DNA from: Microbacterium trichothecenolyticum
GTDB lineage: Bacteria; Actinomycetota; Actinomycetes; Actinomycetales; Microbacteriaceae
Reading direction: 5' to 3'
NCBI RefSeq assembly: GCF_000956465.1
Contig: NZ_JYJA01000032.1
Span: 1 to 64,000, forward strand
Length of the DNA stretch: 64,000 nt
The notes beneath the pieces are model-generated. The model was not told where the DNA came from. It ran no database searches and worked only from the letters and a program-made list of their open reading frames with translations. Every line of letters starts with the position of its first letter. Position 1 is the first letter of the stretch. A program made the translations under genes and the position numbers. Positions 1-64,000 of this stretch are shown here, one piece after another.

Positions 1-1176
1 CTCATGATCCCGCCGCCCCCGCCCCCGTACCCGTGGTGGCTCTGGATCCTCCCGGTGCTCGCCCTGGTGTCGGGAATCGGCGGTCTCGTGTTCGTGCTCG
101 TGGTGAAGGCCGCCGCGCGGCGGAACCCCGACCGGTCGCCGGTGATCGTGCAGTACACGCCTCCCGACGACGAGTCGCTGACGCTGTCGGCGGGGGTGCT
201 CGACGTTCCGGAGCGGGCCCTGGCGGCGAACGTGGTCGATCTCGCGGTGAAGGACGCGGTCGAGATCCGGGCGACGGGCGACCGCGAGGACGCCGACGAC
301 TTTGAGGTGGTGCTGCGCGACAGCGCCGGCCTCGACAGCGACGAGCGTCGCATCGTCGACACTCTGTTCGGCCGCAAGGCCGAAGCCGGCGCCGACGTCG
401 ACCTGGGCGCGTTCGCCCGCAAGCCCCCGTCGCGTGCCGTCACGTACGTGCGGCGGATCGATGAGTTCACGGTTCAGCGCGGGTATCGCAGCAAGCTGCC
501 GGACTGGATCACGCTGCTGCGCGGATTCATCCAGCTGGCCGGGCTTGCGCTTGCGATGCTCCTCATCTTCTTCGCCGACGGCGCATTCGTGGTGCTCGAT
601 CCCCTCGGGCAGCTGGGGAACGTCATCTACTTCGCCGCGCTGGGCAGCGCCTTCTTCGCGTTCATCGGGCTGCCGTTCTTCTCGCTCCCGAAGTCGGTGC
701 TCACCGTCGCGGGCGGCATGCACAAGACCTTTCTGGAGGGGATCCGCGAGTATCTGCAGCTCGCGGAGGAGGACCGCCTGCGCGCGGCGCAGTCGCCGCG
801 GACCGCCGATCTCGTCTCGTCGGGGCGTCGCCCCTACGGTGACTCGCCGGATGCTCCCGGCGCATCCGTCGTCAACCTGTACGAGCACCTGCTGCCGTAC
901 GCGGTGCTGTTCGGCATGGAGCGCGAGTGGGTGAACGTCATCCGCGCGGCGGGAGCCGTCGAAGGCGCCTCGCAGCTGGCACTGTTCGACGCGGTGACCT
1001 CGCGCTCGCTCTCCGACGCGTCGTCGTCGATCGGACGGCTCGCGGCCACCCCGGTGTCGCGCCCGGGGTCGTCGTCGAGCTCGTCCTCGAGTTCGAGCTG
1101 GTCGTTCTCGGGCGGATCCTCCGGAGGCGGGTTCTCGGGCGGTGGAGGCGGCGGCGGAGGCTTCGGCGGCCGCTGA
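1..1176 (+). CDS. DUF2207 family membrane protein, C-terminal part (cut by window edge)
   Basis: The reading frame is open to the first base of the window, so the ATG at position 4 is probably internal and the N-terminal extracytoplasmic domain lies outside. In the visible 390 residues there is a membrane helix at about residues 12-35 and a helix pair at about 173-230, with soluble regions between them. The protein ends in a serine run followed by a glycine-rich tail (GGGG... ending FGGR), which is the usual ending of DUF2207 proteins. Members of the family are predicted membrane proteins of unknown role; complete ones are usually 550-650 aa. No function can be assigned here. Confidence 0.8.
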
Positions 1177-1240
1177 CCGGCGTCCGGCGCAGGCAGACGT
1201 GCGGGCGGGCGCCGAGAGCGCCACCGACTACGCTCGATCC

Positions 1241-1888
1241 GTGGCCAAGCTCTACTTCCGCTACGGAGCGATGAACTCCGGCAAGTCGACGTCGCTCCTC
1301 CAGGCCGCCTACAACTACGAGGAGCGGGGGCAGCATGTGCTCCTCGCCAAGCCCGCCATCGACACCAAGGGTGCCGACCAGATCGACAGCCGCCTCGGCG
1401 TCAAGCGCACTGTCGACTTCCTGGTGCGTCCCGAGGACGACATCCGCGTCCTGTTCGCGGAGCACCGCGCGCGGGTCAAAGCCGAGGCGTCAGACACTCT
1501 CGTTCCGGAGTCAGACGAGCACGAGGTCGACGTCGCGTGCCTGCTCATCGACGAGGCGCAGTTCCTGACCCGGGAGCAGGTCGACGACCTGCTCCGCATC
1601 GTCGTCTTCGACGGCGTGCCCGTGCTCGCCTACGGCATCCGCACCGACTTCCAGACCCAGGCGTTCCCCGGGTCGGCGCGGCTGCTCGAGCTCGCCCACA
1701 GCCTCGAAGAGCTGAAGACCATCTGCCGCTGCGGCCGCAAGGCGCTGTTCAATGCCCGCCTCGTCGGCGGCCGGTTCGTCTTCGACGGCGATCAGGTGGC
1801 GATCGACGAGCTCACCGCGGACCGCGTCACCTACGAATCGCTGTGCGCCGAGGACTACCTTCGGGCTTCCGGCGGCCGTCTCGAGTGA
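1241..1888 (+). CDS. tdk: Thymidine kinase
   Basis: Type II thymidine kinase of 215 aa, which phosphorylates thymidine in the cytoplasmic salvage pathway. It has the Walker A motif GAMNSGKST near residues 9-17, the Walker B-like LLIDEAQFL, and the lasso region. In that region I see only CRC followed by a single later Cys (SLCAEDY); the last zinc ligand of many homologues is Asp here, so zinc binding may be lost. I chose the GTG start at 1241 because the MNSGKST motif then sits at the family's usual distance from the N-terminus. TACGCT at 1229-1234 is 6 nt upstream, which suggests a leaderless transcript. An ATG at 1142 in the same frame would add 33 low-complexity residues overlapping the previous gene. 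Confidence 0.93.
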   Translation: MAKLYFRYGAMNSGKSTSLLQAAYNYEERGQHVLLAKPAIDTKGADQIDSRLGVKRTVDFLVRPEDDIRVLFAEHRARVKAEASDTLVPESDEHEVDVACLLIDEAQFLTREQVDDLLRIVVFDGVPVLAYGIRTDFQTQAFPGSARLLELAHSLEELKTICRCGRKALFNARLVGGRFVFDGDQVAIDELTADRVTYESLCAEDYLRASGGRLE

Positions 1889-1915
1889 CGGCGGCGCCGG
1901 TGCGGCGGCCCGCTG

Positions 1916-2746
1916 TCAGGCCGTCTCGGGTGCGCGTCCGCGCCGGCGGGGAAGTGGGACCAGCATCGACGTCGTGCGCTGATACTCGCGGTAGGCCGGG
2001 TACTTCGACGTCGAGATGGACTCGGTGAACACCGTCGAGCCGATGAACAGCACGGTCAGCAGGGCAGCGCCGGCGATCGTCCAGTTCAGCCAGCTGCCGC
2101 CGTCGGCGACGAGAGCGACGGCGCCGAGCGCGTAGAACGCCCACCACTGCGCCTGCTCGAAGAAGAAGTTCGGGTGGCGGCTGTAGCTGAAGAGCCCGGT
2201 CGTGACGAAGCCGGGCTCGAGCGTGCCGCCCGCCGCCTTCTTGGCCTTGTGGAACGCCCACTGCTGCTGATCCGCCACGGTCTCGCCGACCAGGAACGCG
2301 GCGAACAGCACCGCGAACGCGGCATCCCATCCGGTGAACGGCGCGGGATGCTGCCACGCGATGTATGCGGGAAGCGAGATGAGCACGAGCAGCGCGCTCT
2401 GGAAGAGCACGATGAAGAAGATGTTGAACAGCTGGAACTGCCAGCGCGTCATGCGGCCGCGCAGGATCGCCCACCGGTAGTCCTCCATGCCGGTGTAGCC
2501 GCCCTTGCGCGCGAAGTTGAAGGTGAGCCGCGCACCCCACGCCGTGACCAGGAGCGCCATCACGACGAGGCGCGTCGCGTCGACGCCCGCGATGAGCGCG
2601 GCAGCCGCGAAGATCCACACGTAGATCACGGGGACGATCGACCACAGTCGATCGATCCAGGACGTCTCGTTCGTGACGAGCGAGGTGATCCAGCAGAACG
2701 CGGCGGCGACGCCCGCGACGATGAGGACGAGGAGGAGGGGGTCCAT
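1916..2746 (-). CDS. DUF1295 / steroid 5-alpha-reductase-like membrane protein
   Basis: A 276-residue protein with about six or seven hydrophobic helices. Near the C-terminus is the signature SRHPNFFFEQ, which matches the SRHPNYxxE motif of the DUF1295 and isoprenylcysteine methyltransferase-like membrane proteins. Substrate and reaction are unknown; relatives reduce or modify lipids. The ATG at 2746 starts directly before the first hydrophobic segment. On the reverse strand TACGCT (2753-2758) lies 6 nt upstream, so the message is probably leaderless. The gene converges on tdk and diverges from the GntR regulator at 2883; the two palindromes at 2796-2830 lie between them and could affect both. 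Confidence 0.85.
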   Translation of the reverse strand: MDPLLLVLIVAGVAAAFCWITSLVTNETSWIDRLWSIVPVIYVWIFAAAALIAGVDATRLVVMALLVTAWGARLTFNFARKGGYTGMEDYRWAILRGRMTRWQFQLFNIFFIVLFQSALLVLISLPAYIAWQHPAPFTGWDAAFAVLFAAFLVGETVADQQQWAFHKAKKAAGGTLEPGFVTTGLFSYSRHPNFFFEQAQWWAFYALGAVALVADGGSWLNWTIAGAALLTVLFIGSTVFTESISTSKYPAYREYQRTTSMLVPLPRRRGRAPETA

Positions 2747-2795
2747 GGGGTCAGCGTAGTGGTCCGTGCAGACATGCGTCGTCATACGGGTTGTC

Positions 2796-2830
2796 TGTGG
2801 TCCGACCACAAGATATCGTGGTCAGACCAC
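2796..2830. promoter_or_regulatory. Two tandem GntR/FadR-type operators
   Basis: TGTGGTC-C-GACCACA at 2796-2810 is a perfect 7-1-7 palindrome, and GTGGTC-A-GACCAC at 2818-2830 is a perfect 6-1-6 palindrome. Their centres (2803 and 2824) are 21 bp apart, about two helical turns. Both fit the TGGT-n-ACCA pattern bound by FadR-subfamily GntR regulators such as LldR. The sites are about 50 bp upstream of the regulator gene, so autoregulation and control of lldD are likely. Confidence 0.8.
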
Positions 2831-2882
2831 ACCGTGCCCTTCAATGAGGAGGGCGCCGGATCCGACATCGACGAGGAGATCC

Positions 2883-3632
2883 GTGGCAGGCACCCCGACT
2901 CCGCCGGCGCTCGCGCCTGCACGCGCGTGGCGCGTCGTGCTCGAGAGGATCGAGACCGACCTGCTCGACGGCACCCTCAAGCCCGGCGATCGGCTCGCGC
3001 CCGAGCGCGAGCTCGCCGCCACGCTCGGTGTGGGGCGTTCCAGCGTCCGCGAGGCGCTGCGCGTCCTCGAGGTGATGGGGCTCATCCGCACCGGGACCGG
3101 GTCGGGGCCGACCTCCGGGGCCATCATCATCGCGACACCGCAGGGCGGCATGTCGGCGCTGCTGCGGCTGCAGGTCGCCGCGCAGGGCTTCCCTTTCGAC
3201 GACGTCGTCGCGACCAGGCTCGTGCTGGAATCGGCCGTCGTCGACACCCTCGCCACCGACCCTGCGCGTTCGACCGCGCAGGCGCGCGAGGTGCTCGATG
3301 CGATGGACGCCGACGATCTCACCGCTCCCGAGTTCCTGGCCCTCGACGCCCAGCTGCACCTCGCGCTCGCCGAGGCCTCCGGCAACCTCGTCATCGCGGC
3401 GATGATGGCGGGGCTGCGCACGGCGATCGAGTCGTACGTGCAGGCGGGTGCGGCGGGCATCGCGCAATGGGATGCCGCGGCCGACCGCCTGCGCCACGAG
3501 CATCACGCGATCCTCGATGCCGTCGACGCGGGCGAACCCGCCCTCGCTCGCACCCTCGTCCACGACCACATCGTCGGCTACTACGCGGCGGCGGGTCTCG
3601 CCCGCTCGGCCGCCGCACGCACCCAGATCTGA
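2883..3632 (+). CDS. GntR-family (FadR/LldR-like) transcriptional regulator
   Basis: A 249-residue regulator. A winged-helix DNA-binding domain covers about residues 15-75, with the family pattern PGDRLAPERELAATLGVGRSSVREALRVLE. An all-helical FCD ligand-binding domain follows (about 95-240) with several His and Asp residues that could bind metal. I chose the GTG at 2883 because GAGGAG (2873-2878) lies at good spacing; an in-frame ATG at 2844 would add 13 residues. It lies 18 nt upstream of lldD, so the two are probably one transcript. By family and context it most likely senses lactate and represses lldD. It is not proven to be LldR rather than a paralogue. Confidence 0.88.
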   Translation: MAGTPTPPALAPARAWRVVLERIETDLLDGTLKPGDRLAPERELAATLGVGRSSVREALRVLEVMGLIRTGTGSGPTSGAIIIATPQGGMSALLRLQVAAQGFPFDDVVATRLVLESAVVDTLATDPARSTAQAREVLDAMDADDLTAPEFLALDAQLHLALAEASGNLVIAAMMAGLRTAIESYVQAGAAGIAQWDAAADRLRHEHHAILDAVDAGEPALARTLVHDHIVGYYAAAGLARSAAARTQI

Positions 3633-3650
3633 CCCATCGGAGAGGTACTC

Positions 3651-5039
3651 ATGGTCACCCGGCAGTTCCCCAATCCCAAGGAGCTCCTCGAGCTCATGCA
3701 GTTCAAGAAGCCCGAGCTCGACGGCAAGAAGCGCCGCCTCGAGTCCGCGCTGACGATCTACGACCTGCGCGACATCGCGAAGCGCCGCACGCCCAAGGCC
3801 GCGTTCGACTACACCGACGGCGCCGCCGAGGGCGAGCTGTCGCTGTCGCGCGCGCGCCAGGCGTTCGAGGACATCGAGTTCCACCCCGATGTGCTGCGCC
3901 CCGCCGAGAACGTCGACATGTCGACCGAGATCCTCGGCGGCCCGTCGACCATGCCGTTCGGCATCGCACCGACGGGCTTCACGCGCCTCATGCAGACCGA
4001 GGGCGAGATCGCCGGCGCCGGTGCCGCTGGTGCCGCCGGCATCCCGTTCACGCTCTCGACGCTCGGCACGACGTCGATCGAGGGCGTGAAGGCCGCGAAC
4101 CCGAACGGGCGCAACTGGTTCCAGCTGTACGTCATGCGCGACCGCGAGATCTCGTACGGCCTGGCCCGCCGCGCGGCCGAGGCAGGATTCGACACGCTGC
4201 AGTTCACGGTGGACACGCCGGTCGCCGGCGCACGCCTGCGCGACAAGCGCAACGGCTTCTCGATCCCGCCGCAGCTGACGCTCGGCACCATCGTCAACGC
4301 GATCCCGCGCCCGTGGTGGTGGTACGACTTCCTCACCACTCCCAAGCTCGAGTTCGCGTCGCTCTCGACGACCGGCGGGACGGTCGGCGAGCTGCTCAAC
4401 TCGGCGATGGACCCGACCATCAGCTATGACGACCTCGCGATCATCCGTGAGATCTGGCCGGGCAAGATCGTGATCAAGGGCGTGCAGAACGTCGCGGACT
4501 CGAAGCGGCTCATCGACGCCGGCGTCGACGGCATCATCCTGTCGAACCACGGCGGCCGTCAGCTCGACCGCGCGCCGATCCCGTTCCGCCTCCTCCCCGA
4601 GGTCGTGCGCGAGGTCGGGAAGGACGCCACGGTCATGGTCGACACCGGCATCATGAACGGTGCCGACATCGTCGCCTCGATCGCACTCGGTGCGAAGTTC
4701 ACGCTCATCGGCCGCGCGTACCTGTACGGCCTGATGGCCGGCGGACGCCAGGGCGTCGACCGCACGATCGCGATCCTGCGCAGCGAGATCGAGCGCACCA
4801 TGAAGCTCCTCGGCGTCTCGTCCATTGCGGAGCTCGAGCCGCGCCACGTCACGCAGCTGCAGCGGCTCGTCCCGATCGCGGTGTCCGCCCCCGCCGCTGA
4901 GGCGGCCGTCGCCTCGGCGCCGCGCCCGCGCGCCGGCCGGGCCACGACGGCGTCGAGTGCTGCGAGCGGGGATGCTGCAGCATCCCGTCCTGCGAAGGCT
5001 CCCGCCGCGAAGAGCACCGGGCCGCGCGCGAAGGCCTGA
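3651..5039 (+). CDS. lldD: L-lactate dehydrogenase (FMN-dependent, LldD type)
   Basis: Alpha-hydroxyacid oxidase fold of 462 aa that oxidises L-lactate to pyruvate using FMN, usually feeding electrons to the respiratory chain. The active-site signature SNHGGRQLD is present with the catalytic His at about residue 300. The FMN and substrate residues [22 protein letters not shown] and VIKGV all appear in the expected order. The ATG at 3651 follows a purine-rich GGAGAGG. The last 60 or so residues form an Ala/Pro/Arg-rich tail with no domain, which is longer than in most LldD proteins. The related mycofactocin enzyme MftD is an alternative, but no mycofactocin genes are nearby and the upstream GntR gene favours LldD. 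Confidence 0.9.
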
Positions 5040-5056
5040 CCGCTCGCCCGTCGATG

Positions 5057-5105
5057 CTCGCCTGTCACGATCTGCCGCTCACCGCAGCAGAGCGTGACCG
5101 GCGAG
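5057..5105. terminator. Imperfect hairpin between convergent genes
   Basis: Arms at 5057-5075 and 5087-5105 are complementary over 19 nt with a few mismatches. The hairpin lies between the ends of lldD and the HAD phosphatase gene, so it can serve both strands. There is no clear T run. Confidence 0.55.
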
Positions 5106-5138
5106 CGATCCGGCCGGCGCGAGGCCACCGATGCTGCG

Positions 5139-5918
5139 TCAGACGCGGACGGGAAGCGTGGGGATGAGCTGCTCGAGGTAGACGACCGTGTCTTCCCAGC
5201 CGTCGACGGACTGGCAGCGCACGCCCATCGCGAGGACCGGATAGTCGTTGCCGTCGGGGTCGAGGCGGTCGCCGACGAAGAGCATGTCGTCGAGGGAGAT
5301 GCCGGTCTGCTCTGCGAGCTGACGCATGCCGTAGGCCTTGTCGATGCCCTGCTCGGTGATGTCGACCGAGGTCGAGCCCCCGGAGCGCACCTCGAGATCG
5401 GGCAGCAGCGCAGCGACCGCGGCACGCAGGCTGTTCTTCTTCTCGCCGGTGGGGTCCCACGCTGTCTTCGCCAGAACGGGAGCCCGCTGGCCGAGGGCCG
5501 AGAAGGTGATCTGGGACCCGCGATCCTCCAGGATGTCGCCCCACGTCTCTGACTCCCACAAACCGAGGCGGCGAGCCTCGCCCTCGACGGCGGCAAGGGC
5601 GCGCGACTTCTGGTCGTCCGTGAGCGAGCGCTTGTAGACCGTGACGACTTCGTCCCCGGCGAGACGGTAGTACTGCGTGCCGCAGGTGGGGAGGAGGTGC
5701 AGACGCGCCAAGGTGTCGGCCGGGGCGTCCGGAAGGCGGTCGACGACCTGCGTCGTGAACTGTGCGAGCTGGCCGCCGGAGATGATGGCCACGTCCACGC
5801 GCTCTGCCAGCGCGACCAGCAGTTCGCCGATGCGAGGGTCGATCTGGCTCTTGGATGGAGCAAGCGTGTCGTCGAGATCGAACGCGACGAGAAGGGGCGG
5901 GGTGGCGATGTCGACCAT
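5139..5918 (-). CDS. HAD-IIB phosphatase (phosphomannomutase/sugar-phosphatase-like)
   Basis: A 259-residue HAD hydrolase. Motif I is FDLDDTL (Asp nucleophile near residue 15), motif II is IISGG, and motif IV is GDRLDPDGND. The cap region carries GGSTSVDIT followed by GIDKAYG, the arrangement seen in HAD-IIB enzymes including eukaryotic-type phosphomannomutases and sucrose-phosphate phosphatases. It is likely to dephosphorylate a sugar phosphate; the substrate cannot be read from sequence. It converges on lldD and is followed upstream by tRNA-Pro on the same strand. Confidence 0.82.
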   Translation of the reverse strand: MVDIATPPLLVAFDLDDTLAPSKSQIDPRIGELLVALAERVDVAIISGGQLAQFTTQVVDRLPDAPADTLARLHLLPTCGTQYYRLAGDEVVTVYKRSLTDDQKSRALAAVEGEARRLGLWESETWGDILEDRGSQITFSALGQRAPVLAKTAWDPTGEKKNSLRAAVAALLPDLEVRSGGSTSVDITEQGIDKAYGMRQLAEQTGISLDDMLFVGDRLDPDGNDYPVLAMGVRCQSVDGWEDTVVYLEQLIPTLPVRV

Positions 5919-5940
5919 GGTGTCCGTCCTTTCATGCGAA

Positions 5941-5964
5941 AGGCTCCGCCTCGCGGCGGAGCCT
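5941..5964 (-). terminator. Terminator of tRNA-Pro
   Basis: A perfect 10-bp stem (5941-5950 with 5955-5964) with a TCGC loop. It lies just downstream of tRNA-Pro on the reverse strand and is followed there by TTTC. Confidence 0.7.
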
Positions 5965-5972
5965 CTCTGCTG

Positions 5973-6046
<74 letters not shown>

Positions 6047-6064
6047 TTTTGCAACCCTCCGAGT

Positions 6065-7603
6065 CTAACCGATCGTCAGGGGTGCTGCTGACCACGGCCG
6101 TCTCGAGCTCACGATCGCGACACCGAGGCTGAGGAGAGCGACGGCGATCGCCGCGGGTGCTCGGAGAGCGGCGGCGTCCGTGCCGGTGGCCGCCAGCTCC
6201 GCCGGAGACGCGGCGGCCGCGGCCGGAGGCGCTTCGGCGGCCGGGGTAGCAGCGGGCGTCGGTGGCGGTGGGGCGATCACGGTGACCTGCGAGGGCTCGC
6301 CGAACCGTTCGGTCCAGGCGAAGTCAACGCCGGTGTGGGCGGCCACGGAGGGAAGTTGGTCGGCCGCACGCAGGCTCCAGACGGCGGTGTAATACCCCGC
6401 GGTGGTCATCTCCCACGAGGACGCGATCGTGTACGGCGCGGTCGGCCCCGTCGCGGGGTCGGTCGTGAGCTGCAGCGTGCCGACCATAGCCTCGTCGCCG
6501 GGGAGTGCCGAGCCGGCGACGGGCTCGGTGTCGGTGCGGTACACGACCGCGCTCGCCGTCACCGGCAGGTAGGAGCCGTCGTCGGCGCGCGGCCACGAGC
6601 CCTCGGTCGCGGTGAAGGTGACCTCGTCTGTGTACGGACCGCCTGCTGCGTCCCGCTGCGCGACCTGCGTCGATATGGCCGGCGAGAACGGCGGGAATCG
6701 CGGGGCGGCGTCGGCCCCGGACACCTCGAACTGGACCCGCCCCGCCGGTCCGGCGGTCTCCTGGCCCCCCGGCGTCGTGAAATGCCGAACCGCGGCGGGG
6801 AGGCCGGCGTCGAAACGACCCGTTCCGCTCACGGTATAGGCACGACCTTCGGTCGGCGGCGCGGTGCGGATGGCGTACGTCGACCCCGATGCCGCGCTCT
6901 CGAGCGTCGGTGAGCCCGATTCCGCGAAGACCGCGTTCGTCAGGGTGATCGTGCCCGTCGCTGCGGCGGTCGTGTCGACCCGGACGGTACCCCTGCGGTG
7001 GTCGGCGGCATCCGTCGTGAACACGAGGCTTCCGCTCGCGGTGGAAGGGCCCGCCGGAGCACGTGTTGCTTCGTCGTAGTACGCCGCGGCACGCTCCTGG
7101 ACGGCGCGGTCGTGCTGCGGGGAGAGTGCGGACATCGTCCAGTGGACAGCACCGGCGAGCGAGTCCCCACGGTAGCCGAAGGCATGCAGCGTCTCTTCGC
7201 GGTTCGCGATCGCCTTGACCGCCCATGCCACCGCTGCGGCCTGGACGGGGTCATCGGTCTGTCCGTACGTCGTCACGAGGAGATTGATTCCGGCGAGCTG
7301 CTGCGGCAAGAGGCCGGCAGCCGATCCGCTGATTCCGTGGTCGGCGGTCGGGCCTGTCGGTGCGGGCGCGCCGGGAGTGATGCAGTACGTGTGCACGCCG
7401 CCGACCAGCATCGATCCGTGCCAGCCGTAAGTCGAGACCGGAGCCCAGGTGCCGAACCCGGTGCCGCGCTCGGCGGCGTCGGCGCGGGGCGCGGAGAGGA
7501 GGGTGATCCCGATCACGATCGCGGCGATGACCAGGGGCAGCGCCGACGCGCGCCGTCGGGACCGGGGCCGGAACAGCGCTGTCGAGGAGTCCGTCGTGGA
7601 CAT
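6065..7603 (-). CDS. Secreted surface protein with LAATG sorting signal
   Basis: A 512-residue exported protein. It has a charged N-terminus, a hydrophobic stretch at about residues 21-42 and a likely signal peptidase site after ADA. The first 200 residues contain TYCITPG and an AAAVAWAV helix, reminiscent of the Cys and Gln segments of Gram-positive thioester adhesin domains, although the Gln position seems to be Ala. Repetitive, beta-rich sequence follows, then a Pro/Ala linker, LAATG at about 475, a hydrophobic helix and a basic tail. LAxTG is the class E sortase signal of high-GC actinobacteria, so the protein is probably linked to the cell wall. No sortase gene is in the window. A good GGAG site precedes the ATG at 7603. 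Confidence 0.75.
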   Translation of the reverse strand: MSTTDSSTALFRPRSRRRASALPLVIAAIVIGITLLSAPRADAAERGTGFGTWAPVSTYGWHGSMLVGGVHTYCITPGAPAPTGPTADHGISGSAAGLLPQQLAGINLLVTTYGQTDDPVQAAAVAWAVKAIANREETLHAFGYRGDSLAGAVHWTMSALSPQHDRAVQERAAAYYDEATRAPAGPSTASGSLVFTTDAADHRRGTVRVDTTAAATGTITLTNAVFAESGSPTLESAASGSTYAIRTAPPTEGRAYTVSGTGRFDAGLPAAVRHFTTPGGQETAGPAGRVQFEVSGADAAPRFPPFSPAISTQVAQRDAAGGPYTDEVTFTATEGSWPRADDGSYLPVTASAVVYRTDTEPVAGSALPGDEAMVGTLQLTTDPATGPTAPYTIASSWEMTTAGYYTAVWSLRAADQLPSVAAHTGVDFAWTERFGEPSQVTVIAPPPPTPAATPAAEAPPAAAAASPAELAATGTDAAALRAPAAIAVALLSLGVAIVSSRRPWSAAPLTIG

Positions 7604-7605
7604 GC

Positions 7606-7860
7606 TTACTCTCCGTCTGGGTTGACCGGCATGAACGGGGCGTGCCGACCGAAGCCACGGGTCCGATCCGTGTTGCCGTCATCGGCACCCTCCGTCAGGT
7701 CGACGGCGGACGGAGCGGACACGACCATGATCACCAGGGCGATCAGGAGCGCGAGCAGCCGCAGGCGCACGGGCAGCCCGATGCCGTGAACGATCGTCGT
7801 GGCGACGAGCGTGTTCCGGAACGGGGGGTCAGCGGATCGTGTGGAACGCGGAGCAGCCAT
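7606..7860 (-). CDS. Small single-span membrane protein
   Basis: An 84-residue ORF ending 2 nt before the start of the surface-protein gene, so the two are probably co-translated. One hydrophobic segment lies at about residues 33-50 and the remainder is charged and polar. I recognise no family. It could be a partner of the surface protein or a poorly conserved leader ORF. The tight spacing and the GGAG site embedded in its 3' end are the main evidence that it is real. Confidence 0.5.
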   Translation of the reverse strand: MAAPRSTRSADPPFRNTLVATTIVHGIGLPVRLRLLALLIALVIMVVSAPSAVDLTEGADDGNTDRTRGFGRHAPFMPVNPDGE

Positions 7861-7962
7861 GCATCGAGGATCGACGCCTCGCGCACGTGGCGGCGGCCGC
7901 GGCCGGCGAACTGTGGACGACCGATCCGCGGGCGTCGTTGGGGAGGAGCCCTGATCGCGCCG

Positions 7963-8895
7963 CTATGCCCGCGGAACGAGCGTGAGGAGGGAGGCCTCGG
8001 GGCGGCAGGCGAAGCGCACCGGAGCGTAGATCGAGTGACCGAGCCCTGCGCTCACGTTGAGCGGCACCGAGTGGCCGTCGTGCTCCCACGCGCTGAGCCC
8101 GCGGGCCTGACGAAGCGGGATGTCGCAGTTGGCGACGAGCGCGCCGAAGCCGGGGACGCGGACCTGGCCGCCGTGCGTGTGGCCGCCGAAGATCGCGTCT
8201 GCCCCCAGGCCGACGAAGTCGTCGAGCACACGGCGATAGGGGGCGTGGGTCACGCCGATCGAGAGGTCGAAGGTCTGCCCGTCGCGGAGCGCGGCCAGCG
8301 GCTCGGGAAGTGCCTCGAGGCGGTCCCAGTGACGATGGGCGTCACTCACGCCGAACGCGGCGATGCGCAGACCACCGGCATCCAACGATCCCACCCTGTT
8401 GTTGAGGTCGAGCCAGCCGAGCTCGCGGGCGAGATAGTCGTCCAGCGCATCGGTGTCGAGAGGCTCCGCGGCGTGCTTCACCTTCGAAGGTCCGGTGAAG
8501 TACAGGAACGGGTTGCGAGGAGACGGCGCGGCGTGGTCGTTCGAGCCGTGCACGAAGACGCCGGGCACCCCGCGCAGCGGGTCGTAGGCGCGGCGGAGTC
8601 CGCGGAGACCGTCGAAGTGGCCCATGTTGTCGCCGGTGTTGACGATCAGGTCGGGCTGGAACTCCGCGAGCCTCGCGATCCATTCCTGCTTGCGGTGCTG
8701 CCACGGCGCCATGTGCGCATCGGAGAGGTGCAGGACGCGGAGCGGCTTGGCGCCCGCGGGGAGCACAGGAACCTCATGGAAGCGAACAGTGAAGAGGTAG
8801 CGCTCGATGCCGATGCCCCAGGCCGCGGCGCCCGCGCCGACCGCCCCCACCGTGCCGAGCACGGTGAGGGCGGTGCGAGTCGTTGTCGAGGGCAC
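7963..8895 (-). CDS. Membrane-anchored metallophosphoesterase (YkuE-like)
   Basis: A calcineurin-like phosphoesterase of 310 aa with an N-terminal membrane anchor at about residues 8-28. The dimetal motifs appear in order: HLSDAHM, NTGDN, GSNDH, VTHAPY and GGHTHGGQ. Relatives act on phosphodiesters at the membrane or cell wall, but the substrate is not known. It starts with GTG at 8895, overlapping the stop codon of the upstream penicillin-binding protein by one base, so the two are translationally coupled. The same pairing, ponA2 with Rv3683, occurs in mycobacteria as I recall. Confidence 0.88.
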   Translation of the reverse strand: MPSTTTRTALTVLGTVGAVGAGAAAWGIGIERYLFTVRFHEVPVLPAGAKPLRVLHLSDAHMAPWQHRKQEWIARLAEFQPDLIVNTGDNMGHFDGLRGLRRAYDPLRGVPGVFVHGSNDHAAPSPRNPFLYFTGPSKVKHAAEPLDTDALDDYLARELGWLDLNNRVGSLDAGGLRIAAFGVSDAHRHWDRLEALPEPLAALRDGQTFDLSIGVTHAPYRRVLDDFVGLGADAIFGGHTHGGQVRVPGFGALVANCDIPLRQARGLSAWEHDGHSVPLNVSAGLGHSIYAPVRFACRPEASLLTLVPRA

Positions 8896-11714
8896 TAGCC
8901 GTTGCCGCCGCCGCCGTTGCCGGGACCGCGGCCGCCTCCGCAGACCGCGGCGGCGTAGTCCACCGTGATCGACGCGTTGCGGTTCACCACCGAGCCTGCA
9001 GCCGGGTTCGTCGCGCCGGCCTTGGTCTGGGCGCCGAGGCTGGCATCGGCGGTACAGGTGCCGTCGCCGACGTTGCCGAAGCCCGCGCTGCGCAGCGCCT
9101 TCTTGGCGTCATCGAGCGTGCTCCCCGCGACGTTGGGTACGGCGATTCCCTCGCCGTTGCTCGGGTTGATCGTGACGGTGCTGCCGCCTGCGACCTTGCC
9201 CGGCCCCGGGTTCTGCGCGGCGACGACCCCCGCCGGCTGATCGGAGTCGACGGGAGCGCCGACCTCGGCGGTGAATCCGGCGTCGGTCAGGATCTTGGTC
9301 GCCTCATCGACCGACTTGCCGACGACGTTCGGGAGATCGGCCAGCTGGACCTTCGTGAGCTCGTTGTCGGGAGCGGCGAACTTGTCACCGCCGTACACGT
9401 CGTTGGCCGCGCCCTGAATCGCGCGGGTGATCGGGAAACGGATCTGGTTGAGGCGGTTGCCGTTGTACGACGTCTTCGTGATGTCGCCGCCGCCCTGCAC
9501 GTTGCCGACCCACGTCGCCGTGGCCACCTTCGTGCTCGATTCGACCATCCACGTCGTGATCTCTTCGTGCGTGCCGGTCTTGCCGATGAGCGGGGTGCCA
9601 TCGCCGGGGTTTCCGCCCTGACCGGTGCCGCCGCCTGCCATGACCCCCTGCAGTGCGTACGCGGCGGTCGCGGCGACGTTCGGGGCGATGACCTGGGTGC
9701 ACGCGCGCGCGGGCTTCGCCAGCTCGTTGCCGTCCGAGTCCGTGACGCGGTCGATCGCCTGAGGCTGGCAGTAGATGCCGTTGTTGGCGACCGTCGCGTA
9801 GGCCTCGGCCATCGCCATCGGCGAGACGAAGTTCGTGCCGATGATGGAGTTCAAGTTGGTCATCTCGACCTCGTTGCCGTTGCCCTGCGTCACGCCCATG
9901 CGGGTGGCGACGTTCTTGATGTCGCAGAGGTCGAGCTTCTCCGCCATGGCGAAGAACCCGGTGTTCAGGGAGTCCTTGGTGAAGCGCATGGGCGTGCCCA
10001 TATAGCCACCGTTGTTGCCGAAGTTCTTGATGAGCGTGTTGGCCCCGTTGACCCAGTCGCCCTCGCACGAGTTCTTCATCCTCTTGAAGACGTGCAGCGT
10101 TCCGTTCAGCGTCTCATTGACCGAATGGCCCTTCTCGAGCCAGTCGATGAGCGTGAACAGCTTGAACGTCGAACCGGCTGGGAACCCGCCGGAGGTGCCG
10201 AACTTGGCATCGCCGGCGAAGACCAGCGAGGCGTAGTTGGGGTCGCTCGAGAGCGAGGCGTCCTCGCTGAACTTGGTGTTCTGTGCGATCGCGAGCACGC
10301 GACCCGTGGTCGCCTCGATGCTCACCGAGGTAGCGCCGAAGCGCCCCGGAGAAGGGGTGGTGCGGCCGATCGGCATGTCGATCGCCGTCGGCGCGTACTT
10401 CGTCATGGCGTCCTGCGCGGCCGTCTGCACGCGCGTGTCGAGCGTGGTGTAGACGTTCAGGCCGCCGCGCTGCAGCAGCGCCCGGCGTTCGTCCTGCGTC
10501 TCTCCGAAAGCGGGGTCATTGAGGATGACGTCCTTCACGTACTGGCAGAAGTAGGCGGCGCCCTGTGCCGCCTGGCAGCCCGTGGTCGGTTCGACGACGG
10601 ACGGCGTGATCGGCCAGACCGCAGCCTCCACATACTGCTCGCGCGTGATCTTGCCATCGTCGAGCATTCGGCTCAGCACGTAGAGCTGGCGCACCTTCGT
10701 CGACGTATAGCCGTCGGCGGCGGCGAGCTTCTGTTCCTCCGTGATCTCGCCCGACGCCACCAAGGCGTCGAGGACACCGAGCTTGGCGCCTTCGTCGATG
10801 ACGCCGTCGGGCGCCTTATTGAAGGCCGTGCCGTCGGAGCTGAAGATGGACCCGCCCGGCTTGTCGATGCGGTAGTTGTTCGGGTTCTGCACCATGCCGG
10901 CCAGCGTGGCCGCCTGCGCGACGGTGAGGCCGGCGGCGTTGGTGTTGAAGTAGTGGCGCGCGGCGGCCTCGATGCCGTACGTGATGCCGCCGAAGTTCGC
11001 GATGTTCAGGTATCCGAGCAGGATGTCGTTCTTCGAGTACTTCTGCTCGAGCGAGATGGCGTAACGCATCTCCTGCAGCTTGCGGGTGTATCCGTCCGAG
11101 CCCTCGGCCGTGGTGGCGTCGACCCAGCACTGGCGCAGTGCGGCGTCGCGGCTCATCTTCTCGATGGGCAGTCCGGTCGCCTCGTCCTTGACGATCTCGC
11201 CCTTCTCATTCGTCTCGTAGACCGTCGTGGCGTTCTGCTCGCACTTCTGGATCAGCACGTTCTTGACGTATTGCTGGCTGATCGACGAGCCACCCTGGGT
11301 CTCGCCGCCGCCCTGGGCGTTCGACAGGAGCGCGCGGGTCGTTCCGATGAGGTCGATGCCGCCGTGCTGGTAGTAGCGCGGGTCCTCGCTGGAGAGCAGG
11401 GCGTCGTACATGACGGGGTTGATCTGGTCGAAGTTGACCGGGGTGCGGTCCTGCTCCAGGAACTTCGTCAACAGCGTCTGCTCGCCGGTCTCAGGGTTCG
11501 TGGCGTAGAAGTTGCTCGGAAGCATGAGCTTGTCGATCTCGAGGACGCTCGGGAGATTGTCGAACATCGTGATCGCGCGCTCGGCCGCGGTGCTCGTGAG
11601 CGCGACCGCGGGGGTGACGGTCGCTGCAATGAGGACACCGGCTGCGGCACTGAGGCCGACGAGCCCGGCGAGTCCGCCGAGCACACCGGTGGCCGTGCGT
11701 TTGGTATCAGGCAT
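8895..11714 (-). CDS. ponA2: Class A penicillin-binding protein with PASTA domains (PonA2-like)
   Basis: A bifunctional peptidoglycan synthase of 939 aa. The order is a membrane anchor (about 10-40), a GT51 glycosyltransferase with Glu110 in LLSSEDPRYY and the GGSSISQQYVKN motif, then a transpeptidase domain with Ser515 in STFK, SLN, and Lys712 in KTGT. Two PASTA domains (about 800-930) and a Gly-rich tail follow. I chose the ATG at 11714 over the upstream in-frame start because TACGAT (11722-11727) lies 7 nt upstream on the reverse strand, typical of a leaderless message. PASTA domains suggest binding to muropeptides or lipid II. It is coupled to the downstream metallophosphoesterase. Confidence 0.93.
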   Translation of the reverse strand: MPDTKRTATGVLGGLAGLVGLSAAAGVLIAATVTPAVALTSTAAERAITMFDNLPSVLEIDKLMLPSNFYATNPETGEQTLLTKFLEQDRTPVNFDQINPVMYDALLSSEDPRYYQHGGIDLIGTTRALLSNAQGGGETQGGSSISQQYVKNVLIQKCEQNATTVYETNEKGEIVKDEATGLPIEKMSRDAALRQCWVDATTAEGSDGYTRKLQEMRYAISLEQKYSKNDILLGYLNIANFGGITYGIEAAARHYFNTNAAGLTVAQAATLAGMVQNPNNYRIDKPGGSIFSSDGTAFNKAPDGVIDEGAKLGVLDALVASGEITEEQKLAAADGYTSTKVRQLYVLSRMLDDGKITREQYVEAAVWPITPSVVEPTTGCQAAQGAAYFCQYVKDVILNDPAFGETQDERRALLQRGGLNVYTTLDTRVQTAAQDAMTKYAPTAIDMPIGRTTPSPGRFGATSVSIEATTGRVLAIAQNTKFSEDASLSSDPNYASLVFAGDAKFGTSGGFPAGSTFKLFTLIDWLEKGHSVNETLNGTLHVFKRMKNSCEGDWVNGANTLIKNFGNNGGYMGTPMRFTKDSLNTGFFAMAEKLDLCDIKNVATRMGVTQGNGNEVEMTNLNSIIGTNFVSPMAMAEAYATVANNGIYCQPQAIDRVTDSDGNELAKPARACTQVIAPNVAATAAYALQGVMAGGGTGQGGNPGDGTPLIGKTGTHEEITTWMVESSTKVATATWVGNVQGGGDITKTSYNGNRLNQIRFPITRAIQGAANDVYGGDKFAAPDNELTKVQLADLPNVVGKSVDEATKILTDAGFTAEVGAPVDSDQPAGVVAAQNPGPGKVAGGSTVTINPSNGEGIAVPNVAGSTLDDAKKALRSAGFGNVGDGTCTADASLGAQTKAGATNPAAGSVVNRNASITVDYAAAVCGGGRGPGNGGGGNG

Positions 11715-11823
11715 AGGGTTGATCGTAAGGGAGATACCTGGGCGATCCATCAAGGACGCACAGCTGACCGGGGTGTTTCCCAGCCTTCACCAGCCGTCCT
11801 TCCCGCACACTCGAGGAGTCGCG

Positions 11824-12039
11824 ATGACGACGTGGGAGTACCTCACCACGCCCCTTCTGATCCACAACACCGCCGCGATCCTCAACAACTGGGGCAAGCA
11901 GGGCTGGGAGCTCGTGCAGGTCGTGCAGGGCCCCGAGGGCGGTCTGGTCGCCTACTTCAAGCGCCCGTCCGGCGGCGGTCAGCAGAACGCGGGACTGGAT
12001 GCTGCGGCCCAGGCCGCGAAGCAGTTCGAGGAGGCGTGA
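11824..12039 (+). CDS. DUF4177 small protein
   Basis: A 71-residue protein with the DUF4177 pattern: WEYLTTPLLIH, LNNWGKQGWELVQV and FKRP. ATG at 11824 follows the ribosome site CGAGGAG. It ends 2 nt before the RidA gene, so the two form one transcript. Function is unknown. The same two genes are neighbours in mycobacteria (Rv3678A and Rv3678c, from memory). Confidence 0.85.
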   Translation: MTTWEYLTTPLLIHNTAAILNNWGKQGWELVQVVQGPEGGLVAYFKRPSGGGQQNAGLDAAAQAAKQFEEA

Positions 12040-12041
12040 GC

Positions 12042-12509
12042 ATGAGCGTGAGCGCCCGCCTCGCTGAACTCGGCATCGACCTCCCCGACGTCGTGCCGCC
12101 TGTCGCCGCCTACGTGCCCGCGAAGGCGCACGGCGACCTCGTCTACACCGCCGGCCAGCTGCCGATGATCTCCGGCGCCCTGCCGGCGACCGGCAAGGTC
12201 GGTGAGGGCCACGGACTCGTGCCCGCGTCCGACGCGAAGGGCTACGCGCGTCAGAGCGCGCTGAACGCCATCGCGGCCGCAGCGGCCGCCGTCGGCGGGG
12301 TGGACCGCCTCACCGGCGTCCTCAAGGTCACCGGGTTCGTGGCATCCGTCCCCGAGTTCACCGGCCAGCCCGGCGTCATTAACGGCGCGAGCGAGCTGCT
12401 CGGCGAGGTCTTCGGCGACGCGGGCAAGCACGCCCGTTCCGCCGTCGGGGTGCCGGTGCTGCCGTTGGACGCCCCCGTCGAGGTCGAGGTCGTCTTCTCC
12501 TTCGCCTGA
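12042..12509 (+). CDS. RidA family (YjgF/YER057c) protein
   Basis: A 155-residue member of the RidA family, whose best-known members are cytoplasmic deaminases of reactive enamines and imines. Visible are VYTAGQLPM near residue 34, the central helix with QSALNAIAAA, and the C-terminal VGVPVLPLDAPVEVEVVF. The catalytic Arg position of true RidA is not obvious here, so this may be an Rid1-7 subgroup protein. The start ATG is 12042; GAGGAGG at the end of the preceding gene is the ribosome site. Confidence 0.87.
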   Translation: MSVSARLAELGIDLPDVVPPVAAYVPAKAHGDLVYTAGQLPMISGALPATGKVGEGHGLVPASDAKGYARQSALNAIAAAAAAVGGVDRLTGVLKVTGFVASVPEFTGQPGVINGASELLGEVFGDAGKHARSAVGVPVLPLDAPVEVEVVFSFA

Positions 12510-12535
12510 CGGGCACGAGAGCCCCGAACCACAGA

Positions 12536-12568
12536 GCGGATGCTGCAGCCCCGGGCTGCAGCATCCGC
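12536..12568. terminator. Bidirectional terminator, perfect 15-bp stem
   Basis: GCGGATGCTGCAGCC (12536-12550) and its exact reverse complement (12554-12568) are separated by 3 nt. The hairpin sits between the convergent RidA and acs genes and can end both transcripts, though there is no strong T run. Confidence 0.75.
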
Positions 12569-12580
12569 TCGTCTCGTTCG

Positions 12581-14572
12581 CTATTTGACCTGCGCGGAGA
12601 TCACCGACATGACGGCCGTGTCGGCGAGGGTGGTCGTGTCGCCGACCTCGCGGCCCTCGGCGACGTCGCGCAGCAGGCGCCGCATGATCTTCCCGGAGCG
12701 GGTCTTGGGCAATTCGCCAACGATGTAGACGTCCCGGGGGCGGGCGATCGGGCCGATCTGCTCGCCGACCCACAGGCGCAGGCCCTGCGCGAGGCCGTCG
12801 GGGGAGTGGGCCGACAGGTACGACTGCTTGATGATGACGAACGCGACGACCGCCTGGCCGGTGGTCTCGTCGGAGGCGCCCACGACGGCCGCTTCGGCGA
12901 CCGCTTCGTTGCCGACCAGCGCCGACTCGATCTCGGTCGTGGACAGGCGGTGGCCCGACACGTTCATGACGTCATCGACGCGGCCGAGGAGCCACACGTC
13001 GCCGTCGTCGTCGAGGCGGGCGCCGTCGCCGGCGAAGTAGTAGCCCTGCTGCTGGAACTTCTCCCAGTACGTCTCGACGAAGCGCTCCGGGTCGCCCCAG
13101 ATGCCGCGAAGCATCGAGGGCCACGGCTCCGTGACGACGAGGAGACCGCCGTTGCCGTTGCCGACGTGCGTGCCGTCCTCGTCGACGACGTCGATCGAGA
13201 TGCCGGGGAGCGGAACCTGCGCCGAGCCGGGCTTCGTCTCGGTGACGCCCGGCAGCGCCGACACCATGATCGAGCCGGTCTCGGTCTGCCACCACGTGTC
13301 GACGATCGGGGCGGTCTTGCCGCCGATGATCTTGCGGTACCACATCCACGCCTCGGGGTTGATGGGCTCACCCACCGACCCGAGCAGGCGCAGCGATGAC
13401 AGGTCGAACTGCTTCGGGATCGCGCGGCCGAGCTTCATGAACGAGCGGATCGCGGTCGGCGCCGTGTACAGCACCGTGACCCCGTACTTCTGCACGATCT
13501 CCCACCAGCGACCTGGGTGGGGGGCATCCGGCGTGCCCTCGTAGAGCACCTGCGTCGCGCCGTTCGCGAGCGGGCCGTAGGTGACGTAGCTGTGCCCGGT
13601 GATCCACCCGATGTCGGCGGTGCACCAGTACACGTCGGTCTCGGGGTGAAGGTCGTGTACGACCTTGTTCGTGAACGCGGACTGCGTCAGGTAGCCGCCG
13701 GAGGTGTGGAGGATGCCCTTCGGCTTCCCGGTGGTGCCCGACGTGTAGAGGATGAACAGCGGGTTCTCGGCGGGGAAGGCCCGCGCCTCGTGCTCGGCCG
13801 CGGCCCGCGGCACCACCTCGTGCCACCAGAGGTCGCGCCCGTCGGTCCAGTCCACCTCGTTGTCGCCGCGCTTCACGACGAGCACGTGCTCGACGGTCTC
13901 CTGCACGCCGGTGCCGCGGTCGCCGAGAGCGAGGTCGACGGCGGGCTTCAGCGGCGAGACCTTGCCCTTGCGGTAGCCGCCGTCGGCGGTGATGACGAGC
14001 TTGGCGCCGGCGTCGTCGATGCGGGCGCGCAGGCTGTCGGCCGAGAAGCCGCCGAACACGACGGAGTGGATGGCGCCGATGCGCGCGACCGCGAGCATCG
14101 AGGCGACGGCCTCGGGGATCATCGGCAGGTAGATCGCGACGCGGTCTCCCTGGCCGATGCCGAGACCTTCGAGCACGTTGGCGAGGCGCTTCACCTCGTC
14201 GGTGAGCTCGGCGTACGTGACGCGGCGCTCGTCGCCGGGCTCGCCCTCCCACAGCAGCGCCACCCGGTCGCCGTTGCCGGCCTGGACGTGACGGTCGAGG
14301 CAGTTGTACGCGACGTTGAGCTCGCCGTCGGCGAACCACTGCGCGAACGGCGGGTTCGACCAGTCGAGCACCTCGGTGAAGGGCTTGTGCCAATGGAGGT
14401 CGCGGGCCTGATCGGCCCAGAAGCCGAGGCGGTCGGCCTTGGCGTGTTCATACAGCTCGGCGGTGGCGACGGCGTTGTCGGCGAACTCGGCCGTGGGCGC
14501 GAAGCGCCGGTCCTCGTTCAGCAGGTGGTCGATCTGGCTGCTGGCTTGCGTGACAGGGGTCTGTTCGCTCAT
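12581..14572 (-). CDS. acs: Acetyl-CoA synthetase (acetate-CoA ligase)
   Basis: An AMP-forming ligase of 663 aa that converts acetate, ATP and CoA to acetyl-CoA. The P-loop YTSGTTGKPKG, the WWQTETGS segment, YYFAGDGARLD and GRVDDVMNVSGHRLS are present. The C-terminal PKTRSGKIMRRLLR contains the catalytic Lys, which is commonly controlled by acetylation. The ATG at 14572 has AAGGAG about 9 nt upstream; longer in-frame starts would add only low-complexity residues. The length is normal for the family. Confidence 0.96.
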   Translation of the reverse strand: MSEQTPVTQASSQIDHLLNEDRRFAPTAEFADNAVATAELYEHAKADRLGFWADQARDLHWHKPFTEVLDWSNPPFAQWFADGELNVAYNCLDRHVQAGNGDRVALLWEGEPGDERRVTYAELTDEVKRLANVLEGLGIGQGDRVAIYLPMIPEAVASMLAVARIGAIHSVVFGGFSADSLRARIDDAGAKLVITADGGYRKGKVSPLKPAVDLALGDRGTGVQETVEHVLVVKRGDNEVDWTDGRDLWWHEVVPRAAAEHEARAFPAENPLFILYTSGTTGKPKGILHTSGGYLTQSAFTNKVVHDLHPETDVYWCTADIGWITGHSYVTYGPLANGATQVLYEGTPDAPHPGRWWEIVQKYGVTVLYTAPTAIRSFMKLGRAIPKQFDLSSLRLLGSVGEPINPEAWMWYRKIIGGKTAPIVDTWWQTETGSIMVSALPGVTETKPGSAQVPLPGISIDVVDEDGTHVGNGNGGLLVVTEPWPSMLRGIWGDPERFVETYWEKFQQQGYYFAGDGARLDDDGDVWLLGRVDDVMNVSGHRLSTTEIESALVGNEAVAEAAVVGASDETTGQAVVAFVIIKQSYLSAHSPDGLAQGLRLWVGEQIGPIARPRDVYIVGELPKTRSGKIMRRLLRDVAEGREVGDTTTLADTAVMSVISAQVK

Positions 14573-14733
14573 GGGAGCGCGCTCCTTTGCGGGCTGGGTC
14601 GAGGCCGAGGGGTGTCGGCGAGTCTGCCACGAAATGTACCCACCGCCGCCGGAACCGACTACCCCCGATAGTAGGTGGCGGCGCATACATCGATCCCGAC
14701 CGATATATCAGTGAGAATCCTCTCCTTTTCGTT

Positions 14734-14761
14734 TTGTCAGGACCCTTACCTCGCATATGCT
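14734..14761 (+). promoter_or_regulatory. Promoter of the 6C RNA
   Basis: TTGTCA (14734-14739) and TATGCT (14756-14761) are separated by 16 bp, a good sigma-70-type promoter. It points at the two-hairpin RNA and predicts a start near 14768. Confidence 0.7.
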
Positions 14762-14767
14762 GACCGG

Positions 14768-14872
14768 TGGCCGAACATCGATTCTGGCATTGCGGCTCCC
14801 GACGTCACCCCCCGAATTCGGGGCCGCGCTTGGCGGCATCCCATTCCCCCCATGGGATGCCGCCTCTATTTG
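14768..14872 (+). ncRNA. 6C RNA (actinobacterial small RNA)
   Basis: This gene-free stretch between acs and tadA encodes two stable hairpins, each with a run of six C residues in its loop, which is the defining feature of 6C RNA. Hairpin 1: GCGGC/GCCGC and CCCGA/TCGGG (14792-14827) with one bulged T and the C run at 14808-14813. Hairpin 2: a perfect 13-bp stem (14832-14844 with 14852-14864), C run at 14846-14851, then TCTATTTGTT, which looks like an intrinsic terminator. A promoter sits immediately upstream. In M. tuberculosis the homologue (B11) lies beside the tad cluster at Rv3660c, as I recall, which matches this location. Confidence 0.85.
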
Positions 14873-14987
14873 TTGGGAGCGGTCTCTCGGCTCGCCGGCT
14901 CCTCCCCAAGCCGTGGCGCGGCGCGGCTTTCCACGGATGACCTGTCCTGCTCGCCGGGGTGGGGCACGGGCTTCGTAGCGTCGGGGC

Positions 14988-16196
14988 ATGTCCGCACCAT
15001 TCGTCGTCCGTCCCCGTTCCGGGGCTGCGGGCGCGCCCGCCACATCGGGGCGATGGGATGCTGCGGCCCGGTGCGTGTCTTCGGTCCCGACGGTGAGCGG
15101 TCTCAGTTGCGAGACGGCCCCGCCGGCTGCGGCAACTCCGCGTGTACCGGCACAGCCTGGCCCCGGCGGGGCATGGGTGCCGCGCCGCGTCGATACGGCG
15201 GAGGGTTCGCGTGCCGAACCGGTGCGCGCGCCCGGGCCCCCGCAGCTGCCGGCGGAGCGGCATCCGGTCCTCGCACCCTTCGCCGCATACCTCGACGACG
15301 CGGAGGTCACGGATCTCTTCGTCAACGGAGCGGCGGGCCTGTTCGTCGATCGCGGAGCAGGGGCGGAGCCGGCACGCGAGTGGCGCGCCACAGAAGAGGA
15401 GGTGCGCGACCTCGCCGTCGCGCTCATCGGCCTGGGCGGGAGGCACATCGACGACGCGTCGCCGTGCGTCGATGTGCGCTTGCAGGGCGGGATCCGCGTG
15501 CACGCCGTGCTGCCGCCCATCGCCCCTGAGGGCACGGTCCTGTCGATCCGCGTGCCGCGCCTGGGCGCGGCGCGGCTCGACGAGCTGCAGCAGGCGGGGA
15601 TGTTCGACGAGGCTGTCCGCGACCGCCTGCGGGAGGCGATCGCGGGGCGCACGAACCTTCTGGTCTCGGGTGCCGCGGGCGCCGGCAAGACCACGCTGCT
15701 CGCCGCGCTCCTCGCGGAGGCCCCGGCCCACGAGCGCATCGTGACGATCGAGGATGTCGCGGAGCTGCGCATCGCACACCCGCACCACGTGCGCCTCGAG
15801 GCGCGCCAGCCCAACATCGAGGGCACCGGTGGAGTCGGCCTCGCGCGTCTGGTGCGGGAGGCGCTGAGGATGCGCCCCGATCGTCTGGTCGTCGGGGAGT
15901 GCCGCGGCGACGAGGTGCGGGAGCTGCTGTCGGCGCTGAACACCGGTCACGACGGGGGAGCCGGCACAGTGCACGCGAACGGACTCCACGACGTGCCGGC
16001 ACGCCTCGAGGCTCTCGGCGCACCGGCAGGACTCGACGACCGCGCGCTCGCCCGCCAGGCAGCCAGCGCGATCGGACTCGTCGTGCACGTGGAGCGAGGC
16101 GCGGACGGCTCGCGACGCATCGCCGGGGCCGGCCGCCCCATCGTCGACGGCGACGGGCGTCTCGCCATCGAGGAGGAGCGATGGGGCGCTCGCTGA
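14988..16196 (+). CDS. tadA: TadA/CpaF-type secretion ATPase
   Basis: A 402-residue type II/IV secretion ATPase that powers assembly of Tad (Flp) pili. Residues 1-90 are a variable Pro/Ala/Arg-rich extension. The N-terminal domain contains VTDLFVNG. The nucleotide-binding core has Walker A GAAGAGKTT, the Asp box VTIEDVAEL, the Walker B-like LVVGECRGDE, and the His box HDGGAGTVHAN. TAGCGT at 14976-14981, 6 nt before the ATG, suggests a leaderless start. It is the first gene of the tad operon and overlaps tadB by 16 nt. Confidence 0.9.
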   Translation: MSAPFVVRPRSGAAGAPATSGRWDAAARCVSSVPTVSGLSCETAPPAAATPRVPAQPGPGGAWVPRRVDTAEGSRAEPVRAPGPPQLPAERHPVLAPFAAYLDDAEVTDLFVNGAAGLFVDRGAGAEPAREWRATEEEVRDLAVALIGLGGRHIDDASPCVDVRLQGGIRVHAVLPPIAPEGTVLSIRVPRLGAARLDELQQAGMFDEAVRDRLREAIAGRTNLLVSGAAGAGKTTLLAALLAEAPAHERIVTIEDVAELRIAHPHHVRLEARQPNIEGTGGVGLARLVREALRMRPDRLVVGECRGDEVRELLSALNTGHDGGAGTVHANGLHDVPARLEALGAPAGLDDRALARQAASAIGLVVHVERGADGSRRIAGAGRPIVDGDGRLAIEEERWGAR

Positions 16197-17236
16197 CGCG
16201 GATCACGGGTTCGGCGAGCACGCGGACTTCCTCGCCGGCGCCGGTGGCGTCTCGGGCCCCGGTGTCGCCCCGGTTTCGCGCATCCTCCCGGACCCCGGCA
16301 TCGTCAGCCGACGTCGCCGAGACCGTGCTGCGCCTGGCGGTGCTGCTGCAGGCCGGGGTCGCACCCGCCCGCGCTTGGGAGCATCTCGCCCGCGCCGGCG
16401 ACCCGGCGGCTCGGCGGGTCGCCTCTGCGATCGACGGAGGGATGCCGTTGCCCGAGGCGGTAGCCAACGCGGGAACCGGCGCGTGGCGGGAGGTCGGCGT
16501 CGCATGCCAGGTCGCGCTCGTCGTCGGTGCGCCGCTCGCCGACTGCCTGCGTGGACTCGCCACCGCATTGCGCGATGCACAGGAGGCGGCCGACGATGTG
16601 CGGGTCACACTCGCCGAGCCGGCGGGCACAGCCCGGCTCATGAGCTGGCTTCCGCTCCTCGCAGTGGGGCTGGGTGCGGCGCTCGGCTTCGACACCTTCG
16701 GCACGCTGTTCGCGAACCCGCTCGGGCTGGCCTGCCTCGGCGCCGGTGCGATGCTCATCCTCGCCGCGCACCGATGGACGAAGCGGCTCGTACGCGCAGC
16801 CGCAAGGTCGGAGGGCGCGCCCGGCCTCGACGCGGAGCTGATCGCGATCGCGCTGAGCGGCGGCGTCTCCATCGACCGCGCGCGGACCGTCGTGCAGGAC
16901 GCCCGCCGAGTCGGCGCCATGGCGGACAGCGCCGATGCGGAGACGGGGTCCCGGCCCGCCACGGCGATCTCGGAAGAACGGGCGCCGGCCGGATCCGATG
17001 ACGTCGACGCCGTGCTCGCGCTGTCGCGGACAGCAGGCGTGCCCGCCGTCGAGCTGCTGCGGGCTTCCGCCGCACACGCCCGGCATCGCGCCCGTGTCGA
17101 GGCCCGCCTTCGTGCCGCGCGGCTCTCGTCGCGGCTGCTCATCCCGCTGGGGGTGTGCACGCTGCCCGCCTTCCTCCTCCTCGGGGTCGCGCCCATGCTG
17201 CTCAGCGTCATGTCGACGATGTCGGTCTCGCTGTGA
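16181..17236 (+). CDS. tadB: TadB-like inner-membrane pilus assembly protein
   Basis: A 351-residue GspF/TadB-type protein. The N-terminal 45 residues are Ser/Arg/Pro rich. A cytoplasmic helical domain follows (about 45-145), then two membrane helices near 150-195, a second cytoplasmic helical domain, and a C-terminal membrane segment (LLIPLGVCTLPAFLLLGVAPMLLS). ATG at 16181 follows AGGAGGAG inside the end of tadA, so translation is coupled. Only one TadB/TadC-like protein is present where many clusters have two. It would form the membrane platform with TadA. Confidence 0.8.
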   Translation: MGRSLTRITGSASTRTSSPAPVASRAPVSPRFRASSRTPASSADVAETVLRLAVLLQAGVAPARAWEHLARAGDPAARRVASAIDGGMPLPEAVANAGTGAWREVGVACQVALVVGAPLADCLRGLATALRDAQEAADDVRVTLAEPAGTARLMSWLPLLAVGLGAALGFDTFGTLFANPLGLACLGAGAMLILAAHRWTKRLVRAAARSEGAPGLDAELIAIALSGGVSIDRARTVVQDARRVGAMADSADAETGSRPATAISEERAPAGSDDVDAVLALSRTAGVPAVELLRASAAHARHRARVEARLRAARLSSRLLIPLGVCTLPAFLLLGVAPMLLSVMSTMSVSL

Positions 17237-17300
17237 CGTCCCCGCGACCGCGCCGCGCTCAGACCGTGCCCGAACCACGAATCCACCGAACGGAGAACCC

Positions 17301-17543
17301 ATGTCCCTGTCCCGAACCGACCGCGTCGTGCCGCGTCTCACGCGGCGCCGCGCCGAACGATTGTTCGCACCGCGCGACGTCGACCACACATCGGTCGACG
17401 ACACCGGCGCCGCGACCGCCGAGTACGCCATCGCGACGATGGCGGCCGTCGCCTTCGCCGGGCTGCTCGTCGTCATCATGCGGTCCGATGAGGTGCGCAC
17501 CATCCTCACCGACCTCGTGCGACGCGCGCTCACGGTGGCGTGA
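17301..17543 (+). CDS. DUF4244 small pilin-like protein
   Basis: An 80-residue protein with a basic N-terminus, the segment DDTGAATAEYAIATMAAVAFAG and a hydrophobic helix at about residues 45-65. It belongs to DUF4244, found in actinobacterial tad clusters at the position of the Flp pilin. It is probably the major pilin, cleaved near GAATAEY, though no prepilin peptidase is in the window. CGGAGAA lies upstream of the ATG. Its stop overlaps the next start (TGATG). Confidence 0.83.
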   Translation: MSLSRTDRVVPRLTRRRAERLFAPRDVDHTSVDDTGAATAEYAIATMAAVAFAGLLVVIMRSDEVRTILTDLVRRALTVA

Positions 17544-17875
17544 TGCGGCCGCGGCTGGGCGACGATCGCGGTGCGGTCGTCGCCGAGTTCGCGGTCGCCC
17601 TCCCCGCCGTCGCGCTCGTCCTGCTCGTCGGGGTCGGGATCCTCGCGGGAGCGTCCCGGCAGGTGCGGCTGCAGGACGCGGTGGCGGATGCTGCGCGCCT
17701 GAGCGCCCGCGGCGAGTCCGAGCTGCGCGTGCGCGATGCCGTCGCGGCGACGGTGGCGGAGGCATCCGTCGACATCACCGTTCGAGACGATCTTGTGTGC
17801 GTGACGGCCTCCGCTCCGGCTCTGTTCGGCGTGCGCGTCACGGCGGCCGGGTGCGCGTTGGCGGGCGGGCTGTGA
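17543..17875 (+). CDS. TadE-like minor pilin
   Basis: A 110-residue TadE-like protein: short basic start, DRGAVVAEFAVALPAVALVLL (Glu at the canonical position before the membrane helix), and a C-terminal domain with two Cys. It is likely a minor pilin or pseudopilin exported with the pilus. The ATG at 17543 overlaps the preceding stop as TGATG; a GTG one codon upstream is also possible. Its own stop again overlaps an ATG (17875). Confidence 0.82.
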   Translation: MRPRLGDDRGAVVAEFAVALPAVALVLLVGVGILAGASRQVRLQDAVADAARLSARGESELRVRDAVAATVAEASVDITVRDDLVCVTASAPALFGVRVTAAGCALAGGL

Positions 17876-17921
17876 TGTTCCCCCGCGGCGGCGTCGCGCC
17901 GCCGGCGAGCGGGGCGGGCTG

Positions 17922-18239
17922 ATGGCGGGGACGATGGCGGCGGTCGGGATCCTCTGTGCGGCCGCCCTGCTCGCGGCGGGGCTTGCCGGCGCCGGTGCTG
18001 CGGCGGTCACCAGCCAGCGACTCGCCTCGGCAGCCGACGCCGGTGCGCTCGCCGCGGCGGACGCGGCCTCGGGCGCGGTGCCCGGCGTCCCCTGCGAACG
18101 TGCGGCCGAGGTCGCGGGCACTTTCGGCGGTGTCATCGAGGCCTGCGAGCTCGACGAGCTGATCGCGACGGTGACGGTGTCGATGCGCCTCGGGCCGGTC
18201 ACCGCGCAGGCCTCCGCACGGGCTGGGCCGCCTCCCTGA
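17922..18239 (+). CDS. TadE/Rv3654c-like pilus-associated protein
   Basis: A 105-residue protein with an N-terminal membrane helix (about residues 5-30), then SQRLASAADAGALAAADAA, the pattern of Rv3654c-type proteins in actinobacterial tad clusters. The junction is unusual. TadE's stop overlaps an ATG at 17875 that opens a 15-codon frame, which itself stops in TGATG at 17920-17924 where this gene begins in another frame. Either the short frame relays ribosomes, or a one-base shift has removed a longer original N-terminus. Confidence 0.7.
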   Translation: MAGTMAAVGILCAAALLAAGLAGAGAAAVTSQRLASAADAGALAAADAASGAVPGVPCERAAEVAGTFGGVIEACELDELIATVTVSMRLGPVTAQASARAGPPP

Positions 18240-18306
18240 TCGCGTCTCACAGCCCCCGCACCGAGAAGTGGCGTGTATGGTTTGCGTCGAAGAAAGGACG
18301 CCCCCG

Positions 18307-21020
<2,714 letters not shown>

Positions 21021-21024
<4 letters not shown>

Positions 21025-21680
21025 CGGGCGCCGGAGACACCCGTCCGATCGCTGAGCCCGTCGAGGGGCTGTTCGTCACGTTCGAGGGCGGTGACGGCGT
21101 CGGCAAGACGACGCAGGCGGCGCTCCTCGACGCGTGGCTGACGGGAGTCGGACGCACGGTCGTGCGCACGCGCGAGCCCGGTGGCACCGAGGTCGGCGTG
21201 CTGATCCGCGATATCGTGCTGCATCACCGCGGCGAGGTCGCGCCCCGCGCCGAGGCGCTGCTGTACGCGGCGGACCGGGCGCACCACATCGAGACGCTGG
21301 TGCGGCCCGCGCTCGCCCGCGGCGAGGTCGTCATCCAGGACCGCTACCTCGACTCGTCCGTCGCGTACCAGGGTGCGGGGCGCGTCCTCGGGCGTGACGA
21401 GGTCCGAGAGCTCTCGCTCTGGGCGACCGGCGGACTTCTTCCAGACGTCACGGTACTCCTCGACCTCGACCCCGCATCCGCGCGCGAGCGCCTCGACGCC
21501 GACGACAAGCCCTTCGATCGGCTCGAGTCCGAGAAGGAGCATTTCCACGCCCGCGTGCGCGAGGAATTCCTCTCGCTTGCCGCCGCCGAGCCGGAGCGCT
21601 TCCTCGTGCTCGACGCCTCGCTCCCGCCGGACGAACTCGCCGCGGCCGTGCGCGCGCGTGTGGAGCCGCTGCTCGCATGA
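21021..21680 (+). CDS. tmk: Thymidylate kinase
   Basis: A 219-residue dTMP kinase. The P-loop FEGGDGVGKTT, the DR(E/Y) segment IQDRYLDSSVAYQG and the lid are present. It converts dTMP to dTDP for DNA synthesis. The GTG start at 21021 overlaps the topA stop. It is followed by holB after 57 nt. The N-terminal 15 residues are an extra, poorly conserved segment. Confidence 0.95.
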
Positions 21681-21737
21681 GGCGAACGCTCGGCGTACGC
21701 ACAGCCGGTGTCCGACTGGATGGTTAGGCTGGTCGGC

Positions 21738-22922
21738 ATGGAGCCGGTCGCCGCTGTCGCTGGGGAGTCTCCCACGACGGACGACCAGGCGTTCCCCTGG
21801 GGTGACGTGTGGGGGCAGCCCGATGCCGTCGCGGTGCTGCGGGAAGCAGCATCCGATCCCGCATCGATGACCCACGCGTGGCTCATCACAGGCCCTCCCG
21901 GCTCCGGCCGGTCCACGCTCGCCCACGCCTTCGCGGCGGCGCTCATCGCCGAGCCCGGTGACGAGCGCGCGATGCACCAGGTGCTCGCGGGGACCCATCC
22001 CGACCTGACCGCGCTCCGTACCGAGGGTGTCATCATCTCCATCAAGGACGCGCGAGCCCTGGTCGAGCGGTCGTACTTCTCGCCCTCGCTGGGGCGATAC
22101 CGCGTCATCGTCATGGAAGACGCCGATCGCATGGCCGAGCGCACCTCGAACGTGCTGCTGAAGGCCCTCGAAGAGCCGCCCGAGCGCACCGTCTGGGTGC
22201 TGTGCGCGCCGAGCGACGCAGACCTGCTGCCGACGATCCGCTCTCGTGTGCGCACGCTGCGCCTGCGCGAGCCCGACGTCGCGGACGTCGCCGACCTCAT
22301 CGTGCGGCGCAGCGGCGTCGATCCTGCGATCGCCGAGCAGTCCGCCCGGCACGCGCAGCGCCACATCGGCATGGCGCAGCGGCTCGCAACGGATGCCGCG
22401 GCCCGCGCCCGCCGCGACGCCACGCTGCGCGGTGTCCTCGCGGTGCGGGGCGTGGGCGACGCGGTCGAGGTCGCCGGCGCGATCGTCGCCGCCGCCACCG
22501 ACGACGCCAAGGCGCTCACGGCGGAGCGCGACGAAGCGGAGCGCACGGGGCTCCTGCGCACCCTCGGCATCGCCGAAGGGGCCGCGGTCCCGCCCGCCGT
22601 GCGGTCGCAGCTGTCGGCGCTGGAAGACGAGCAGAAGCGTCGTGCCACGCGCAGCCTGCGAGACGGCATCGACCGCGTGCTCACCGACCTCGAGTCGATG
22701 TTCCGTGATGTGCTGCTGCTGCAGTTCGGCCGCGACACCGACCTGATCAATCGGGAGCTCGAGCCCGACCTGCGGGCCCTCGCCGCCGCGTGGACGCCTG
22801 AGCGCACGCTCACGGTCGTCGACCGCATCGGCGTCACCCGCGAGAACCTCGAGCTGAACGCCGCGCCCGTGCTGGCGCTCGAGAGCATGCTCGTCACCGT
22901 CGCGAGCGGAAGGACCCCGTGA
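21738..22922 (+). CDS. holB: DNA polymerase III subunit delta prime
   Basis: A clamp-loader subunit of 394 aa. It carries the AAA+ fold with GPPGSGRST, VIVMEDADRM and the sensor region LLKALEEPPERT, and lacks an obvious catalytic arginine finger cluster. It loads the beta clamp together with delta and tau/gamma. I prefer the ATG at 21738 because TAGGCT (21725-21730) is 7 nt upstream, indicating a leaderless start. An in-frame ATG at 21708 would add ten residues. Its last codons overlap the next gene's GTG. Confidence 0.92.
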   Translation: MEPVAAVAGESPTTDDQAFPWGDVWGQPDAVAVLREAASDPASMTHAWLITGPPGSGRSTLAHAFAAALIAEPGDERAMHQVLAGTHPDLTALRTEGVIISIKDARALVERSYFSPSLGRYRVIVMEDADRMAERTSNVLLKALEEPPERTVWVLCAPSDADLLPTIRSRVRTLRLREPDVADVADLIVRRSGVDPAIAEQSARHAQRHIGMAQRLATDAAARARRDATLRGVLAVRGVGDAVEVAGAIVAAATDDAKALTAERDEAERTGLLRTLGIAEGAAVPPAVRSQLSALEDEQKRRATRSLRDGIDRVLTDLESMFRDVLLLQFGRDTDLINRELEPDLRALAAAWTPERTLTVVDRIGVTRENLELNAAPVLALESMLVTVASGRTP

Positions 22923-24478
22923 ACCCGACCCGCCCCCGCCGACTTCGTCGCGCCCTTGCCGTCGTCGCAGGCCTGGTCGCGGCATCCGTCGTCCTCAGCG
23001 GCTGCCTGTCGGTGATGATCCCCGACGCGTCGCCGCGGCCCAGCTCGAGCAAGGCGGCCGACACCGAGGGCGTCGCCGAGAACCTGCTGCCGTACTACGA
23101 GCAGACGCTCGACTGGTCCGGCTGCAACGAGACGTTCGACTGCACGACGGTCACCGCGCCGCTGGACTGGTCCGACCCCGCGAAGGGCGACATCGAACTG
23201 TCGGTCATCCGCAGCCGTGCCGAAGGCACCGACGACCCCATCGGGTCGCTGCTGACCAATCCCGGCGGACCCGGCGCCAGCGGCGTCGACCTGATCCGCG
23301 ACTCGGTGTCGTTCGCGGTGAGCGAGCCGGTGCGCCGGCAGTTCGACGTCATCGGGTTCGATCCAAGAGGCGTCGGCGAGTCGACCGCGGTGACCTGCTA
23401 CGACGCCGCCGACATGGACGCGTACCTGTTCGACATCCCCGAGGGCGTGCGCGGGACGGATGCCTGGGCCGACGAGCTCCTCGCACGCCACAAGAGCTTC
23501 GGCGAGGCCTGCGACGCGAACAGCGACGGCATCCTGCCGTACATCACGACCGAGAACTCCGCCCGCGACATGGACCTGCTGCGCGCGGTGCTCGGCGACT
23601 CGGAGCTGAACTACCTGGGCTACTCGTACGGCACGTTCCTCGGCGCGACGTACGCGAAGCTGTTCCCCGAGAAGGTGGGACGACTCGTGCTAGACGGCGC
23701 GGTCGACCCGTCGGTGACGAACCTCGACGTCAACGTGACCCAGGGCATCGGGTTCGAGTCGGCACTGCGCGCGTACATGGCGGACTGCCTGACCGACGAC
23801 GAGTGCCCGTTCCGCGGCACCGTCGACGAGGCGATGGCCGATCTGGGAACGCTGCTCGCAAGCGTCGACCGCGACCCGATCCCGAACGCCGACGGCCGCA
23901 TGCTCGGCTCCGACTCCCTGATGACGGCGATCGTCGCCGCACTGTACTCGCAGGACAGCTGGGGCTACCTCACGATGGCGCTGACCGACGTGCTGCAGGG
24001 CAACGCCGACATCGCCTTCCAGCTGGCGGACTTCTACTACGACCGCCAGGGCGGCACGTACACCGGCAACCAGACTGAGGCGTTCCGCGCCTACAACTGC
24101 ATGGATTACCCCACCGGTGCCACCGACGAGGACCTGGCGGCCGCTGAGGCGGCCCTGGCCGACAAGGCGCCGACGATCGCGCCCTACTGGTTCGGGCCCG
24201 ACCCATGCGAAGTGTGGCCGTACCCGCCGGCCGGTGTCCGCGAGCGCATCACCGCCGACGGCGCCGCGCCGATCGTCGTGGTGGGCACGACGAACGATCC
24301 GGCCACGCCGTACGAGTGGTCCGTGTCGCTGGCCGATCAGCTCTCGTCCGGCGTTCTGGTGACGCGTGTCGGCGAGGGCCACACCGGCTACAACAAGGGC
24401 AACGCGTGCGTCGACTCCGCGATCGAGACGTACCTGCTCGAAGGGACGCCGCCGCAGGACGGCCTGCGCTGCGAGTGA
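22919..24478 (+). CDS. Secreted lipoprotein alpha/beta hydrolase (tripeptidyl aminopeptidase-like)
   Basis: A 519-residue exported hydrolase. The N-terminus has twin arginines and a lipobox VLSGC (Cys at about 29). The hydrolase core has NPGGPGASG, GFDPRGVGES, the nucleophile elbow GYSYGT, and the C-terminal TAP-like domain with GTTNDPATPYEW and a terminal His in GEGHTGY. The family includes Streptomyces tripeptidyl aminopeptidases and SCO7095-type esterases, so a peptide or ester substrate outside the cell is likely. GTG at 22919 overlaps the holB stop. Confidence 0.88.
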   Translation: MNPTRPRRLRRALAVVAGLVAASVVLSGCLSVMIPDASPRPSSSKAADTEGVAENLLPYYEQTLDWSGCNETFDCTTVTAPLDWSDPAKGDIELSVIRSRAEGTDDPIGSLLTNPGGPGASGVDLIRDSVSFAVSEPVRRQFDVIGFDPRGVGESTAVTCYDAADMDAYLFDIPEGVRGTDAWADELLARHKSFGEACDANSDGILPYITTENSARDMDLLRAVLGDSELNYLGYSYGTFLGATYAKLFPEKVGRLVLDGAVDPSVTNLDVNVTQGIGFESALRAYMADCLTDDECPFRGTVDEAMADLGTLLASVDRDPIPNADGRMLGSDSLMTAIVAALYSQDSWGYLTMALTDVLQGNADIAFQLADFYYDRQGGTYTGNQTEAFRAYNCMDYPTGATDEDLAAAEAALADKAPTIAPYWFGPDPCEVWPYPPAGVRERITADGAAPIVVVGTTNDPATPYEWSVSLADQLSSGVLVTRVGEGHTGYNKGNACVDSAIETYLLEGTPPQDGLRCE

Positions 24479-24489
24479 CCAGCGAGATG

Positions 24490-24529
24490 TGAAGAGCCGG
24501 ATTCCCCGCGTGGGGTGTCCGGCTCTTCA
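24490..24529. terminator. Bidirectional terminator
   Basis: TGAAGAGCCGGA (24490-24501) and TCCGGCTCTTCA (24518-24529) form a perfect 12-bp stem, with CCCC/GGGG pairs inside the loop. It separates the convergent hydrolase and metI genes. Confidence 0.8.
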
Positions 24530-24543
24530 CGGTGACGGGTGCG

Positions 24544-25203
24544 TCAGCGCCGCAGCACGCGGCGGGCGAGCGCGTTGCCGAGGAACTGCACGAGCTGCAC
24601 GATCACGATGATCACGAGCACCGCCGCCCAGGTCACGGCCGGGTTGAACTGCTTGAAGCCGTACACGATCGCGAACTCGCCGAGTCCGCCCGCAGCGACG
24701 GCGCCGGCGATCGCGGTCATGTCGACGAGCGCGACGACGATGAACGTGTAGCCGAGGATGAGCGGACCGAGCGCCTCGCGGGGGAGCAGGCGCAGGAGGA
24801 TCCGCGAGCGGCTCGCGCCCGTGGCACGGGCCGCCTCGATCACGCCCGGCCGCACCGTCAGCAGGTTCTGCTCGACGATGCGGCTGATCGCGAAGAGCGA
24901 CGCGATGGTGATCGCGAAGATGCCGAACTCGGGTCCGATTCCCGGGATGCCCAGGCTGCGCGCGATCGGCTGCACCGCCGCCAGCAGGATCACGAAGGGG
25001 ATCGGCCGGAAGAAGTTCACGATGACGTTGATGGTGCCGAACAGGAACCGGTTCGGGAACAGGCTCCCGGCCCTGGTGGCATAGAGCGCGAGCCCGACGA
25101 AGAGCCCGGCGATACCGCCGAACACCAGGCTCAGCGACACCACGTACAGCGTCTCGGCGGTGGCCTCCCACAGCTGCGGGAGCAGGTCGACGAGCCTATC
25201 CAC
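24544..25203 (-). CDS. metI: Methionine ABC transporter permease
   Basis: A 219-residue permease with five or six membrane helices. The coupling-helix region EAARATGASRSRILLRLLPREALGPLI is typical of MetI. It forms the membrane channel for D/L-methionine uptake with MetN. The GTG start at 25203 overlaps the end of metN by 8 nt. Last gene of the metQNI operon. Confidence 0.93.
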   Translation of the reverse strand: MDRLVDLLPQLWEATAETLYVVSLSLVFGGIAGLFVGLALYATRAGSLFPNRFLFGTINVIVNFFRPIPFVILLAAVQPIARSLGIPGIGPEFGIFAITIASLFAISRIVEQNLLTVRPGVIEAARATGASRSRILLRLLPREALGPLILGYTFIVVALVDMTAIAGAVAAGGLGEFAIVYGFKQFNPAVTWAAVLVIIVIVQLVQFLGNALARRVLRR

Positions 25204-26233
25204 GGGCGTCCTCCTCGATCAGCGGCGCGAACGCCGAGGCCGCGTCGATGGCACGCTGCACGGCATCCGTCTCTCCGGTCAATGCCAGCGTGAGATGCCC
25301 GAAGACGCGGCCGCCGATGTCGTTGATGCCGCCGTGCACGAGCTCGAAGCGCACGTCGTGCGACGAGAGCGCGGCGAAGACATCTGCCTGCGTGACGTCG
25401 CCGTCGCGGATGGTGAACGTGACGATCCGCCCGGGGTGGCGCTCGCGCAAGGCGCGCAGCTGGTCGCCGACCGGGACGTCTTCGATGATGCTTGCGACGA
25501 ACCGGCGCGTGGCGGCATGCTGCGGCGATGAGAGCACGTCGAAGACGGCGCCGCTCTCGATGATGCGGCCGCTCTCCATCACGACGACGCGATCGGCGAG
25601 GGTTCGGATCACGTCCATCTCGTGAGTGATCACGAGGATGGTCACGCCGAGCTCCTGGTTGATGCGCTTGAGGAGCGCGAGCACCTCCTGCGTCGTGTCG
25701 GGGTCGAGGGCGCTCGTCGCCTCGTCGGCGAGGAGGATGCGCGGGCTCGTGGCCAGCGCTCGGGCGATCCCGACGCGCTGCTTCTGCCCGCCCGACAGCT
25801 GCTCGGGGTAGCTCTTCGCCTTGTCGGCGAGGCCGACGAAGCGCAGCAGCTCCTCGACGCGTGCCGCGATCTCGGCGCGCGGGCGGCGGGCCGCCTCGAG
25901 CGGATAGGCGATGTTCTTCGCGACTGTGCGGGAGTCGAACAGGTTGAACTGCTGGAAGATCATGCCGATGTCGCCGCGCAGCTCGCGGAGCTCGCGCTCG
26001 CGCAGATGGGTGATGTCGCGGCCGTCGATCTCGACGGTGCCGGCGGTCGGCGTCTCGAGCGCGTTCACGAGGCGCAGCACGGTGCTCTTGCCGGCGCCGG
26101 AGTAGCCGATGATGCCGCACACCTCGCCGGCGGCGACGTCGAGCGAGATGTCGTCGACCGCGGCGATCGGAGGGGCGTCCTTGGCGGGCGGGGGGAAGGT
26201 CTTGGTCACGCCGGTCAGGCGGATCAGGGTCAT
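25196..26233 (-). CDS. metN: Methionine ABC transporter ATP-binding protein
   Basis: A 345-residue ATPase. Walker A is GYSGAGKST, signature LSGGQKQR, Walker B ILLADEAT. The C-terminal about 80 residues form an NIL (ACT-like) domain that binds methionine and inhibits transport when methionine is plentiful. ATG at 26233 follows GAGGAG; upstream in-frame residues are discarded. It lies between metQ and metI. Confidence 0.94.
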   Translation of the reverse strand: MTLIRLTGVTKTFPPPAKDAPPIAAVDDISLDVAAGEVCGIIGYSGAGKSTVLRLVNALETPTAGTVEIDGRDITHLRERELRELRGDIGMIFQQFNLFDSRTVAKNIAYPLEAARRPRAEIAARVEELLRFVGLADKAKSYPEQLSGGQKQRVGIARALATSPRILLADEATSALDPDTTQEVLALLKRINQELGVTILVITHEMDVIRTLADRVVVMESGRIIESGAVFDVLSSPQHAATRRFVASIIEDVPVGDQLRALRERHPGRIVTFTIRDGDVTQADVFAALSSHDVRFELVHGGINDIGGRVFGHLTLALTGETDAVQRAIDAASAFAPLIEEDARG

Positions 26234-26257
26234 GGGTGCTCCTCGGCGGAACGCGCG

Positions 26258-26296
26258 TGTGCGGCCCGTGCGCACGAGGCGCGAACGGGCCGCACA
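26258..26296 (-). terminator. Intercistronic hairpin between metQ and metN
   Basis: TGTGCGGCCCGT (26258-26269) and its exact complement (26285-26296) form a 12-bp stem around a 15-nt loop. It may act as a partial terminator or RNA-stabilising element that raises metQ expression over metN and metI. Confidence 0.6.
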
Positions 26297-26320
26297 TGCG
26301 GTGCCGCAGTCGGCGGTGTC

Positions 26321-27223
26321 TTACGAGTTGGCGCGGATGTCGTCCTCGACGTCGGTGAGCGACGTCACGAGCTCGTCCACCGGGGTCTTCACCAGCACGG
26401 CGGTGCCGCCCGACGCCTCGACGACGCCATCGAGGACGTCCTGCGTGTTCTGGTAGATCTCGACGAGCTTCAGGTACGTCGGGTTGTCGGCGTCCTCGGC
26501 CTTCGCCGCGAAGATGTTGATGTAGGGGAACGCGCTCGGGTCGGTCGGGTCGTCCGTGGCGATGGCGTCCTCGGGGGTGAGGTTCGCGTCGGCGAGGAAG
26601 TCGTTGTTCACGATCGCCGCGGCCACGTCGGGAAGCGACGTGGCGGTGAATGCGGCGTCGAGTGCCTCGACCTTGACCTTCGACTCGGGCAGCACGTCCG
26701 CGACGGTCGAGAAGACCGAGCCGCCGTCCTTCAGCTCGATGAGGCCGGCCGACTGCAGTACGAGAAGACCGCGCGCCTGGTTCGACTCGTCGTTGGGGAC
26801 GGCGACCGTGGAGCCTTCGGGAATGTCGTCGGTCGACTCGTACTGCGACGAGTACAGCCCGAGCGGGTAGATCGCCGTGGCGCCGATCGGCTGGAGGTCG
26901 TCGTCGCTCTGCACGTTGTAGGTCGCGAGGTAGATGATGTGCTGGAACTGGTTCAGGTCCAGCTCGCCCGCCGAGAGGGCGGGGTTGGGCTGCGTGTACT
27001 CGCTGAAGTTCACGAGCTCCACCTCGATGCCCTCGTCCGCGGCGGCCTCCTTGTACGTCTCCCAGTACGGATCGCCGGAGTCGACGACGCCGATGCGGAC
27101 CACCTCGTTCTCGTCGGAGGCGCCGGTGGCAGCATCCGTTCCGGTGCCGGCGCAACCGGCGAGGAGGAGTGCGAGGGGAAGCGCGAGTGCTGCTGCTGCG
27201 GTGAGCTTCTTGGACGTGGACAT
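26321..27223 (-). CDS. metQ: Methionine-binding lipoprotein
   Basis: A 300-residue substrate-binding protein of the NlpA/MetQ family. Signal peptide with lipobox LLAGC (Cys at about 23). The mature part shows VRIGVVDSGDPYWE, ELDLNQFQHIIYL and PNDESNQARGLLVLQ, all in the usual order. ATG at 27223 has AGGAG 7 nt upstream. It delivers methionine to MetNI. First gene of the operon. Confidence 0.93.
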   Translation of the reverse strand: MSTSKKLTAAAALALPLALLLAGCAGTGTDAATGASDENEVVRIGVVDSGDPYWETYKEAAADEGIEVELVNFSEYTQPNPALSAGELDLNQFQHIIYLATYNVQSDDDLQPIGATAIYPLGLYSSQYESTDDIPEGSTVAVPNDESNQARGLLVLQSAGLIELKDGGSVFSTVADVLPESKVKVEALDAAFTATSLPDVAAAIVNNDFLADANLTPEDAIATDDPTDPSAFPYINIFAAKAEDADNPTYLKLVEIYQNTQDVLDGVVEASGGTAVLVKTPVDELVTSLTDVEDDIRANS

Positions 27224-27421
27224 GTGAGTGCTCCTGTGGATCGAGGCCCGTCTCGGGCTTGTGACCGCGCGCACGATCCACGGACCGCGCACGCTTCGTC
27301 GCGGACCGGGTTCGAACCTACGTGGGCGCCATGCGTCATCTCGAACCGGCGCGTAACACGTCGACACCGAGTCCGTCGGAAAGCGGGATCGGGTCCGGAA
27401 CGGATGCCTCGGCCGCCGCGG
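27224..27421. other. Gene-free region upstream of metQ
   Basis: About 200 nt between the metQ start and the tRNA-Thr promoter. I looked on the reverse strand for S-box, SAM-II and SAM-IV motifs and found none. There are partial inverted repeats around GGTTCGAA (27309-27316) and GTGTTACGC. A metQ promoter must be here but I cannot place it with confidence. Confidence 0.5.
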
Positions 27422-27451
27422 TTCGCGAGCACTCTCGAGACCCTGTAAGAT
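27422..27451 (+). promoter_or_regulatory. Probable tRNA-Thr promoter
   Basis: TTCGCG (27422-27427) and TAAGAT (27446-27451) are separated by 18 bp. The predicted start lies about 25 nt before the mature tRNA. Confidence 0.45.
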
Positions 27452-27481
27452 CGTTGCTTGTGCGTCGCGCAAGCGAGGCCC

Positions 27482-27554
27482 GCCACCTTAGCTCAGTCGG
27501 CAGAGCGAATCACTCGTAATGATTAGGTCAAGGGTTCGATTCCCTTAGGTGGCT
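27482..27554 (+). tRNA. tRNA-Thr (anticodon CGT)
   Basis: Complete cloverleaf: acceptor GCCACCT/AGGTGGC with discriminator T, D arm GCTCAGTCGGCAGAGC, anticodon stem AATCA/TGATT around the loop CTCGTAA, and T arm AGGG-TTCGATT-CCCT. The anticodon CGT reads ACG. CCA is not encoded. Confidence 0.95.
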
Positions 27555-27563
27555 CAGAACCGG

Positions 27564-27588
27564 AACGGCCGCGGGCAGCGGCCGTTTT
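27564..27588 (+). terminator. Intrinsic terminator of tRNA-Thr
   Basis: ACGGCCGC (27565-27572) pairs with GCGGCCGT (27578-27585), loop of 5 nt, followed by TTTT. A textbook Rho-independent terminator 10 nt after the tRNA. Confidence 0.88.
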
Positions 27589-27612
27589 CCGTATCCGAAG
27601 GACGGTGATGCG

Positions 27613-28008
27613 GTGTCTCAGGCGATCGACGCCCTCGCCGAGATATTCTCGTGGATCGGGTTCGGCGTGGGCGCACTCCTCGCAGGCGTCGCTCTCATCA
27701 TGTATCTCCTGGACGGCACGTGGCTGCCGGTGCGAGCGGTCGTCGAGAGCGGTCCGAACGGCCGACTCGTCCGCTGGTTCGACGAGGATGGCGGCGTCGG
27801 CGAGGCGCACCTCACCCACGAGCAGGACCACCACATCGGCGACTCCGACATGGCCGACATCTTCGTGCGCCGCGGATCGCTGAACCGCATGCGGCTGACC
27901 CACGGTTCCCCGGCGGTGCGGGCGGTCACGCGACTCGCGATCGGGATGCTGGCGCTCGGGGTGGTGGCGCTCGTGACGTCCCTCGTGATGCTGTTCGTTC
28001 GAGGCTGA
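27613..28008 (+). CDS. Membrane protein of unknown function
   Basis: A 131-residue protein with membrane helices at about residues 12-33 and 106-129, and a hydrophilic domain between them with a WFDEDGGVGEAHLTHEQ segment. GTG at 27613 follows AAGGA. I do not recognise a family. It stands alone between tRNA-Thr and the convergent EamA gene. Confidence 0.7.
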   Translation: MSQAIDALAEIFSWIGFGVGALLAGVALIMYLLDGTWLPVRAVVESGPNGRLVRWFDEDGGVGEAHLTHEQDHHIGDSDMADIFVRRGSLNRMRLTHGSPAVRAVTRLAIGMLALGVVALVTSLVMLFVRG

Positions 28009-28035
28009 TCCGTCGATCCCGGTCGGGTCCGGGGC

Positions 28036-28992
28036 CTACGCGAAGGCGAGCATGCCCCCGGCGGCCAGCGCGAGGCAGAGGCCGATCCACTGCACCCCGG
28101 CGACCCGCTCCCGCAGCACGATCGCGGCGAGCAGGATCGTGCCGGCGGGGTAGAGCGCGGTGAGCGCCGACACCACCGCCAGCTCGCCCGTGCGCAGCGC
28201 GAACAGGGCCAGGGCATTGGCCGCGGCGTCCGCGATCCCGCACGCGATCGCCAGCCACCACGCCTGACGTGTCGAGGCGACGACCCGCCCTTCACCTGTC
28301 GTCGCGTGCTCGAGGTCGGCGTGCCCGCTCGGGGTCGCGCCCAGGGGGAGCCCGGCGACGGGGAGGACCGAGCGTGCGCGCTCACCCCGGCGCAGGGCGG
28401 CGAGGGCGAGCCCGCCGACGATGGCACCCGTCACGACGGCGTTCGTCGCGCGGCTCGTCACGAGCGGCACGAGTCCGCTGTCGTCCGAGGTCTGATCGAG
28501 CGCGATGAGGAACGCGCCGATGGCGAGGCCGGCGCCCACGGCCATCGCCAAGCCTCGGGCGCTCGGCCGGACGATCCTCTCCCCGGGGATGAAGCCCACC
28601 AGTACGGCGGCGACCAGTGCCACGCCGAGACCGGCGTACCCTGCGGGCGCGAGCGCGTCGCCGTTCATGAGCAGCCCCCACAGCATCGGGGCGACGGCGG
28701 ACACGACCGCGGTCAGCGGCGACAGGATGCTCATCGGCCCGATCGCGAGGCACGCGTACAGGAGCGCGATCGCGACCACGCTGAAGATGCCGCCGAGCAC
28801 GCCCCACGCCACGTCGGGCGCCGACCACGCGCCGTCGAACAGCGGCTGGGCGACCAGCAGGGCCGCGAGCCCCGAGAGTGCGGCGACCGCCGTCACCACG
28901 ATCGAGCGCAGGCGTCGGGCGGCGAGGCCTCCCAGGAAGTCCGCGGAGCCGTACACGATGGCGCCCACGAGGGCGATGGCGGCGGAGAGCAT
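28036..28992 (-). CDS. EamA/DMT superfamily transporter
   Basis: A 318-residue protein with about ten membrane helices arranged as two EamA repeats (about 1-140 and 150-318). Relatives export amino acids, metabolites or drugs. The substrate is unknown. The ATG at 28992 is preceded on the reverse strand by TAGGCT 8 nt upstream. It diverges from the MMPL gene; the 94 bp between them contains repeats that could regulate both. Confidence 0.87.
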   Translation of the reverse strand: MLSAAIALVGAIVYGSADFLGGLAARRLRSIVVTAVAALSGLAALLVAQPLFDGAWSAPDVAWGVLGGIFSVVAIALLYACLAIGPMSILSPLTAVVSAVAPMLWGLLMNGDALAPAGYAGLGVALVAAVLVGFIPGERIVRPSARGLAMAVGAGLAIGAFLIALDQTSDDSGLVPLVTSRATNAVVTGAIVGGLALAALRRGERARSVLPVAGLPLGATPSGHADLEHATTGEGRVVASTRQAWWLAIACGIADAAANALALFALRTGELAVVSALTALYPAGTILLAAIVLRERVAGVQWIGLCLALAAGGMLAFA

Positions 28993-29020
28993 CGGCGCCC
29001 AGCCTAGGAGCGCGGCCGAG

Positions 29021-29085
29021 GAGTTCGCACGGTCGAACTCAGGCGAGTGGTCGAACTCAACCCAATTCGCTAGATAAGCTAGCGA
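29021..29085. promoter_or_regulatory. Operator-like repeats in the EamA/MMPL divergent promoter
   Basis: GGTCGAACTCA occurs as a direct repeat at 29031-29041 and 29049-29059, 18 bp apart. The first copy also forms an inverted repeat with GAGTTCG at 29021-29027. A second palindrome, TCGCTAG-n5-CTAGCGA (29067-29085), overlaps the TAAGCT -10 element of the MMPL gene. The pattern suggests control by an unlinked repressor. Confidence 0.6.
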
Positions 29086-29086
29086 T

Positions 29087-31474
29087 ATGACTTCGCCCCA
29101 CCACGCGAACCGTCGCCCCTCGGGCTGGCTGCGGATCGGCATCCCCGCCCTGCTCGTCCTCGTCTGGCTGGCCGTGGGATCCATCGGCGGCCCGTATTTC
29201 GGCAAGGTCGACGAGGTGTCGAGCAACGACCGCTCGTCGTTCCTGCCCGAGAGCGCGGACGCGACGCAGGTGAATGAGAGGCTCGCCGGGTTCCTCGGCG
29301 GCGACAGCATCCCCGCGGTGGTCGTGGTCACGGGGGACGGTGAGCTCTCGGACGACGACATCGCCGACGTGCAGGCGCTCGCCGACGACATCGCCGAGGT
29401 CGAGGGCGTGCAGGAGGACGTGTCGCCGCCGATTCCGTCGGAGGACGGCGAGGCGGTGCAGATCTTCGTGCCCATCGACGCTTCGGGCGAGGTCGGACCG
29501 ACCGTCGAAGAGATCCGCTCACTCGTGTCCGAAGACCTGCCGGCCGGGCTCGAGGGCTGGGTCACGGGGCCTGCGGGCTTCACCGCCGACCTCGTCGAGG
29601 GCTTCCTGGGGATCGACGGGCTCCTGCTCGGCGTCGCGCTGATCGCGGTGTTCCTGATTCTCGTGATCGTCTACCGCTCTCCGCTGCTGCCGGTCCTGGT
29701 GCTCCTGACGTCGATCTTCGCGCTGTGCGTTGCGCTGCTGACCGTGTGGTGGCTCGCGTACGCCGGCATCGTCGTGCTCAACGGGCAGGTGCAGGGAATC
29801 CTGTTCATCCTCGTGATCGGTGCGGCGACCGACTACGCCCTCCTGTACGTCGCGCGGTTCCGCGAATCCATCGCGACGGGGATGTCGAAATGGGATGCCA
29901 CGCTGTCGGCGTGGCGCGGAGCCTTCGAGCCGATCCTCGCCTCGGGCGGCACGGTCATCGCGGGCCTGTTGTGCCTGCTGCTCTCGGACCTCGCGACCAA
30001 CCGCGCGCTCGGCCCGATCGCGTCCATCGGGATCGCGTTCTCGATGCTGTCGGCCCTGACCTTCCTGCCGGCGCTCCTGGCACTGTGCGGCCGCGCGGCG
30101 TTCTGGCCCTTCATTCCGAAGGAGCCGATCGCCATGATCCCCGACGACCTCACGCAGCCGGTCAAGGGCCTCTGGCCGCGCCAGGCGCGCTTCGTCGCAC
30201 GTCATGCGCGCATCGTGTGGATCGCATGCACGATCGTGCTGCTCGCGGGCGCGGTGGGCATCACTCAGCTCAAGGCCGACGGCGTGCCGACCAGCGACCT
30301 CGTGCTCGGCTCCTCCGAGGCGCGCGACGGTCAGGAGGTTCTCGCCGAGCACTTCCCGGCAGGCTCCGGCTCGCCGGTCTACGTGATCGTGCCCGAAGAG
30401 GAACTCGCCGATGCGGTGGGCGTTCTCGCGGCGTCGGACGGCATCGAGTCGGTGTCGGTCGCCTCGGAGGACTCGCCGACGGGGCAGGCGCAGGTCACGG
30501 TCGAAGACGGCGAGCCGGTCCTCACCGCGGTCGGCCCGCCCGGCACGCCCGCTCCCGCGCCGACGGTCTCAGCCGGCGATGTGCTCGTGATCGGGACGCT
30601 CACGGATGCTGCCGACTCCGTCGCGGCGGAGGACACCGTCCGCGACCTCCGCGCCGACCTCGACGAGACGCTCGGCGCCGGCGTCGCGGTCGTCGGCGGC
30701 GAGACGGCGACCGACATCGACACGAACGACACGTCGACGCGCGACCGCACGGTGATCATCCCGGTGATCCTCGCGGTGATCCTCATCATCCTGATGCTGC
30801 TGCTGCGCTCGATCCTGGCGCCCGTGCTGCTCATCGGCACCGTGATCCTCTCGTTCGCGACGGCGCTCGGCGTCAGCGCGCTGGTCTTCAACGAGGTGCT
30901 CGGCTTCCCGGGGGCGGATCCTGCCGTGCCGCTGTACGGCTTCGTGTTCCTCGTGGCGCTCGGCGTGGACTACAACATCTTCCTGATGTCGCGGGTGCGT
31001 GAGGAGTCGCTCGTCCACGGGACGAGGCCCGGCATCCTCCGGGGCCTCGTCGCCACCGGCGGGGTGATCACCTCGGCGGGACTCGTGCTCGCGGCGACCT
31101 TCGCGGCGCTCGGTGTCATCCCGATCCTGTTCCTCGCGCAGATCGCGTTCATCGTCGCCTTCGGCGTGCTGCTCGACACGTTCATCGTGCGGTCACTCCT
31201 GGTGCCGGCGCTCTCGTACGACATCGGCAAGGCGATCTGGTGGCCTTCGAAGCTCTGGCGGCGGGATGCCGGGGCGCTCGCCGGCACGGGCAGCAACTCC
31301 GCCTCACCCACGCCGAGCAGAGCCGGCGCCCTCGCAGCGGCAGCTCCCGCGACAGTGCCTGGCGGAGTTGTCGCACACGATGCGCCGATGCCTGCCGAGA
31401 CCGACCCCGAGCTCGTGGCCGGCGACGGGCACCCGCTCACTCGCGAGGAGTACAGGCGTACGCTCGAACCATGA
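29087..31474 (+). CDS. MMPL/RND family transporter
   Basis: A 795-residue MmpL-type exporter. One N-terminal membrane helix (about 15-32), an extracytoplasmic domain (about 35-180), five helices, a second extracytoplasmic domain (about 380-540), then five or six helices. Proton-relay-type motifs GAATDYALLYVARFRE and LGVDYNIFLMSRVREE are present in the two halves. Such proteins export lipids or drugs. TAAGCT (29075-29080) lies 6 nt before the ATG, suggesting a leaderless message. It overlaps the nicotinamidase gene by 4 nt. Confidence 0.9.
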   Translation: MTSPHHANRRPSGWLRIGIPALLVLVWLAVGSIGGPYFGKVDEVSSNDRSSFLPESADATQVNERLAGFLGGDSIPAVVVVTGDGELSDDDIADVQALADDIAEVEGVQEDVSPPIPSEDGEAVQIFVPIDASGEVGPTVEEIRSLVSEDLPAGLEGWVTGPAGFTADLVEGFLGIDGLLLGVALIAVFLILVIVYRSPLLPVLVLLTSIFALCVALLTVWWLAYAGIVVLNGQVQGILFILVIGAATDYALLYVARFRESIATGMSKWDATLSAWRGAFEPILASGGTVIAGLLCLLLSDLATNRALGPIASIGIAFSMLSALTFLPALLALCGRAAFWPFIPKEPIAMIPDDLTQPVKGLWPRQARFVARHARIVWIACTIVLLAGAVGITQLKADGVPTSDLVLGSSEARDGQEVLAEHFPAGSGSPVYVIVPEEELADAVGVLAASDGIESVSVASEDSPTGQAQVTVEDGEPVLTAVGPPGTPAPAPTVSAGDVLVIGTLTDAADSVAAEDTVRDLRADLDETLGAGVAVVGGETATDIDTNDTSTRDRTVIIPVILAVILIILMLLLRSILAPVLLIGTVILSFATALGVSALVFNEVLGFPGADPAVPLYGFVFLVALGVDYNIFLMSRVREESLVHGTRPGILRGLVATGGVITSAGLVLAATFAALGVIPILFLAQIAFIVAFGVLLDTFIVRSLLVPALSYDIGKAIWWPSKLWRRDAGALAGTGSNSASPTPSRAGALAAAAPATVPGGVVAHDAPMPAETDPELVAGDGHPLTREEYRRTLEP

Positions 31475-32061
31475 GCAAGGCGCTGTTCATCGTCGACGTC
31501 CAGAACGACTTCACCGAGGGTGGTGCGCTGGCCGTGGAGGGCGGGGACGCCGTCGCGCAGCGCATCTCGGAGTTCCTCGTGACGCACTCCGAGGAGTACG
31601 CCGTGATCGTCGCCTCGCGCGATTGGCACCACGCCGAGGGCGACAACGGCGGGCACTTCCACCCGGAGCCGGACTTCGTCGACACCTGGCCGGTCCACTG
31701 CGTGAGCGGAACCGAGGGCGCCGAGTACGACCCCGGCCTCGACACGTCGGCGGTCACCCACCACGTCAAGAAGGGCCAGGGCAAGCCCGCCTACTCGCTG
31801 TTCGAGGGCACGACCGACGACGGCGTGACCGTCGCGCACCTCCTCGAGGAGCATGGCGTGGTCGACGTCGACATCACCGGAATCGCGACCGACTACTGCG
31901 TGCGGGCCTCGGCGCTGGACGCCATCGAGCACGGCAGGCACGTCCGTGTCCTCACCGACCTCATCGCCGGCGTCGCGGCGGAATCCAGCGATGCGGCGCT
32001 CGCCGAGCTCGCGCACGCCGGAGCCGAACTGCGGCCGTCGGGGCTCGAGGGCGGTGACTGA
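31471..32061 (+). CDS. pncA: Nicotinamidase (isochorismatase family)
   Basis: A 196-residue cysteine hydrolase that deamidates nicotinamide to nicotinate for NAD salvage. Catalytic triad: Asp in VDVQNDF, Lys in VKKGQG, Cys in TGIATDYCV. The metal-binding pattern DWHHAEGDNGGHFHP is also present. The ATG overlaps the MMPL stop (ATGA). TACGCT 6 nt upstream could be an internal leaderless promoter. The next gene overlaps its end. Confidence 0.9.
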   Translation: MSKALFIVDVQNDFTEGGALAVEGGDAVAQRISEFLVTHSEEYAVIVASRDWHHAEGDNGGHFHPEPDFVDTWPVHCVSGTEGAEYDPGLDTSAVTHHVKKGQGKPAYSLFEGTTDDGVTVAHLLEEHGVVDVDITGIATDYCVRASALDAIEHGRHVRVLTDLIAGVAAESSDAALAELAHAGAELRPSGLEGGD

Positions 32062-32719
32062 GCCGGGGGCGCCGACCGCCGAGGGCGTCCGCACGGCGCT
32101 CGAGGGCGCAGCATCCGTCGACGAACGCGCGAAGATCCAGCGGCGCATGACCGATGCGCGCACCGAGGTGATCGGCGTGCGCATGGGCACCGTGTTCGAC
32201 ATCGCGAAGGCGAATTCACGGATGCCGCTCGCCGAGGTCGACCGGCTGCTCGACTCGGACGCGTATGAGATGCGCATGCTGGCGGTGTCGATCCTCGACT
32301 TCCAGGCGCGAACGAAGGACGTCGACCGTGCGGCGCTCTACGAACTGTGGATGCGGCGTCTCGATCGCATCGACACGTGGGACTACATCGACCGGTCCGC
32401 GCCGCGCGTGGTGGGGCTCCATCTGCTCGACCGCCGGCGCGACGTGCTGTTCGAGCTCGCGCGCTCCGACGACCGATGGCACCGCCGCACGGCCATCACC
32501 GCGGCTTTCTCGATCATCCGCGCGCGCGACCTCGACGACCCGCTCGCGCTCTGCGAGATCCTCGCGGACGATCCCGAGCACCTGGTGCAGACGAACGTCG
32601 GCGTCGCTCTCCGCGAGATCGGGCGGGTCGACCGCGATCGGCTGGAGGAGTTCCTGGCGCGTCGCGGCGACGACCTCAGCGCGCACGCGCGACGCACCGC
32701 CCGAACCGCCCTCGCCTGA
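32054..32719 (+). CDS. AlkD-like DNA alkylation repair protein
   Basis: A 221-residue all-helical protein with HEAT-like repeats, matching the DNA alkylation repair (AlkC/AlkD-like) family: DTWDYID near residue 116, DDRWHRRTAI near 138 and VGVALREIG near 185. Family members excise alkylated bases. Some active-site aromatic residues of AlkD cannot be confirmed here. GTG at 32054 overlaps the end of pncA by 8 nt. Confidence 0.8.
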   Translation: MTEPGAPTAEGVRTALEGAASVDERAKIQRRMTDARTEVIGVRMGTVFDIAKANSRMPLAEVDRLLDSDAYEMRMLAVSILDFQARTKDVDRAALYELWMRRLDRIDTWDYIDRSAPRVVGLHLLDRRRDVLFELARSDDRWHRRTAITAAFSIIRARDLDDPLALCEILADDPEHLVQTNVGVALREIGRVDRDRLEEFLARRGDDLSAHARRTARTALA

Positions 32720-32746
32720 GGCCGGCGACCGGCTACTCTCGGGCTC

Positions 32747-33193
32747 GTGACTGAGATCCGCCCCCTCGCCCCTGCCGACCGCGACGCCTGGCTCCCGCTC
32801 TGGCGCGGCTACATCGAGTTCTACGAGTCCGAGGTGTCGGACGAGCAGACCGCGCTGACATGGAGCCGCCTCCTCGACCCGCAGTTCCCGATCCACGGGG
32901 CGGTGGCGACGGACGACGGGCGCGCCGTCGGCTTCGTCCACTGGCTCACGCACGCGGCCACGTGGTCGGCGGCGCCCTACGTCTACCTCGAGGACCTCTT
33001 CGTCGCCCCCGACACCCGCGGCAGCGGCGCAGGGCGCGCCCTCATCGCCCACGTGACCGAGTGGGCGCGCGAGCACGACGCCGCGAAGGTGTACTGGCTC
33101 ACGCAGGAGACCAACATCACCGCGCGGGCCCTCTACGATCGCGTCGCGACCCACACCGGGTTCGTGCACTACGAGATCGGGCTCGGCCGATGA
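32747..33193 (+). CDS. GNAT acetyltransferase
   Basis: A 148-residue N-acetyltransferase with YVYLEDLFVAPDTRGSGAGRALI, which contains the acetyl-CoA binding loop. Substrate unknown. TACTCT (32734-32739) lies 7 nt before the GTG start, so it is probably leaderless. It overlaps the next gene by ATGA. Confidence 0.87.
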   Translation: MTEIRPLAPADRDAWLPLWRGYIEFYESEVSDEQTALTWSRLLDPQFPIHGAVATDDGRAVGFVHWLTHAATWSAAPYVYLEDLFVAPDTRGSGAGRALIAHVTEWAREHDAAKVYWLTQETNITARALYDRVATHTGFVHYEIGLGR

Positions 33194-33492
33194 GCGCGTC
33201 TGCTCCCGCCGAGCGGAGCGTCGGCGATCTCGTCGCCACTCTGCTCTTGATCGGATTCTCGGTCGGCGCCGCGGTGGTGCTCTTCTTCGTCTCGCTCGTG
33301 TGGGCGATCGGCAACCATGACAACACGGTGGCGATCGTGCTGGGCGGCTACCTGCCGCTGGCCCTGGCGGTGATCGGCGCCGTCGCCGGCATCGTCGCGC
33401 TGTCCCGAAAGCACCGGGCGTTCTGGTATCCGCTGATCGCGCTCGTGCTCAGCATCGCCGCTTGGGTCGTCGCCGCCTCGATCGCCCGCTGA
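33190..33492 (+). CDS. Small membrane protein of unknown function
   Basis: A 100-residue protein with three hydrophobic helices (about 15-40, 48-70, 77-98). It starts inside the GNAT stop codon and is probably co-translated with it. No family is recognised. It converges on narK with 22 nt between. Confidence 0.65.
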   Translation: MSASAPAERSVGDLVATLLLIGFSVGAAVVLFFVSLVWAIGNHDNTVAIVLGGYLPLALAVIGAVAGIVALSRKHRAFWYPLIALVLSIAAWVVAASIAR

Positions 33493-33514
33493 CCAGGCGC
33501 CACCACCCCGTCGC

Positions 33515-34741
33515 TCATCTCGCCGCGCGCCGCTCCCGCCGGGCCAGGAAGATCACGAAGCCCAGCGCGACCAGGGCGGTGAGGCAGAGCAGGCTGAGCC
33601 CGATCGTGTAGCTGTGGGCCTCGGCGTTGTAGGTCGCGCCCATCACGAGCGGCGGGAAGTAGCCGCCGAGCCCGCCCGCGGCACCGACGATTCCGGTGAC
33701 GGTGCCGACCCGTTCGGCCGGTGCGCGCTGCGCCACCCACGTGAACACCGCGCCGGTGCCGAGCCCGAGGAAGAGCGCCATCAGGACGAACGAGGCTCCC
33801 GCAGCGAGCTCGGGCGGCGGCTGCAGCGCGATCACCACCGCCATCACGGCCGCGCCGCTGAGCGAGATGCTGAGCACGGTCGCCGGCCCGATGCGGTCCG
33901 ACAGCCAGCCGCCGACCGGTCGTGCGATGACCGCGGCGATCGCGAAGCCCGCGGTGCGGGCGCCGGCGTCGGCGAGGTCGTACCCGTAGACCTCCTTGAG
34001 GTAGGTCGGGAGGTACGTCGAGAAGGCGACGAAGCCGCCGAAGGTCACGGCGTACAGGAACGCCATCTGCCACGTGACGGCGAGCTTCGACGCCGCCTTG
34101 AGCTTGGGCATGACGGGGGCGGTGTTCGGCTTCCACAGCGGCGAATCCCGCATGAAGAGCCAGACGATGACCGCGACCACGAGCAGCGCGCCCGCGATGA
34201 TGAGGTGCGTGGCGACGTAGCCGAACCACGCCACCATGCGGGGCGTGAAGAACGACGACAGCGCGGTGCCCCCCATGCCGGCGCCGAAGAGGCCCGTGGC
34301 GAAGCCGCGCTTGGCCGGCTCGTACCAGGCGTTCACGAAGGGGATGCCGATCGCGAAGGTCGTGCCGGCGATGCCGAGCAGGAACCCGAAGGCGATCATG
34401 AGCGCGTAGGACCCCCACACGCCGGCGAGGGCCACCAGTACCACGGGCACGGCAGACGCCGCCGTCAGGACCGTGAACATCAGGCGCCCGCCGAAGCGAT
34501 CGGTGAACGCACCGGTGAGGATGCGGCCGAGCGATCCGACCAGCACCGGCGTCGCGATGAGCAGCGACGCCTCCGTCGAGGTCAGCCCCATCTCAGCCGT
34601 GTACTGCACCGCGAGCGGTGCGACCAGGTTCCACGCCCAGAACGTGATGGTGAAGGCCAGCAGTGCCAGCAGGAGGTTCTTCGTGCGGCCGGGCAGTTCC
34701 TGGGTCCCGGTCGCGGCCGTGGCCGCAGCATCCGTCGTCAT
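33515..34741 (-). CDS. narK: Nitrate/nitrite transporter
   Basis: An MFS transporter of 408 aa with about 12 membrane helices. The segments GSLGRILTGAFTDRFGGR and GIAGTTFAIGIPFVNAWYEPAKRGFATGLFGAGMGG are typical of NarK-type nitrate/nitrite porters. ATG at 34741 overlaps the narI stop by 4 nt and GGGAGG lies about 9 nt upstream, so it is the last gene of the nar operon. It would import nitrate or export nitrite. Confidence 0.92.
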   Translation of the reverse strand: MTTDAAATAATGTQELPGRTKNLLLALLAFTITFWAWNLVAPLAVQYTAEMGLTSTEASLLIATPVLVGSLGRILTGAFTDRFGGRLMFTVLTAASAVPVVLVALAGVWGSYALMIAFGFLLGIAGTTFAIGIPFVNAWYEPAKRGFATGLFGAGMGGTALSSFFTPRMVAWFGYVATHLIIAGALLVVAVIVWLFMRDSPLWKPNTAPVMPKLKAASKLAVTWQMAFLYAVTFGGFVAFSTYLPTYLKEVYGYDLADAGARTAGFAIAAVIARPVGGWLSDRIGPATVLSISLSGAAVMAVVIALQPPPELAAGASFVLMALFLGLGTGAVFTWVAQRAPAERVGTVTGIVGAAGGLGGYFPPLVMGATYNAEAHSYTIGLSLLCLTALVALGFVIFLARRERRAAR

Positions 34742-35526
34742 CGTCGTGTGCCTCCCGTCTTGCCTGTGGTGGTCGCCTTGCGGTCGGGGGTGCGGTCGGT
34801 GGTGCCCACGGGCGCCCAGCCGCGGCGGATCCCGCGCGCCGTCGTCGGCCGCCCGTCGCGCGAGCGGTAGATGATGTACGGGCGGAACAGGTAGTGCACC
34901 GGCGCCGTGAACGCATGCACGAGCCGGGTGAACGGCCAGATCATGAACAGCACCATGCCGATCACGGTGTGGATCTGGTAGTCGAGCGACGCCTCGCTCA
35001 TCGCGGCGATGTTCGGCTGGAAGACGAACAGCGACCGGAACCACGGCGAGACCGTGTCGCGGTAGGTGAGCTCCTGGTGGGGCCCGATGACCCCCAGCAC
35101 CGTGGTCGCGAGGCCCGCGACGATGGCGGCCACCAGCACGACGTACATGGTCTTGTCGTTCTTCGTCGTGGCCATGAACACCGGTCCGGTGGTGCGGCGG
35201 CGGTAGATCAGGATGCCGACGCCGACGAGCGTCGCGATCCCCGCCACGGTGCCGAGACCCAGCGCGGCGAGGTGGTACATCTCATCCGAGATGCCGAAGA
35301 AGTCGGTCCACGCCTTGGGGATCACGAGGCCGATGACGTGGCCGATGATCACGACGAGGATGCCGAAGTGGAACAGCGGCGAGCCGATGCGCAGCAGCCG
35401 CGACTCGTAGAGCTGCGACGAGCGCGTGGTCCAGCCGAACTGGTCGTAGCGGTAGCGCCAGATCGTGCCGCCGACGAGCACCGCGACCATGATGTAGGGG
35501 AGGACTCCCCACAGGAACAGGTCCAT
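34738..35526 (-). CDS. narI: Respiratory nitrate reductase, gamma subunit
   Basis: A 262-residue cytochrome b subunit with five membrane helices. His residues that would ligate two b haems appear in FHFGILVVIIGHV and in the C-terminal DYQIHTVIGM...RLVHAF. It passes electrons from menaquinol to NarH. A basic tail extends about 25 residues past the usual end. Coupled to narJ (1-nt overlap) and narK. Confidence 0.94.
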   Translation of the reverse strand: MDLFLWGVLPYIMVAVLVGGTIWRYRYDQFGWTTRSSQLYESRLLRIGSPLFHFGILVVIIGHVIGLVIPKAWTDFFGISDEMYHLAALGLGTVAGIATLVGVGILIYRRRTTGPVFMATTKNDKTMYVVLVAAIVAGLATTVLGVIGPHQELTYRDTVSPWFRSLFVFQPNIAAMSEASLDYQIHTVIGMVLFMIWPFTRLVHAFTAPVHYLFRPYIIYRSRDGRPTTARGIRRGWAPVGTTDRTPDRKATTTGKTGGTRR

Positions 35527-36149
35527 CAGCGCCTCCCGACCGGCTCGAGCGGCAGCAGCCGCGGGTCGTGGGCATCGAGGCCGACGGACTCGCGCGGCGG
35601 TCCGGCGGCTGCCATCGCCATCGCCTGCTGGCGGTCGGCGGGGGAGCGGCCGGGAAGCGTGTCGCACACCGCCGCGACGACGCCGGCGTACGGCGAGCCG
35701 CGCTCGGCGAGGGCGAGGCGGATGAGCTCGAGACTGGGCCGGTACTCCTGCAGCAGCGCCGCGCCCTCGCCCGGCGCGTGCCGTGCGAACTCGAGCACGA
35801 GCGGCAGGAAATCGGGCAGCTCGCCCGTGCCGTCGATCGTGAGCCCGGACTCGCGGTACCGCCGCTTCAGATCGGCGAGCACCGCGCCGCGCCGGCGCGT
35901 GTCGCCATCGGTCCAGTAGCTCAGGTACAGCGCGTGGCGCCGTGACATGTCGAACGTGTCGACGTACACGGTCTGCACCTCGGAGGCCGGCGTCTTCTCC
36001 CACCACTCGAGGAGAGGGGCGAAGGATGCTGCCGCCCGAGGCGCCGCCTCCGACACGGCGCGGCCGATCAGGGCGGCAGAGCCGAGCACGCCGTCATCCG
36101 GATAGCTCAGGCACAGCGACGCTGCCTGGTAGACCACCCGGACGTTCAC
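35526..36149 (-). CDS. narJ: Nitrate reductase molybdenum cofactor assembly chaperone
   Basis: A 207-residue NarJ/NarW chaperone. YVDTFDMSRRHALYLSYW is the family signature. It helps insert the molybdenum cofactor into NarG before the complex attaches to NarI. GTG start at 36149, overlapping narH's stop by 4 nt. Confidence 0.93.
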   Translation of the reverse strand: MNVRVVYQAASLCLSYPDDGVLGSAALIGRAVSEAAPRAAASFAPLLEWWEKTPASEVQTVYVDTFDMSRRHALYLSYWTDGDTRRRGAVLADLKRRYRESGLTIDGTGELPDFLPLVLEFARHAPGEGAALLQEYRPSLELIRLALAERGSPYAGVVAAVCDTLPGRSPADRQQAMAMAAAGPPRESVGLDAHDPRLLPLEPVGRR

Positions 36150-37837
36150 GACGAGCCCCCTGCCGAGGCATCCGGAGCCGCATCCTTCGGCGGGAAGAGA
36201 CCGGGCGGTGCGCCGTTGCCGTCCCAGTTGAGGAGGTTGACGCGGCCGCGCAGCGACTCTCCGCTCGCGGCGGCGTCGGAGGTCTGGCGTTCCTTGAGGG
36301 CGTGGAAGGTCTCCACCGCGACCGGCGTCGGCCTGCCGCTGGCCTCGCCGAACATGCCCGACTCGTTGCCGTACGGGCCGCCGTCGAAGTCGAGCGAGCA
36401 GCCGAGCTCCTCGAGCTCGTGCGCGCGCTCGTAGTGGGCGGTCGGGATGACGTAGCGGTCCTCGTACTTGGCGATCGCGAGCAGCCGGTACATCGCGTAG
36501 ATGGACTCGCCGGTCATGCCGACGGCCTCGGGGATCGACTCGTCGCGCTCACGCTCGAGCGTGATGTCGCGCAGGTACGAGCGCATCGCGGCGAGGCGCC
36601 ACAGCACGCCGGTGATGATGTCGGTGTCGCCCGCGGTGAAGAGCTCGGCGAGGTACTCGACGGGGATCCGCAGCGCCTCGATCGCGCCGAAGAGGGTGCC
36701 GGCGGCCTCCGAGTCGTGTCCCTGGTCGCGCAGCAGGTCGACGATCGGCGACAGCGGCGGGATGTACCAGACCATCGGCATGGTGCGGTACTCGGGGTGC
36801 AGCGGCAGCGCCACCCGGTAGGTCTTCGCCAGGGCGTAGACGGGCGAGCGGCGCGCGGCATCCATCCAGTCGTCGGGGATGTCGCCCTGTGCGCGGACCG
36901 CCGCGATCACCTCGGGGTCGTTCGGGTCGAGCATGAGGTCGAGCTGCGCCTCGTACAGGTCCTTCGGGTCGGGTGTCGACGCCGCCTCGGTGACGCGGTC
37001 GGCGTCGTAGAGGAAGAGGCCGAGGTAGCGCAGGCGCCCGACGCACGTCTCGGAGCAGACGGTGGGGATGCCGACCTCGAGGCGCGGATAGCACAGCGTG
37101 CACTTCTCGGCCTTGCCGGTCTTGTGGTTGAAGTAGATCTTCTTGTAGGGGCAGCCGGTGATGCACTGGCGCCAGCCGCGGCAGCGGTCCTGGTCGACGA
37201 GCACGATGCCGTCCTCGGCCCGCTTGTAGATCGCGCCCGACGGGCACGACGCCATGCACGACGGGTTGAGGCAGTGCTCGCAGATCCGCGGCAGGTAGAA
37301 CATGAACGTCTTCTCGAACTGCAGCTTGATCTTGTCTTCCGACTCGCGCCGCACGCGCTCGACGATCGGGTCGAGATGGCCCATCTCGCTCGCGCCGCCG
37401 AGGTCGTCGTCCCAGTTCGCCGACCACGTGATCTTCGTGTCCTCGCCGGTGATGAGCGACTTCGGCCGGGCGACCGGGAAGTCGTCGCCGAGGGGCGCGT
37501 CGATGAGCGTCTCGTAGTCGTAGGTCCAGGGCTCGTAGTAGTCCTCGAGCTTCGGCTGCACCGGCGACGAGAAGATCGAGAACAGGCGCTTCGCGCGGCT
37601 GCCCGTGCGCAGCGACAGTCGCCCGCGCTTGTTGAGCGTCCACCCGCCGCGCCACTGCTCCTGGTCCTCGTAGCGGCGCGGGTAGCCCTGGCCGGGCCGG
37701 GTCTCGACGTTGTTGAACCAGACGTATTCGGTGCCGGCCCGGTTCGTCCACGCCTGCTTGCACGTGACCGAGCAGGTGTGGCACCCGATGCACTTGTCGA
37801 GGTTCATGACCATGCCCATCTGGGCCATCACGCGCAT
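36146..37837 (-). CDS. narH: Respiratory nitrate reductase, beta subunit
   Basis: A 563-residue iron-sulfur subunit. Four cysteine clusters are visible: CIGCHTCSVTC, CEHCLNPSCMASCP, CRGWRQCITGCP (a Trp replaces one Cys, giving the 3Fe-4S centre) and CTLCYPR with CSETC. It carries electrons from NarI haems to NarG. The ATG at 37837 shares bases with the narG stop. Slightly longer than the E. coli protein at the C-terminus. Confidence 0.96.
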   Translation of the reverse strand: MRVMAQMGMVMNLDKCIGCHTCSVTCKQAWTNRAGTEYVWFNNVETRPGQGYPRRYEDQEQWRGGWTLNKRGRLSLRTGSRAKRLFSIFSSPVQPKLEDYYEPWTYDYETLIDAPLGDDFPVARPKSLITGEDTKITWSANWDDDLGGASEMGHLDPIVERVRRESEDKIKLQFEKTFMFYLPRICEHCLNPSCMASCPSGAIYKRAEDGIVLVDQDRCRGWRQCITGCPYKKIYFNHKTGKAEKCTLCYPRLEVGIPTVCSETCVGRLRYLGLFLYDADRVTEAASTPDPKDLYEAQLDLMLDPNDPEVIAAVRAQGDIPDDWMDAARRSPVYALAKTYRVALPLHPEYRTMPMVWYIPPLSPIVDLLRDQGHDSEAAGTLFGAIEALRIPVEYLAELFTAGDTDIITGVLWRLAAMRSYLRDITLERERDESIPEAVGMTGESIYAMYRLLAIAKYEDRYVIPTAHYERAHELEELGCSLDFDGGPYGNESGMFGEASGRPTPVAVETFHALKERQTSDAAASGESLRGRVNLLNWDGNGAPPGLFPPKDAAPDASAGGSS

Positions 37838-40800
37838 CAGAACACCACCTCCTGCGAGCGACGGCGCACCGTCGCCACCATGTCGCGTTGATTGCCGGTC
37901 GGCCCCAGATAGTTGAACGTGTACGACAGCTGCGCGTACCCGCCGATGAGGTGCGTCGGTTTGACGAGCAGCCTCGTGACGGAGTTGTGGATGCCTCCGC
38001 GCCGGCCGGTCGCCTCGGACTTCGGCACGTCGATCGTGCGCTCCTGCGCGTGGTGCACGTAGACGACGCCGGTGGGCATGCGATGCGACACGATCGCCCG
38101 CGCCACGAGCACGCCGTTCGAGTTCACGCACTCGACCCAGTCGTTGTCGGCGGCGCCGATGGCCGCGGCGTCCGCCGGACTCATCCAGACCGTGGGGCCG
38201 CCGCGCGACAGCGACAGCATGAAGAGGTTGTCCTGGTACTCGGAGTGGATCGACCACTTCGAGTGGGGCGTGAGGTAGCGCACCACGACCTGCTGCTCGC
38301 CGTTCGGGCCGAGCTTCGGCTCGCCGAACAGGCGGTGCATGTCGAGCGGCGGGCGGTAGATCGGCAGGGCCTCGCCGAGGTCGCGCATCCACGCGTGGTC
38401 GAGGTAGAAGTGCATGCGCCCGGTGAGGGTGTGGAAGGGCTTGAGCCGCTCGATGTTGACGGTGAACGGCGCGTACCGGCGCCCGCCCGTCTCGGAGCCG
38501 GACCACTCCGGCGACGTGATCACCGGCACCGGCGCCGCCTGCGTCATCGCGAACGTGATGCGCTTCTCCTCGGAACCCTCGGCGAGATCGGCGAGCGGCT
38601 TGCCCACGCGCTTCTCGAGGGTGCGGAAGCCCTGCGACGCGAGTTCGCCGTTCGTCGTGCCCGAGAACGCCAGGATCGCCTCGGCCATCTTGACGTCGGT
38701 GTCCATCGCGGGCCTGCCATCGGCTGCGCCCCCGAGCATGACGCCGTTCTTCTGGGCGAGCCGCTCGACCTCGTGCGCCACGTCGTAGGTCACGTTCTTG
38801 ATCGTGAACCCGAGCTGGTCGGCGAGAGGCCCGACGGCGGCGAGCTTGTCGGCGATCGCGGTGTAGTCGCGCTCCACGACCGTGAACTGCGGCATGGTCT
38901 TGCCCGGGATGCCGGCGGTGTCGCCGCGCGCCCAGTCCCGCACCTCGCCGCCGGGCTGCGACGTCTCGCCCGGGGTGTCGTGCTGCATGGGCACCGAGAC
39001 GAGGTCTTTCCGCGTACCCAGGTGGGTGCGCGCCTGCGCCGAGAATTCGACGGCGATCGCATGGAACAGGTCGAAGTCGCTCTTCGCCTCCCACGGCGGG
39101 TCGATCGCCGGGGTGAAGGCGTGCACGAACGGGTGCATGTCGGTCGACGACAGGTCGTGCTTCTCGTACCAGGTCGCGGCCGGGAAGACGACGTCCGACA
39201 GCAGCGTCGTCGAGGTCATGCGGAAGTCGGCCGACACGAGCAGGTCGAGCTTGCCCTCGGGGATCTCGTCGTGCCACTTCACGTCGTTCGGGCGCACGCT
39301 CGCCTCGTCCGTCGCCATCACGTTGTTGTGCGTGCCGAGCAGGTACTTGAGGAAGTACTCGTTGCCCTTCGCGCTCGATCCCATGAGGTTCGACCGCCAC
39401 AGCGTGAGCAGGCGCGGCCAGTTCTCCGGCGCGTCGACGTCGGCGATCGCGGGCTGCAGCTCGCCGGAGGAGAGCTGCGAGGCGACGAAGGATGCGGCAT
39501 CCGCCGCCTCTCCGTTCGCCACCGCCGCGTCGGCCCGGTCGGCGAGGTCGAGCGGGTTGACGTCGAACTGGGGGTAGAACGGCATCCAGCCGAGGCGCGC
39601 GGACTGGGCGATCGTGTCAGCGGTGTGCATGCCGGCGAGGTTTCCCTCGGCCAGCGGCGACGCCAGCGCGTCGGCGGAGTAACCGTCGAAGCGCCACTGG
39701 TCGGTGTGCATGTACCAGTACGCGGTGCCGATCATCGTCCGCGGCGGGCGGCTCCAGTCGAGGGCGTTCGCCAGCGACAGCCAGCCGGTGATCGGGCGGC
39801 ACTTCTCCTGCCCGACGTAGTGCGCCCAGCCGCCGCCGTTGCGCCCCATCGACCCGGTGAGGATCAGGAGCGCCAGGATCGCCCGGTACGTCGCATCGCC
39901 GTGGAACCACTGACAGATGCCGGCGCCCATGATGATCATCGAGCGGCCGTTCGACTCGATGGCGTTGGCCGCGAACTCGCGTGCGATGCGCGTGCACGCC
40001 TGCGCCGGCACGCCGGTGATCTCCTCCTGCCACGCGGGCGTGTACGGAGACTCGGCGTCGTCGAGCCCGGTCGGCCAGTCGCCGGGCAGCCCGTCACGGG
40101 GGACGCCGTACTGGGCGAGCATCAGGTCGAGGACGGTCGTCACCAGGATGCCGCCCACCCGCGTCGCCGGGACGCCTCGGTGCAGCACGGCTCCCTCGCC
40201 GTCGGCGGAGTCGAAGCGGGGGAGCAGAACTTCCACGGCCTCAGAAGTTCCCGCTGCGGCGGGGAGGTCGGCGATGGACAGCGCCGGTTCCACGCCCTCG
40301 AGGTCGAGGTTCCAGCGACCCTCGCCGGACGCGGCGTACCGGAAGCCCATCGAGCCGTTGGGCACGCGCGCAGTGCCGGTCGCGGCATCCAGCACCACCG
40401 TCTTCCACTCGTCTTCGGGGGTGCCGCCGCCGAGGTCTTTCGAAGTGACGAACGTGCCGGGAACATACGCGCCGTCGCGCTCGGTGAGCCGCACGAGGTG
40501 GGGGAGATCGGTGTACTGGCGCGCGAAGTCGGCGAAGAACGGCACGCGGCGGTCGACGTAGTTCTCCTTGAGTACCACGTGGCCCATCGCCATCGCGAGT
40601 GCCGCGTCGGTGCCGGCCTGGCAAGGCAGCCATTCGTCGGCGAACTTCGTGTTGTCGGCGTAGTCAGGGCTGACCGTGACCACCTTCGTGCCGCGGTAGC
40701 GCACCTCGGCCATCCAATGCGCGTCGGGCGTGCGGGTGACCGGCACGTTCGAGCCCCACATCATCAGGTACGTGGCGTCCCACCAGTCACCGGACTCGGG

Positions 40801-41544
40801 AACATCGGTCTGATCGCCGAACACCTGCGGGCTCGCGACCGGGAGGTCGGCGTACCAGTCGTAGAACGACGTCATCACGCCGCCGACGAGCTGCGTGAAG
40901 CGCGTGCCGATGCAGTGCGACACCATCGACATCGCCGGGATCGGCGAGAAGCCCGCCACCCGGTCGGGGCCGTACTCCTTGATCGTGTGCACGTACCCGG
41001 CGGCGACGAGCTCGACCGCCTCGCGCCATGACGCGCGCACGAGACCCCCCTTGCCGCGCGCCTGCTGGTAGCGGCGGCGCGTCTCGGGGTTCTTCGTGAT
41101 CTCGCCGAAAGCGAGCACCGGGTCACCGGTGCGGGCCTTCGCCGCGCGGTATTCCTCGAGCAGCACGCCCCGGATGTACGGGTAGCGCACGCGGGTGGGG
41201 GAGTAGGTGTACCACGAAAAAGCAGCCCCGCGGGGACACCCGCGGGGCTCGTACTCGGGACGGTCGGGGCCGACGCTCGGATAGTCGGTCTCCTGGGCCT
41301 CCCACGTGATGATGCCGTCCTTGACGTACACCTTCCACGAACAGGAGCCCGTACAGTTCACGCCGTGCGTCGACCGGACGACCTTGTCGTGGCTCCACCG
41401 ATCGCGGTAGAACGCGTCGCCCTCGCGCCCGCCTTCGAGGAAGGCGGCACGATGATCGGCGGTTTCGTCCCACCTCGTGAAGAACCGCCCTGCGCGCAGT
41501 AAGGCGTCGGAAGCCGGACCGTCCACACCGATCTGGGGCGTCAT
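37837..41544 (-). CDS. narG: Respiratory nitrate reductase, alpha subunit
   Basis: A catalytic molybdo-bis-MGD subunit of 1235 aa, normal length. Near the N-terminus, HGVNCTGSCSWKVYV holds the His/Cys ligands of the FS0 cluster, followed by YPSVGPDRPEYEPRGCPRGAAFSW. The Mo-coordinating region and QWFHGDATYRA segment are present. It reduces nitrate to nitrite on the cytoplasmic face. ATG at 41544 is preceded by TAGGGT (41552-41557 on the reverse strand) 7 nt upstream, consistent with a leaderless operon start. No NarL, Fnr or ArnR-like regulator gene is adjacent. Confidence 0.96.
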   Translation of the reverse strand: MTPQIGVDGPASDALLRAGRFFTRWDETADHRAAFLEGGREGDAFYRDRWSHDKVVRSTHGVNCTGSCSWKVYVKDGIITWEAQETDYPSVGPDRPEYEPRGCPRGAAFSWYTYSPTRVRYPYIRGVLLEEYRAAKARTGDPVLAFGEITKNPETRRRYQQARGKGGLVRASWREAVELVAAGYVHTIKEYGPDRVAGFSPIPAMSMVSHCIGTRFTQLVGGVMTSFYDWYADLPVASPQVFGDQTDVPESGDWWDATYLMMWGSNVPVTRTPDAHWMAEVRYRGTKVVTVSPDYADNTKFADEWLPCQAGTDAALAMAMGHVVLKENYVDRRVPFFADFARQYTDLPHLVRLTERDGAYVPGTFVTSKDLGGGTPEDEWKTVVLDAATGTARVPNGSMGFRYAASGEGRWNLDLEGVEPALSIADLPAAAGTSEAVEVLLPRFDSADGEGAVLHRGVPATRVGGILVTTVLDLMLAQYGVPRDGLPGDWPTGLDDAESPYTPAWQEEITGVPAQACTRIAREFAANAIESNGRSMIIMGAGICQWFHGDATYRAILALLILTGSMGRNGGGWAHYVGQEKCRPITGWLSLANALDWSRPPRTMIGTAYWYMHTDQWRFDGYSADALASPLAEGNLAGMHTADTIAQSARLGWMPFYPQFDVNPLDLADRADAAVANGEAADAASFVASQLSSGELQPAIADVDAPENWPRLLTLWRSNLMGSSAKGNEYFLKYLLGTHNNVMATDEASVRPNDVKWHDEIPEGKLDLLVSADFRMTSTTLLSDVVFPAATWYEKHDLSSTDMHPFVHAFTPAIDPPWEAKSDFDLFHAIAVEFSAQARTHLGTRKDLVSVPMQHDTPGETSQPGGEVRDWARGDTAGIPGKTMPQFTVVERDYTAIADKLAAVGPLADQLGFTIKNVTYDVAHEVERLAQKNGVMLGGAADGRPAMDTDVKMAEAILAFSGTTNGELASQGFRTLEKRVGKPLADLAEGSEEKRITFAMTQAAPVPVITSPEWSGSETGGRRYAPFTVNIERLKPFHTLTGRMHFYLDHAWMRDLGEALPIYRPPLDMHRLFGEPKLGPNGEQQVVVRYLTPHSKWSIHSEYQDNLFMLSLSRGGPTVWMSPADAAAIGAADNDWVECVNSNGVLVARAIVSHRMPTGVVYVHHAQERTIDVPKSEATGRRGGIHNSVTRLLVKPTHLIGGYAQLSYTFNYLGPTGNQRDMVATVRRRSQEVVF

Positions 41545-41632
41545 GACTCGGACCCTAGCGAAACGTCCGGATGTTGCACCAGGGGGGCGCGCCGGAAACA
41601 GACGGCTGGACGGCCGCTCGATCGAGTGGAAG

Positions 41633-41959
41633 TGGTGCCCCCACAGGGACTCGAACCCTGGACCCACGGATTAACCTGCTGCACTGGGCTTTCCCCAGCC
41701 ACCGTCTCCGGCTTGCAGTCTGGACTATATCTTCACCTTCGGCCGGACCGGTCAGGTGCGCCGCGTGTAGTCTCTGAGGTTCCCTTGCGGTTACCTGCTG
41801 ATTACCCAATCCCTCGGATTGTCACTGCCGTCTCCGGCGAGTACCTCGGGCTCTCAGGGCGTCCCAGCATATAGCGGCGGTCATCCGACGCATTTCTGCG
41901 CCGGCGCTCCATTTTGTTCTGTTGAAGTCCGTTGCTCTAACCAACTGAGCTATAGGGGC
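41633..41959 (-). tRNA. tRNA-Lys (UUU) interrupted by a group I intron
   Basis: On the reverse strand exon 1 (41925-41959) holds acceptor GCCCCTA, the D arm GCTC-AGTTGGTTA-GAGC and the anticodon stem ACGGA plus CTT. Exon 2 (41636-41674) holds TTAA, the stem TCCGT, variable loop, T arm CAGGG-TTCGAGT-CCCTG, acceptor TGGGGGC and discriminator A. CCA is encoded at 41633-41635. Joined, the anticodon loop reads CTTTTAA, anticodon TTT, a 74-nt tRNA plus CCA. The break is between positions 34 and 35, the same place as the cyanobacterial tRNA-Leu intron. Asn(GTT) is the only other plausible reading, but the U-G splice-site pair and discriminator A favour Lys. Confidence 0.9.
41675..41924 (-). ncRNA. 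Group I intron (ORF-less, probably IC3) in tRNA-Lys
   Basis: A 250-nt insertion with group I hallmarks on the reverse strand. TCAGAGACTACACG (P7 5' side, about 41765-41779) and AAGATATAGTCC (P7 3' side, about 41722-41733) are near-consensus; GACTA pairs with TAGTC. P1 can form between exon CTT plus intron CA and the guide TGGAG (about 41905-41909), leaving a U-G pair exactly at the 5' splice site. The intron ends in G. There is no reading frame for a homing endonuclease, so it should be a small self-splicing ribozyme like the Azoarcus tRNA-Ile intron. Confidence 0.92.
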
Positions 41960-42059
41960 CTGTCCACCCTAGCAATCCGAGAGCGATGCTCGGAGCGTCG
42001 GTGCCCGGCTCTACGATCGGCGATGCTGATGTTCGATCCAGGCGAGGAGGCCGACCAAC

Positions 42060-42524
42060 GTGCTGAGACGCTGCGGGACGTGCCGTGAGTTCAAGCCCCT
42101 CACGGAGTTCAACCGGAAGTCCGCGCGTGCCGATGGTCTGCAGGAGGTCTGCCGACACTGCAATCGCGAGTCTTCCCGCGCCTACTACGCCCGCAATCGC
42201 GAGCGGCATGTGCAGGTCATCGTGGAACGCACGGCAATGCGTCGCGCGGCGGCGAAAGCCTTCCTCGCCGTATATCTCCGCGAGCACCCGTGCGTCGACT
42301 GCGGGATCGGTGACTTGCGCGTGCTCGATTTCGATCATCGACCCGGCGACGGGAAACGCAAGGACGTCATGGCAATGGTGCGGGAAGGCTTCAGCATCGC
42401 CAAGCTCGAAGAGGAGATCGCCAAGTGCGATGTCCGGTGTCGCAACTGCCACGCGATCGTGACGCTCGAGCGGGGCGGCGTGAACTGGCGGTCTGAGGCG
42501 ATGCGCCGAGCGATGGACCGATAG
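42060..42524 (+). CDS. HNH-endonuclease-like zinc protein
   Basis: A 154-residue protein. The N-terminus has CGTCREFKPLTEF and CRHCNRES, a Cys4 zinc ribbon, followed by a basic helical region. The C-terminal half has CVDCGIGDLRVLDFDHRPG and CRNCHAIVTLERG, an HNH-type beta-beta-alpha metal fold with the DFDH motif. GTG at 42060 follows GAGGAGG (42044-42050). Similar proteins are scattered through actinobacteria and phages as presumed nucleases. It diverges from the intron-containing tRNA-Lys, whose 5' end is 100 bp away; a link is possible but unproven. Confidence 0.82.
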   Translation: MLRRCGTCREFKPLTEFNRKSARADGLQEVCRHCNRESSRAYYARNRERHVQVIVERTAMRRAAAKAFLAVYLREHPCVDCGIGDLRVLDFDHRPGDGKRKDVMAMVREGFSIAKLEEEIAKCDVRCRNCHAIVTLERGGVNWRSEAMRRAMDR

Positions 42525-42529
42525 CTCGG

Positions 42530-43960
42530 TCAGCGGTTCCCGTTGCCGTTTCCGTTCCCGCTGTTGCTGCCGGGGCCGCTGCCATTCCCGTTCCCATTGC
42601 CGTTGCCGTTGTTGTTGCCGGGTCCGCTGTTGTCGCTCCCGCCTCCACCGGTGTCCGCCGGCGGCGCCACGTCGGGAGTGACCTCCTCGGCGGGCGCGTT
42701 CGCCGGTGCTTCCTCGACCGGAGCGTTCTCCGTCGGTGCCGGGGAAACCTGCTCGACGGGGGAAGTCGGCGCGGGCTCGGGTTCCGCAGCCCAGCTGTTC
42801 GCCAGCCAGAGCGTGCCGAGGGCGATCCCGATCGCAAGGAGCGCCGCGAGCACTGCGCCGATCAGCAGCGTCCGACGCGAGGGACGACGCTCGTCGTCCC
42901 GGACAGTGGGGAGGACCGGTGCCGGTGCGGCAGCATCCGTCCCCTCGGCAATCCTCAGACGGGCCACCGACATGCGGGCATCGCGGCGCAGCGCTCCGGG
43001 CGCGACGGGAGGCGATGCGGGTGCCGGCTGGGGAAAGACCTGAGTGGGGCCCGTGGCGATCGTGGCGATCGGCGCGGTCGACGGGTCGGCGTTCTCGCGG
43101 GCGATGGTGTTCTCCATCGCTGCCAGGCGTGACGCCGTGGCGACGATCTCGAGCGCCGTCGGCCGATCGTCGGGGCGGATCGCGGTCATCCCGCGCAGCA
43201 GACCCTGCCATGCCGGATGGAGGGACTCCGGGATCCTCGGCGCCGCCGACAGTCGCGCCATGACCGTGCCGATGCCCTCGGCCTCCCCGAACGGGCGCTC
43301 GCCCGTCAGCGCCTCGATGAGCAGCAGACCGAAGGCATAGATGTCGGCGGGTGGCGCCGGCGCGACACCTCGAGCCTGCTCCGGCGCGACATACGCCATC
43401 GTGCCCACGATGACGCCCGGGGTGGTCACCCGGGCCGAGTCCATCAGGTAGGCGATGCCGAAATCGGCGAGCTTCGCGCGCCACTCCCACCCGGGCCGCG
43501 GCGAGGACCACAGGAGCACGTTGGAAGGCTTGATGTCGCGGTGCACGACCCCGTGGTCGTGTGCCACGTGGAGCCCTTCCGCGATGTCGATCGCGATCGA
43601 GGCGACCACGCGGGGATCGACGGGTCCTCGTGCGATCAGGTCGCGCAGCGTGATGCCGTCGACGAGTTCCATGACCAGATAGCTGCTCTCATCCGTGCCG
43701 ACCCGGGCATCGAACACGGTGACGAGCGAATGATGGCTGAGGGAGGCGAGGAGCGTCGTCTCGGACAGGGCGCGCTCGACGGAGCCGATGGCGTCGGTCG
43801 GCTCACGGAACACCTTCACGGCGACGGCACGCTGCAGATGGGTGTCGTCGGCGCGATACACCCGCGCCATGCCGCCTTCTCCGATGCGTTCCCGCAGCAG
43901 GTAGCGCCCGTCCAAGAGCTCGCCGGTGGCGATCTCTCCGGACGCGAGCAGGTCAGTCAC
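42530..43960 (-). CDS. Membrane Ser/Thr protein kinase
   Basis: A 476-residue Hanks-type kinase. The kinase domain (about 15-270) has the Gly loop IGEGGMARVY, VAVKVF, catalytic HRDIKPSNV and DFGIAY. A variable linker leads to a membrane helix at about 365-385, then an extracellular Pro/Glu/Thr-rich segment ending in a striking Gly/Asn repeat tail. No PASTA or other sensor domain is present. GTG at 43960 has GGGAGGAC just upstream. Targets are unknown. It converges on the HNH gene with only 5 nt between. Confidence 0.9.
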   Translation of the reverse strand: MTDLLASGEIATGELLDGRYLLRERIGEGGMARVYRADDTHLQRAVAVKVFREPTDAIGSVERALSETTLLASLSHHSLVTVFDARVGTDESSYLVMELVDGITLRDLIARGPVDPRVVASIAIDIAEGLHVAHDHGVVHRDIKPSNVLLWSSPRPGWEWRAKLADFGIAYLMDSARVTTPGVIVGTMAYVAPEQARGVAPAPPADIYAFGLLLIEALTGERPFGEAEGIGTVMARLSAAPRIPESLHPAWQGLLRGMTAIRPDDRPTALEIVATASRLAAMENTIARENADPSTAPIATIATGPTQVFPQPAPASPPVAPGALRRDARMSVARLRIAEGTDAAAPAPVLPTVRDDERRPSRRTLLIGAVLAALLAIGIALGTLWLANSWAAEPEPAPTSPVEQVSPAPTENAPVEEAPANAPAEEVTPDVAPPADTGGGGSDNSGPGNNNGNGNGNGNGSGPGSNSGNGNGNGNR

Positions 43961-44082
43961 ATGTCCTCCCACCCGTTGCGCGCACCCCTCCGGCGCCGCA
44001 TCGGGCCTTGTTCCACGGTACGGACTGCCCTCCTCGCCGACTGAGGGGTTGACGAGCCTCCCCCGACGTGCAAGCGCGTGCA

Positions 44083-44122
44083 GCGCGGCCGCCGGCGCAC
44101 CTCGCAGCGCCGGCGGCCGCGC
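44083..44122 (-). terminator. Terminator of the fasciclin gene
   Basis: A perfect 16-bp GC-only stem (44083-44098 with 44107-44122) around ACCTCGCA. A second small hairpin GCCGGCGT/GCCGGC lies at about 44137-44153, nearer the fasciclin stop. No gene occupies 43961-44158. Confidence 0.7.
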
Positions 44123-44158
44123 CGCCCCCCACATGGCCGGCGTGACGCCGGCGTTCGG

Positions 44159-44821
44159 TCACTGAGCCGGAGGCATCAGGACCGCGTCGATGAGGTACAC
44201 GGTGGCGTTGGCGGTCTGCACGCCGCCGCAGATCACGTTGGCGTCATTGACCTTCCACATGTCGCCCTCGCCCGTGACCTCGAGGTCGGACCCCTGCACC
44301 GTGGTGTGCGTGCCCGCGATGTCCGCCGGCTCGATCCGTCCCGGGACCACGTGGTACGTGAGGATCGACGTCAGCGTCGCGCTGTCGGTCTTCAGCGACT
44401 CGATGGTGGCGGGGTCGATCTTCGCGAACGCGTCGTCCACCGGCGCGAACACGGTGAACTCGTCGCCGTTCAGGGTGTCGACGAGGTTCACGTCGGGATT
44501 GAGCTGCCCGCTCACGGCGGCGGTGAGCGTCGTCAGCATCGGATTGTTGGATGCCGCGACCGCGACCGGATCCGCCGACATGCCCTCGATCGATCCGTCG
44601 CCATCCGGCACGGCCTCGGCGTACGCCGCGCAGCCGGGTCCGACGAGGTCGGCGGCGGGATCGGCCGTCATGGGCTCCTCGCTGGCCTCCATGGACGGGG
44701 TCGAAGGTTCGGTCGTGGGTGCTGCGGTCGATCCGCCCATCGAACAGGCGGAAAGCGCGAAGGTCGCGGCGACGGCGAGCATGAGCCCTGCCGACACACG
44801 CTTCCGGGTGATGCGAGACAT
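44159..44821 (-). CDS. Fasciclin (FAS1) domain lipoprotein, MPT70/MPT83-like
   Basis: A 220-residue secreted protein. Signal peptide with lipobox ALSAC (Cys at about 26), a Thr/Ser/Glu linker, then one FAS1 domain (about 85-218) with [14 protein letters not shown] and LTYHVVPGR. The mycobacterial counterparts MPT70 and MPT83 are surface antigens controlled by SigK, and here the sigK-rskA pair is the divergent neighbour. GAGGAGGAAG precedes the ATG. Role at the surface is probably adhesion or matrix interaction. Confidence 0.93.
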
Positions 44822-44906
44822 GTCTTCCTCCTCAGTGCGGTCCTCGGACCGCGGTCTGTGCGTGTCCCCGGTGCGGGGAGCGTGCCGCAGAAGCGGCTAC
44901 ACGGAC

Positions 44907-44935
44907 TGTTCGGAGGGCTCGCCGCATCGGATTGC
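44907..44935 (-). promoter_or_regulatory. SigK-type promoter of the fasciclin gene
   Basis: Reverse strand: GCAATCC (44935-44929), 16 nt, then CGAACA (44912-44907). It matches, element for element, the promoter pointing at sigK on the other strand, and resembles the mycobacterial SigK consensus CCATCC/CCGAAT as I recall it. Confidence 0.7.
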
Positions 44936-45000
44936 AGATCCGACGAGAACGGATGCTGCCGCCCGGGGCCGAGGCATCCGGTTCTCGTCGTGGCAATCCG
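44928..45000. repeat. Symmetric inverted repeat in the fasciclin-sigK intergenic region
   Basis: CGGATTGC, CGACGAGAAC and GGATGC on the left are matched by GCATCC, GTTCTCGTCG and GCAATCCG on the right, giving a broken 24-bp palindrome. The outer blocks contain the -35 elements of both divergent promoters, so the repeat reflects a symmetric regulatory region. The rest of 44822-45166 holds two 5' leaders and no gene. Confidence 0.75.
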
Positions 45001-45022
45001 AATGCGAACCCGGTGCGAACAA
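44993..45022 (+). promoter_or_regulatory. SigK-type promoter of sigK
   Basis: GCAATCC (44993-44999), 16 nt, CGAACAA (45016-45022). Same motif pair and spacing as the opposite-strand fasciclin promoter, implying that SigK transcribes its own gene. The predicted 5' leader is about 140 nt. Confidence 0.7.
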
Positions 45023-45166
45023 CTCACGACGCTTGACGGCTCGCTGGCACCGGGTGCAGGGGCGGCCGCCGTTCATGTTCTCGACGTCGGGACGCCGCCG
45101 GGCGTGGAAGTGTACTCGTTCACCCGCGGGCGAGGCCACGGCGGGGCGGAGGGGGGTGCGTAAGGC

Positions 45167-45769
45167 ATGCTGGTGGACATGGTGATCGACGGGATCGACG
45201 TGCCGGACGACGGCACGAAGCCCGTCGACCGCGTCGCACAGCTTCTCGAGCGCACCGCGGGCGGGGACCAGGTCGCCTTCGCCCGCCTCTACGATCTGCT
45301 GTCCCCCCGGGTGTTCGGTCTGATCCTGCGCGTTCTCGTCGATCGCGCGCAGAGCGAGGAGGTGCTGCAGGAGGTCTTCCTCGAGGTGTGGCAATCCGCT
45401 GCGCGGTTCGCTCCGAACAGAGGGCAGGGAAGATCGTGGGTGCTGACGATCGCGCACCGCCGGGCCGTCGACCGCGTGAGGTCGTCGCAGGCGAGCACGG
45501 ATCGCGACGTGCGCGCGGGCTTCCGAGACCTCGACGTCGCCCACGACGGGGTCGCGGAGCAGGTCGAGCTCCGCATCGAGGGGGAGAAGGTGGCGGCGGC
45601 GCTGTCGGGGCTTCCCGACGCCCAGCGGGAGGCGCTCACCCTCGCGTATTACGGGGGTTACAGTCAGAGCGAGATCGCCGCCCTGGTGGGGGCGCCGCTG
45701 GGGACGATCAAGACGAGGATGCGGGACGGCCTGTCGCGCCTCCGGGCCGAGATGGGGGTGGCCGCGTGA
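45167..45769 (+). CDS. sigK: ECF sigma factor, SigK family
   Basis: A 200-residue ECF sigma factor. Region 2 (about 30-105) has FARLYDLLSPRVFGLILRVLVDRAQSEEVLQEVFLEVW and WVLTIAHRRAVDRVR; region 4 (about 140-195) has LAYYGGYSQSEIAALVGAPLGTIKTRMRDGL. Together with the adjacent RskA-like anti-sigma factor and fasciclin lipoprotein it reproduces the SigK regulon of mycobacteria. The ATG at 45167 is tentative, since ATG at 45179 is also in frame. Its stop overlaps the anti-sigma start (TGATG). Confidence 0.93.
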   Translation: MLVDMVIDGIDVPDDGTKPVDRVAQLLERTAGGDQVAFARLYDLLSPRVFGLILRVLVDRAQSEEVLQEVFLEVWQSAARFAPNRGQGRSWVLTIAHRRAVDRVRSSQASTDRDVRAGFRDLDVAHDGVAEQVELRIEGEKVAAALSGLPDAQREALTLAYYGGYSQSEIAALVGAPLGTIKTRMRDGLSRLRAEMGVAA

Positions 45770-46602
45770 TGGACGAGCAGGAGTTCGCCGAGCTCGCCGC
45801 AGGCGCCGCGCTGAACGCGCTGTCGCCTGACGACCGCGCGGCCTTCGAGGCGGCGCGCCGCGAGCACCCCGAATGGGAGCACTGGATCGACACGGATGCC
45901 GCCACCGCCGCGGCGCTCGCCGACACCGTCTCCGACGCCGTGCCTCCGCTCACTCTGCGCTCCACGCTGCTCTCGCGGATCGCGACGACTCCGCAGCTGC
46001 CCGCGATGGACGCGGCTGTGGCCGCGACGGCGGAGCCCGTGGACCGGTGGACGCCGGCCCCGCCGCCGGCACCGGAACGGCACGGAGACGAATCGCCCGT
46101 CGAGCCGCCCCCGCCGACGGCGGTGATCCAGGCGGTCTCGCGGCGTCGCTGGACGCGGGGCATCCTGGCGCTCGCCGCCTCCCTGGTGCTGCTCGTCGCA
46201 CTAGGCCTCGGGGCCGTGCAGATCAACGAGTACATGACCCGGCCGCCGGAGGTCGTGGCGCTGCAGCAGATCGAGGACGCCCCCGATGCCCGGTCGGCGA
46301 CGGTCGAGGTCGCGGACGGCGGGACGTCCACTGCGCACTGGGCGGAATCCGTCGGCAAGGTCGTGCTGGTGTCGCAGGGACTGCCGCAGATCGCGGACGA
46401 CGAGAGCTTCGAGCTCTGGTTCGTGCGCGATGGCGCCGCGGTGCCCGCGGGGGTGTTCGAGCCGACGGACGGGACGACGACTGCGCTGCTCGAAGGAGCG
46501 ATGGAAGCAGGCGACGTGATCGCCGTGACGATCGAGCCCCAGGGCGGCTCGCCCACGGGGGAGCCGTCGTCCGATCCCATCGTGACGATCCCCACGGCCT
46601 GA
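45769..46602 (+). CDS. rskA: Anti-sigma-K factor, RskA-like
   Basis: A 277-residue membrane anti-sigma factor. The N-terminal sigma-binding domain (about 1-75) starts DEQEFAELAAGAALNALSPDDRAAFE; a Pro-rich linker, one membrane helix (about 130-150) and an extracellular RskA domain with ESFELWFVRDGAAVPAGVF follow. It would hold SigK at the membrane until regulated proteolysis releases it. No zinc-binding HxxxCxxC is seen, as in mycobacterial RskA. Start overlaps the sigK stop; GTG at 45766 is an alternative. Confidence 0.92.
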   Translation: MDEQEFAELAAGAALNALSPDDRAAFEAARREHPEWEHWIDTDAATAAALADTVSDAVPPLTLRSTLLSRIATTPQLPAMDAAVAATAEPVDRWTPAPPPAPERHGDESPVEPPPPTAVIQAVSRRRWTRGILALAASLVLLVALGLGAVQINEYMTRPPEVVALQQIEDAPDARSATVEVADGGTSTAHWAESVGKVVLVSQGLPQIADDESFELWFVRDGAAVPAGVFEPTDGTTTALLEGAMEAGDVIAVTIEPQGGSPTGEPSSDPIVTIPTA

Positions 46603-46692
46603 CGCCGAAGACACGCGCCCGGTCGCCGAAACCCGGGTCGCCGAGGTCGTCGAAGCGCGGCGGGAGGCCGTCGATCCGGGTAGCGTGAGGCC

Positions 46693-47118
46693 GTGGCATC
46701 CGTCCCCCAGAGAACACAGACGGCACAGTCGACCCAGACTCTCGCGCACCTTCGCCGCGCGCGCGACCTCATGGACCGCGACTACGCGCAGCCCCTCGAC
46801 GTGCCGACGATGGCGACGAAGGCCCTCATGTCGCCCGCCCACTTCTCGCGCGAGTTCAAGGCCGCGTACGGTGAGACGCCCTATGCGTACCTGATGACCC
46901 GGCGCATCGAGCGAGCCATGGCACTTCTGCGCGAGGGCATGTCGGTGACGGATGCCTGCACCGCCGTCGGCGCGACCTCCCTGGGCTCGTTCAGTTCGAC
47001 GTTCACCGAGATCGTGGGTGAGACCCCGAGCTCGTACCGTTCGCGCCCGCACGACGCCGCCGAGGCGATGCCGCTCTGCGTCGCGAAGATCCTCACTCGC
47101 CCGACCCGCTACGCCTGA
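46693..47118 (+). CDS. AraC-family regulator (DNA-binding domain only)
   Basis: A 141-residue protein with two helix-turn-helix motifs of the AraC type, including LMSPAHFSREFKAAYGETPYAYLMTRRIERA and GATSLGSFSSTFTEIVGETPSSYR. There is no separate sensor domain. TAGCGT (46681-46686) lies 6 nt before the GTG start. It is 59 nt upstream of a VOC-domain gene, a common pairing in which the regulator probably controls the enzyme. Confidence 0.9.
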   Translation: MASVPQRTQTAQSTQTLAHLRRARDLMDRDYAQPLDVPTMATKALMSPAHFSREFKAAYGETPYAYLMTRRIERAMALLREGMSVTDACTAVGATSLGSFSSTFTEIVGETPSSYRSRPHDAAEAMPLCVAKILTRPTRYA

Positions 47119-47177
47119 ATCGGAACCGAGCAGGATCGGAGAAGCGTGCGGGGCGGCGTCGCCGTAGCGTGGCAGCC

Positions 47178-47585
47178 ATGACGAACATCGCCCTGGCCTA
47201 TAGCCCCATCACCGTCGACGACGTCGACGCCGCCATCCCCTTCTACCGCGACGGACTCGGCCTCGAGGTCGTGAATGACGTCGCCTACGACGGCCACCGC
47301 TGGGTGAGCTTCGGGTTCCCCGGGCAGCCCGGCCTCTCGCTCGTGGTCTCCGACCCGACCGCAGGCCGCTCGCCCGAGGACGGCGACGCGCTGCAGCGCC
47401 TCGTCGTGAAAGGCTCCGGCCCCGGACCCTACGTGTTCACCACGTCCGACCTCGACGCCACGTTCGAGAAACTGCGCGCCTTCGGCGCAGAGGTGCTGCA
47501 GGAGCCCAAGGAGCAGGGCTGGGGTCCGCGCGACGCCGCATTCCGCGACCCGGCGGGCAACCACATCCGCATCAACCAGGTCTGA
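47178..47585 (+). CDS. VOC (glyoxalase/bleomycin-resistance) family protein
   Basis: A 135-residue protein with two beta-alpha-beta-beta-beta modules: VDDVDAAIPFYRDGLGLEV in the first and AAFRDPAGNHIRINQ in the second. The role could be a small dioxygenase, lyase or drug-binding protein; metal-ligand positions cannot be fixed here. TAGCGT (47165-47170) 7 nt before the ATG indicates its own leaderless promoter. Confidence 0.88.
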   Translation: MTNIALAYSPITVDDVDAAIPFYRDGLGLEVVNDVAYDGHRWVSFGFPGQPGLSLVVSDPTAGRSPEDGDALQRLVVKGSGPGPYVFTTSDLDATFEKLRAFGAEVLQEPKEQGWGPRDAAFRDPAGNHIRINQV

Positions 47586-47668
47586 GACAGGCGCGAGACG
47601 TGTGCCTGCCCTGGGCCGCCGCCGTGCAGCGCGAGCCCGTGCTCGTGGCGGCGAGTAGCCTGGACGGA

Positions 47669-48307
47669 ATGAGCGACTCGTCCAGGGAGTTCCACAAGCC
47701 CGTCCGCCGACCGGCCGAACTCTTCGACCGGGTGTTCCCCGCCGAGGACCCGGCCGAGGTCTCCCGCGTCGCGCACACGACCGCGCACGCCCTGCTCGCC
47801 CGCGTTCGGGCCGACCCCGACGGCACCGTCGTGGATCGGCTCGTCGCCTTCACCGACGAGCACGGCATCGACGACCTCGCGGAGCTGTGGTCGCGGTCGC
47901 CCGCGAAGACGCTTCCGGGCGCCTTGTGGCGGCTGTACCTGGTGCAGCTCATGATCCACGACGACCCGCGCACGGCCGCGCTCCTGTACGAGCGCGGCCG
48001 TGCCGAGCTCCGCTCCGCCGACGACGTGGTGGCGGGCGCGCCGTCCCCCGCGGGGCCGGAGGAACTCGTCTCGCTGGTCGACACCATCCTGCGCGGGCTC
48101 TTCGAGGGCGACTTCGCCGTGGCCCTCGAAAGGGCGGCCGCGTTCTGCCGGGTGCAGGCCGCCGGCGCGACGCACGTCGCCGACGACTACGAAGCGACCG
48201 AGCCCGACCGCGCATCGGCCTTCACCACGCGCGCCCTGCGGCTGTCGGACTACGCCGCCGACCTCACGGCCTGCGCCGCCCTCTGGCGCCGCGACGCCCT
48301 CAGCTGA
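47669..48307 (+). CDS. Soluble protein of unknown function
   Basis: A 212-residue, mostly helical, acidic protein without signal peptide or membrane segment. Notable stretches are FHKPVRRPAELFDRVFP at the start and WRLYLVQLMIHDD in the middle. I do not recognise a domain. TAGCCT (47656-47661) is 7 nt before the ATG at 47669. Codon use is like that of its neighbours, so it looks like a native gene. Confidence 0.75.
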   Translation: MSDSSREFHKPVRRPAELFDRVFPAEDPAEVSRVAHTTAHALLARVRADPDGTVVDRLVAFTDEHGIDDLAELWSRSPAKTLPGALWRLYLVQLMIHDDPRTAALLYERGRAELRSADDVVAGAPSPAGPEELVSLVDTILRGLFEGDFAVALERAAAFCRVQAAGATHVADDYEATEPDRASAFTTRALRLSDYAADLTACAALWRRDALS

Positions 48308-48346
48308 GCGGCTCCGGCGTCGCCTGCCCCGTCAGCTCGTCGACCC

Positions 48347-48413
48347 CGAGAATCCATCTGGAGGACCAGACCGCGGGGATCACCCAAGGTCTCGTCCTCC
48401 AGATGGATTCTCG
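48347..48413. repeat. Long inverted repeat after the 47.7-kb gene
   Basis: CGAGAATCCATCTGGAGGAC (48347-48366) is perfectly repeated in inverse at 48394-48413. After one mismatch the stem continues with AGACC/GGTCT, giving about 25 paired positions around a 15-nt loop. There is no T run. It could terminate the upstream gene, but its length is more like a REP/MITE-type element. Confidence 0.8.
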
Positions 48414-48440
48414 CGGAGAAGACGGACCGGGTCCGGGCAT

Positions 48441-48539
48441 GAAAGAGCCGGGCCGCAGAACGCCTCTCGGCGCGGCGCCGCTCGAAGCGGCAAATTTTGG
48501 AGCCCGGGGTTACTGCGGCCCGGCCGATCCAGTGTAACC
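48441..48539. other. Structured intergenic region upstream of pabC
   Basis: Outer 12-bp stem GCCGGGCCGCAG (48447-48458) with CTGCGGCCCGGC (48513-48524). It encloses GCCGCT-CGA-AGCGGC (48477-48491), which is followed by AAATTTT, and a small CGCC/GGCG hairpin. An alternative pairing joins GGTTACTG (48508-48515) and CAGTGTAACC (48530-48539). No ORF is supported. It may be a structured RNA or part of a degenerate repeat element. Confidence 0.5.
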
Positions 48540-48582
48540 GAGTCCGACGGCGCGGCATTCCCGAACGCCTAAGCTCAGGGGC

Positions 48583-49470
48583 ATGGCCCTGCGTTTCGCG
48601 CTCGTGATCGAGCCCGCGGCATCCGATGATCCGCGTCCGGTCTTCTCCGACTCGTTCCGCGTGATCGACCCGTCCGCCCCGGCCCTCAGCGTCGGCGAGC
48701 TGAGCACCCAGCGCGGCGACGGCATCTTCGAGTCGATCGGCGTCGTCGACGGCCACGCGCAGGAGACCGAGGCACACCTCGAACGGCTCGCGCACTCCGC
48801 GCAGATCTGCGACCTCCCCGCCCCGAACCTCGAGCAGTGGCGTCAGGCCGTCGCCGTCGCCGCGCAGCACTCGCCGAGCGAGGGGGAGGGCGTCATCAAG
48901 CTCATCCTGAGCCGCGGCGTCGAGCACGGTCCGGCCCCCACCGCGTGGGTGACCGCGACGGCCGCCGCTGACAACTCGATCGCCCGCGAGAAGGGGATCC
49001 GGGTCGTCACGCTGGACCGCGGCTACGGCATCGACACCCCCGCCCGTGCGCCGTGGCTGCTCCTGGGAGCGAAGACCCTGTCGTACGCCGTCAACATGGC
49101 CGCGATCCGCGAGGCGAAGCGGCGAGGCGCCGACGACGCCGTATTCGTCACGTCCGACGGCTTCGTGCTCGAGGCGCCCACGGCGTCGCTCATCCTCCGA
49201 ATCGGCGGCCGCTTCGTCACCCCGGCGCCCAACGGCGGCATCCTCCACGGCACGACGCAGCTGAGCCTGTTCGCCCACCTCGAAGCGCAGGGGCACGAGA
49301 CGGGCTACGAGGTGCTCCCGACGAGCGCGCTCGGCGAGGCGGATGCCGCGTGGCTGGTGTCCAGCGTGCGGCTCGCCGCTCCGATCACGGCGATCGACGA
49401 CATCGAGGTGCCGTCGGACGCGGAGCTCACTGCATCCTTCAACCGGTATCTGCTGAGTCCGCGCGACTGA
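48583..49470 (+). CDS. pabC: Aminodeoxychorismate lyase (class IV aminotransferase)
   Basis: A 295-residue PLP enzyme of fold type IV. Visible are TQRGDGIFES, the PLP Lys in LLGAKTLSYAVNM, FVLEAPTASLI and GGILHGTTQ. By family and length it is most likely 4-amino-4-deoxychorismate lyase, making p-aminobenzoate for folate; a D-amino-acid or branched-chain aminotransferase is possible. TAAGCT (48570-48575) is 7 nt before the ATG. No pabAB is in the window. Confidence 0.85.
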   Translation: MALRFALVIEPAASDDPRPVFSDSFRVIDPSAPALSVGELSTQRGDGIFESIGVVDGHAQETEAHLERLAHSAQICDLPAPNLEQWRQAVAVAAQHSPSEGEGVIKLILSRGVEHGPAPTAWVTATAAADNSIAREKGIRVVTLDRGYGIDTPARAPWLLLGAKTLSYAVNMAAIREAKRRGADDAVFVTSDGFVLEAPTASLILRIGGRFVTPAPNGGILHGTTQLSLFAHLEAQGHETGYEVLPTSALGEADAAWLVSSVRLAAPITAIDDIEVPSDAELTASFNRYLLSPRD

Positions 49471-49479
49471 GCCCTGAGC

Positions 49480-49932
49480 TCACCTCGTCACGCCCGACAT
49501 GTCGCGGCGCGCGCGAGCGATCATGCCGCGCGCGAGCAGCGCGAGACCCGCGCGCAAGGGCAGCGACGCCAGGCGGCCGCCAGCGCCTTTGAAACGCATC
49601 GCCGCGACCACGCGCACGAGCGAACTCTTCTCGTCGACGCCCACCCCGACGCGCACGTCGAGGCGACGCGCGTTCACCGCGACCAGCGCCTCGTCGCCCT
49701 CGACACGGGTCACGGCCAGGCTGTCGCAGCGCGCGGGGCGGCGTCGCAGGGCCGCGAGACCGGCCAGCGAGAGCGCGATCCAGCGGGGGAGGGCCGACGT
49801 CGACAGGAGGTTGCGCGCCCACGCCGACGGATCGGCCGAGGCGTGCGCCGGGAGCACGTCGACCCACACCTGGGTGTAGTCGGGATCCGCGATGTCGACC
49901 AGGGCGAGCGACCAGAAGGCGGGTTCTCTCAT
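49480..49932 (-). CDS. DUF2867-like protein
   Basis: A 150-residue protein with ADPDYTQVWVDVLP, an amphipathic middle and RGMIARARRDM near the end, reminiscent of DUF2867 proteins. Function unknown. ATG at 49932 follows GGAGGAG. It diverges from a TetR regulator with two palindromes in the 69-bp gap, so it is the likely regulatory target. Confidence 0.65.
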   Translation of the reverse strand: MREPAFWSLALVDIADPDYTQVWVDVLPAHASADPSAWARNLLSTSALPRWIALSLAGLAALRRRPARCDSLAVTRVEGDEALVAVNARRLDVRVGVGVDEKSSLVRVVAAMRFKGAGGRLASLPLRAGLALLARGMIARARRDMSGVTR

Positions 49933-49949
49933 GCGAAGCTCCTCCGCGA

Positions 49950-49996
49950 CCATACGCCGACGTATGGTCCTGCGAAGAAAACTATACGGTACCGTA
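49950..49996. promoter_or_regulatory. Two TetR operator candidates
   Basis: CCATACG-CCGA-CGTATGG (49950-49967) and the perfect 12-bp palindrome TACGGTACCGTA (49985-49996), the latter covering the TACCGT -10 element of the tetR gene. They share the half-site TACG and lie between the divergent genes, fitting autorepression plus control of the neighbour. Confidence 0.75.
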
Positions 49997-50001
49997 CGGA
50001 C

Positions 50002-50550
50002 ATGGCAAGGTTCACTCGAGCGGACTGGGTCGACGCGGCGTACCGGCGGTTCAGCGACGACGGGATCCGCGCGGTCGCCGTCGAGCCGACCGCGCGGGAG
50101 CTCGGCACGACGAAGGGTTCGTTCTATTGGCACTTCGCCGACCGGCAGGCGCTCGTCGATGCGGTGCTCGAGACGTGGCGCGACCGCGAAACCGAGGCGC
50201 TCATCGCCGAGGTCGAGATGATCTCCGATCCGCAGTCCCGCCTCGCCGCGCTGCTCGAGATCATCGCTCACCGCACGGGGGAGCGCTCGGGCGAGCGGAC
50301 GCTCTACGCCGATGCCGCCGCGGCCGACGTGCGCGACATCGTCGAAGCCGTCACCGAGCGGCGGGTGTCGTACCTCACCGGTCTGCTCGAGGCATCCGGT
50401 GTCCCCGGTCGCGAGGCACGACGGCGCGCGGTCATCGTCGTCTCGGCCGTCATCGGGTACCAGCAGCTCGTGTCGAGCGGATGGGATGCCGCCGCAGACC
50501 CGCGCCCGCTGGTGGAGACGCTCTTCGCCCTGGCGACGGCCCCCGTCTGA
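50002..50550 (+). CDS. TetR-family regulator
   Basis: A 182-residue regulator. The N-terminal helix-turn-helix contains FTRADWVDAAYRRFSDDGIRAVAVEPTARELGTTKGSFYWHFADRQAL, with the family's YWHF. The C-terminal ligand domain is unassigned. TACCGT (49990-49995) is 6 nt before the ATG at 50002. It converges on pstB. Confidence 0.92.
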   Translation: MARFTRADWVDAAYRRFSDDGIRAVAVEPTARELGTTKGSFYWHFADRQALVDAVLETWRDRETEALIAEVEMISDPQSRLAALLEIIAHRTGERSGERTLYADAAAADVRDIVEAVTERRVSYLTGLLEASGVPGREARRRAVIVVSAVIGYQQLVSSGWDAAADPRPLVETLFALATAPV

Positions 50551-50552
50551 CG

Positions 50553-50586
50553 ACGAAGCCCCTCGGCGTGCGGGGAGGGGCTTCGT
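50553..50586. terminator. Bidirectional terminator between tetR and pstB
   Basis: ACGAAGCCCCTC (50553-50564) and GAGGGGCTTCGT (50575-50586) form a perfect 12-bp stem with a 10-nt loop. Confidence 0.85.
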
Positions 50587-50600
50587 GGAGTCGGACGGGC

Positions 50601-51380
50601 TTATCCGAAGCGGCCCGAGACGTAGTCCTCGGTGGCCTGGACGGAAGGCGTCGTGAAGATCGTCTTGGTCTCGTCGTACTCGATGAGCTTGCCCGGCTTG
50701 CCGGTGCCGGCGATGTTGAAGAACGCCGTCTTGTCGGAGACGCGCGAGGCCTGCTGCATGTTGTGCGTGACGATGACGACCGTGTAGTCGTTCTTCAGCT
50801 CGCCGATCAGCTCCTCGATGGCGTAGGTCGAGATCGGGTCGAGCGCAGAGCACGGCTCGTCCATGAGGATGACCTCCGGCGAGACGGCGATCGCGCGCGC
50901 GATGCACAGACGCTGCTGCTGGCCGCCCGACAGACCCGAGCCGGGCTTGTCGAGACGGTCCTTGACCTCGTTCCAGAGGTTGGCGCCCTGGAGCGACTTC
51001 TCGACGAGCGCCTCGGAGTCGGACTTCGACATCTTCTTGTTGTTGAGCTTCACGCCCGCGAGCACGTTCTCCTTGATGGACATCGTGGGGAACGGGTTGG
51101 GGCGCTGGAAGACCATGCCGACCTGTCGGCGCACGAGCACCGGGTCGACGTTGGCGCCGTACAGGTTGTCGCCGTCGAGCAGCACCTCACCCTCGACGCG
51201 GGCGCCGGGGATCACTTCATGCATGCGGTTCAAGGTGCGCAGGAACGTCGACTTGCCGCAGCCCGAGGGACCGATGAAGGCCGTGACGCTACGCGGCTCG
51301 ATGTCGAGCGAGACGCCTTCGACGGCCAGGAAGTCGCTGTAGTAGACGTTGAGGTCGTTGACTTCGATGCTCTTGGACAT
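50601..51380 (-). CDS. pstB: Phosphate ABC transporter ATP-binding protein
   Basis: A 259-residue ATPase. Walker [10 protein letters not shown], signature [14 protein letters not shown], Walker [14 protein letters not shown], and the PstB-type [12 protein letters not shown]. It drives high-affinity phosphate import with PstCA. Last gene of pstSCAB. Confidence 0.96.
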
Positions 51381-51411
51381 GGTTCCTGTCGATTCTTTCG
51401 GGTGAGGATGC

Positions 51412-52521
51412 TCAGCGGCCGAGCTTCGGCGAGAAGACCTTCGCGACGACGCGCGCGATGAGGTTGAGGAGCATCACAAGGACGATGAGGATGAACGCGG
51501 CGGCCCAGGCGCGGTCGATGTAGGCCTGCGCCGGGATGCCCTGGTTCATGTACTGCGAGTACGCGAACACGGGAAGCGTCATCATGCGGCCCTCGAAGAG
51601 GTTGTAGTTCATCGAGGTGGCGACGCCCGCCGTCAGCAGCAGCGGCGCGGTCTCGCCGATGACGCGCGAGATGGAGAGCATGACGCCTGTCGTGATGCCG
51701 GCGATCGAGGTGGGCAGCACGACCTTCGAGATCGTGCGCCACTTCGGCACGCCGAGCGCGTACGACGCCTCGCGCAGCTCGTTCGGGACGAGTCGCAGCA
51801 TCTCCTCGGTGGAGCGGACGACCACCGGGATCATCAGCACCGACAGGGCGATGGAGCCCATGATGCCCATGCGGATGCCGGGACCGAAGATCAGGGCGAA
51901 GACCGCGTATGCGAACAGACCGGCGACGATCGACGGGATGCCCGTCATGACGTCGACGAGGAACGTGATGCCGCGGCTCAGACGCCCGCCGCGCCCGTAC
52001 TCGACGAGGTAGATGGCGGTGAAGATGCCGATCGGGATCGAGATGACGGCCGCCGCGAGCGTGATGAGCACGGTGCCGACGATGGCGTGCAGCGCACCGC
52101 CGCCTTCGCCGACCACGTTGCGCATGGATGACGTGAAGAACTCGGCCGACAGGCCCGCGACGCCGTTGACGACGACGGTGATGGCCACCGACACGAGCGG
52201 GACCATCGCGATGAGGAACGCGATCGTCACCACACCGGTCACGAGGCGGTCGACGCCCTTGCGGCGACCCTCGACGAGCGACGAGATCACCGTGATCAGC
52301 ACCAGGTACAGGAGCCCCGCCACCACGGCCCACCCGGCCAGGTTGAAGCCCTCGCCGGATCCCATCGCGATGATCGCGAACAGCATGCCGGCGGCCACGA
52401 GGCTGCCGACGAGGATGGCCCACGGCGCCCAGACGGGAAGGTGGCCGCTGGTCAGGCGGGGCGTCTCGCGCACCGGTGCAGCCGTCTGCGGAGGCTGAGG
52501 AGGAGCGGTCGTCACGGTCAT
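51412..52521 (-). CDS. pstA: Phosphate ABC transporter permease PstA
   Basis: A 369-residue permease. It has two extra N-terminal helices (about 30-80), then the core of about six helices with the coupling motif [24 protein letters not shown] at 52521 is 1 nt after the pstC stop. Longer at the N-terminus than the E. coli protein, as is common in actinobacteria. Confidence 0.95.
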
Positions 52522-52522
52522 G

Positions 52523-53467
52523 TCAGTTCGCTCCCGAGAATTCCTTGCGCCGGCTGACGATCCATCGGGCGATGGCGTTGACGGCGAAGGTGACGATGAA
52601 GAGGATGAGGCCCGTCGCGATGAGGACGTTGATGTTGAGGCCGTAGGCCTCGGGGAACGTCAGCGCGATGTTGGCGGGGATCGTGCCGGGGTTCTCGGAG
52701 GTGAAGAGCTGGAAGGTGACGACGTTGGCCACCGAGAGCACCATGGCGACCGCCATCGTCTCTCCGAGCGCGCGGCCGAGGCCGAGCATGGAGGCCGACA
52801 CGATGCCGCTGCGGCCGAAGGGGAACACGGCCATGCGGACCATCTCCCAGCGCGTCGCACCGAGGGCGAGGGCGGCCTCCTCGTGAAGGACCGGCGTCTG
52901 CAGGAAGATCTCGCGGCAGATGGCCGTGATGATGGGCACCACCATGACCGCGAGGACGATCGCGGCGGTGAAGATCGTGCGGCCCGTGCTCGAGACGGTG
53001 CCGCTGAAGAGGGGGAACCACCCCATGTTGGCGTTGAGCCAGGCGTATACCGGCTGCACGGCCGGGGCGAGCACCAGGATGCCCCAGAGGCCGAAGACGA
53101 CAGAGGGCACCGCCGCGAGCAGGTCGACGATGTAGCCGAGACCCTGCGCGAGGCGGCGAGGTGCGTAGTGCGAGATGAAGAGGGCGACCGCCACCGCGAG
53201 GGGTACGGCCATCAGCAGCGCCAGGAACGATGCCCACACGGTGCCGAACGCGAGCGGCCAGACGTACTCCCAGAAGCTCCCGGTGAGGATGCTGGCGGTC
53301 TCGTTCGTGGCGGTGAGGCCCGGGATCGACTGGATGATGAGGAAGATCGCGACGGCGGCGAGCGTGACGAGGATCATCACCCCGGCGCCGAGCGCGGTTC
53401 CCGAGAACCAGCGGTCGCCTGGCCGCTGCTTGACCTTGCCCGTCGCGGGGGCGGTCGTCGTGGTCAT
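52523..53467 (-). CDS. pstC: Phosphate ABC transporter permease PstC
   Basis: A 314-residue permease with about six helices and the coupling region LGATRWEMVRMAVFPFGRSGI. It pairs with PstA to form the phosphate channel. Second gene of the operon, 71 nt after pstS with a hairpin between. Confidence 0.95.
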   Translation of the reverse strand: MTTTTAPATGKVKQRPGDRWFSGTALGAGVMILVTLAAVAIFLIIQSIPGLTATNETASILTGSFWEYVWPLAFGTVWASFLALLMAVPLAVAVALFISHYAPRRLAQGLGYIVDLLAAVPSVVFGLWGILVLAPAVQPVYAWLNANMGWFPLFSGTVSSTGRTIFTAAIVLAVMVVPIITAICREIFLQTPVLHEEAALALGATRWEMVRMAVFPFGRSGIVSASMLGLGRALGETMAVAMVLSVANVVTFQLFTSENPGTIPANIALTFPEAYGLNINVLIATGLILFIVTFAVNAIARWIVSRRKEFSGAN

Positions 53468-53496
53468 GGTGTCCTTCTGGAATCGGGTCTCAGGGT

Positions 53497-53532
53497 GATA
53501 CCCGGCCCGGTCGTGCGGCCGGGCCGGGTATC
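53497..53532 (-). terminator. Intercistronic hairpin between pstS and pstC
   Basis: GATACCCGGCCC (53497-53508) and its exact complement (53521-53532) form a 12-bp stem. Its position suggests partial termination or mRNA protection, giving more PstS than transporter subunits. Confidence 0.7.
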
Positions 53533-53538
53533 GGGGTA

Positions 53539-54651
53539 TTACTCGACGACGATCAGGTCGATCGCGGCGTTGACCTGCTCGCGCAGCGTGTCGGAGATCG
53601 GCGCGTTGCCGGCGGCGGCGGCGGCCGCGTCCTGGCCCTCGGCGCTGGCCACGTACTGCAGGTAGCCCTTGACGATCGGCGCGACAGCCGCGTCAGCGTA
53701 CTCCTGGCACGCGATCATGTAGCTGACGAGTACGATCGGGTACACGCCGGCGGCGTCCGAGGTGCGCTCGAGTGCGATCGCGAGGTCTCCCTCGCCACGG
53801 CCCTCTTCGAACGGCGACTCGTCGACGATCGCGGCAGCGGCCTCGGGCGAGTACTCGACGAACTCGTCGCCGACCTGGATGGCGGCGGTCGACAGGCCCT
53901 CTTCGGCGGCGCGCGACGCGTCGGCGTAGCCGATGGTGCCGTTGCCGCCAGCGACGGCCGAGACGACACCCGAGGTGCCCTGCGCGGCCTCGCCGCTGGA
54001 GAGCGGCCACACGCCGTCGGGCTCGTACGTCCACACGTCGCCGGCGGTCTGGAAGAGGTAGTCGGTGAAGTTCTCGGTGGTGCCCGAGTCGTCCGCGCGG
54101 TGCACCGGCGTCACGGCCAGGTCGGGGAGCGTCGCGTCGGGGTTGAGCGCGGCGATCGCCGGGTCGTTCCAGTTGGTGATCGTGCCGGCGAACAGGCCCG
54201 CAGCGGTCGCGGCGTCGAGGTTGAGCGAGTCCACGCCCTCGACGTTGAAGATGATCGCGATCGGCGAGATGTAGGTCGGGAGCTCGATGATGCCCGAGCC
54301 GTCGACGCACGAGTCGAACGGGCCCGCCTCGATCTCCTCGACCTTGAACGCGCGGTCGGAGCCCGCGAACGGGAAGGCGCCGGCCTGGAAGGACTCGCGG
54401 CCCGCGCCCGAGCCGGACGGGTCGTAGTTGATGGTGACGTCGGGGTTCGCCGTCTGGAAGCCGGCGGTCCAGGCCTGGACCGCGACCTCCTGCGACGACG
54501 CGCCGCCGCCCGAGATCTCGCCGGAGAGGTCCGACGCGGCCGTGGTCTCGTCGGTGGTGCCGCCGGGGGTCTCGTTCGAGGCGCAGCCGGCGAGAGCGAG
54601 AGCCGCGACTGCGGCGACAGCGCCCACCTGGGCGATGCGAGAGATCTTCAC
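53539..54651 (-). CDS. pstS: Phosphate-binding lipoprotein
   Basis: A 370-residue periplasmic-type binding protein. Lipobox ALAGC (Cys at about 23), then SGEISGGGASSQE, YDPSGSGAGRE, FAGSDRAF and HRADDSGTTENFTDYL, which hold the phosphate ligands. GTG start at 54651 with AAGGA upstream. First gene of pstSCAB; a PHO box lies about 115 bp upstream. Confidence 0.95.
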   Translation of the reverse strand: MKISRIAQVGAVAAVAALALAGCASNETPGGTTDETTAASDLSGEISGGGASSQEVAVQAWTAGFQTANPDVTINYDPSGSGAGRESFQAGAFPFAGSDRAFKVEEIEAGPFDSCVDGSGIIELPTYISPIAIIFNVEGVDSLNLDAATAAGLFAGTITNWNDPAIAALNPDATLPDLAVTPVHRADDSGTTENFTDYLFQTAGDVWTYEPDGVWPLSSGEAAQGTSGVVSAVAGGNGTIGYADASRAAEEGLSTAAIQVGDEFVEYSPEAAAAIVDESPFEEGRGEGDLAIALERTSDAAGVYPIVLVSYMIACQEYADAAVAPIVKGYLQYVASAEGQDAAAAAAGNAPISDTLREQVNAAIDLIVVE

Positions 54652-54728
54652 TGTGTGAATCCTTCACGTGTCAGGGAAACAGGCCGAAACGGCCTTCGGG
54701 TTCGAACCCGGTGCGGGGTTCGCTCTGA

Positions 54729-54783
54729 AACGTAGGCTCGGACTCTTAAGAGACTGCGCTGTGCGGGTGAACGGAAGGTGAAC
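54729..54783 (-). promoter_or_regulatory. PHO box and -10 element of pstS
   Basis: On the reverse strand GTTCACC-TTCC-GTTCACC (54783-54766) is two direct repeats 11 bp apart, the actinobacterial PhoP binding pattern. TACGTT (54734-54729) fits a -10 element about 31 bp downstream of the box. Phosphate starvation should therefore induce the operon. Confidence 0.82.
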
Positions 54784-54890
54784 GGGATGCCGACATCCAT
54801 GCATCGGCATTGACACACCGGCGGGCATTCCCGCGGAATTCCGCGACACGACGCTCCGGCCGTTCACCGGCGCCCGCTAAGGTTCCTCGC
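54784..54890. other. Gene-free stretch between the PHO box and the H1-like gene
   Basis: Contains ATGCCGA/TCGGCAT (about 54787-54809) as an inverted repeat, a single GTTCACC half-site at 54862-54868, and TAAGGT (54878-54883), the probable -10 of the leaderless H1-like gene. The half-site position near -20 to -30 makes a PhoP effect on that gene conceivable. Confidence 0.45.
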
Positions 54891-55742
54891 ATGAGCAAGA
54901 CCACCAAAGCACAGCGCAAGGCGTTCGACGCGATCGACGATGCGGAGTCCGCGGCGAAGAAGGCCCGCCGGGTCGCCAAGACCCTCCCGGCCAAGAGCGC
55001 GAAGAAGCTGCGCGAGGTCGCGGCCGAGACCGTCGACCGCGTCGACGTGTCGAAGAAGGTCATCCGCAAGAACCCGCGCAAGGTGGCGAAGAAGGCGCAC
55101 CGCGCCGAGGACCGCGTGCGCAAGGCCACCCGAGCCGCGGTCGCGAAGGCCGAGAAGAAGGCGCGCCTGCGCGCGGAGGCCGACCGGGCCGCCGCCGAAG
55201 CGGCGAGAGCTGCCGAAGAGGCCAAGTCGCGCGCGGCAGAGGCGAAGGCGCTCAAGAAGGCGGCCGCCAAGGCCGAGCGCGCCGCCGCCGAAGCCGAGCA
55301 GGAGGCGCTCGAGGCCGACCGCGCCCTCGAGGCCGAGCTCACCTCCGATGCGGCGGACCCGGATGCTGCCGCCACCGCGGGGCCGGAGTCCGCGGCCGCG
55401 GAAGCCGTCGCAGCGGAAGCTCCCCCCGTGGGAGAGGCATCGGCGGCAGGAGAGGCGCCCGCTGCCGCGGCGCCGAAGGCGCCCGCGAAGCGCACCACGA
55501 CCCGCACTCGCACCCCGCGTGCGAAGGAGCCTGCGACCAAGCCGACCCCTGCCGCTGCAGCTGAGCCCACGCGGCCGGAGGCTCGGCGCGACGCGCCGGC
55601 GACGCGTGGAGGGGCCGTGGGGACCGGCTCGTCCGATCTCGAGACGCTCACCGTCGCGCAGCTGCGAGAGCGCGCCCGCGTCGCGGGCCGGACCGGCTAC
55701 TCGCGGCTCACCAAGGCCGAGCTGATCACCCTGCTGTCCTGA
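54891..55742 (+). CDS. Lys/Ala-rich histone-H1-like protein with C-terminal Rho_N/SAP-like domain
   Basis: A 283-residue protein. The first 100 residues are rich in Lys, Arg and Ala (AAKKARRVAKTLPAKSAKK and similar) and probably helical; a long Ala/Glu-rich coiled-coil-like stretch follows, then a Pro/Ala/Arg-rich linker. The last 35 residues, ETLTVAQLRERARVAGRTG and LTKAELITLL, match a Rho N-terminal/SAP-type nucleic-acid domain. It is likely to bind DNA or RNA. TAAGGT 7 nt upstream marks a leaderless start. It ends 1 nt before the peptide synthetase gene, so both are co-transcribed. Confidence 0.78.
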   Translation: MSKTTKAQRKAFDAIDDAESAAKKARRVAKTLPAKSAKKLREVAAETVDRVDVSKKVIRKNPRKVAKKAHRAEDRVRKATRAAVAKAEKKARLRAEADRAAAEAARAAEEAKSRAAEAKALKKAAAKAERAAAEAEQEALEADRALEAELTSDAADPDAAATAGPESAAAEAVAAEAPPVGEASAAGEAPAAAAPKAPAKRTTTRTRTPRAKEPATKPTPAAAAEPTRPEARRDAPATRGGAVGTGSSDLETLTVAQLRERARVAGRTGYSRLTKAELITLLS

Positions 55743-55743
55743 C

Positions 55744-58700
55744 GTGAGCTCGATCGATTCGCCCCCGGCCGTGACGGCTCCGCTGGATCGCATCGACGCG
55801 GCACCGGAGCCGCGCACGCTGCTCGACATCCTCCGCGCCACCGTGCAGCGCACGCCGGAGGCCTCCGCACTCGACGACGGCTCGGGGGCGCTCAGCTATC
55901 GCGAGCTCATGGCGCGCGTGGGTCGTACTGCCGCGCTGCTGCACGAGGCGGGCGTCCGCCGCGGCGACCGGGTCGGCGTGCGGATGCCCTCCGGCTCGAA
56001 GGAGTTGTACATCTCGATTCTCGGCGTGATCGCCGCCGGCGCGGCGTATGTGCCGGTCGACGCTGACGACTCCGACGAGCGGGCACGGCTCGTGTTCGGG
56101 GAGGCGCACGTCCACGGCGTGATCGGCGAGGGCGGCGCGTACGTGCCTGCCGGCGCGGCCGACGATGAGCCCGCCGCACTGTTCGGCGGCGCCGCGCCGC
56201 ATCCGAGCACGCACGCGATCGTCACCGTGCCGCCCCCGACGATCGACGACGACGCCTGGATCATCTTCACCTCGGGGTCGACGGGGGTGCCGAAAGGTGT
56301 GGCTGTGTCCCACCGCTCCGCCGCCGCGTTCGTCGACGCCGAGGCGCGTCTCTTCCTCCAGGATGCGCCGCTCGGCCCGGGCGACCGCGTCCTGGCGGGC
56401 CTCTCGGTGGCCTTCGACGCCTCGTGCGAGGAGATGTGGCTCGCGTGGCGCCACGGCGCATGCCTCGTACCCGCGCCGCGCTCGCTGGTGCGGTCGGGCG
56501 AGGACCTGGCGCCGTGGCTCATCCGGCAGGCGATCACGGCGGTCTCGACCGTGCCGACGCTCGCCGCGATGTGGCCGGCCGACGCGATCGAGAACGTGCG
56601 CCTGCTCATCTTCGGCGGCGAGGCCTGCCCGCCCGAGCTCGTCGCGCGGCTCGTCGCCGACGGCCGCGAGGTCTGGAACACGTACGGCCCGACCGAGGCC
56701 ACCGTCGTCGCGTGCGCGGCGCTCCTCGACGGCGAGGGACCGGTGCGCATCGGCCTCCCGCTCGACGGCTGGGCGCTGGCCGTCGTCGACGGCGACGACC
56801 GTCAGGTCGAGCCGGGCGGGGTGGGCGAGCTGATCATCGGCGGCGTGGGGCTCGCCCGCTACCTCGACCCGATCAAGGACCTCGAGAAGTACGCGCCGAT
56901 GCCGACTCTGGGGTGGGACCGGGCGTACCGCTCCGGCGACCTCGTGCGCTACGAGCCGCAGGGTCTGCTCTTCCAGGGCCGTGCCGACGACCAGGTCAAG
57001 GTCGGCGGGCGCCGCATCGAGCTCGGCGAGGTCGAGAACGCCTTGCAGGAGCTGCCGGGCGTGACCGCCGCGAGCGCTGCCGTGCGCACGAGCGACGCAG
57101 GGGTCCCGGTGCTCGTGGGATACCTCGTCGTCGACGGCGAGCTCGACCGCGCCGCCGCGCGCGGCCACCTCGCCGCGCGCCTGGCCGCGGGCGTCATGCC
57201 GCTGCTCGCCGTGGTGCCCGACCTTCCCGTGCGGACCTCCGGCAAGGTCGACCGCGCCGCGCTGCCGTGGCCGCTGCCCGACCTCGACATCCCCCGCGCC
57301 GACCTGACCCCCGACGAGGCGTGGCTCGCGGATCAATGGCAGGCGGTGCTCGGCCTCCCTGTCCCGGATCGCAAGGCCGACTTCTTCGACCTCGGTGGCG
57401 GTTCGCTCGCCGCGGCGCAGCTGGTCTCCCGCATCCGTGCGCGCGTCCCCGATTTCTCGGTCGCGGACATCTATGACGTGCCGCGCCTCGGGGCGATGGC
57501 CAAGGCGCTGCAGCCGTTCCTCTCGCGAGAAGAGGCGGGGGATTTCCGGATGCCGGAGCCCACTCCGCGCGCCACGCAGTGGGTGCAGTCGATCCTCGGC
57601 GCCCCGCTGTTCATCCTCTCGGGCGTCCGCTGGCTTCTCTATCTGCTGACCGCCGGGGCCATCCTCCGGCTGTTTCCCGGATTCGAGGCGCTGCCCTCTG
57701 CGCCGTGGTGGCTGCTCATCATCGGCCTCGTGCTCTTCGCCACGCCGTTCGGCCGCATGGCGATCGCCGCAGCATCCGCTCGGCTTCTCCTGGCGGGACT
57801 GCGTCCCGGGGACTACCCGCGCGGCGGCTCGGTGCACCTGAGGCTCTGGCTCGCGGAGCAGATCTCGGATCAGGTCGACGCCGTGGGGCTGGCCGGCGCA
57901 CCCTGGGTCTCGTACTACGCGCGCGCCCTCGGCGCCCGCATCGGCACGGACGTCGACATGCACACGCTTCCGCCGATCACCGGCATGCTGAAGGTCGGAG
58001 ATCGCGCCTCGATCGAGCCGGAGGTCGACCTCAGCGGCTACTGGATCGACGGCGACCTCGTGCGCATCGGCGAGGTGCGCATCGGCGCCGACGCCACCGT
58101 CGGCACGCGCAGCACCCTCGCGCCCGGCACGCGGATCGGCCAGCGCGCTGAGATCGCGCCCGGCTCCGCCGTCTTCGGCCGGGTGCGCGCGAACCAGTCG
58201 TGGGCCGGCTCGCCCGCCGTGCGCGTCGGCGGCACGACCGAGGGCTGGCCGGCCGAGCGCCCGCCCGCGGCGCGACGCTGGCTGTGGGCGTACGCGGTCT
58301 CGGCTGTTGCGCTGGGGCTCCTGCCCATCGTCAGCTTCGCGGCGGGGGCTGTGGTGCTCGCGCTGGGGATGCGCGGCGCCGCCGACCTGGGCGTCGCGCT
58401 CGGCGCGGCCTTCGTGTGGCTCGTGCCGGCGGTCCTGGTGACCGGATTCGTCTACGCCGGCGCCGTCGTGCTGGGCGTCCGGCTCGCCGCGATCGGGCTC
58501 CGCGAGGGCACGCACGCCGTGCGCAGCCGGATCGGGTGGCAGGCCTGGACGACGGAGCGCCTGCTCGACTCGGCCCGTACGGTTCTGTTCCCGCTGTACT
58601 CGAGCCTGTTCACGCCGGTATGGCTGCGGCTGCTGGGCGCGCGGGTCGGACACGACGTCGAAGCATCCACCGTCCTGCTCATCCCGGCGATGGCGCGTAT

Positions 58701-59688
58701 CGAGGACGGTGCGTTCCTCGCCGACGACACGATGGTCGCGTCGTACGAGATGCACGGCGGCTGGCTGCGACTGGGCGAGGTGCGTATCGGCAAGCGCGCC
58801 TTCCTCGGCAACTCCGGCATGGCTTCGCCCGGTCACACGGTGCCCAAGGACGGCTTGGTCGCGGTGCTGTCGGCCGCACCGGTCAAGGCCAAGGCCGGCT
58901 CCTCCTGGCTCGGCTCGCCCGCGACGCGTCTGCGCCGCCAGCCGAACGAGAGCGACGCGAGCCGCACCTACAACCCTCCGACCTCGCTGCGGGTCGCGCG
59001 GTCGCTGTGGGAGATCTGCCGGTTCATCCCCGTCGTCGTCACGTGCGGCCTCGGCCTGCTCGTGCTCTTCGCGCTGGCCGCGCTCGTCGACACCGTCGGT
59101 CCTTGGATCACGCTCCTGCTGTCGGGCTTCGTGCTCCTGGCCGCGGGCGCGGTCGCCGCGGCCATCTCGACCGCCGCGAAGTGGCTTTTCGTCGGGCCGA
59201 TCCGCGCGGGGGAGCAGCCGCTGTGGTCGAGCTTCGTCTGGCGCACCGAGGTGTCGGACACCTTCACCGAGATGCTCGCGGCCCCGTGGTTCGCGCGCGC
59301 CGCCGCCGGCACACCCGCGCTCGCCGTGTGGCTGCGCAGCCTCGGCGCCCGCATCGGGCGCGGCGTGTGGTGCGAGAGCTACTGGCTGCCCGAGCCCGAC
59401 CTCGTGACGCTCGGCGAGGCATCCACGGTCAACCGCGGGTGCGTCGTGCAGACGCACCTGTTCCATGATCGAATCATGAGCATGGACACCGTCGAACTCG
59501 AACCCGGTGCGACGCTCGGACCGCACAGCGTGATCCTTCCTGCCGCGTCGATCGGCGCCCACGCGACCGTCGGCCCGGCGTCGCTCGTGATGCGCGGCGA
59601 GAGCGTGCCCGTCGGCTCCCGTTGGAGCGGCAACCCGATCGGACCGTGGCGCGCGGTCACGGTGCGCGCGTACCAGTCGACGTCGTGA
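55744..59688 (+). CDS. Pls/PosA-family non-ribosomal peptide synthetase
   Basis: 1314 aa, close to the 1319 aa of the Streptomyces epsilon-polylysine synthetase. The adenylation domain (about 20-510) has TSGSTGVPKG at about 176, FDASCEEMWLAW, NTYGPTEA at about 312 and YRSGDLVRY. A thiolation domain follows with Ser554 in GGGSLAA. Three helix pairs at about 620-675, 845-915 and 1085-1145 alternate with soluble domains containing hexapeptide-like repeats (about 715-820, 970-1070 and 1190-1310), the tandem C domains of this family. It lacks condensation and thioesterase domains. It probably makes a short or medium homopolymer of a basic amino acid; the residue used is not certain. Confidence 0.88.
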   Translation: MSSIDSPPAVTAPLDRIDAAPEPRTLLDILRATVQRTPEASALDDGSGALSYRELMARVGRTAALLHEAGVRRGDRVGVRMPSGSKELYISILGVIAAGAAYVPVDADDSDERARLVFGEAHVHGVIGEGGAYVPAGAADDEPAALFGGAAPHPSTHAIVTVPPPTIDDDAWIIFTSGSTGVPKGVAVSHRSAAAFVDAEARLFLQDAPLGPGDRVLAGLSVAFDASCEEMWLAWRHGACLVPAPRSLVRSGEDLAPWLIRQAITAVSTVPTLAAMWPADAIENVRLLIFGGEACPPELVARLVADGREVWNTYGPTEATVVACAALLDGEGPVRIGLPLDGWALAVVDGDDRQVEPGGVGELIIGGVGLARYLDPIKDLEKYAPMPTLGWDRAYRSGDLVRYEPQGLLFQGRADDQVKVGGRRIELGEVENALQELPGVTAASAAVRTSDAGVPVLVGYLVVDGELDRAAARGHLAARLAAGVMPLLAVVPDLPVRTSGKVDRAALPWPLPDLDIPRADLTPDEAWLADQWQAVLGLPVPDRKADFFDLGGGSLAAAQLVSRIRARVPDFSVADIYDVPRLGAMAKALQPFLSREEAGDFRMPEPTPRATQWVQSILGAPLFILSGVRWLLYLLTAGAILRLFPGFEALPSAPWWLLIIGLVLFATPFGRMAIAAASARLLLAGLRPGDYPRGGSVHLRLWLAEQISDQVDAVGLAGAPWVSYYARALGARIGTDVDMHTLPPITGMLKVGDRASIEPEVDLSGYWIDGDLVRIGEVRIGADATVGTRSTLAPGTRIGQRAEIAPGSAVFGRVRANQSWAGSPAVRVGGTTEGWPAERPPAARRWLWAYAVSAVALGLLPIVSFAAGAVVLALGMRGAADLGVALGAAFVWLVPAVLVTGFVYAGAVVLGVRLAAIGLREGTHAVRSRIGWQAWTTERLLDSARTVLFPLYSSLFTPVWLRLLGARVGHDVEASTVLLIPAMARIEDGAFLADDTMVASYEMHGGWLRLGEVRIGKRAFLGNSGMASPGHTVPKDGLVAVLSAAPVKAKAGSSWLGSPATRLRRQPNESDASRTYNPPTSLRVARSLWEICRFIPVVVTCGLGLLVLFALAALVDTVGPWITLLLSGFVLLAAGAVAAAISTAAKWLFVGPIRAGEQPLWSSFVWRTEVSDTFTEMLAAPWFARAAAGTPALAVWLRSLGARIGRGVWCESYWLPEPDLVTLGEASTVNRGCVVQTHLFHDRIMSMDTVELEPGATLGPHSVILPAASIGAHATVGPASLVMRGESVPVGSRWSGNPIGPWRAVTVRAYQSTS

Positions 59689-61019
59689 TCGGCCCCGATG
59701 CGTACACGCCGCGCAGCGGCGACGCCTCGTTCGACGTCGTGTCGTACGACCTCGACCTGCGCTACCGCGTGCACACGAACCGGCTCGAGGGCACCGCGCT
59801 CGTCAACGCGGTCGCGACCCAGCGGACGCGCTCGGTGCGACTCGACCTGATCGGCCTGCGCGCGTCGCGGGTCCGGGTGGACGGCGACGCGCGGACGAAG
59901 TTCGCACAGGATGCCTCGGCCCTGCGCATCACGCCCCCCCAGGCGCTGGAGGCGGGAGAGGAGTTCTCCATCGAGGTGCGCTATGCCGGTGCGCCGAGGC
60001 CGCGGCGCTCGCGGTGGGGCACGATCGGGTGGGAGGAGCTGGAGGACGGCGTGCTCGTCGCGTCCCAGCCGGTCGGCGCGCCGACCTGGTTCCCCTGCAA
60101 CGACCGCCCCGACGACCGGGCGAAGTTCCGCATCGCGATCACCACGGATCCGGACTACACCGTCGCGGCGACCGGCGTCCCGCAGCCGCCGGTGCGCACC
60201 GGCGGGCTCACCCGCTGGGAGTTCGTGTCGGAGGTGCCGACGGCGACCTACCTCGCTGCCGTCCACATCGGCCCGTACCGCGAGAGCGCGATCGGCCCCG
60301 TGCGGCTGATGGCTCCGGCGCCGCTCGTGACCGCTGCCCGGCGGTGGTTCTCCGACGTGCCCCGCATCCTCGACTGCTTCGAGGAGGCGTTCGGGCCGTA
60401 CCCGCAGGAGGGCTGCACGGTCGTCGTCACCGCGGACCCCCTCGAGATCCCGCTCGAGGCGCAGGGACTCGTCGTGTTCGGTGCCAACCACTTCGAGCCC
60501 GAAGCCGCGCGCCTGGTGCCGCATGAGATCGCCCACCAGTGGTTCGGCAACAGCGTGGGCGTCGAGCGGTGGCACGACATCTGGCTCAACGAAGGCTTCG
60601 CGTGCTTCGCCGAGTGGCTGTGGTCCGAGGCGTCGGGCAGCGCCGACATCGCGACCCTCGCCGACCAGCACCATGCGCGCCTCCAGGTGCTGCCGCAGGA
60701 CCTCGTCATCTCGGACCCGGGCCCCGCGCTCATGTTCGACGACCGCGTCTACAAGCGCGGCGCGCTCACGCTGGAGGCGCTGCGTCGCACGGTCGGGGCG
60801 GAGGTGTTCGCCGACCTCCTCCACACGTGGGTGCGCGAACACCGGCACGCACTCGCCACCACCGAGGCGTTCCGCGACTGCGTCGCCCGCACCGCCGGCC
60901 CGGCGGCGGTCGAGCTCCTCGCGGTGTGGCTCGACGCCGCGCCTCTCCCGCCGCTGCCGCCCCGCCCGCAGGCACCCGCGGTGCGACGGTGGCTCAGACT
61001 CCCGGGCTCGCGGGACTGA
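59685..61019 (+). CDS. M1-family metallopeptidase (Pld-like)
   Basis: A 444-residue gluzincin. HEIAHQWFGN places zinc ligands His280 and His284, with Glu303 in LNEGFA as the third. The N-terminal beta domain has YDLDLRYRV and WFPCNDRPDD. It lacks the large C-terminal HEAT domain of full aminopeptidase N, and no signal peptide is visible. The GTG overlaps the synthetase stop, so the two are coupled. Known epsilon-polylysine-degrading enzymes (PldII) are M1 peptidases, and this could trim or degrade the product or protect the producer. Its last 26 nt overlap the convergent PPTase gene. Confidence 0.88.
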   Translation: MIGPDAYTPRSGDASFDVVSYDLDLRYRVHTNRLEGTALVNAVATQRTRSVRLDLIGLRASRVRVDGDARTKFAQDASALRITPPQALEAGEEFSIEVRYAGAPRPRRSRWGTIGWEELEDGVLVASQPVGAPTWFPCNDRPDDRAKFRIAITTDPDYTVAATGVPQPPVRTGGLTRWEFVSEVPTATYLAAVHIGPYRESAIGPVRLMAPAPLVTAARRWFSDVPRILDCFEEAFGPYPQEGCTVVVTADPLEIPLEAQGLVVFGANHFEPEAARLVPHEIAHQWFGNSVGVERWHDIWLNEGFACFAEWLWSEASGSADIATLADQHHARLQVLPQDLVISDPGPALMFDDRVYKRGALTLEALRRTVGAEVFADLLHTWVREHRHALATTEAFRDCVARTAGPAAVELLAVWLDAAPLPPLPPRPQAPAVRRWLRLPGSRD

Positions 61020-61536
61020 GGAGCGCGACGCTCACGAGGATGCCCGGCGGCCCGGCCGCATCCCATCCCGCGTAGACCTCACCGCCGGGGACGGTCGCCG
61101 TCCAGGCGCTCGCGGCCCACGCCACCCCCACCGTCGAGGGCTCCACGCGGAGTCCCCGGCCGTCGGCCTTCAGTGCGGCCTCGATGCGGATCCACTCCCG
61201 CACGCTCGCCTCGCCGTCGCCGAGCACGCCTGACATACCGGCCGCGTCGCGGCGCGCATCGTGCTCGGGCTCGGCGTCGACGCCGAGCGCCGCAGCCTCC
61301 CGCGTCGCCGCCACAGCCGCGATCGCATACCCGCCCGCGTAGGTGACGCTGGCCAGGAACGGCGCGTGCGAGACGGTCACCGGGCCATGCGGCCCGCCGC
61401 AGCGGGGGCACGGATTGCTCAGTTCGGCGCCGGCGGGCAGCATCCCCCGCAGCAGACGCCACGCGTGCTCGCGCCGTGGCGCGCCGGGCGGCACCTCGGC
61501 CCACGCGATGTCGACGATCGACCGCGCGGAGGCCAT
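60994..61536 (-). CDS. 4'-phosphopantetheinyl transferase
   Basis: A 180-residue Sfp-type transferase, shorter than the usual 220-240 aa. Motifs: CPRCGGPHGPV, VSHAPF, LGVDAEPE (Mg ligands) and WIRIEAALKADGRG, corresponding to the WxxKEA motif with Ile/Glu changes. It would attach phosphopantetheine to Ser554 of the neighbouring synthetase. It is the last gene of the ppk-Nudix-PPTase run (TGATG overlap with the Nudix gene) and converges on the M1 peptidase with a 26-nt antisense overlap. Confidence 0.87.
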   Translation of the reverse strand: MASARSIVDIAWAEVPPGAPRREHAWRLLRGMLPAGAELSNPCPRCGGPHGPVTVSHAPFLASVTYAGGYAIAAVAATREAAALGVDAEPEHDARRDAAGMSGVLGDGEASVREWIRIEAALKADGRGLRVEPSTVGVAWAASAWTATVPGGEVYAGWDAAGPPGILVSVALLSPASPGV

Positions 61537-62474
61537 CACACCTTCGGCTCGTGCGTCTCGATCGTGACGATGCCCGAGCCGGGGTTCTCCACCGACAGGT
61601 GCACCACCGAGAACGCGGCGGGCTCCAGGGCCGAGGCACTGCCGAGGTAGGAGCCGCGCAACGTGCCCGTCGCGAGGGCGAGCTCGCTGAGGATATCGGG
61701 GAGCACGGGCCCGTGGCTGCACAGCACCGCCGGCTTGCGCGAGCGCACCCGCTCGCCGATCACCGTTCGCGCATCGGACCTGCCGTCCTCCCACGCGTCC
61801 TGGCTGATGAGCTTGGTGGTGTCGATCTCCCGGCCGATCGCGGCCGACAGCGGGGCGACGGTCTTGACGCAGCGGGCGGCAGGGCTCGACACGATCCGCC
61901 GCACGCCGAAGGCGAGCAGCGGGCCGACGATCGACGTCGCCTGCTTGCGGCCGCGGGCGGCGAGCGGGCGCGCAGCATCCTTCCCCTGCCATTCCTCGCG
62001 GGTGACGGCTTTGGCGTGCCGCAGGGCGACGATGGGGAAGGTGCGCAGCACTCCCTCGTCGACGAGCCGCAGGAAGTGCTCCATGATCTCGGTGTCGACG
62101 GGGTAGCTGAGCCGCTTCAGCGCCTTCTTGGGAGAGACCCACTCGATGGCGGCGATCTCTTTGTTCGGCACGAACGCCGACGCGCGGATCGCGGCATCGG
62201 TCGCCTCGGCCGCCCAGTAGTGCACGATCTTGGTGCGCTTGCTCGGCAGCCGGTAGCGCGAGACTCCGACGGGCACGCCGAGGGCGACACGGATGCCGGT
62301 CTCTTCGTGGATCTCGCGGACCGCCGTCTCGGCGAGCATCTCGCCGGGGTCGACCTTGCCCTTGGGGAGCGTGACGTCGCGGTACTTGGTGCGGTGGATC
62401 AGGAGCACGCGCAGCTTGTCGTCGACGACACGCCAGACGACGCCCCCGGCCGCGTAGACGGCCGTCTCGGTCAT
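61536..62474 (-). CDS. mutT1: Nudix hydrolase with C-terminal histidine phosphatase domain (MutT1-like)
   Basis: A 312-residue two-domain protein. The Nudix domain (about 1-135) has [19 protein letters not shown] followed by ETGI. The phosphoglycerate-mutase-like domain (about 165-305) has LRHAKAV and CSHGPVLPD. Mycobacterial MutT1 of the same architecture hydrolyses 8-oxo-dGTP and diadenosine polyphosphates and is adjacent to ppk, as here. ATG at 62474 overlaps the ppk stop. Confidence 0.92.
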
Positions 62475-64000
62475 CGCACCGCGCGTGCACGCCGGCGGCG
62501 CTGCACGTTGGTCATGGTCCGGTCCTGGAGATCGAGGAGCGGCTTTCCCTCCTCGCTCTGATTGTGCCGCACCCATTCGCCGTCGGGGCGGAGATGCCAC
62601 GAGCTCGTCGTGTCGCTCATCGACAACGTGAAGAGGTCGTTCAGCTCCTTCACGTGGGCCGGCGATGTGACGCGCACCAGAGCTTCGACGCGGCGGTCGA
62701 GGTTGCGATGCATCATGTCGGCGCTGCCGATGTACACGACGGGGTCGCCGTCATTGTGGAAGGCGAAGATGCGCGAATGCTCCAGGTAGCGCCCGAGGAT
62801 CGAACGCACCGTGATGTTCTCGCTCATGCCCTCGACGCCCGGCTTCAACGCGCAGATGCCGCGCACGCACACCTCGACCTTCACACCGGCCTGGCTGGCA
62901 CGGTAGAGGGAGTCGATGATCTGCTCGTCGACCATCGAGTTGACCTTGATGCGCACGCTCGCGGGCTTGCCCGCCAGCGCATTGCGCCGCTCCTTGTCGA
63001 TCAGGCGCAGCAGGCCCTTCCGCAGGTGCAGAGGGGCGACGAGGATCCGCTTGAACTTCTTCTCGATCGCGTAGCCGCTCAGCTCGTTGAACAGACGGGT
63101 GAGGTCGCGACCGACCTGGTCGTCGGCGGTGAAGAGCCCGAAGTCCTCGTAGATGCGGCTCGTCTTCGGGTTGTAGTTGCCCGTGCCGACGTGGCTGTAG
63201 CTGCGCAGCACGCCGCTCTCCTCGCGGATCACGAGCGCCAGCTTGCAGTGCGTCTTGAGGCCCACGAGGCCGTAGACGACGTGCACACCGGCCTTCTCCA
63301 GCTTGCGCGCCCACACGATGTTGTTGGCCTCGTCGAAGCGCGCCTTGATCTCGACGAGTGCGAGCACCTGCTTGCCGGCCTCTGCGGCATCGATGAGCGC
63401 CTCGACGATCGGGCTGTCACCCGACGTGCGATACAGGGTCTGCTTGATGGCGAGCACGTGCGGGTCTTTCGCCGCCTGCTCGAGGAAGGCCTGCACACTC
63501 GTCGCGAATGACTCGTACGGGTGGTGCACGAGCACGTCGCCCTTGCGGATCGAGGCGAAGATGTCGGGCCGCTCGTTGTTGTCGCCCGGCTGGAACGCCA
63601 GTGCCGTCGTCGGCAGATGCGGCTTGAAGCGAAGGTCGGGGCGATCGATGCGCAGGTCGAACAGTCCGCGCAGATCCAGCGGCCCGGGGAGGCGGTAGAC
63701 CTCCTGCTCGGTGATGTCGAGTTCCTTGATGAGCAGGTCGAGCGTGACGTCGTCCATGTCGTCCGTGATCTCGAGGCGGATCGGCGGGCCGAACCGGCGG
63801 CGCAGCAGCTCGGCCTCGAGAGCCTGGATGAGGTTCTCGGTCTCGTCCTCCTCGATCACGACGTCCTCGTTGCGCGTGAGGCGGAAGGCATGGTGGTCGA
63901 GCACCTCCATACCGGGGAAGAGGTCGTCGAGGTGGTTGGAGATGAGGTCCTCGAGCGGCAGAAAGCGCAGGGTGCCGTCGACGGGCGGCAGCTCGACGAA
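62471..64000 (-). CDS. ppk: Polyphosphate kinase, C-terminal part (cut by window edge)
   Basis: The frame stays open to base 64000, so the N-terminal portion lies outside. The visible 509 residues cover the middle and C-terminal PPK1 domains. [30 protein letters not shown] and the phospho-His motif [10 protein letters not shown] are present, with a second conserved His near FAFHNDG. It makes polyphosphate from ATP. Being near pstSCAB it is part of a phosphate-metabolism neighbourhood, and it heads the run with mutT1 and the PPTase. Confidence 0.95.

Follow-up and report, generated by a model that had tools for sequence, protein, structure and literature searches.

ECF σ factors are commonly described as being co-transcribed with their anti-σ factors and positively autoregulated, and ~55% of them are predicted to be autoregulated (PMC8103513). 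Autoregulation of SigK in Mycobacterium tuberculosis is reported to proceed through the Rv0449c promoter, and RskA has been reported as both an inhibitor and an activator of SigK (PMC7509140). In the cskE-sigK-dipZ locus of Corynebacterium pseudotuberculosis, sigK, an anti-σ gene and dipZ are listed side by side (PMC3078919), as they are in the dipZ-bearing Microbacterium loci that are described below. The locus with which this analysis is concerned lies in a 64-kb stretch of the Microbacterium trichothecenolyticum genome (the window). It shares SigK, RskA, a fasciclin-domain lipoprotein and a SigK-type promoter at the lipoprotein gene with the M. tuberculosis mpt83, dipZ and mpt70 system (PMC7509140, PMC3078919). 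DipZ is shared with relatives of the window; the window itself has lost dipZ. A site inside sigK, such as the third SigK-type site of this locus, is mentioned for neither the M. tuberculosis nor the C. pseudotuberculosis genes in the literature consulted.

The closest precedent for reading such a site as an intragenic promoter comes from Corynebacterium glutamicum, in which a SigH-dependent promoter inside sigH is reported to drive rshA only (PMC3489674). The likeness consists in a promoter of the cognate ECF σ factor that lies within the σ gene and serves the anti-σ gene. The σ factor and its motif are different there and so are the distances: rshA transcripts are reported to start 62-66 nt upstream of the gene, whereas the site inside sigK lies ~350 nt from rskA and implies a much longer leader of ~343 nt. 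The MicL RNA of E. coli, which is made by RpoE from a promoter inside cutC (PMC8103513), provides another instance of an ECF promoter within coding sequence, although the host gene is not a σ gene and a small RNA is made. The literature searched, which took in few subscription papers, contained no account of a promoter inside sigK and no mention of codon conservation at the rshA promoter.

The genes of the locus

The fasciclin-domain lipoprotein gene (44159-44821, minus strand; an open reading frame of 220 aa, MPT83-like, Pfam Fasciclin match 2.1e-28), whose lipobox, LSAC, can be read directly from the sequence, is divergent from sigK and rskA. The product of sigK (45167-45769, plus strand; 200 aa) scores 251.8 bits against the NCBIfam SigK profile PRK09646 (cut-off 226), placing it in the SigK family, and a domain search finds both region 2 and region 4 in it. 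The product of the adjacent rskA (45769-46602, plus strand) is an anti-σK factor by its match to Pfam RskA_C (2.4e-22; 80.1 bits, cut-off 29.4) and to the NCBIfam anti-σ profile (4.1e-39). The sigK stop and rskA start codons overlap in TGATG. These profile matches bear out the identities that had been assigned to all three genes in the original prediction. As members of the cassette, the window retains the fasciclin lipoprotein gene with its SigK-type promoter and lacks dipZ, which is present in some relatives. The SigK of Microbacterium sp. Leaf288 shares 95% identity with the window protein; the 80 named loci compared are the best matches and an uneven sample.

The window SigK contains no cysteine; it lacks the two cysteines reported for 94% of ECF18 and 56% of ECF19 SigK proteins (PMC7509140). 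The 235-aa protein encoded at 47600-48307 is 58% identical over 202 residues to a protein encoded upstream of sigK in a locus of another genus (L350), and similar proteins are found in L366, L336, L348 and L332, a conserved neighbourhood. In some genera a different lipoprotein-like gene (~220 aa) is found upstream of sigK (L334:5189-5851, L340:5186-5875); loci of this type have a distal SigK-type site upstream of the gene that precedes the lipoprotein-like gene.

Three SigK-type sites

CAATCC-N16-CGAACA had been noted on both strands of the intergenic region, pointing outward, and both are exact matches, each preceded by G. The site for the lipoprotein gene occupies 44907-44934 on the minus strand (-35 at 44934-44929, -10 at 44912-44907); the other, now heading sigK-rskA, occupies 44994-45021 on the plus strand (-35 at 44994-44999, -10 at 45016-45021). 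The third exact match in the window, overlooked in the original prediction, falls within sigK codons 76-85, at 45392-45419 on the plus strand, and is directed toward rskA. The motif is rare: CAATCC-N14..18-CGAAC occurs 3 times in the 64 kb, with 0.12 expected (100 shuffles, of which the largest count is 1). The search of the 4.52-Mb genome that had been proposed along with the prediction yields 5 sites and none for a reversed control pattern. The looser CAAWCC-N15..17-CGAAYM yields 6 sites genome-wide, 3 of them within the window (2 for the reversed control); among the listed neighbours of the sites C12, C17 and C37 a clear regulon member was not seen.

With up to one mismatch in the -35 element allowed, 38 of the 85 Microbacterium loci in which the genes are adjacent have a SigK-type site upstream of the lipoprotein gene, and looser matches on the lipoprotein side extend to other genera. 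Within 300 bp upstream of sigK such a site is found in 17 of 123 Microbacterium loci, a count that leaves aside sites preceding dipZ in the loci that retain this gene. SigK-type promoters on both sides of the region are thus supported, the one on the lipoprotein side recurring in relatives. Of the proposal that one symmetric divergent promoter is shared, the divergent SigK-type sites stand; there are, however, two promoters, in a lineage-specific arrangement, rather than a single shared one. The most widely kept SigK-type site is not one of the divergent pair but the one inside sigK.

Constraint on the site inside sigK

Conservation was assessed in 122 distinct Microbacterium sigK genes, identical genes being counted once, and L025, whose frame is interrupted early by a stop, and L058, with a stop at codon 113, being dropped. 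Glutamine 76 is encoded by CAA in 119 of 119 genes, serine 77 by TCC in 120 of 120, alanine 82 by GCT in 96 of 99, proline 83 by CCG in 121 of 121, and arginine 85 by AGA in 62 of 65. These codons of the two hexamers are almost invariant while their alternatives are frequent elsewhere, and alanine 78, in the spacer, varies. Whichever residue it encodes, codon 82 ends in T in 118 of the 122 genes. The sequence directly before the -10 CGAACA of the internal site is CTC, which is also common at many lipoprotein promoters; this explains the rare GCT codon at position 82. The broader -10 context, CTCCGAACA, likewise recurs at lipoprotein promoters.

Third-position changes were counted on a tree of 121 rows (L060 left out) that was built without sigK codons 70-92. 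Codons 76, 77 and 83 have none and codon 82 has 3, whereas the average is 26.2 over 50 fourfold codons, 26.3 over 40 sixfold codons and 14.8 over 38 twofold codons; spacer codon 78 has 37. Codon 76, being twofold, is weaker when taken alone, since twofold codon 50 also has no change and codons 38 and 62 have one each. The only other fourfold codons with fewer than 14 changes are 197 (none) and 198 (one), which lie in ATGGGGGTG (45752-45760, plus strand; codons 196-198), probably the ribosome-binding site of rskA, embedded in the end of sigK. The form CAAWCC-N16-CGAANA is kept in 117 of the 122 genes. The strict CAA[AT]CC-N16-CGAA[CT]A is kept in 105 of 122 (104 of the 121 whose upstream sequence is long enough, a further locus being left out of the upstream counts because it lies close to the end of its contig), and most of the genes that miss the strict CGAA[CT]A form read CGAAGA or CGAAAA. 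Read as codons, this record shows selection on DNA beyond that on the protein, for a SigK-type promoter sequence inside sigK. The motif, of the type ascribed to the cognate σ factor, lies inside that factor's own gene and points at the anti-σ gene; SigK presumably reads it, and the predicted transcript start lies near 45426.

Codons 62 and 63 (45350-45355; CAG, AGC) are also unusually constant, with 1 and 8 third-position changes, respectively, which may reflect the inertia of serine codons or another element.

The internal site beyond Microbacterium

Among 113 loci of other Microbacteriaceae (part of the listed places in other genera of the family), 23, belonging to 13 genera, have the element, one has its -35 half only, and 89 have neither half. 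The amino acid sequence permits the element in 26 loci, and it is present in 23 of these, as against 0.6 expected from codon use. Loci of other families in the order, 34 in all, lack the element.

In these genera the internal element and a SigK-type site just upstream of sigK tend not to occur together. Upstream sites, which were sought within 450 bp only, accompany sigK in just one of the 23 element-bearing loci versus 55 of the 90 others (Fisher, 6e-7); controls give 1 of 113 on the opposite strand and 0.1 of 113 in shuffled sequence (shuffles that keep single-base content only). Counted by genus, the proportions are 2 of 13 with the element versus 28 of 39 without (p = 7e-4), genus g69 showing both states in different loci. 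On the SigK protein tree, which is poorly resolved, the element is gained or lost 11 times outside Microbacterium. A caveat applies to the counts by locus and by genus, because on the well-supported branches of that tree the exclusion is not significant (5 independent pairs, median p = 1; 2 pairs from the non-Microbacterium rows alone). By count, the internal site of other Microbacteriaceae occurs mostly where a SigK-type site just upstream of sigK is absent.

A more far-reaching reading would be that throughout the Microbacteriaceae the codons of sigK region 2 encode the promoter of its antagonist, that this promoter has repeatedly been swapped for an upstream one, and that the sign of the feedback consequently differs between genera. 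We hold this only tentatively and at somewhat less than even odds. Forty long regions were chosen by state (20 of the 23 loci with the element, 12 with neither element nor proximal site, 8 with the proximal site only), and only the 20 element-bearing ones were counted. Read ~6 kb upstream, 6 of these show a further strict plus-strand site, in one case the proximal site already counted, and the other 14 show none; three of the 14 (L335, L337 and L343) have near-matches before dipZ, with one mismatch per box allowed. The distal sites, and the near-matches before dipZ, imply that operon-level autoregulation may coexist with the internal site. In Microbacterium, 116 of 121 loci with enough sequence have the element (in its CGAANA form): 15 of these also have a proximal site, 33 have dipZ upstream and 68 have neither. 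Fifteen of the 33 have a site before dipZ, 15 are cut off and 3 are without one. Promoters borne by dipZ thus soften the exclusion of internal by upstream sites and lower the probability of a swap of feedback.

Other readings of the internal site

The frozen codons might serve the binding of another protein, or an effect on mRNA or translation, their likeness to a SigK promoter being accidental. What stands behind the SigK promoter is sequence evidence, and codons 62-63, too, are constant without a known reason. Nevertheless, both halves are found at the N16 spacing, within the same CTCCGAACA context as at lipoprotein promoters, and the halves are gained and lost together (in the 113 loci of other genera, both in 23, one in 1, none in 89). 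The internal -35 element agrees with that of the lipoprotein promoter, as judged by its fourth base, in five of the six element-bearing loci compared, L344 being the exception, and in genus g3 the two change together to CAAACC. We consider an accidental likeness improbable.

It is just as improbable that an internal SigK promoter makes a regulatory RNA, as for MicL, instead of an rskA message. Such a product would accommodate the long distance to rskA and would have MicL, described in the review cited above (PMC8103513), as its precedent, but the putative 5′ end of the RNA is ordinary: codons 86-89 have 44, 19, 18 and 22 third-position changes, within the range of other codons, and the strongest frozen stretch that follows the internal site is the start of rskA. 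Still less probable is an N-terminally truncated SigK, comprising region 4 only and competing for RskA or for -35 elements. The window does have an in-frame GTG at codon 92 that follows a purine-rich stretch; however, start-like codons compatible with an intact region 4 are not well conserved (codon 92 in 44%, 104 in 73%, 115 in 64%), and the well-kept ones, ATG at codon 185 (98%) and a start-like codon at 196 (93%), leave at most 16 residues. The truncated product was rejected on the poor conservation of suitable start codons.

Loss of dipZ and the origin of the mirror arrangement

In some Microbacterium loci the lipoprotein gene lies ~1.9 kb away from sigK. A dipZ homologue is found between them in all 22 such loci that were checked, transcribed toward sigK and with 34-54 nt between its end and that gene (the L065 homologue has DsbD_TM, AhpC-TSA and Thioredoxin_10 domains). 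Of these 22 loci, 18 have the site on the dipZ side and 17 have the one on the lipoprotein side. The window sequence 44822-45022 aligns with the intergenic region between the lipoprotein gene and dipZ at 76% aligned identity to L065 and 78% to L066. Beyond it, 45077-45166 (plus strand) is a scar composed of the remnant of the dipZ 3′ end and the old dipZ-sigK spacer: it aligns at 72% to L065 3911-4000 (dipZ stop at 3967, sigK start at 4001), and its segment 45096-45166 aligns at 83% over 71 bases to L066. These alignments indicate that dipZ was lost and that its promoter now faces sigK. A close dipZ was not found elsewhere in the genome, the single match reaching 33% across the redoxin part. 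None of the 17 Microbacterium loci that have a proximal site upstream of sigK has dipZ, as this history predicts; 69 others have neither dipZ nor the proximal site. Leaf288 has the same arrangement as the window.

The fused CcdA/TlpA-type dipZ in genomes of Microbacterium, which is not a mycobacterium (e.g., L065:2240-3964), runs counter to the description of the full-length dipZ of Actinobacteria as exclusive to pathogens (PMC3078919).

The broken palindrome that had been noted between the two -35 elements is also real. Its core, CGGATGC...GCATCCG, spans 44950-44980, with outer arms at 44941-44950 and 44981-44990. The pattern CGGATGC-N3..25-GCATCCG occurs at 138 places in the genome (none for the reversed control pattern), a dispersed palindrome that we call REP-like. 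It is already present between the lipoprotein and dipZ promoters in L065. Duplication by inversion, or a dimeric regulator, had been suggested as the source of the symmetry, and the inverted repeat has z = -5.5 when 44925-45005 is folded as single-stranded DNA, but this suggestion is rejected as highly unlikely: the core pattern is dispersed over the genome, its outer arms differ in Leaf288, no more than 6 of 84 Microbacterium intergenic regions have it as their top inverted repeat, and the plus-strand promoter is a homologue of the one that precedes dipZ in relatives. Comparison with relatives, which had been proposed as a check, thus upholds the two promoters and removes any special origin of their symmetry; the mirror arrangement is ordinary and lineage-specific.

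A probable built-in negative feedback

The preferred reading, to which we assign a probability of about 0.7, is that the locus has three SigK-type promoters, an ancestral lipoprotein/dipZ pair and an internal one that drives rskA and provides negative feedback. The two divergent promoters are those of the ancestral lipoprotein/dipZ pair, and the loss of dipZ set the plus-strand one before sigK-rskA, where it would confer positive autoregulation. SigK-RNA polymerase would also start near 45426, within sigK, generating an rskA message that contains only the 3′ part of sigK and that would be translated from the conserved ribosome-binding site belonging to rskA itself. Active SigK would then generate more RskA, SigK not being raised. 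The reported dual role of RskA as inhibitor and activator (PMC7509140) makes the sign of the feedback effect uncertain. The internal site makes a strong candidate promoter, and a simple one to test: four synonymous changes would alter it and leave the protein untouched. The relatives offer natural comparisons, since there are genera with the internal site, genera with the upstream site, and genomes with both, like this one.

The constraint on DNA inside sigK points to a second, inhibitory output of the locus, one that annotation and promoter searches confined to upstream regions would miss. It also cautions that rare codons that stay frozen in a regulator gene can conceal a promoter. If the swap between internal and upstream promoters is true, the feedback on SigK would be amplifying or self-limiting depending on the genus.
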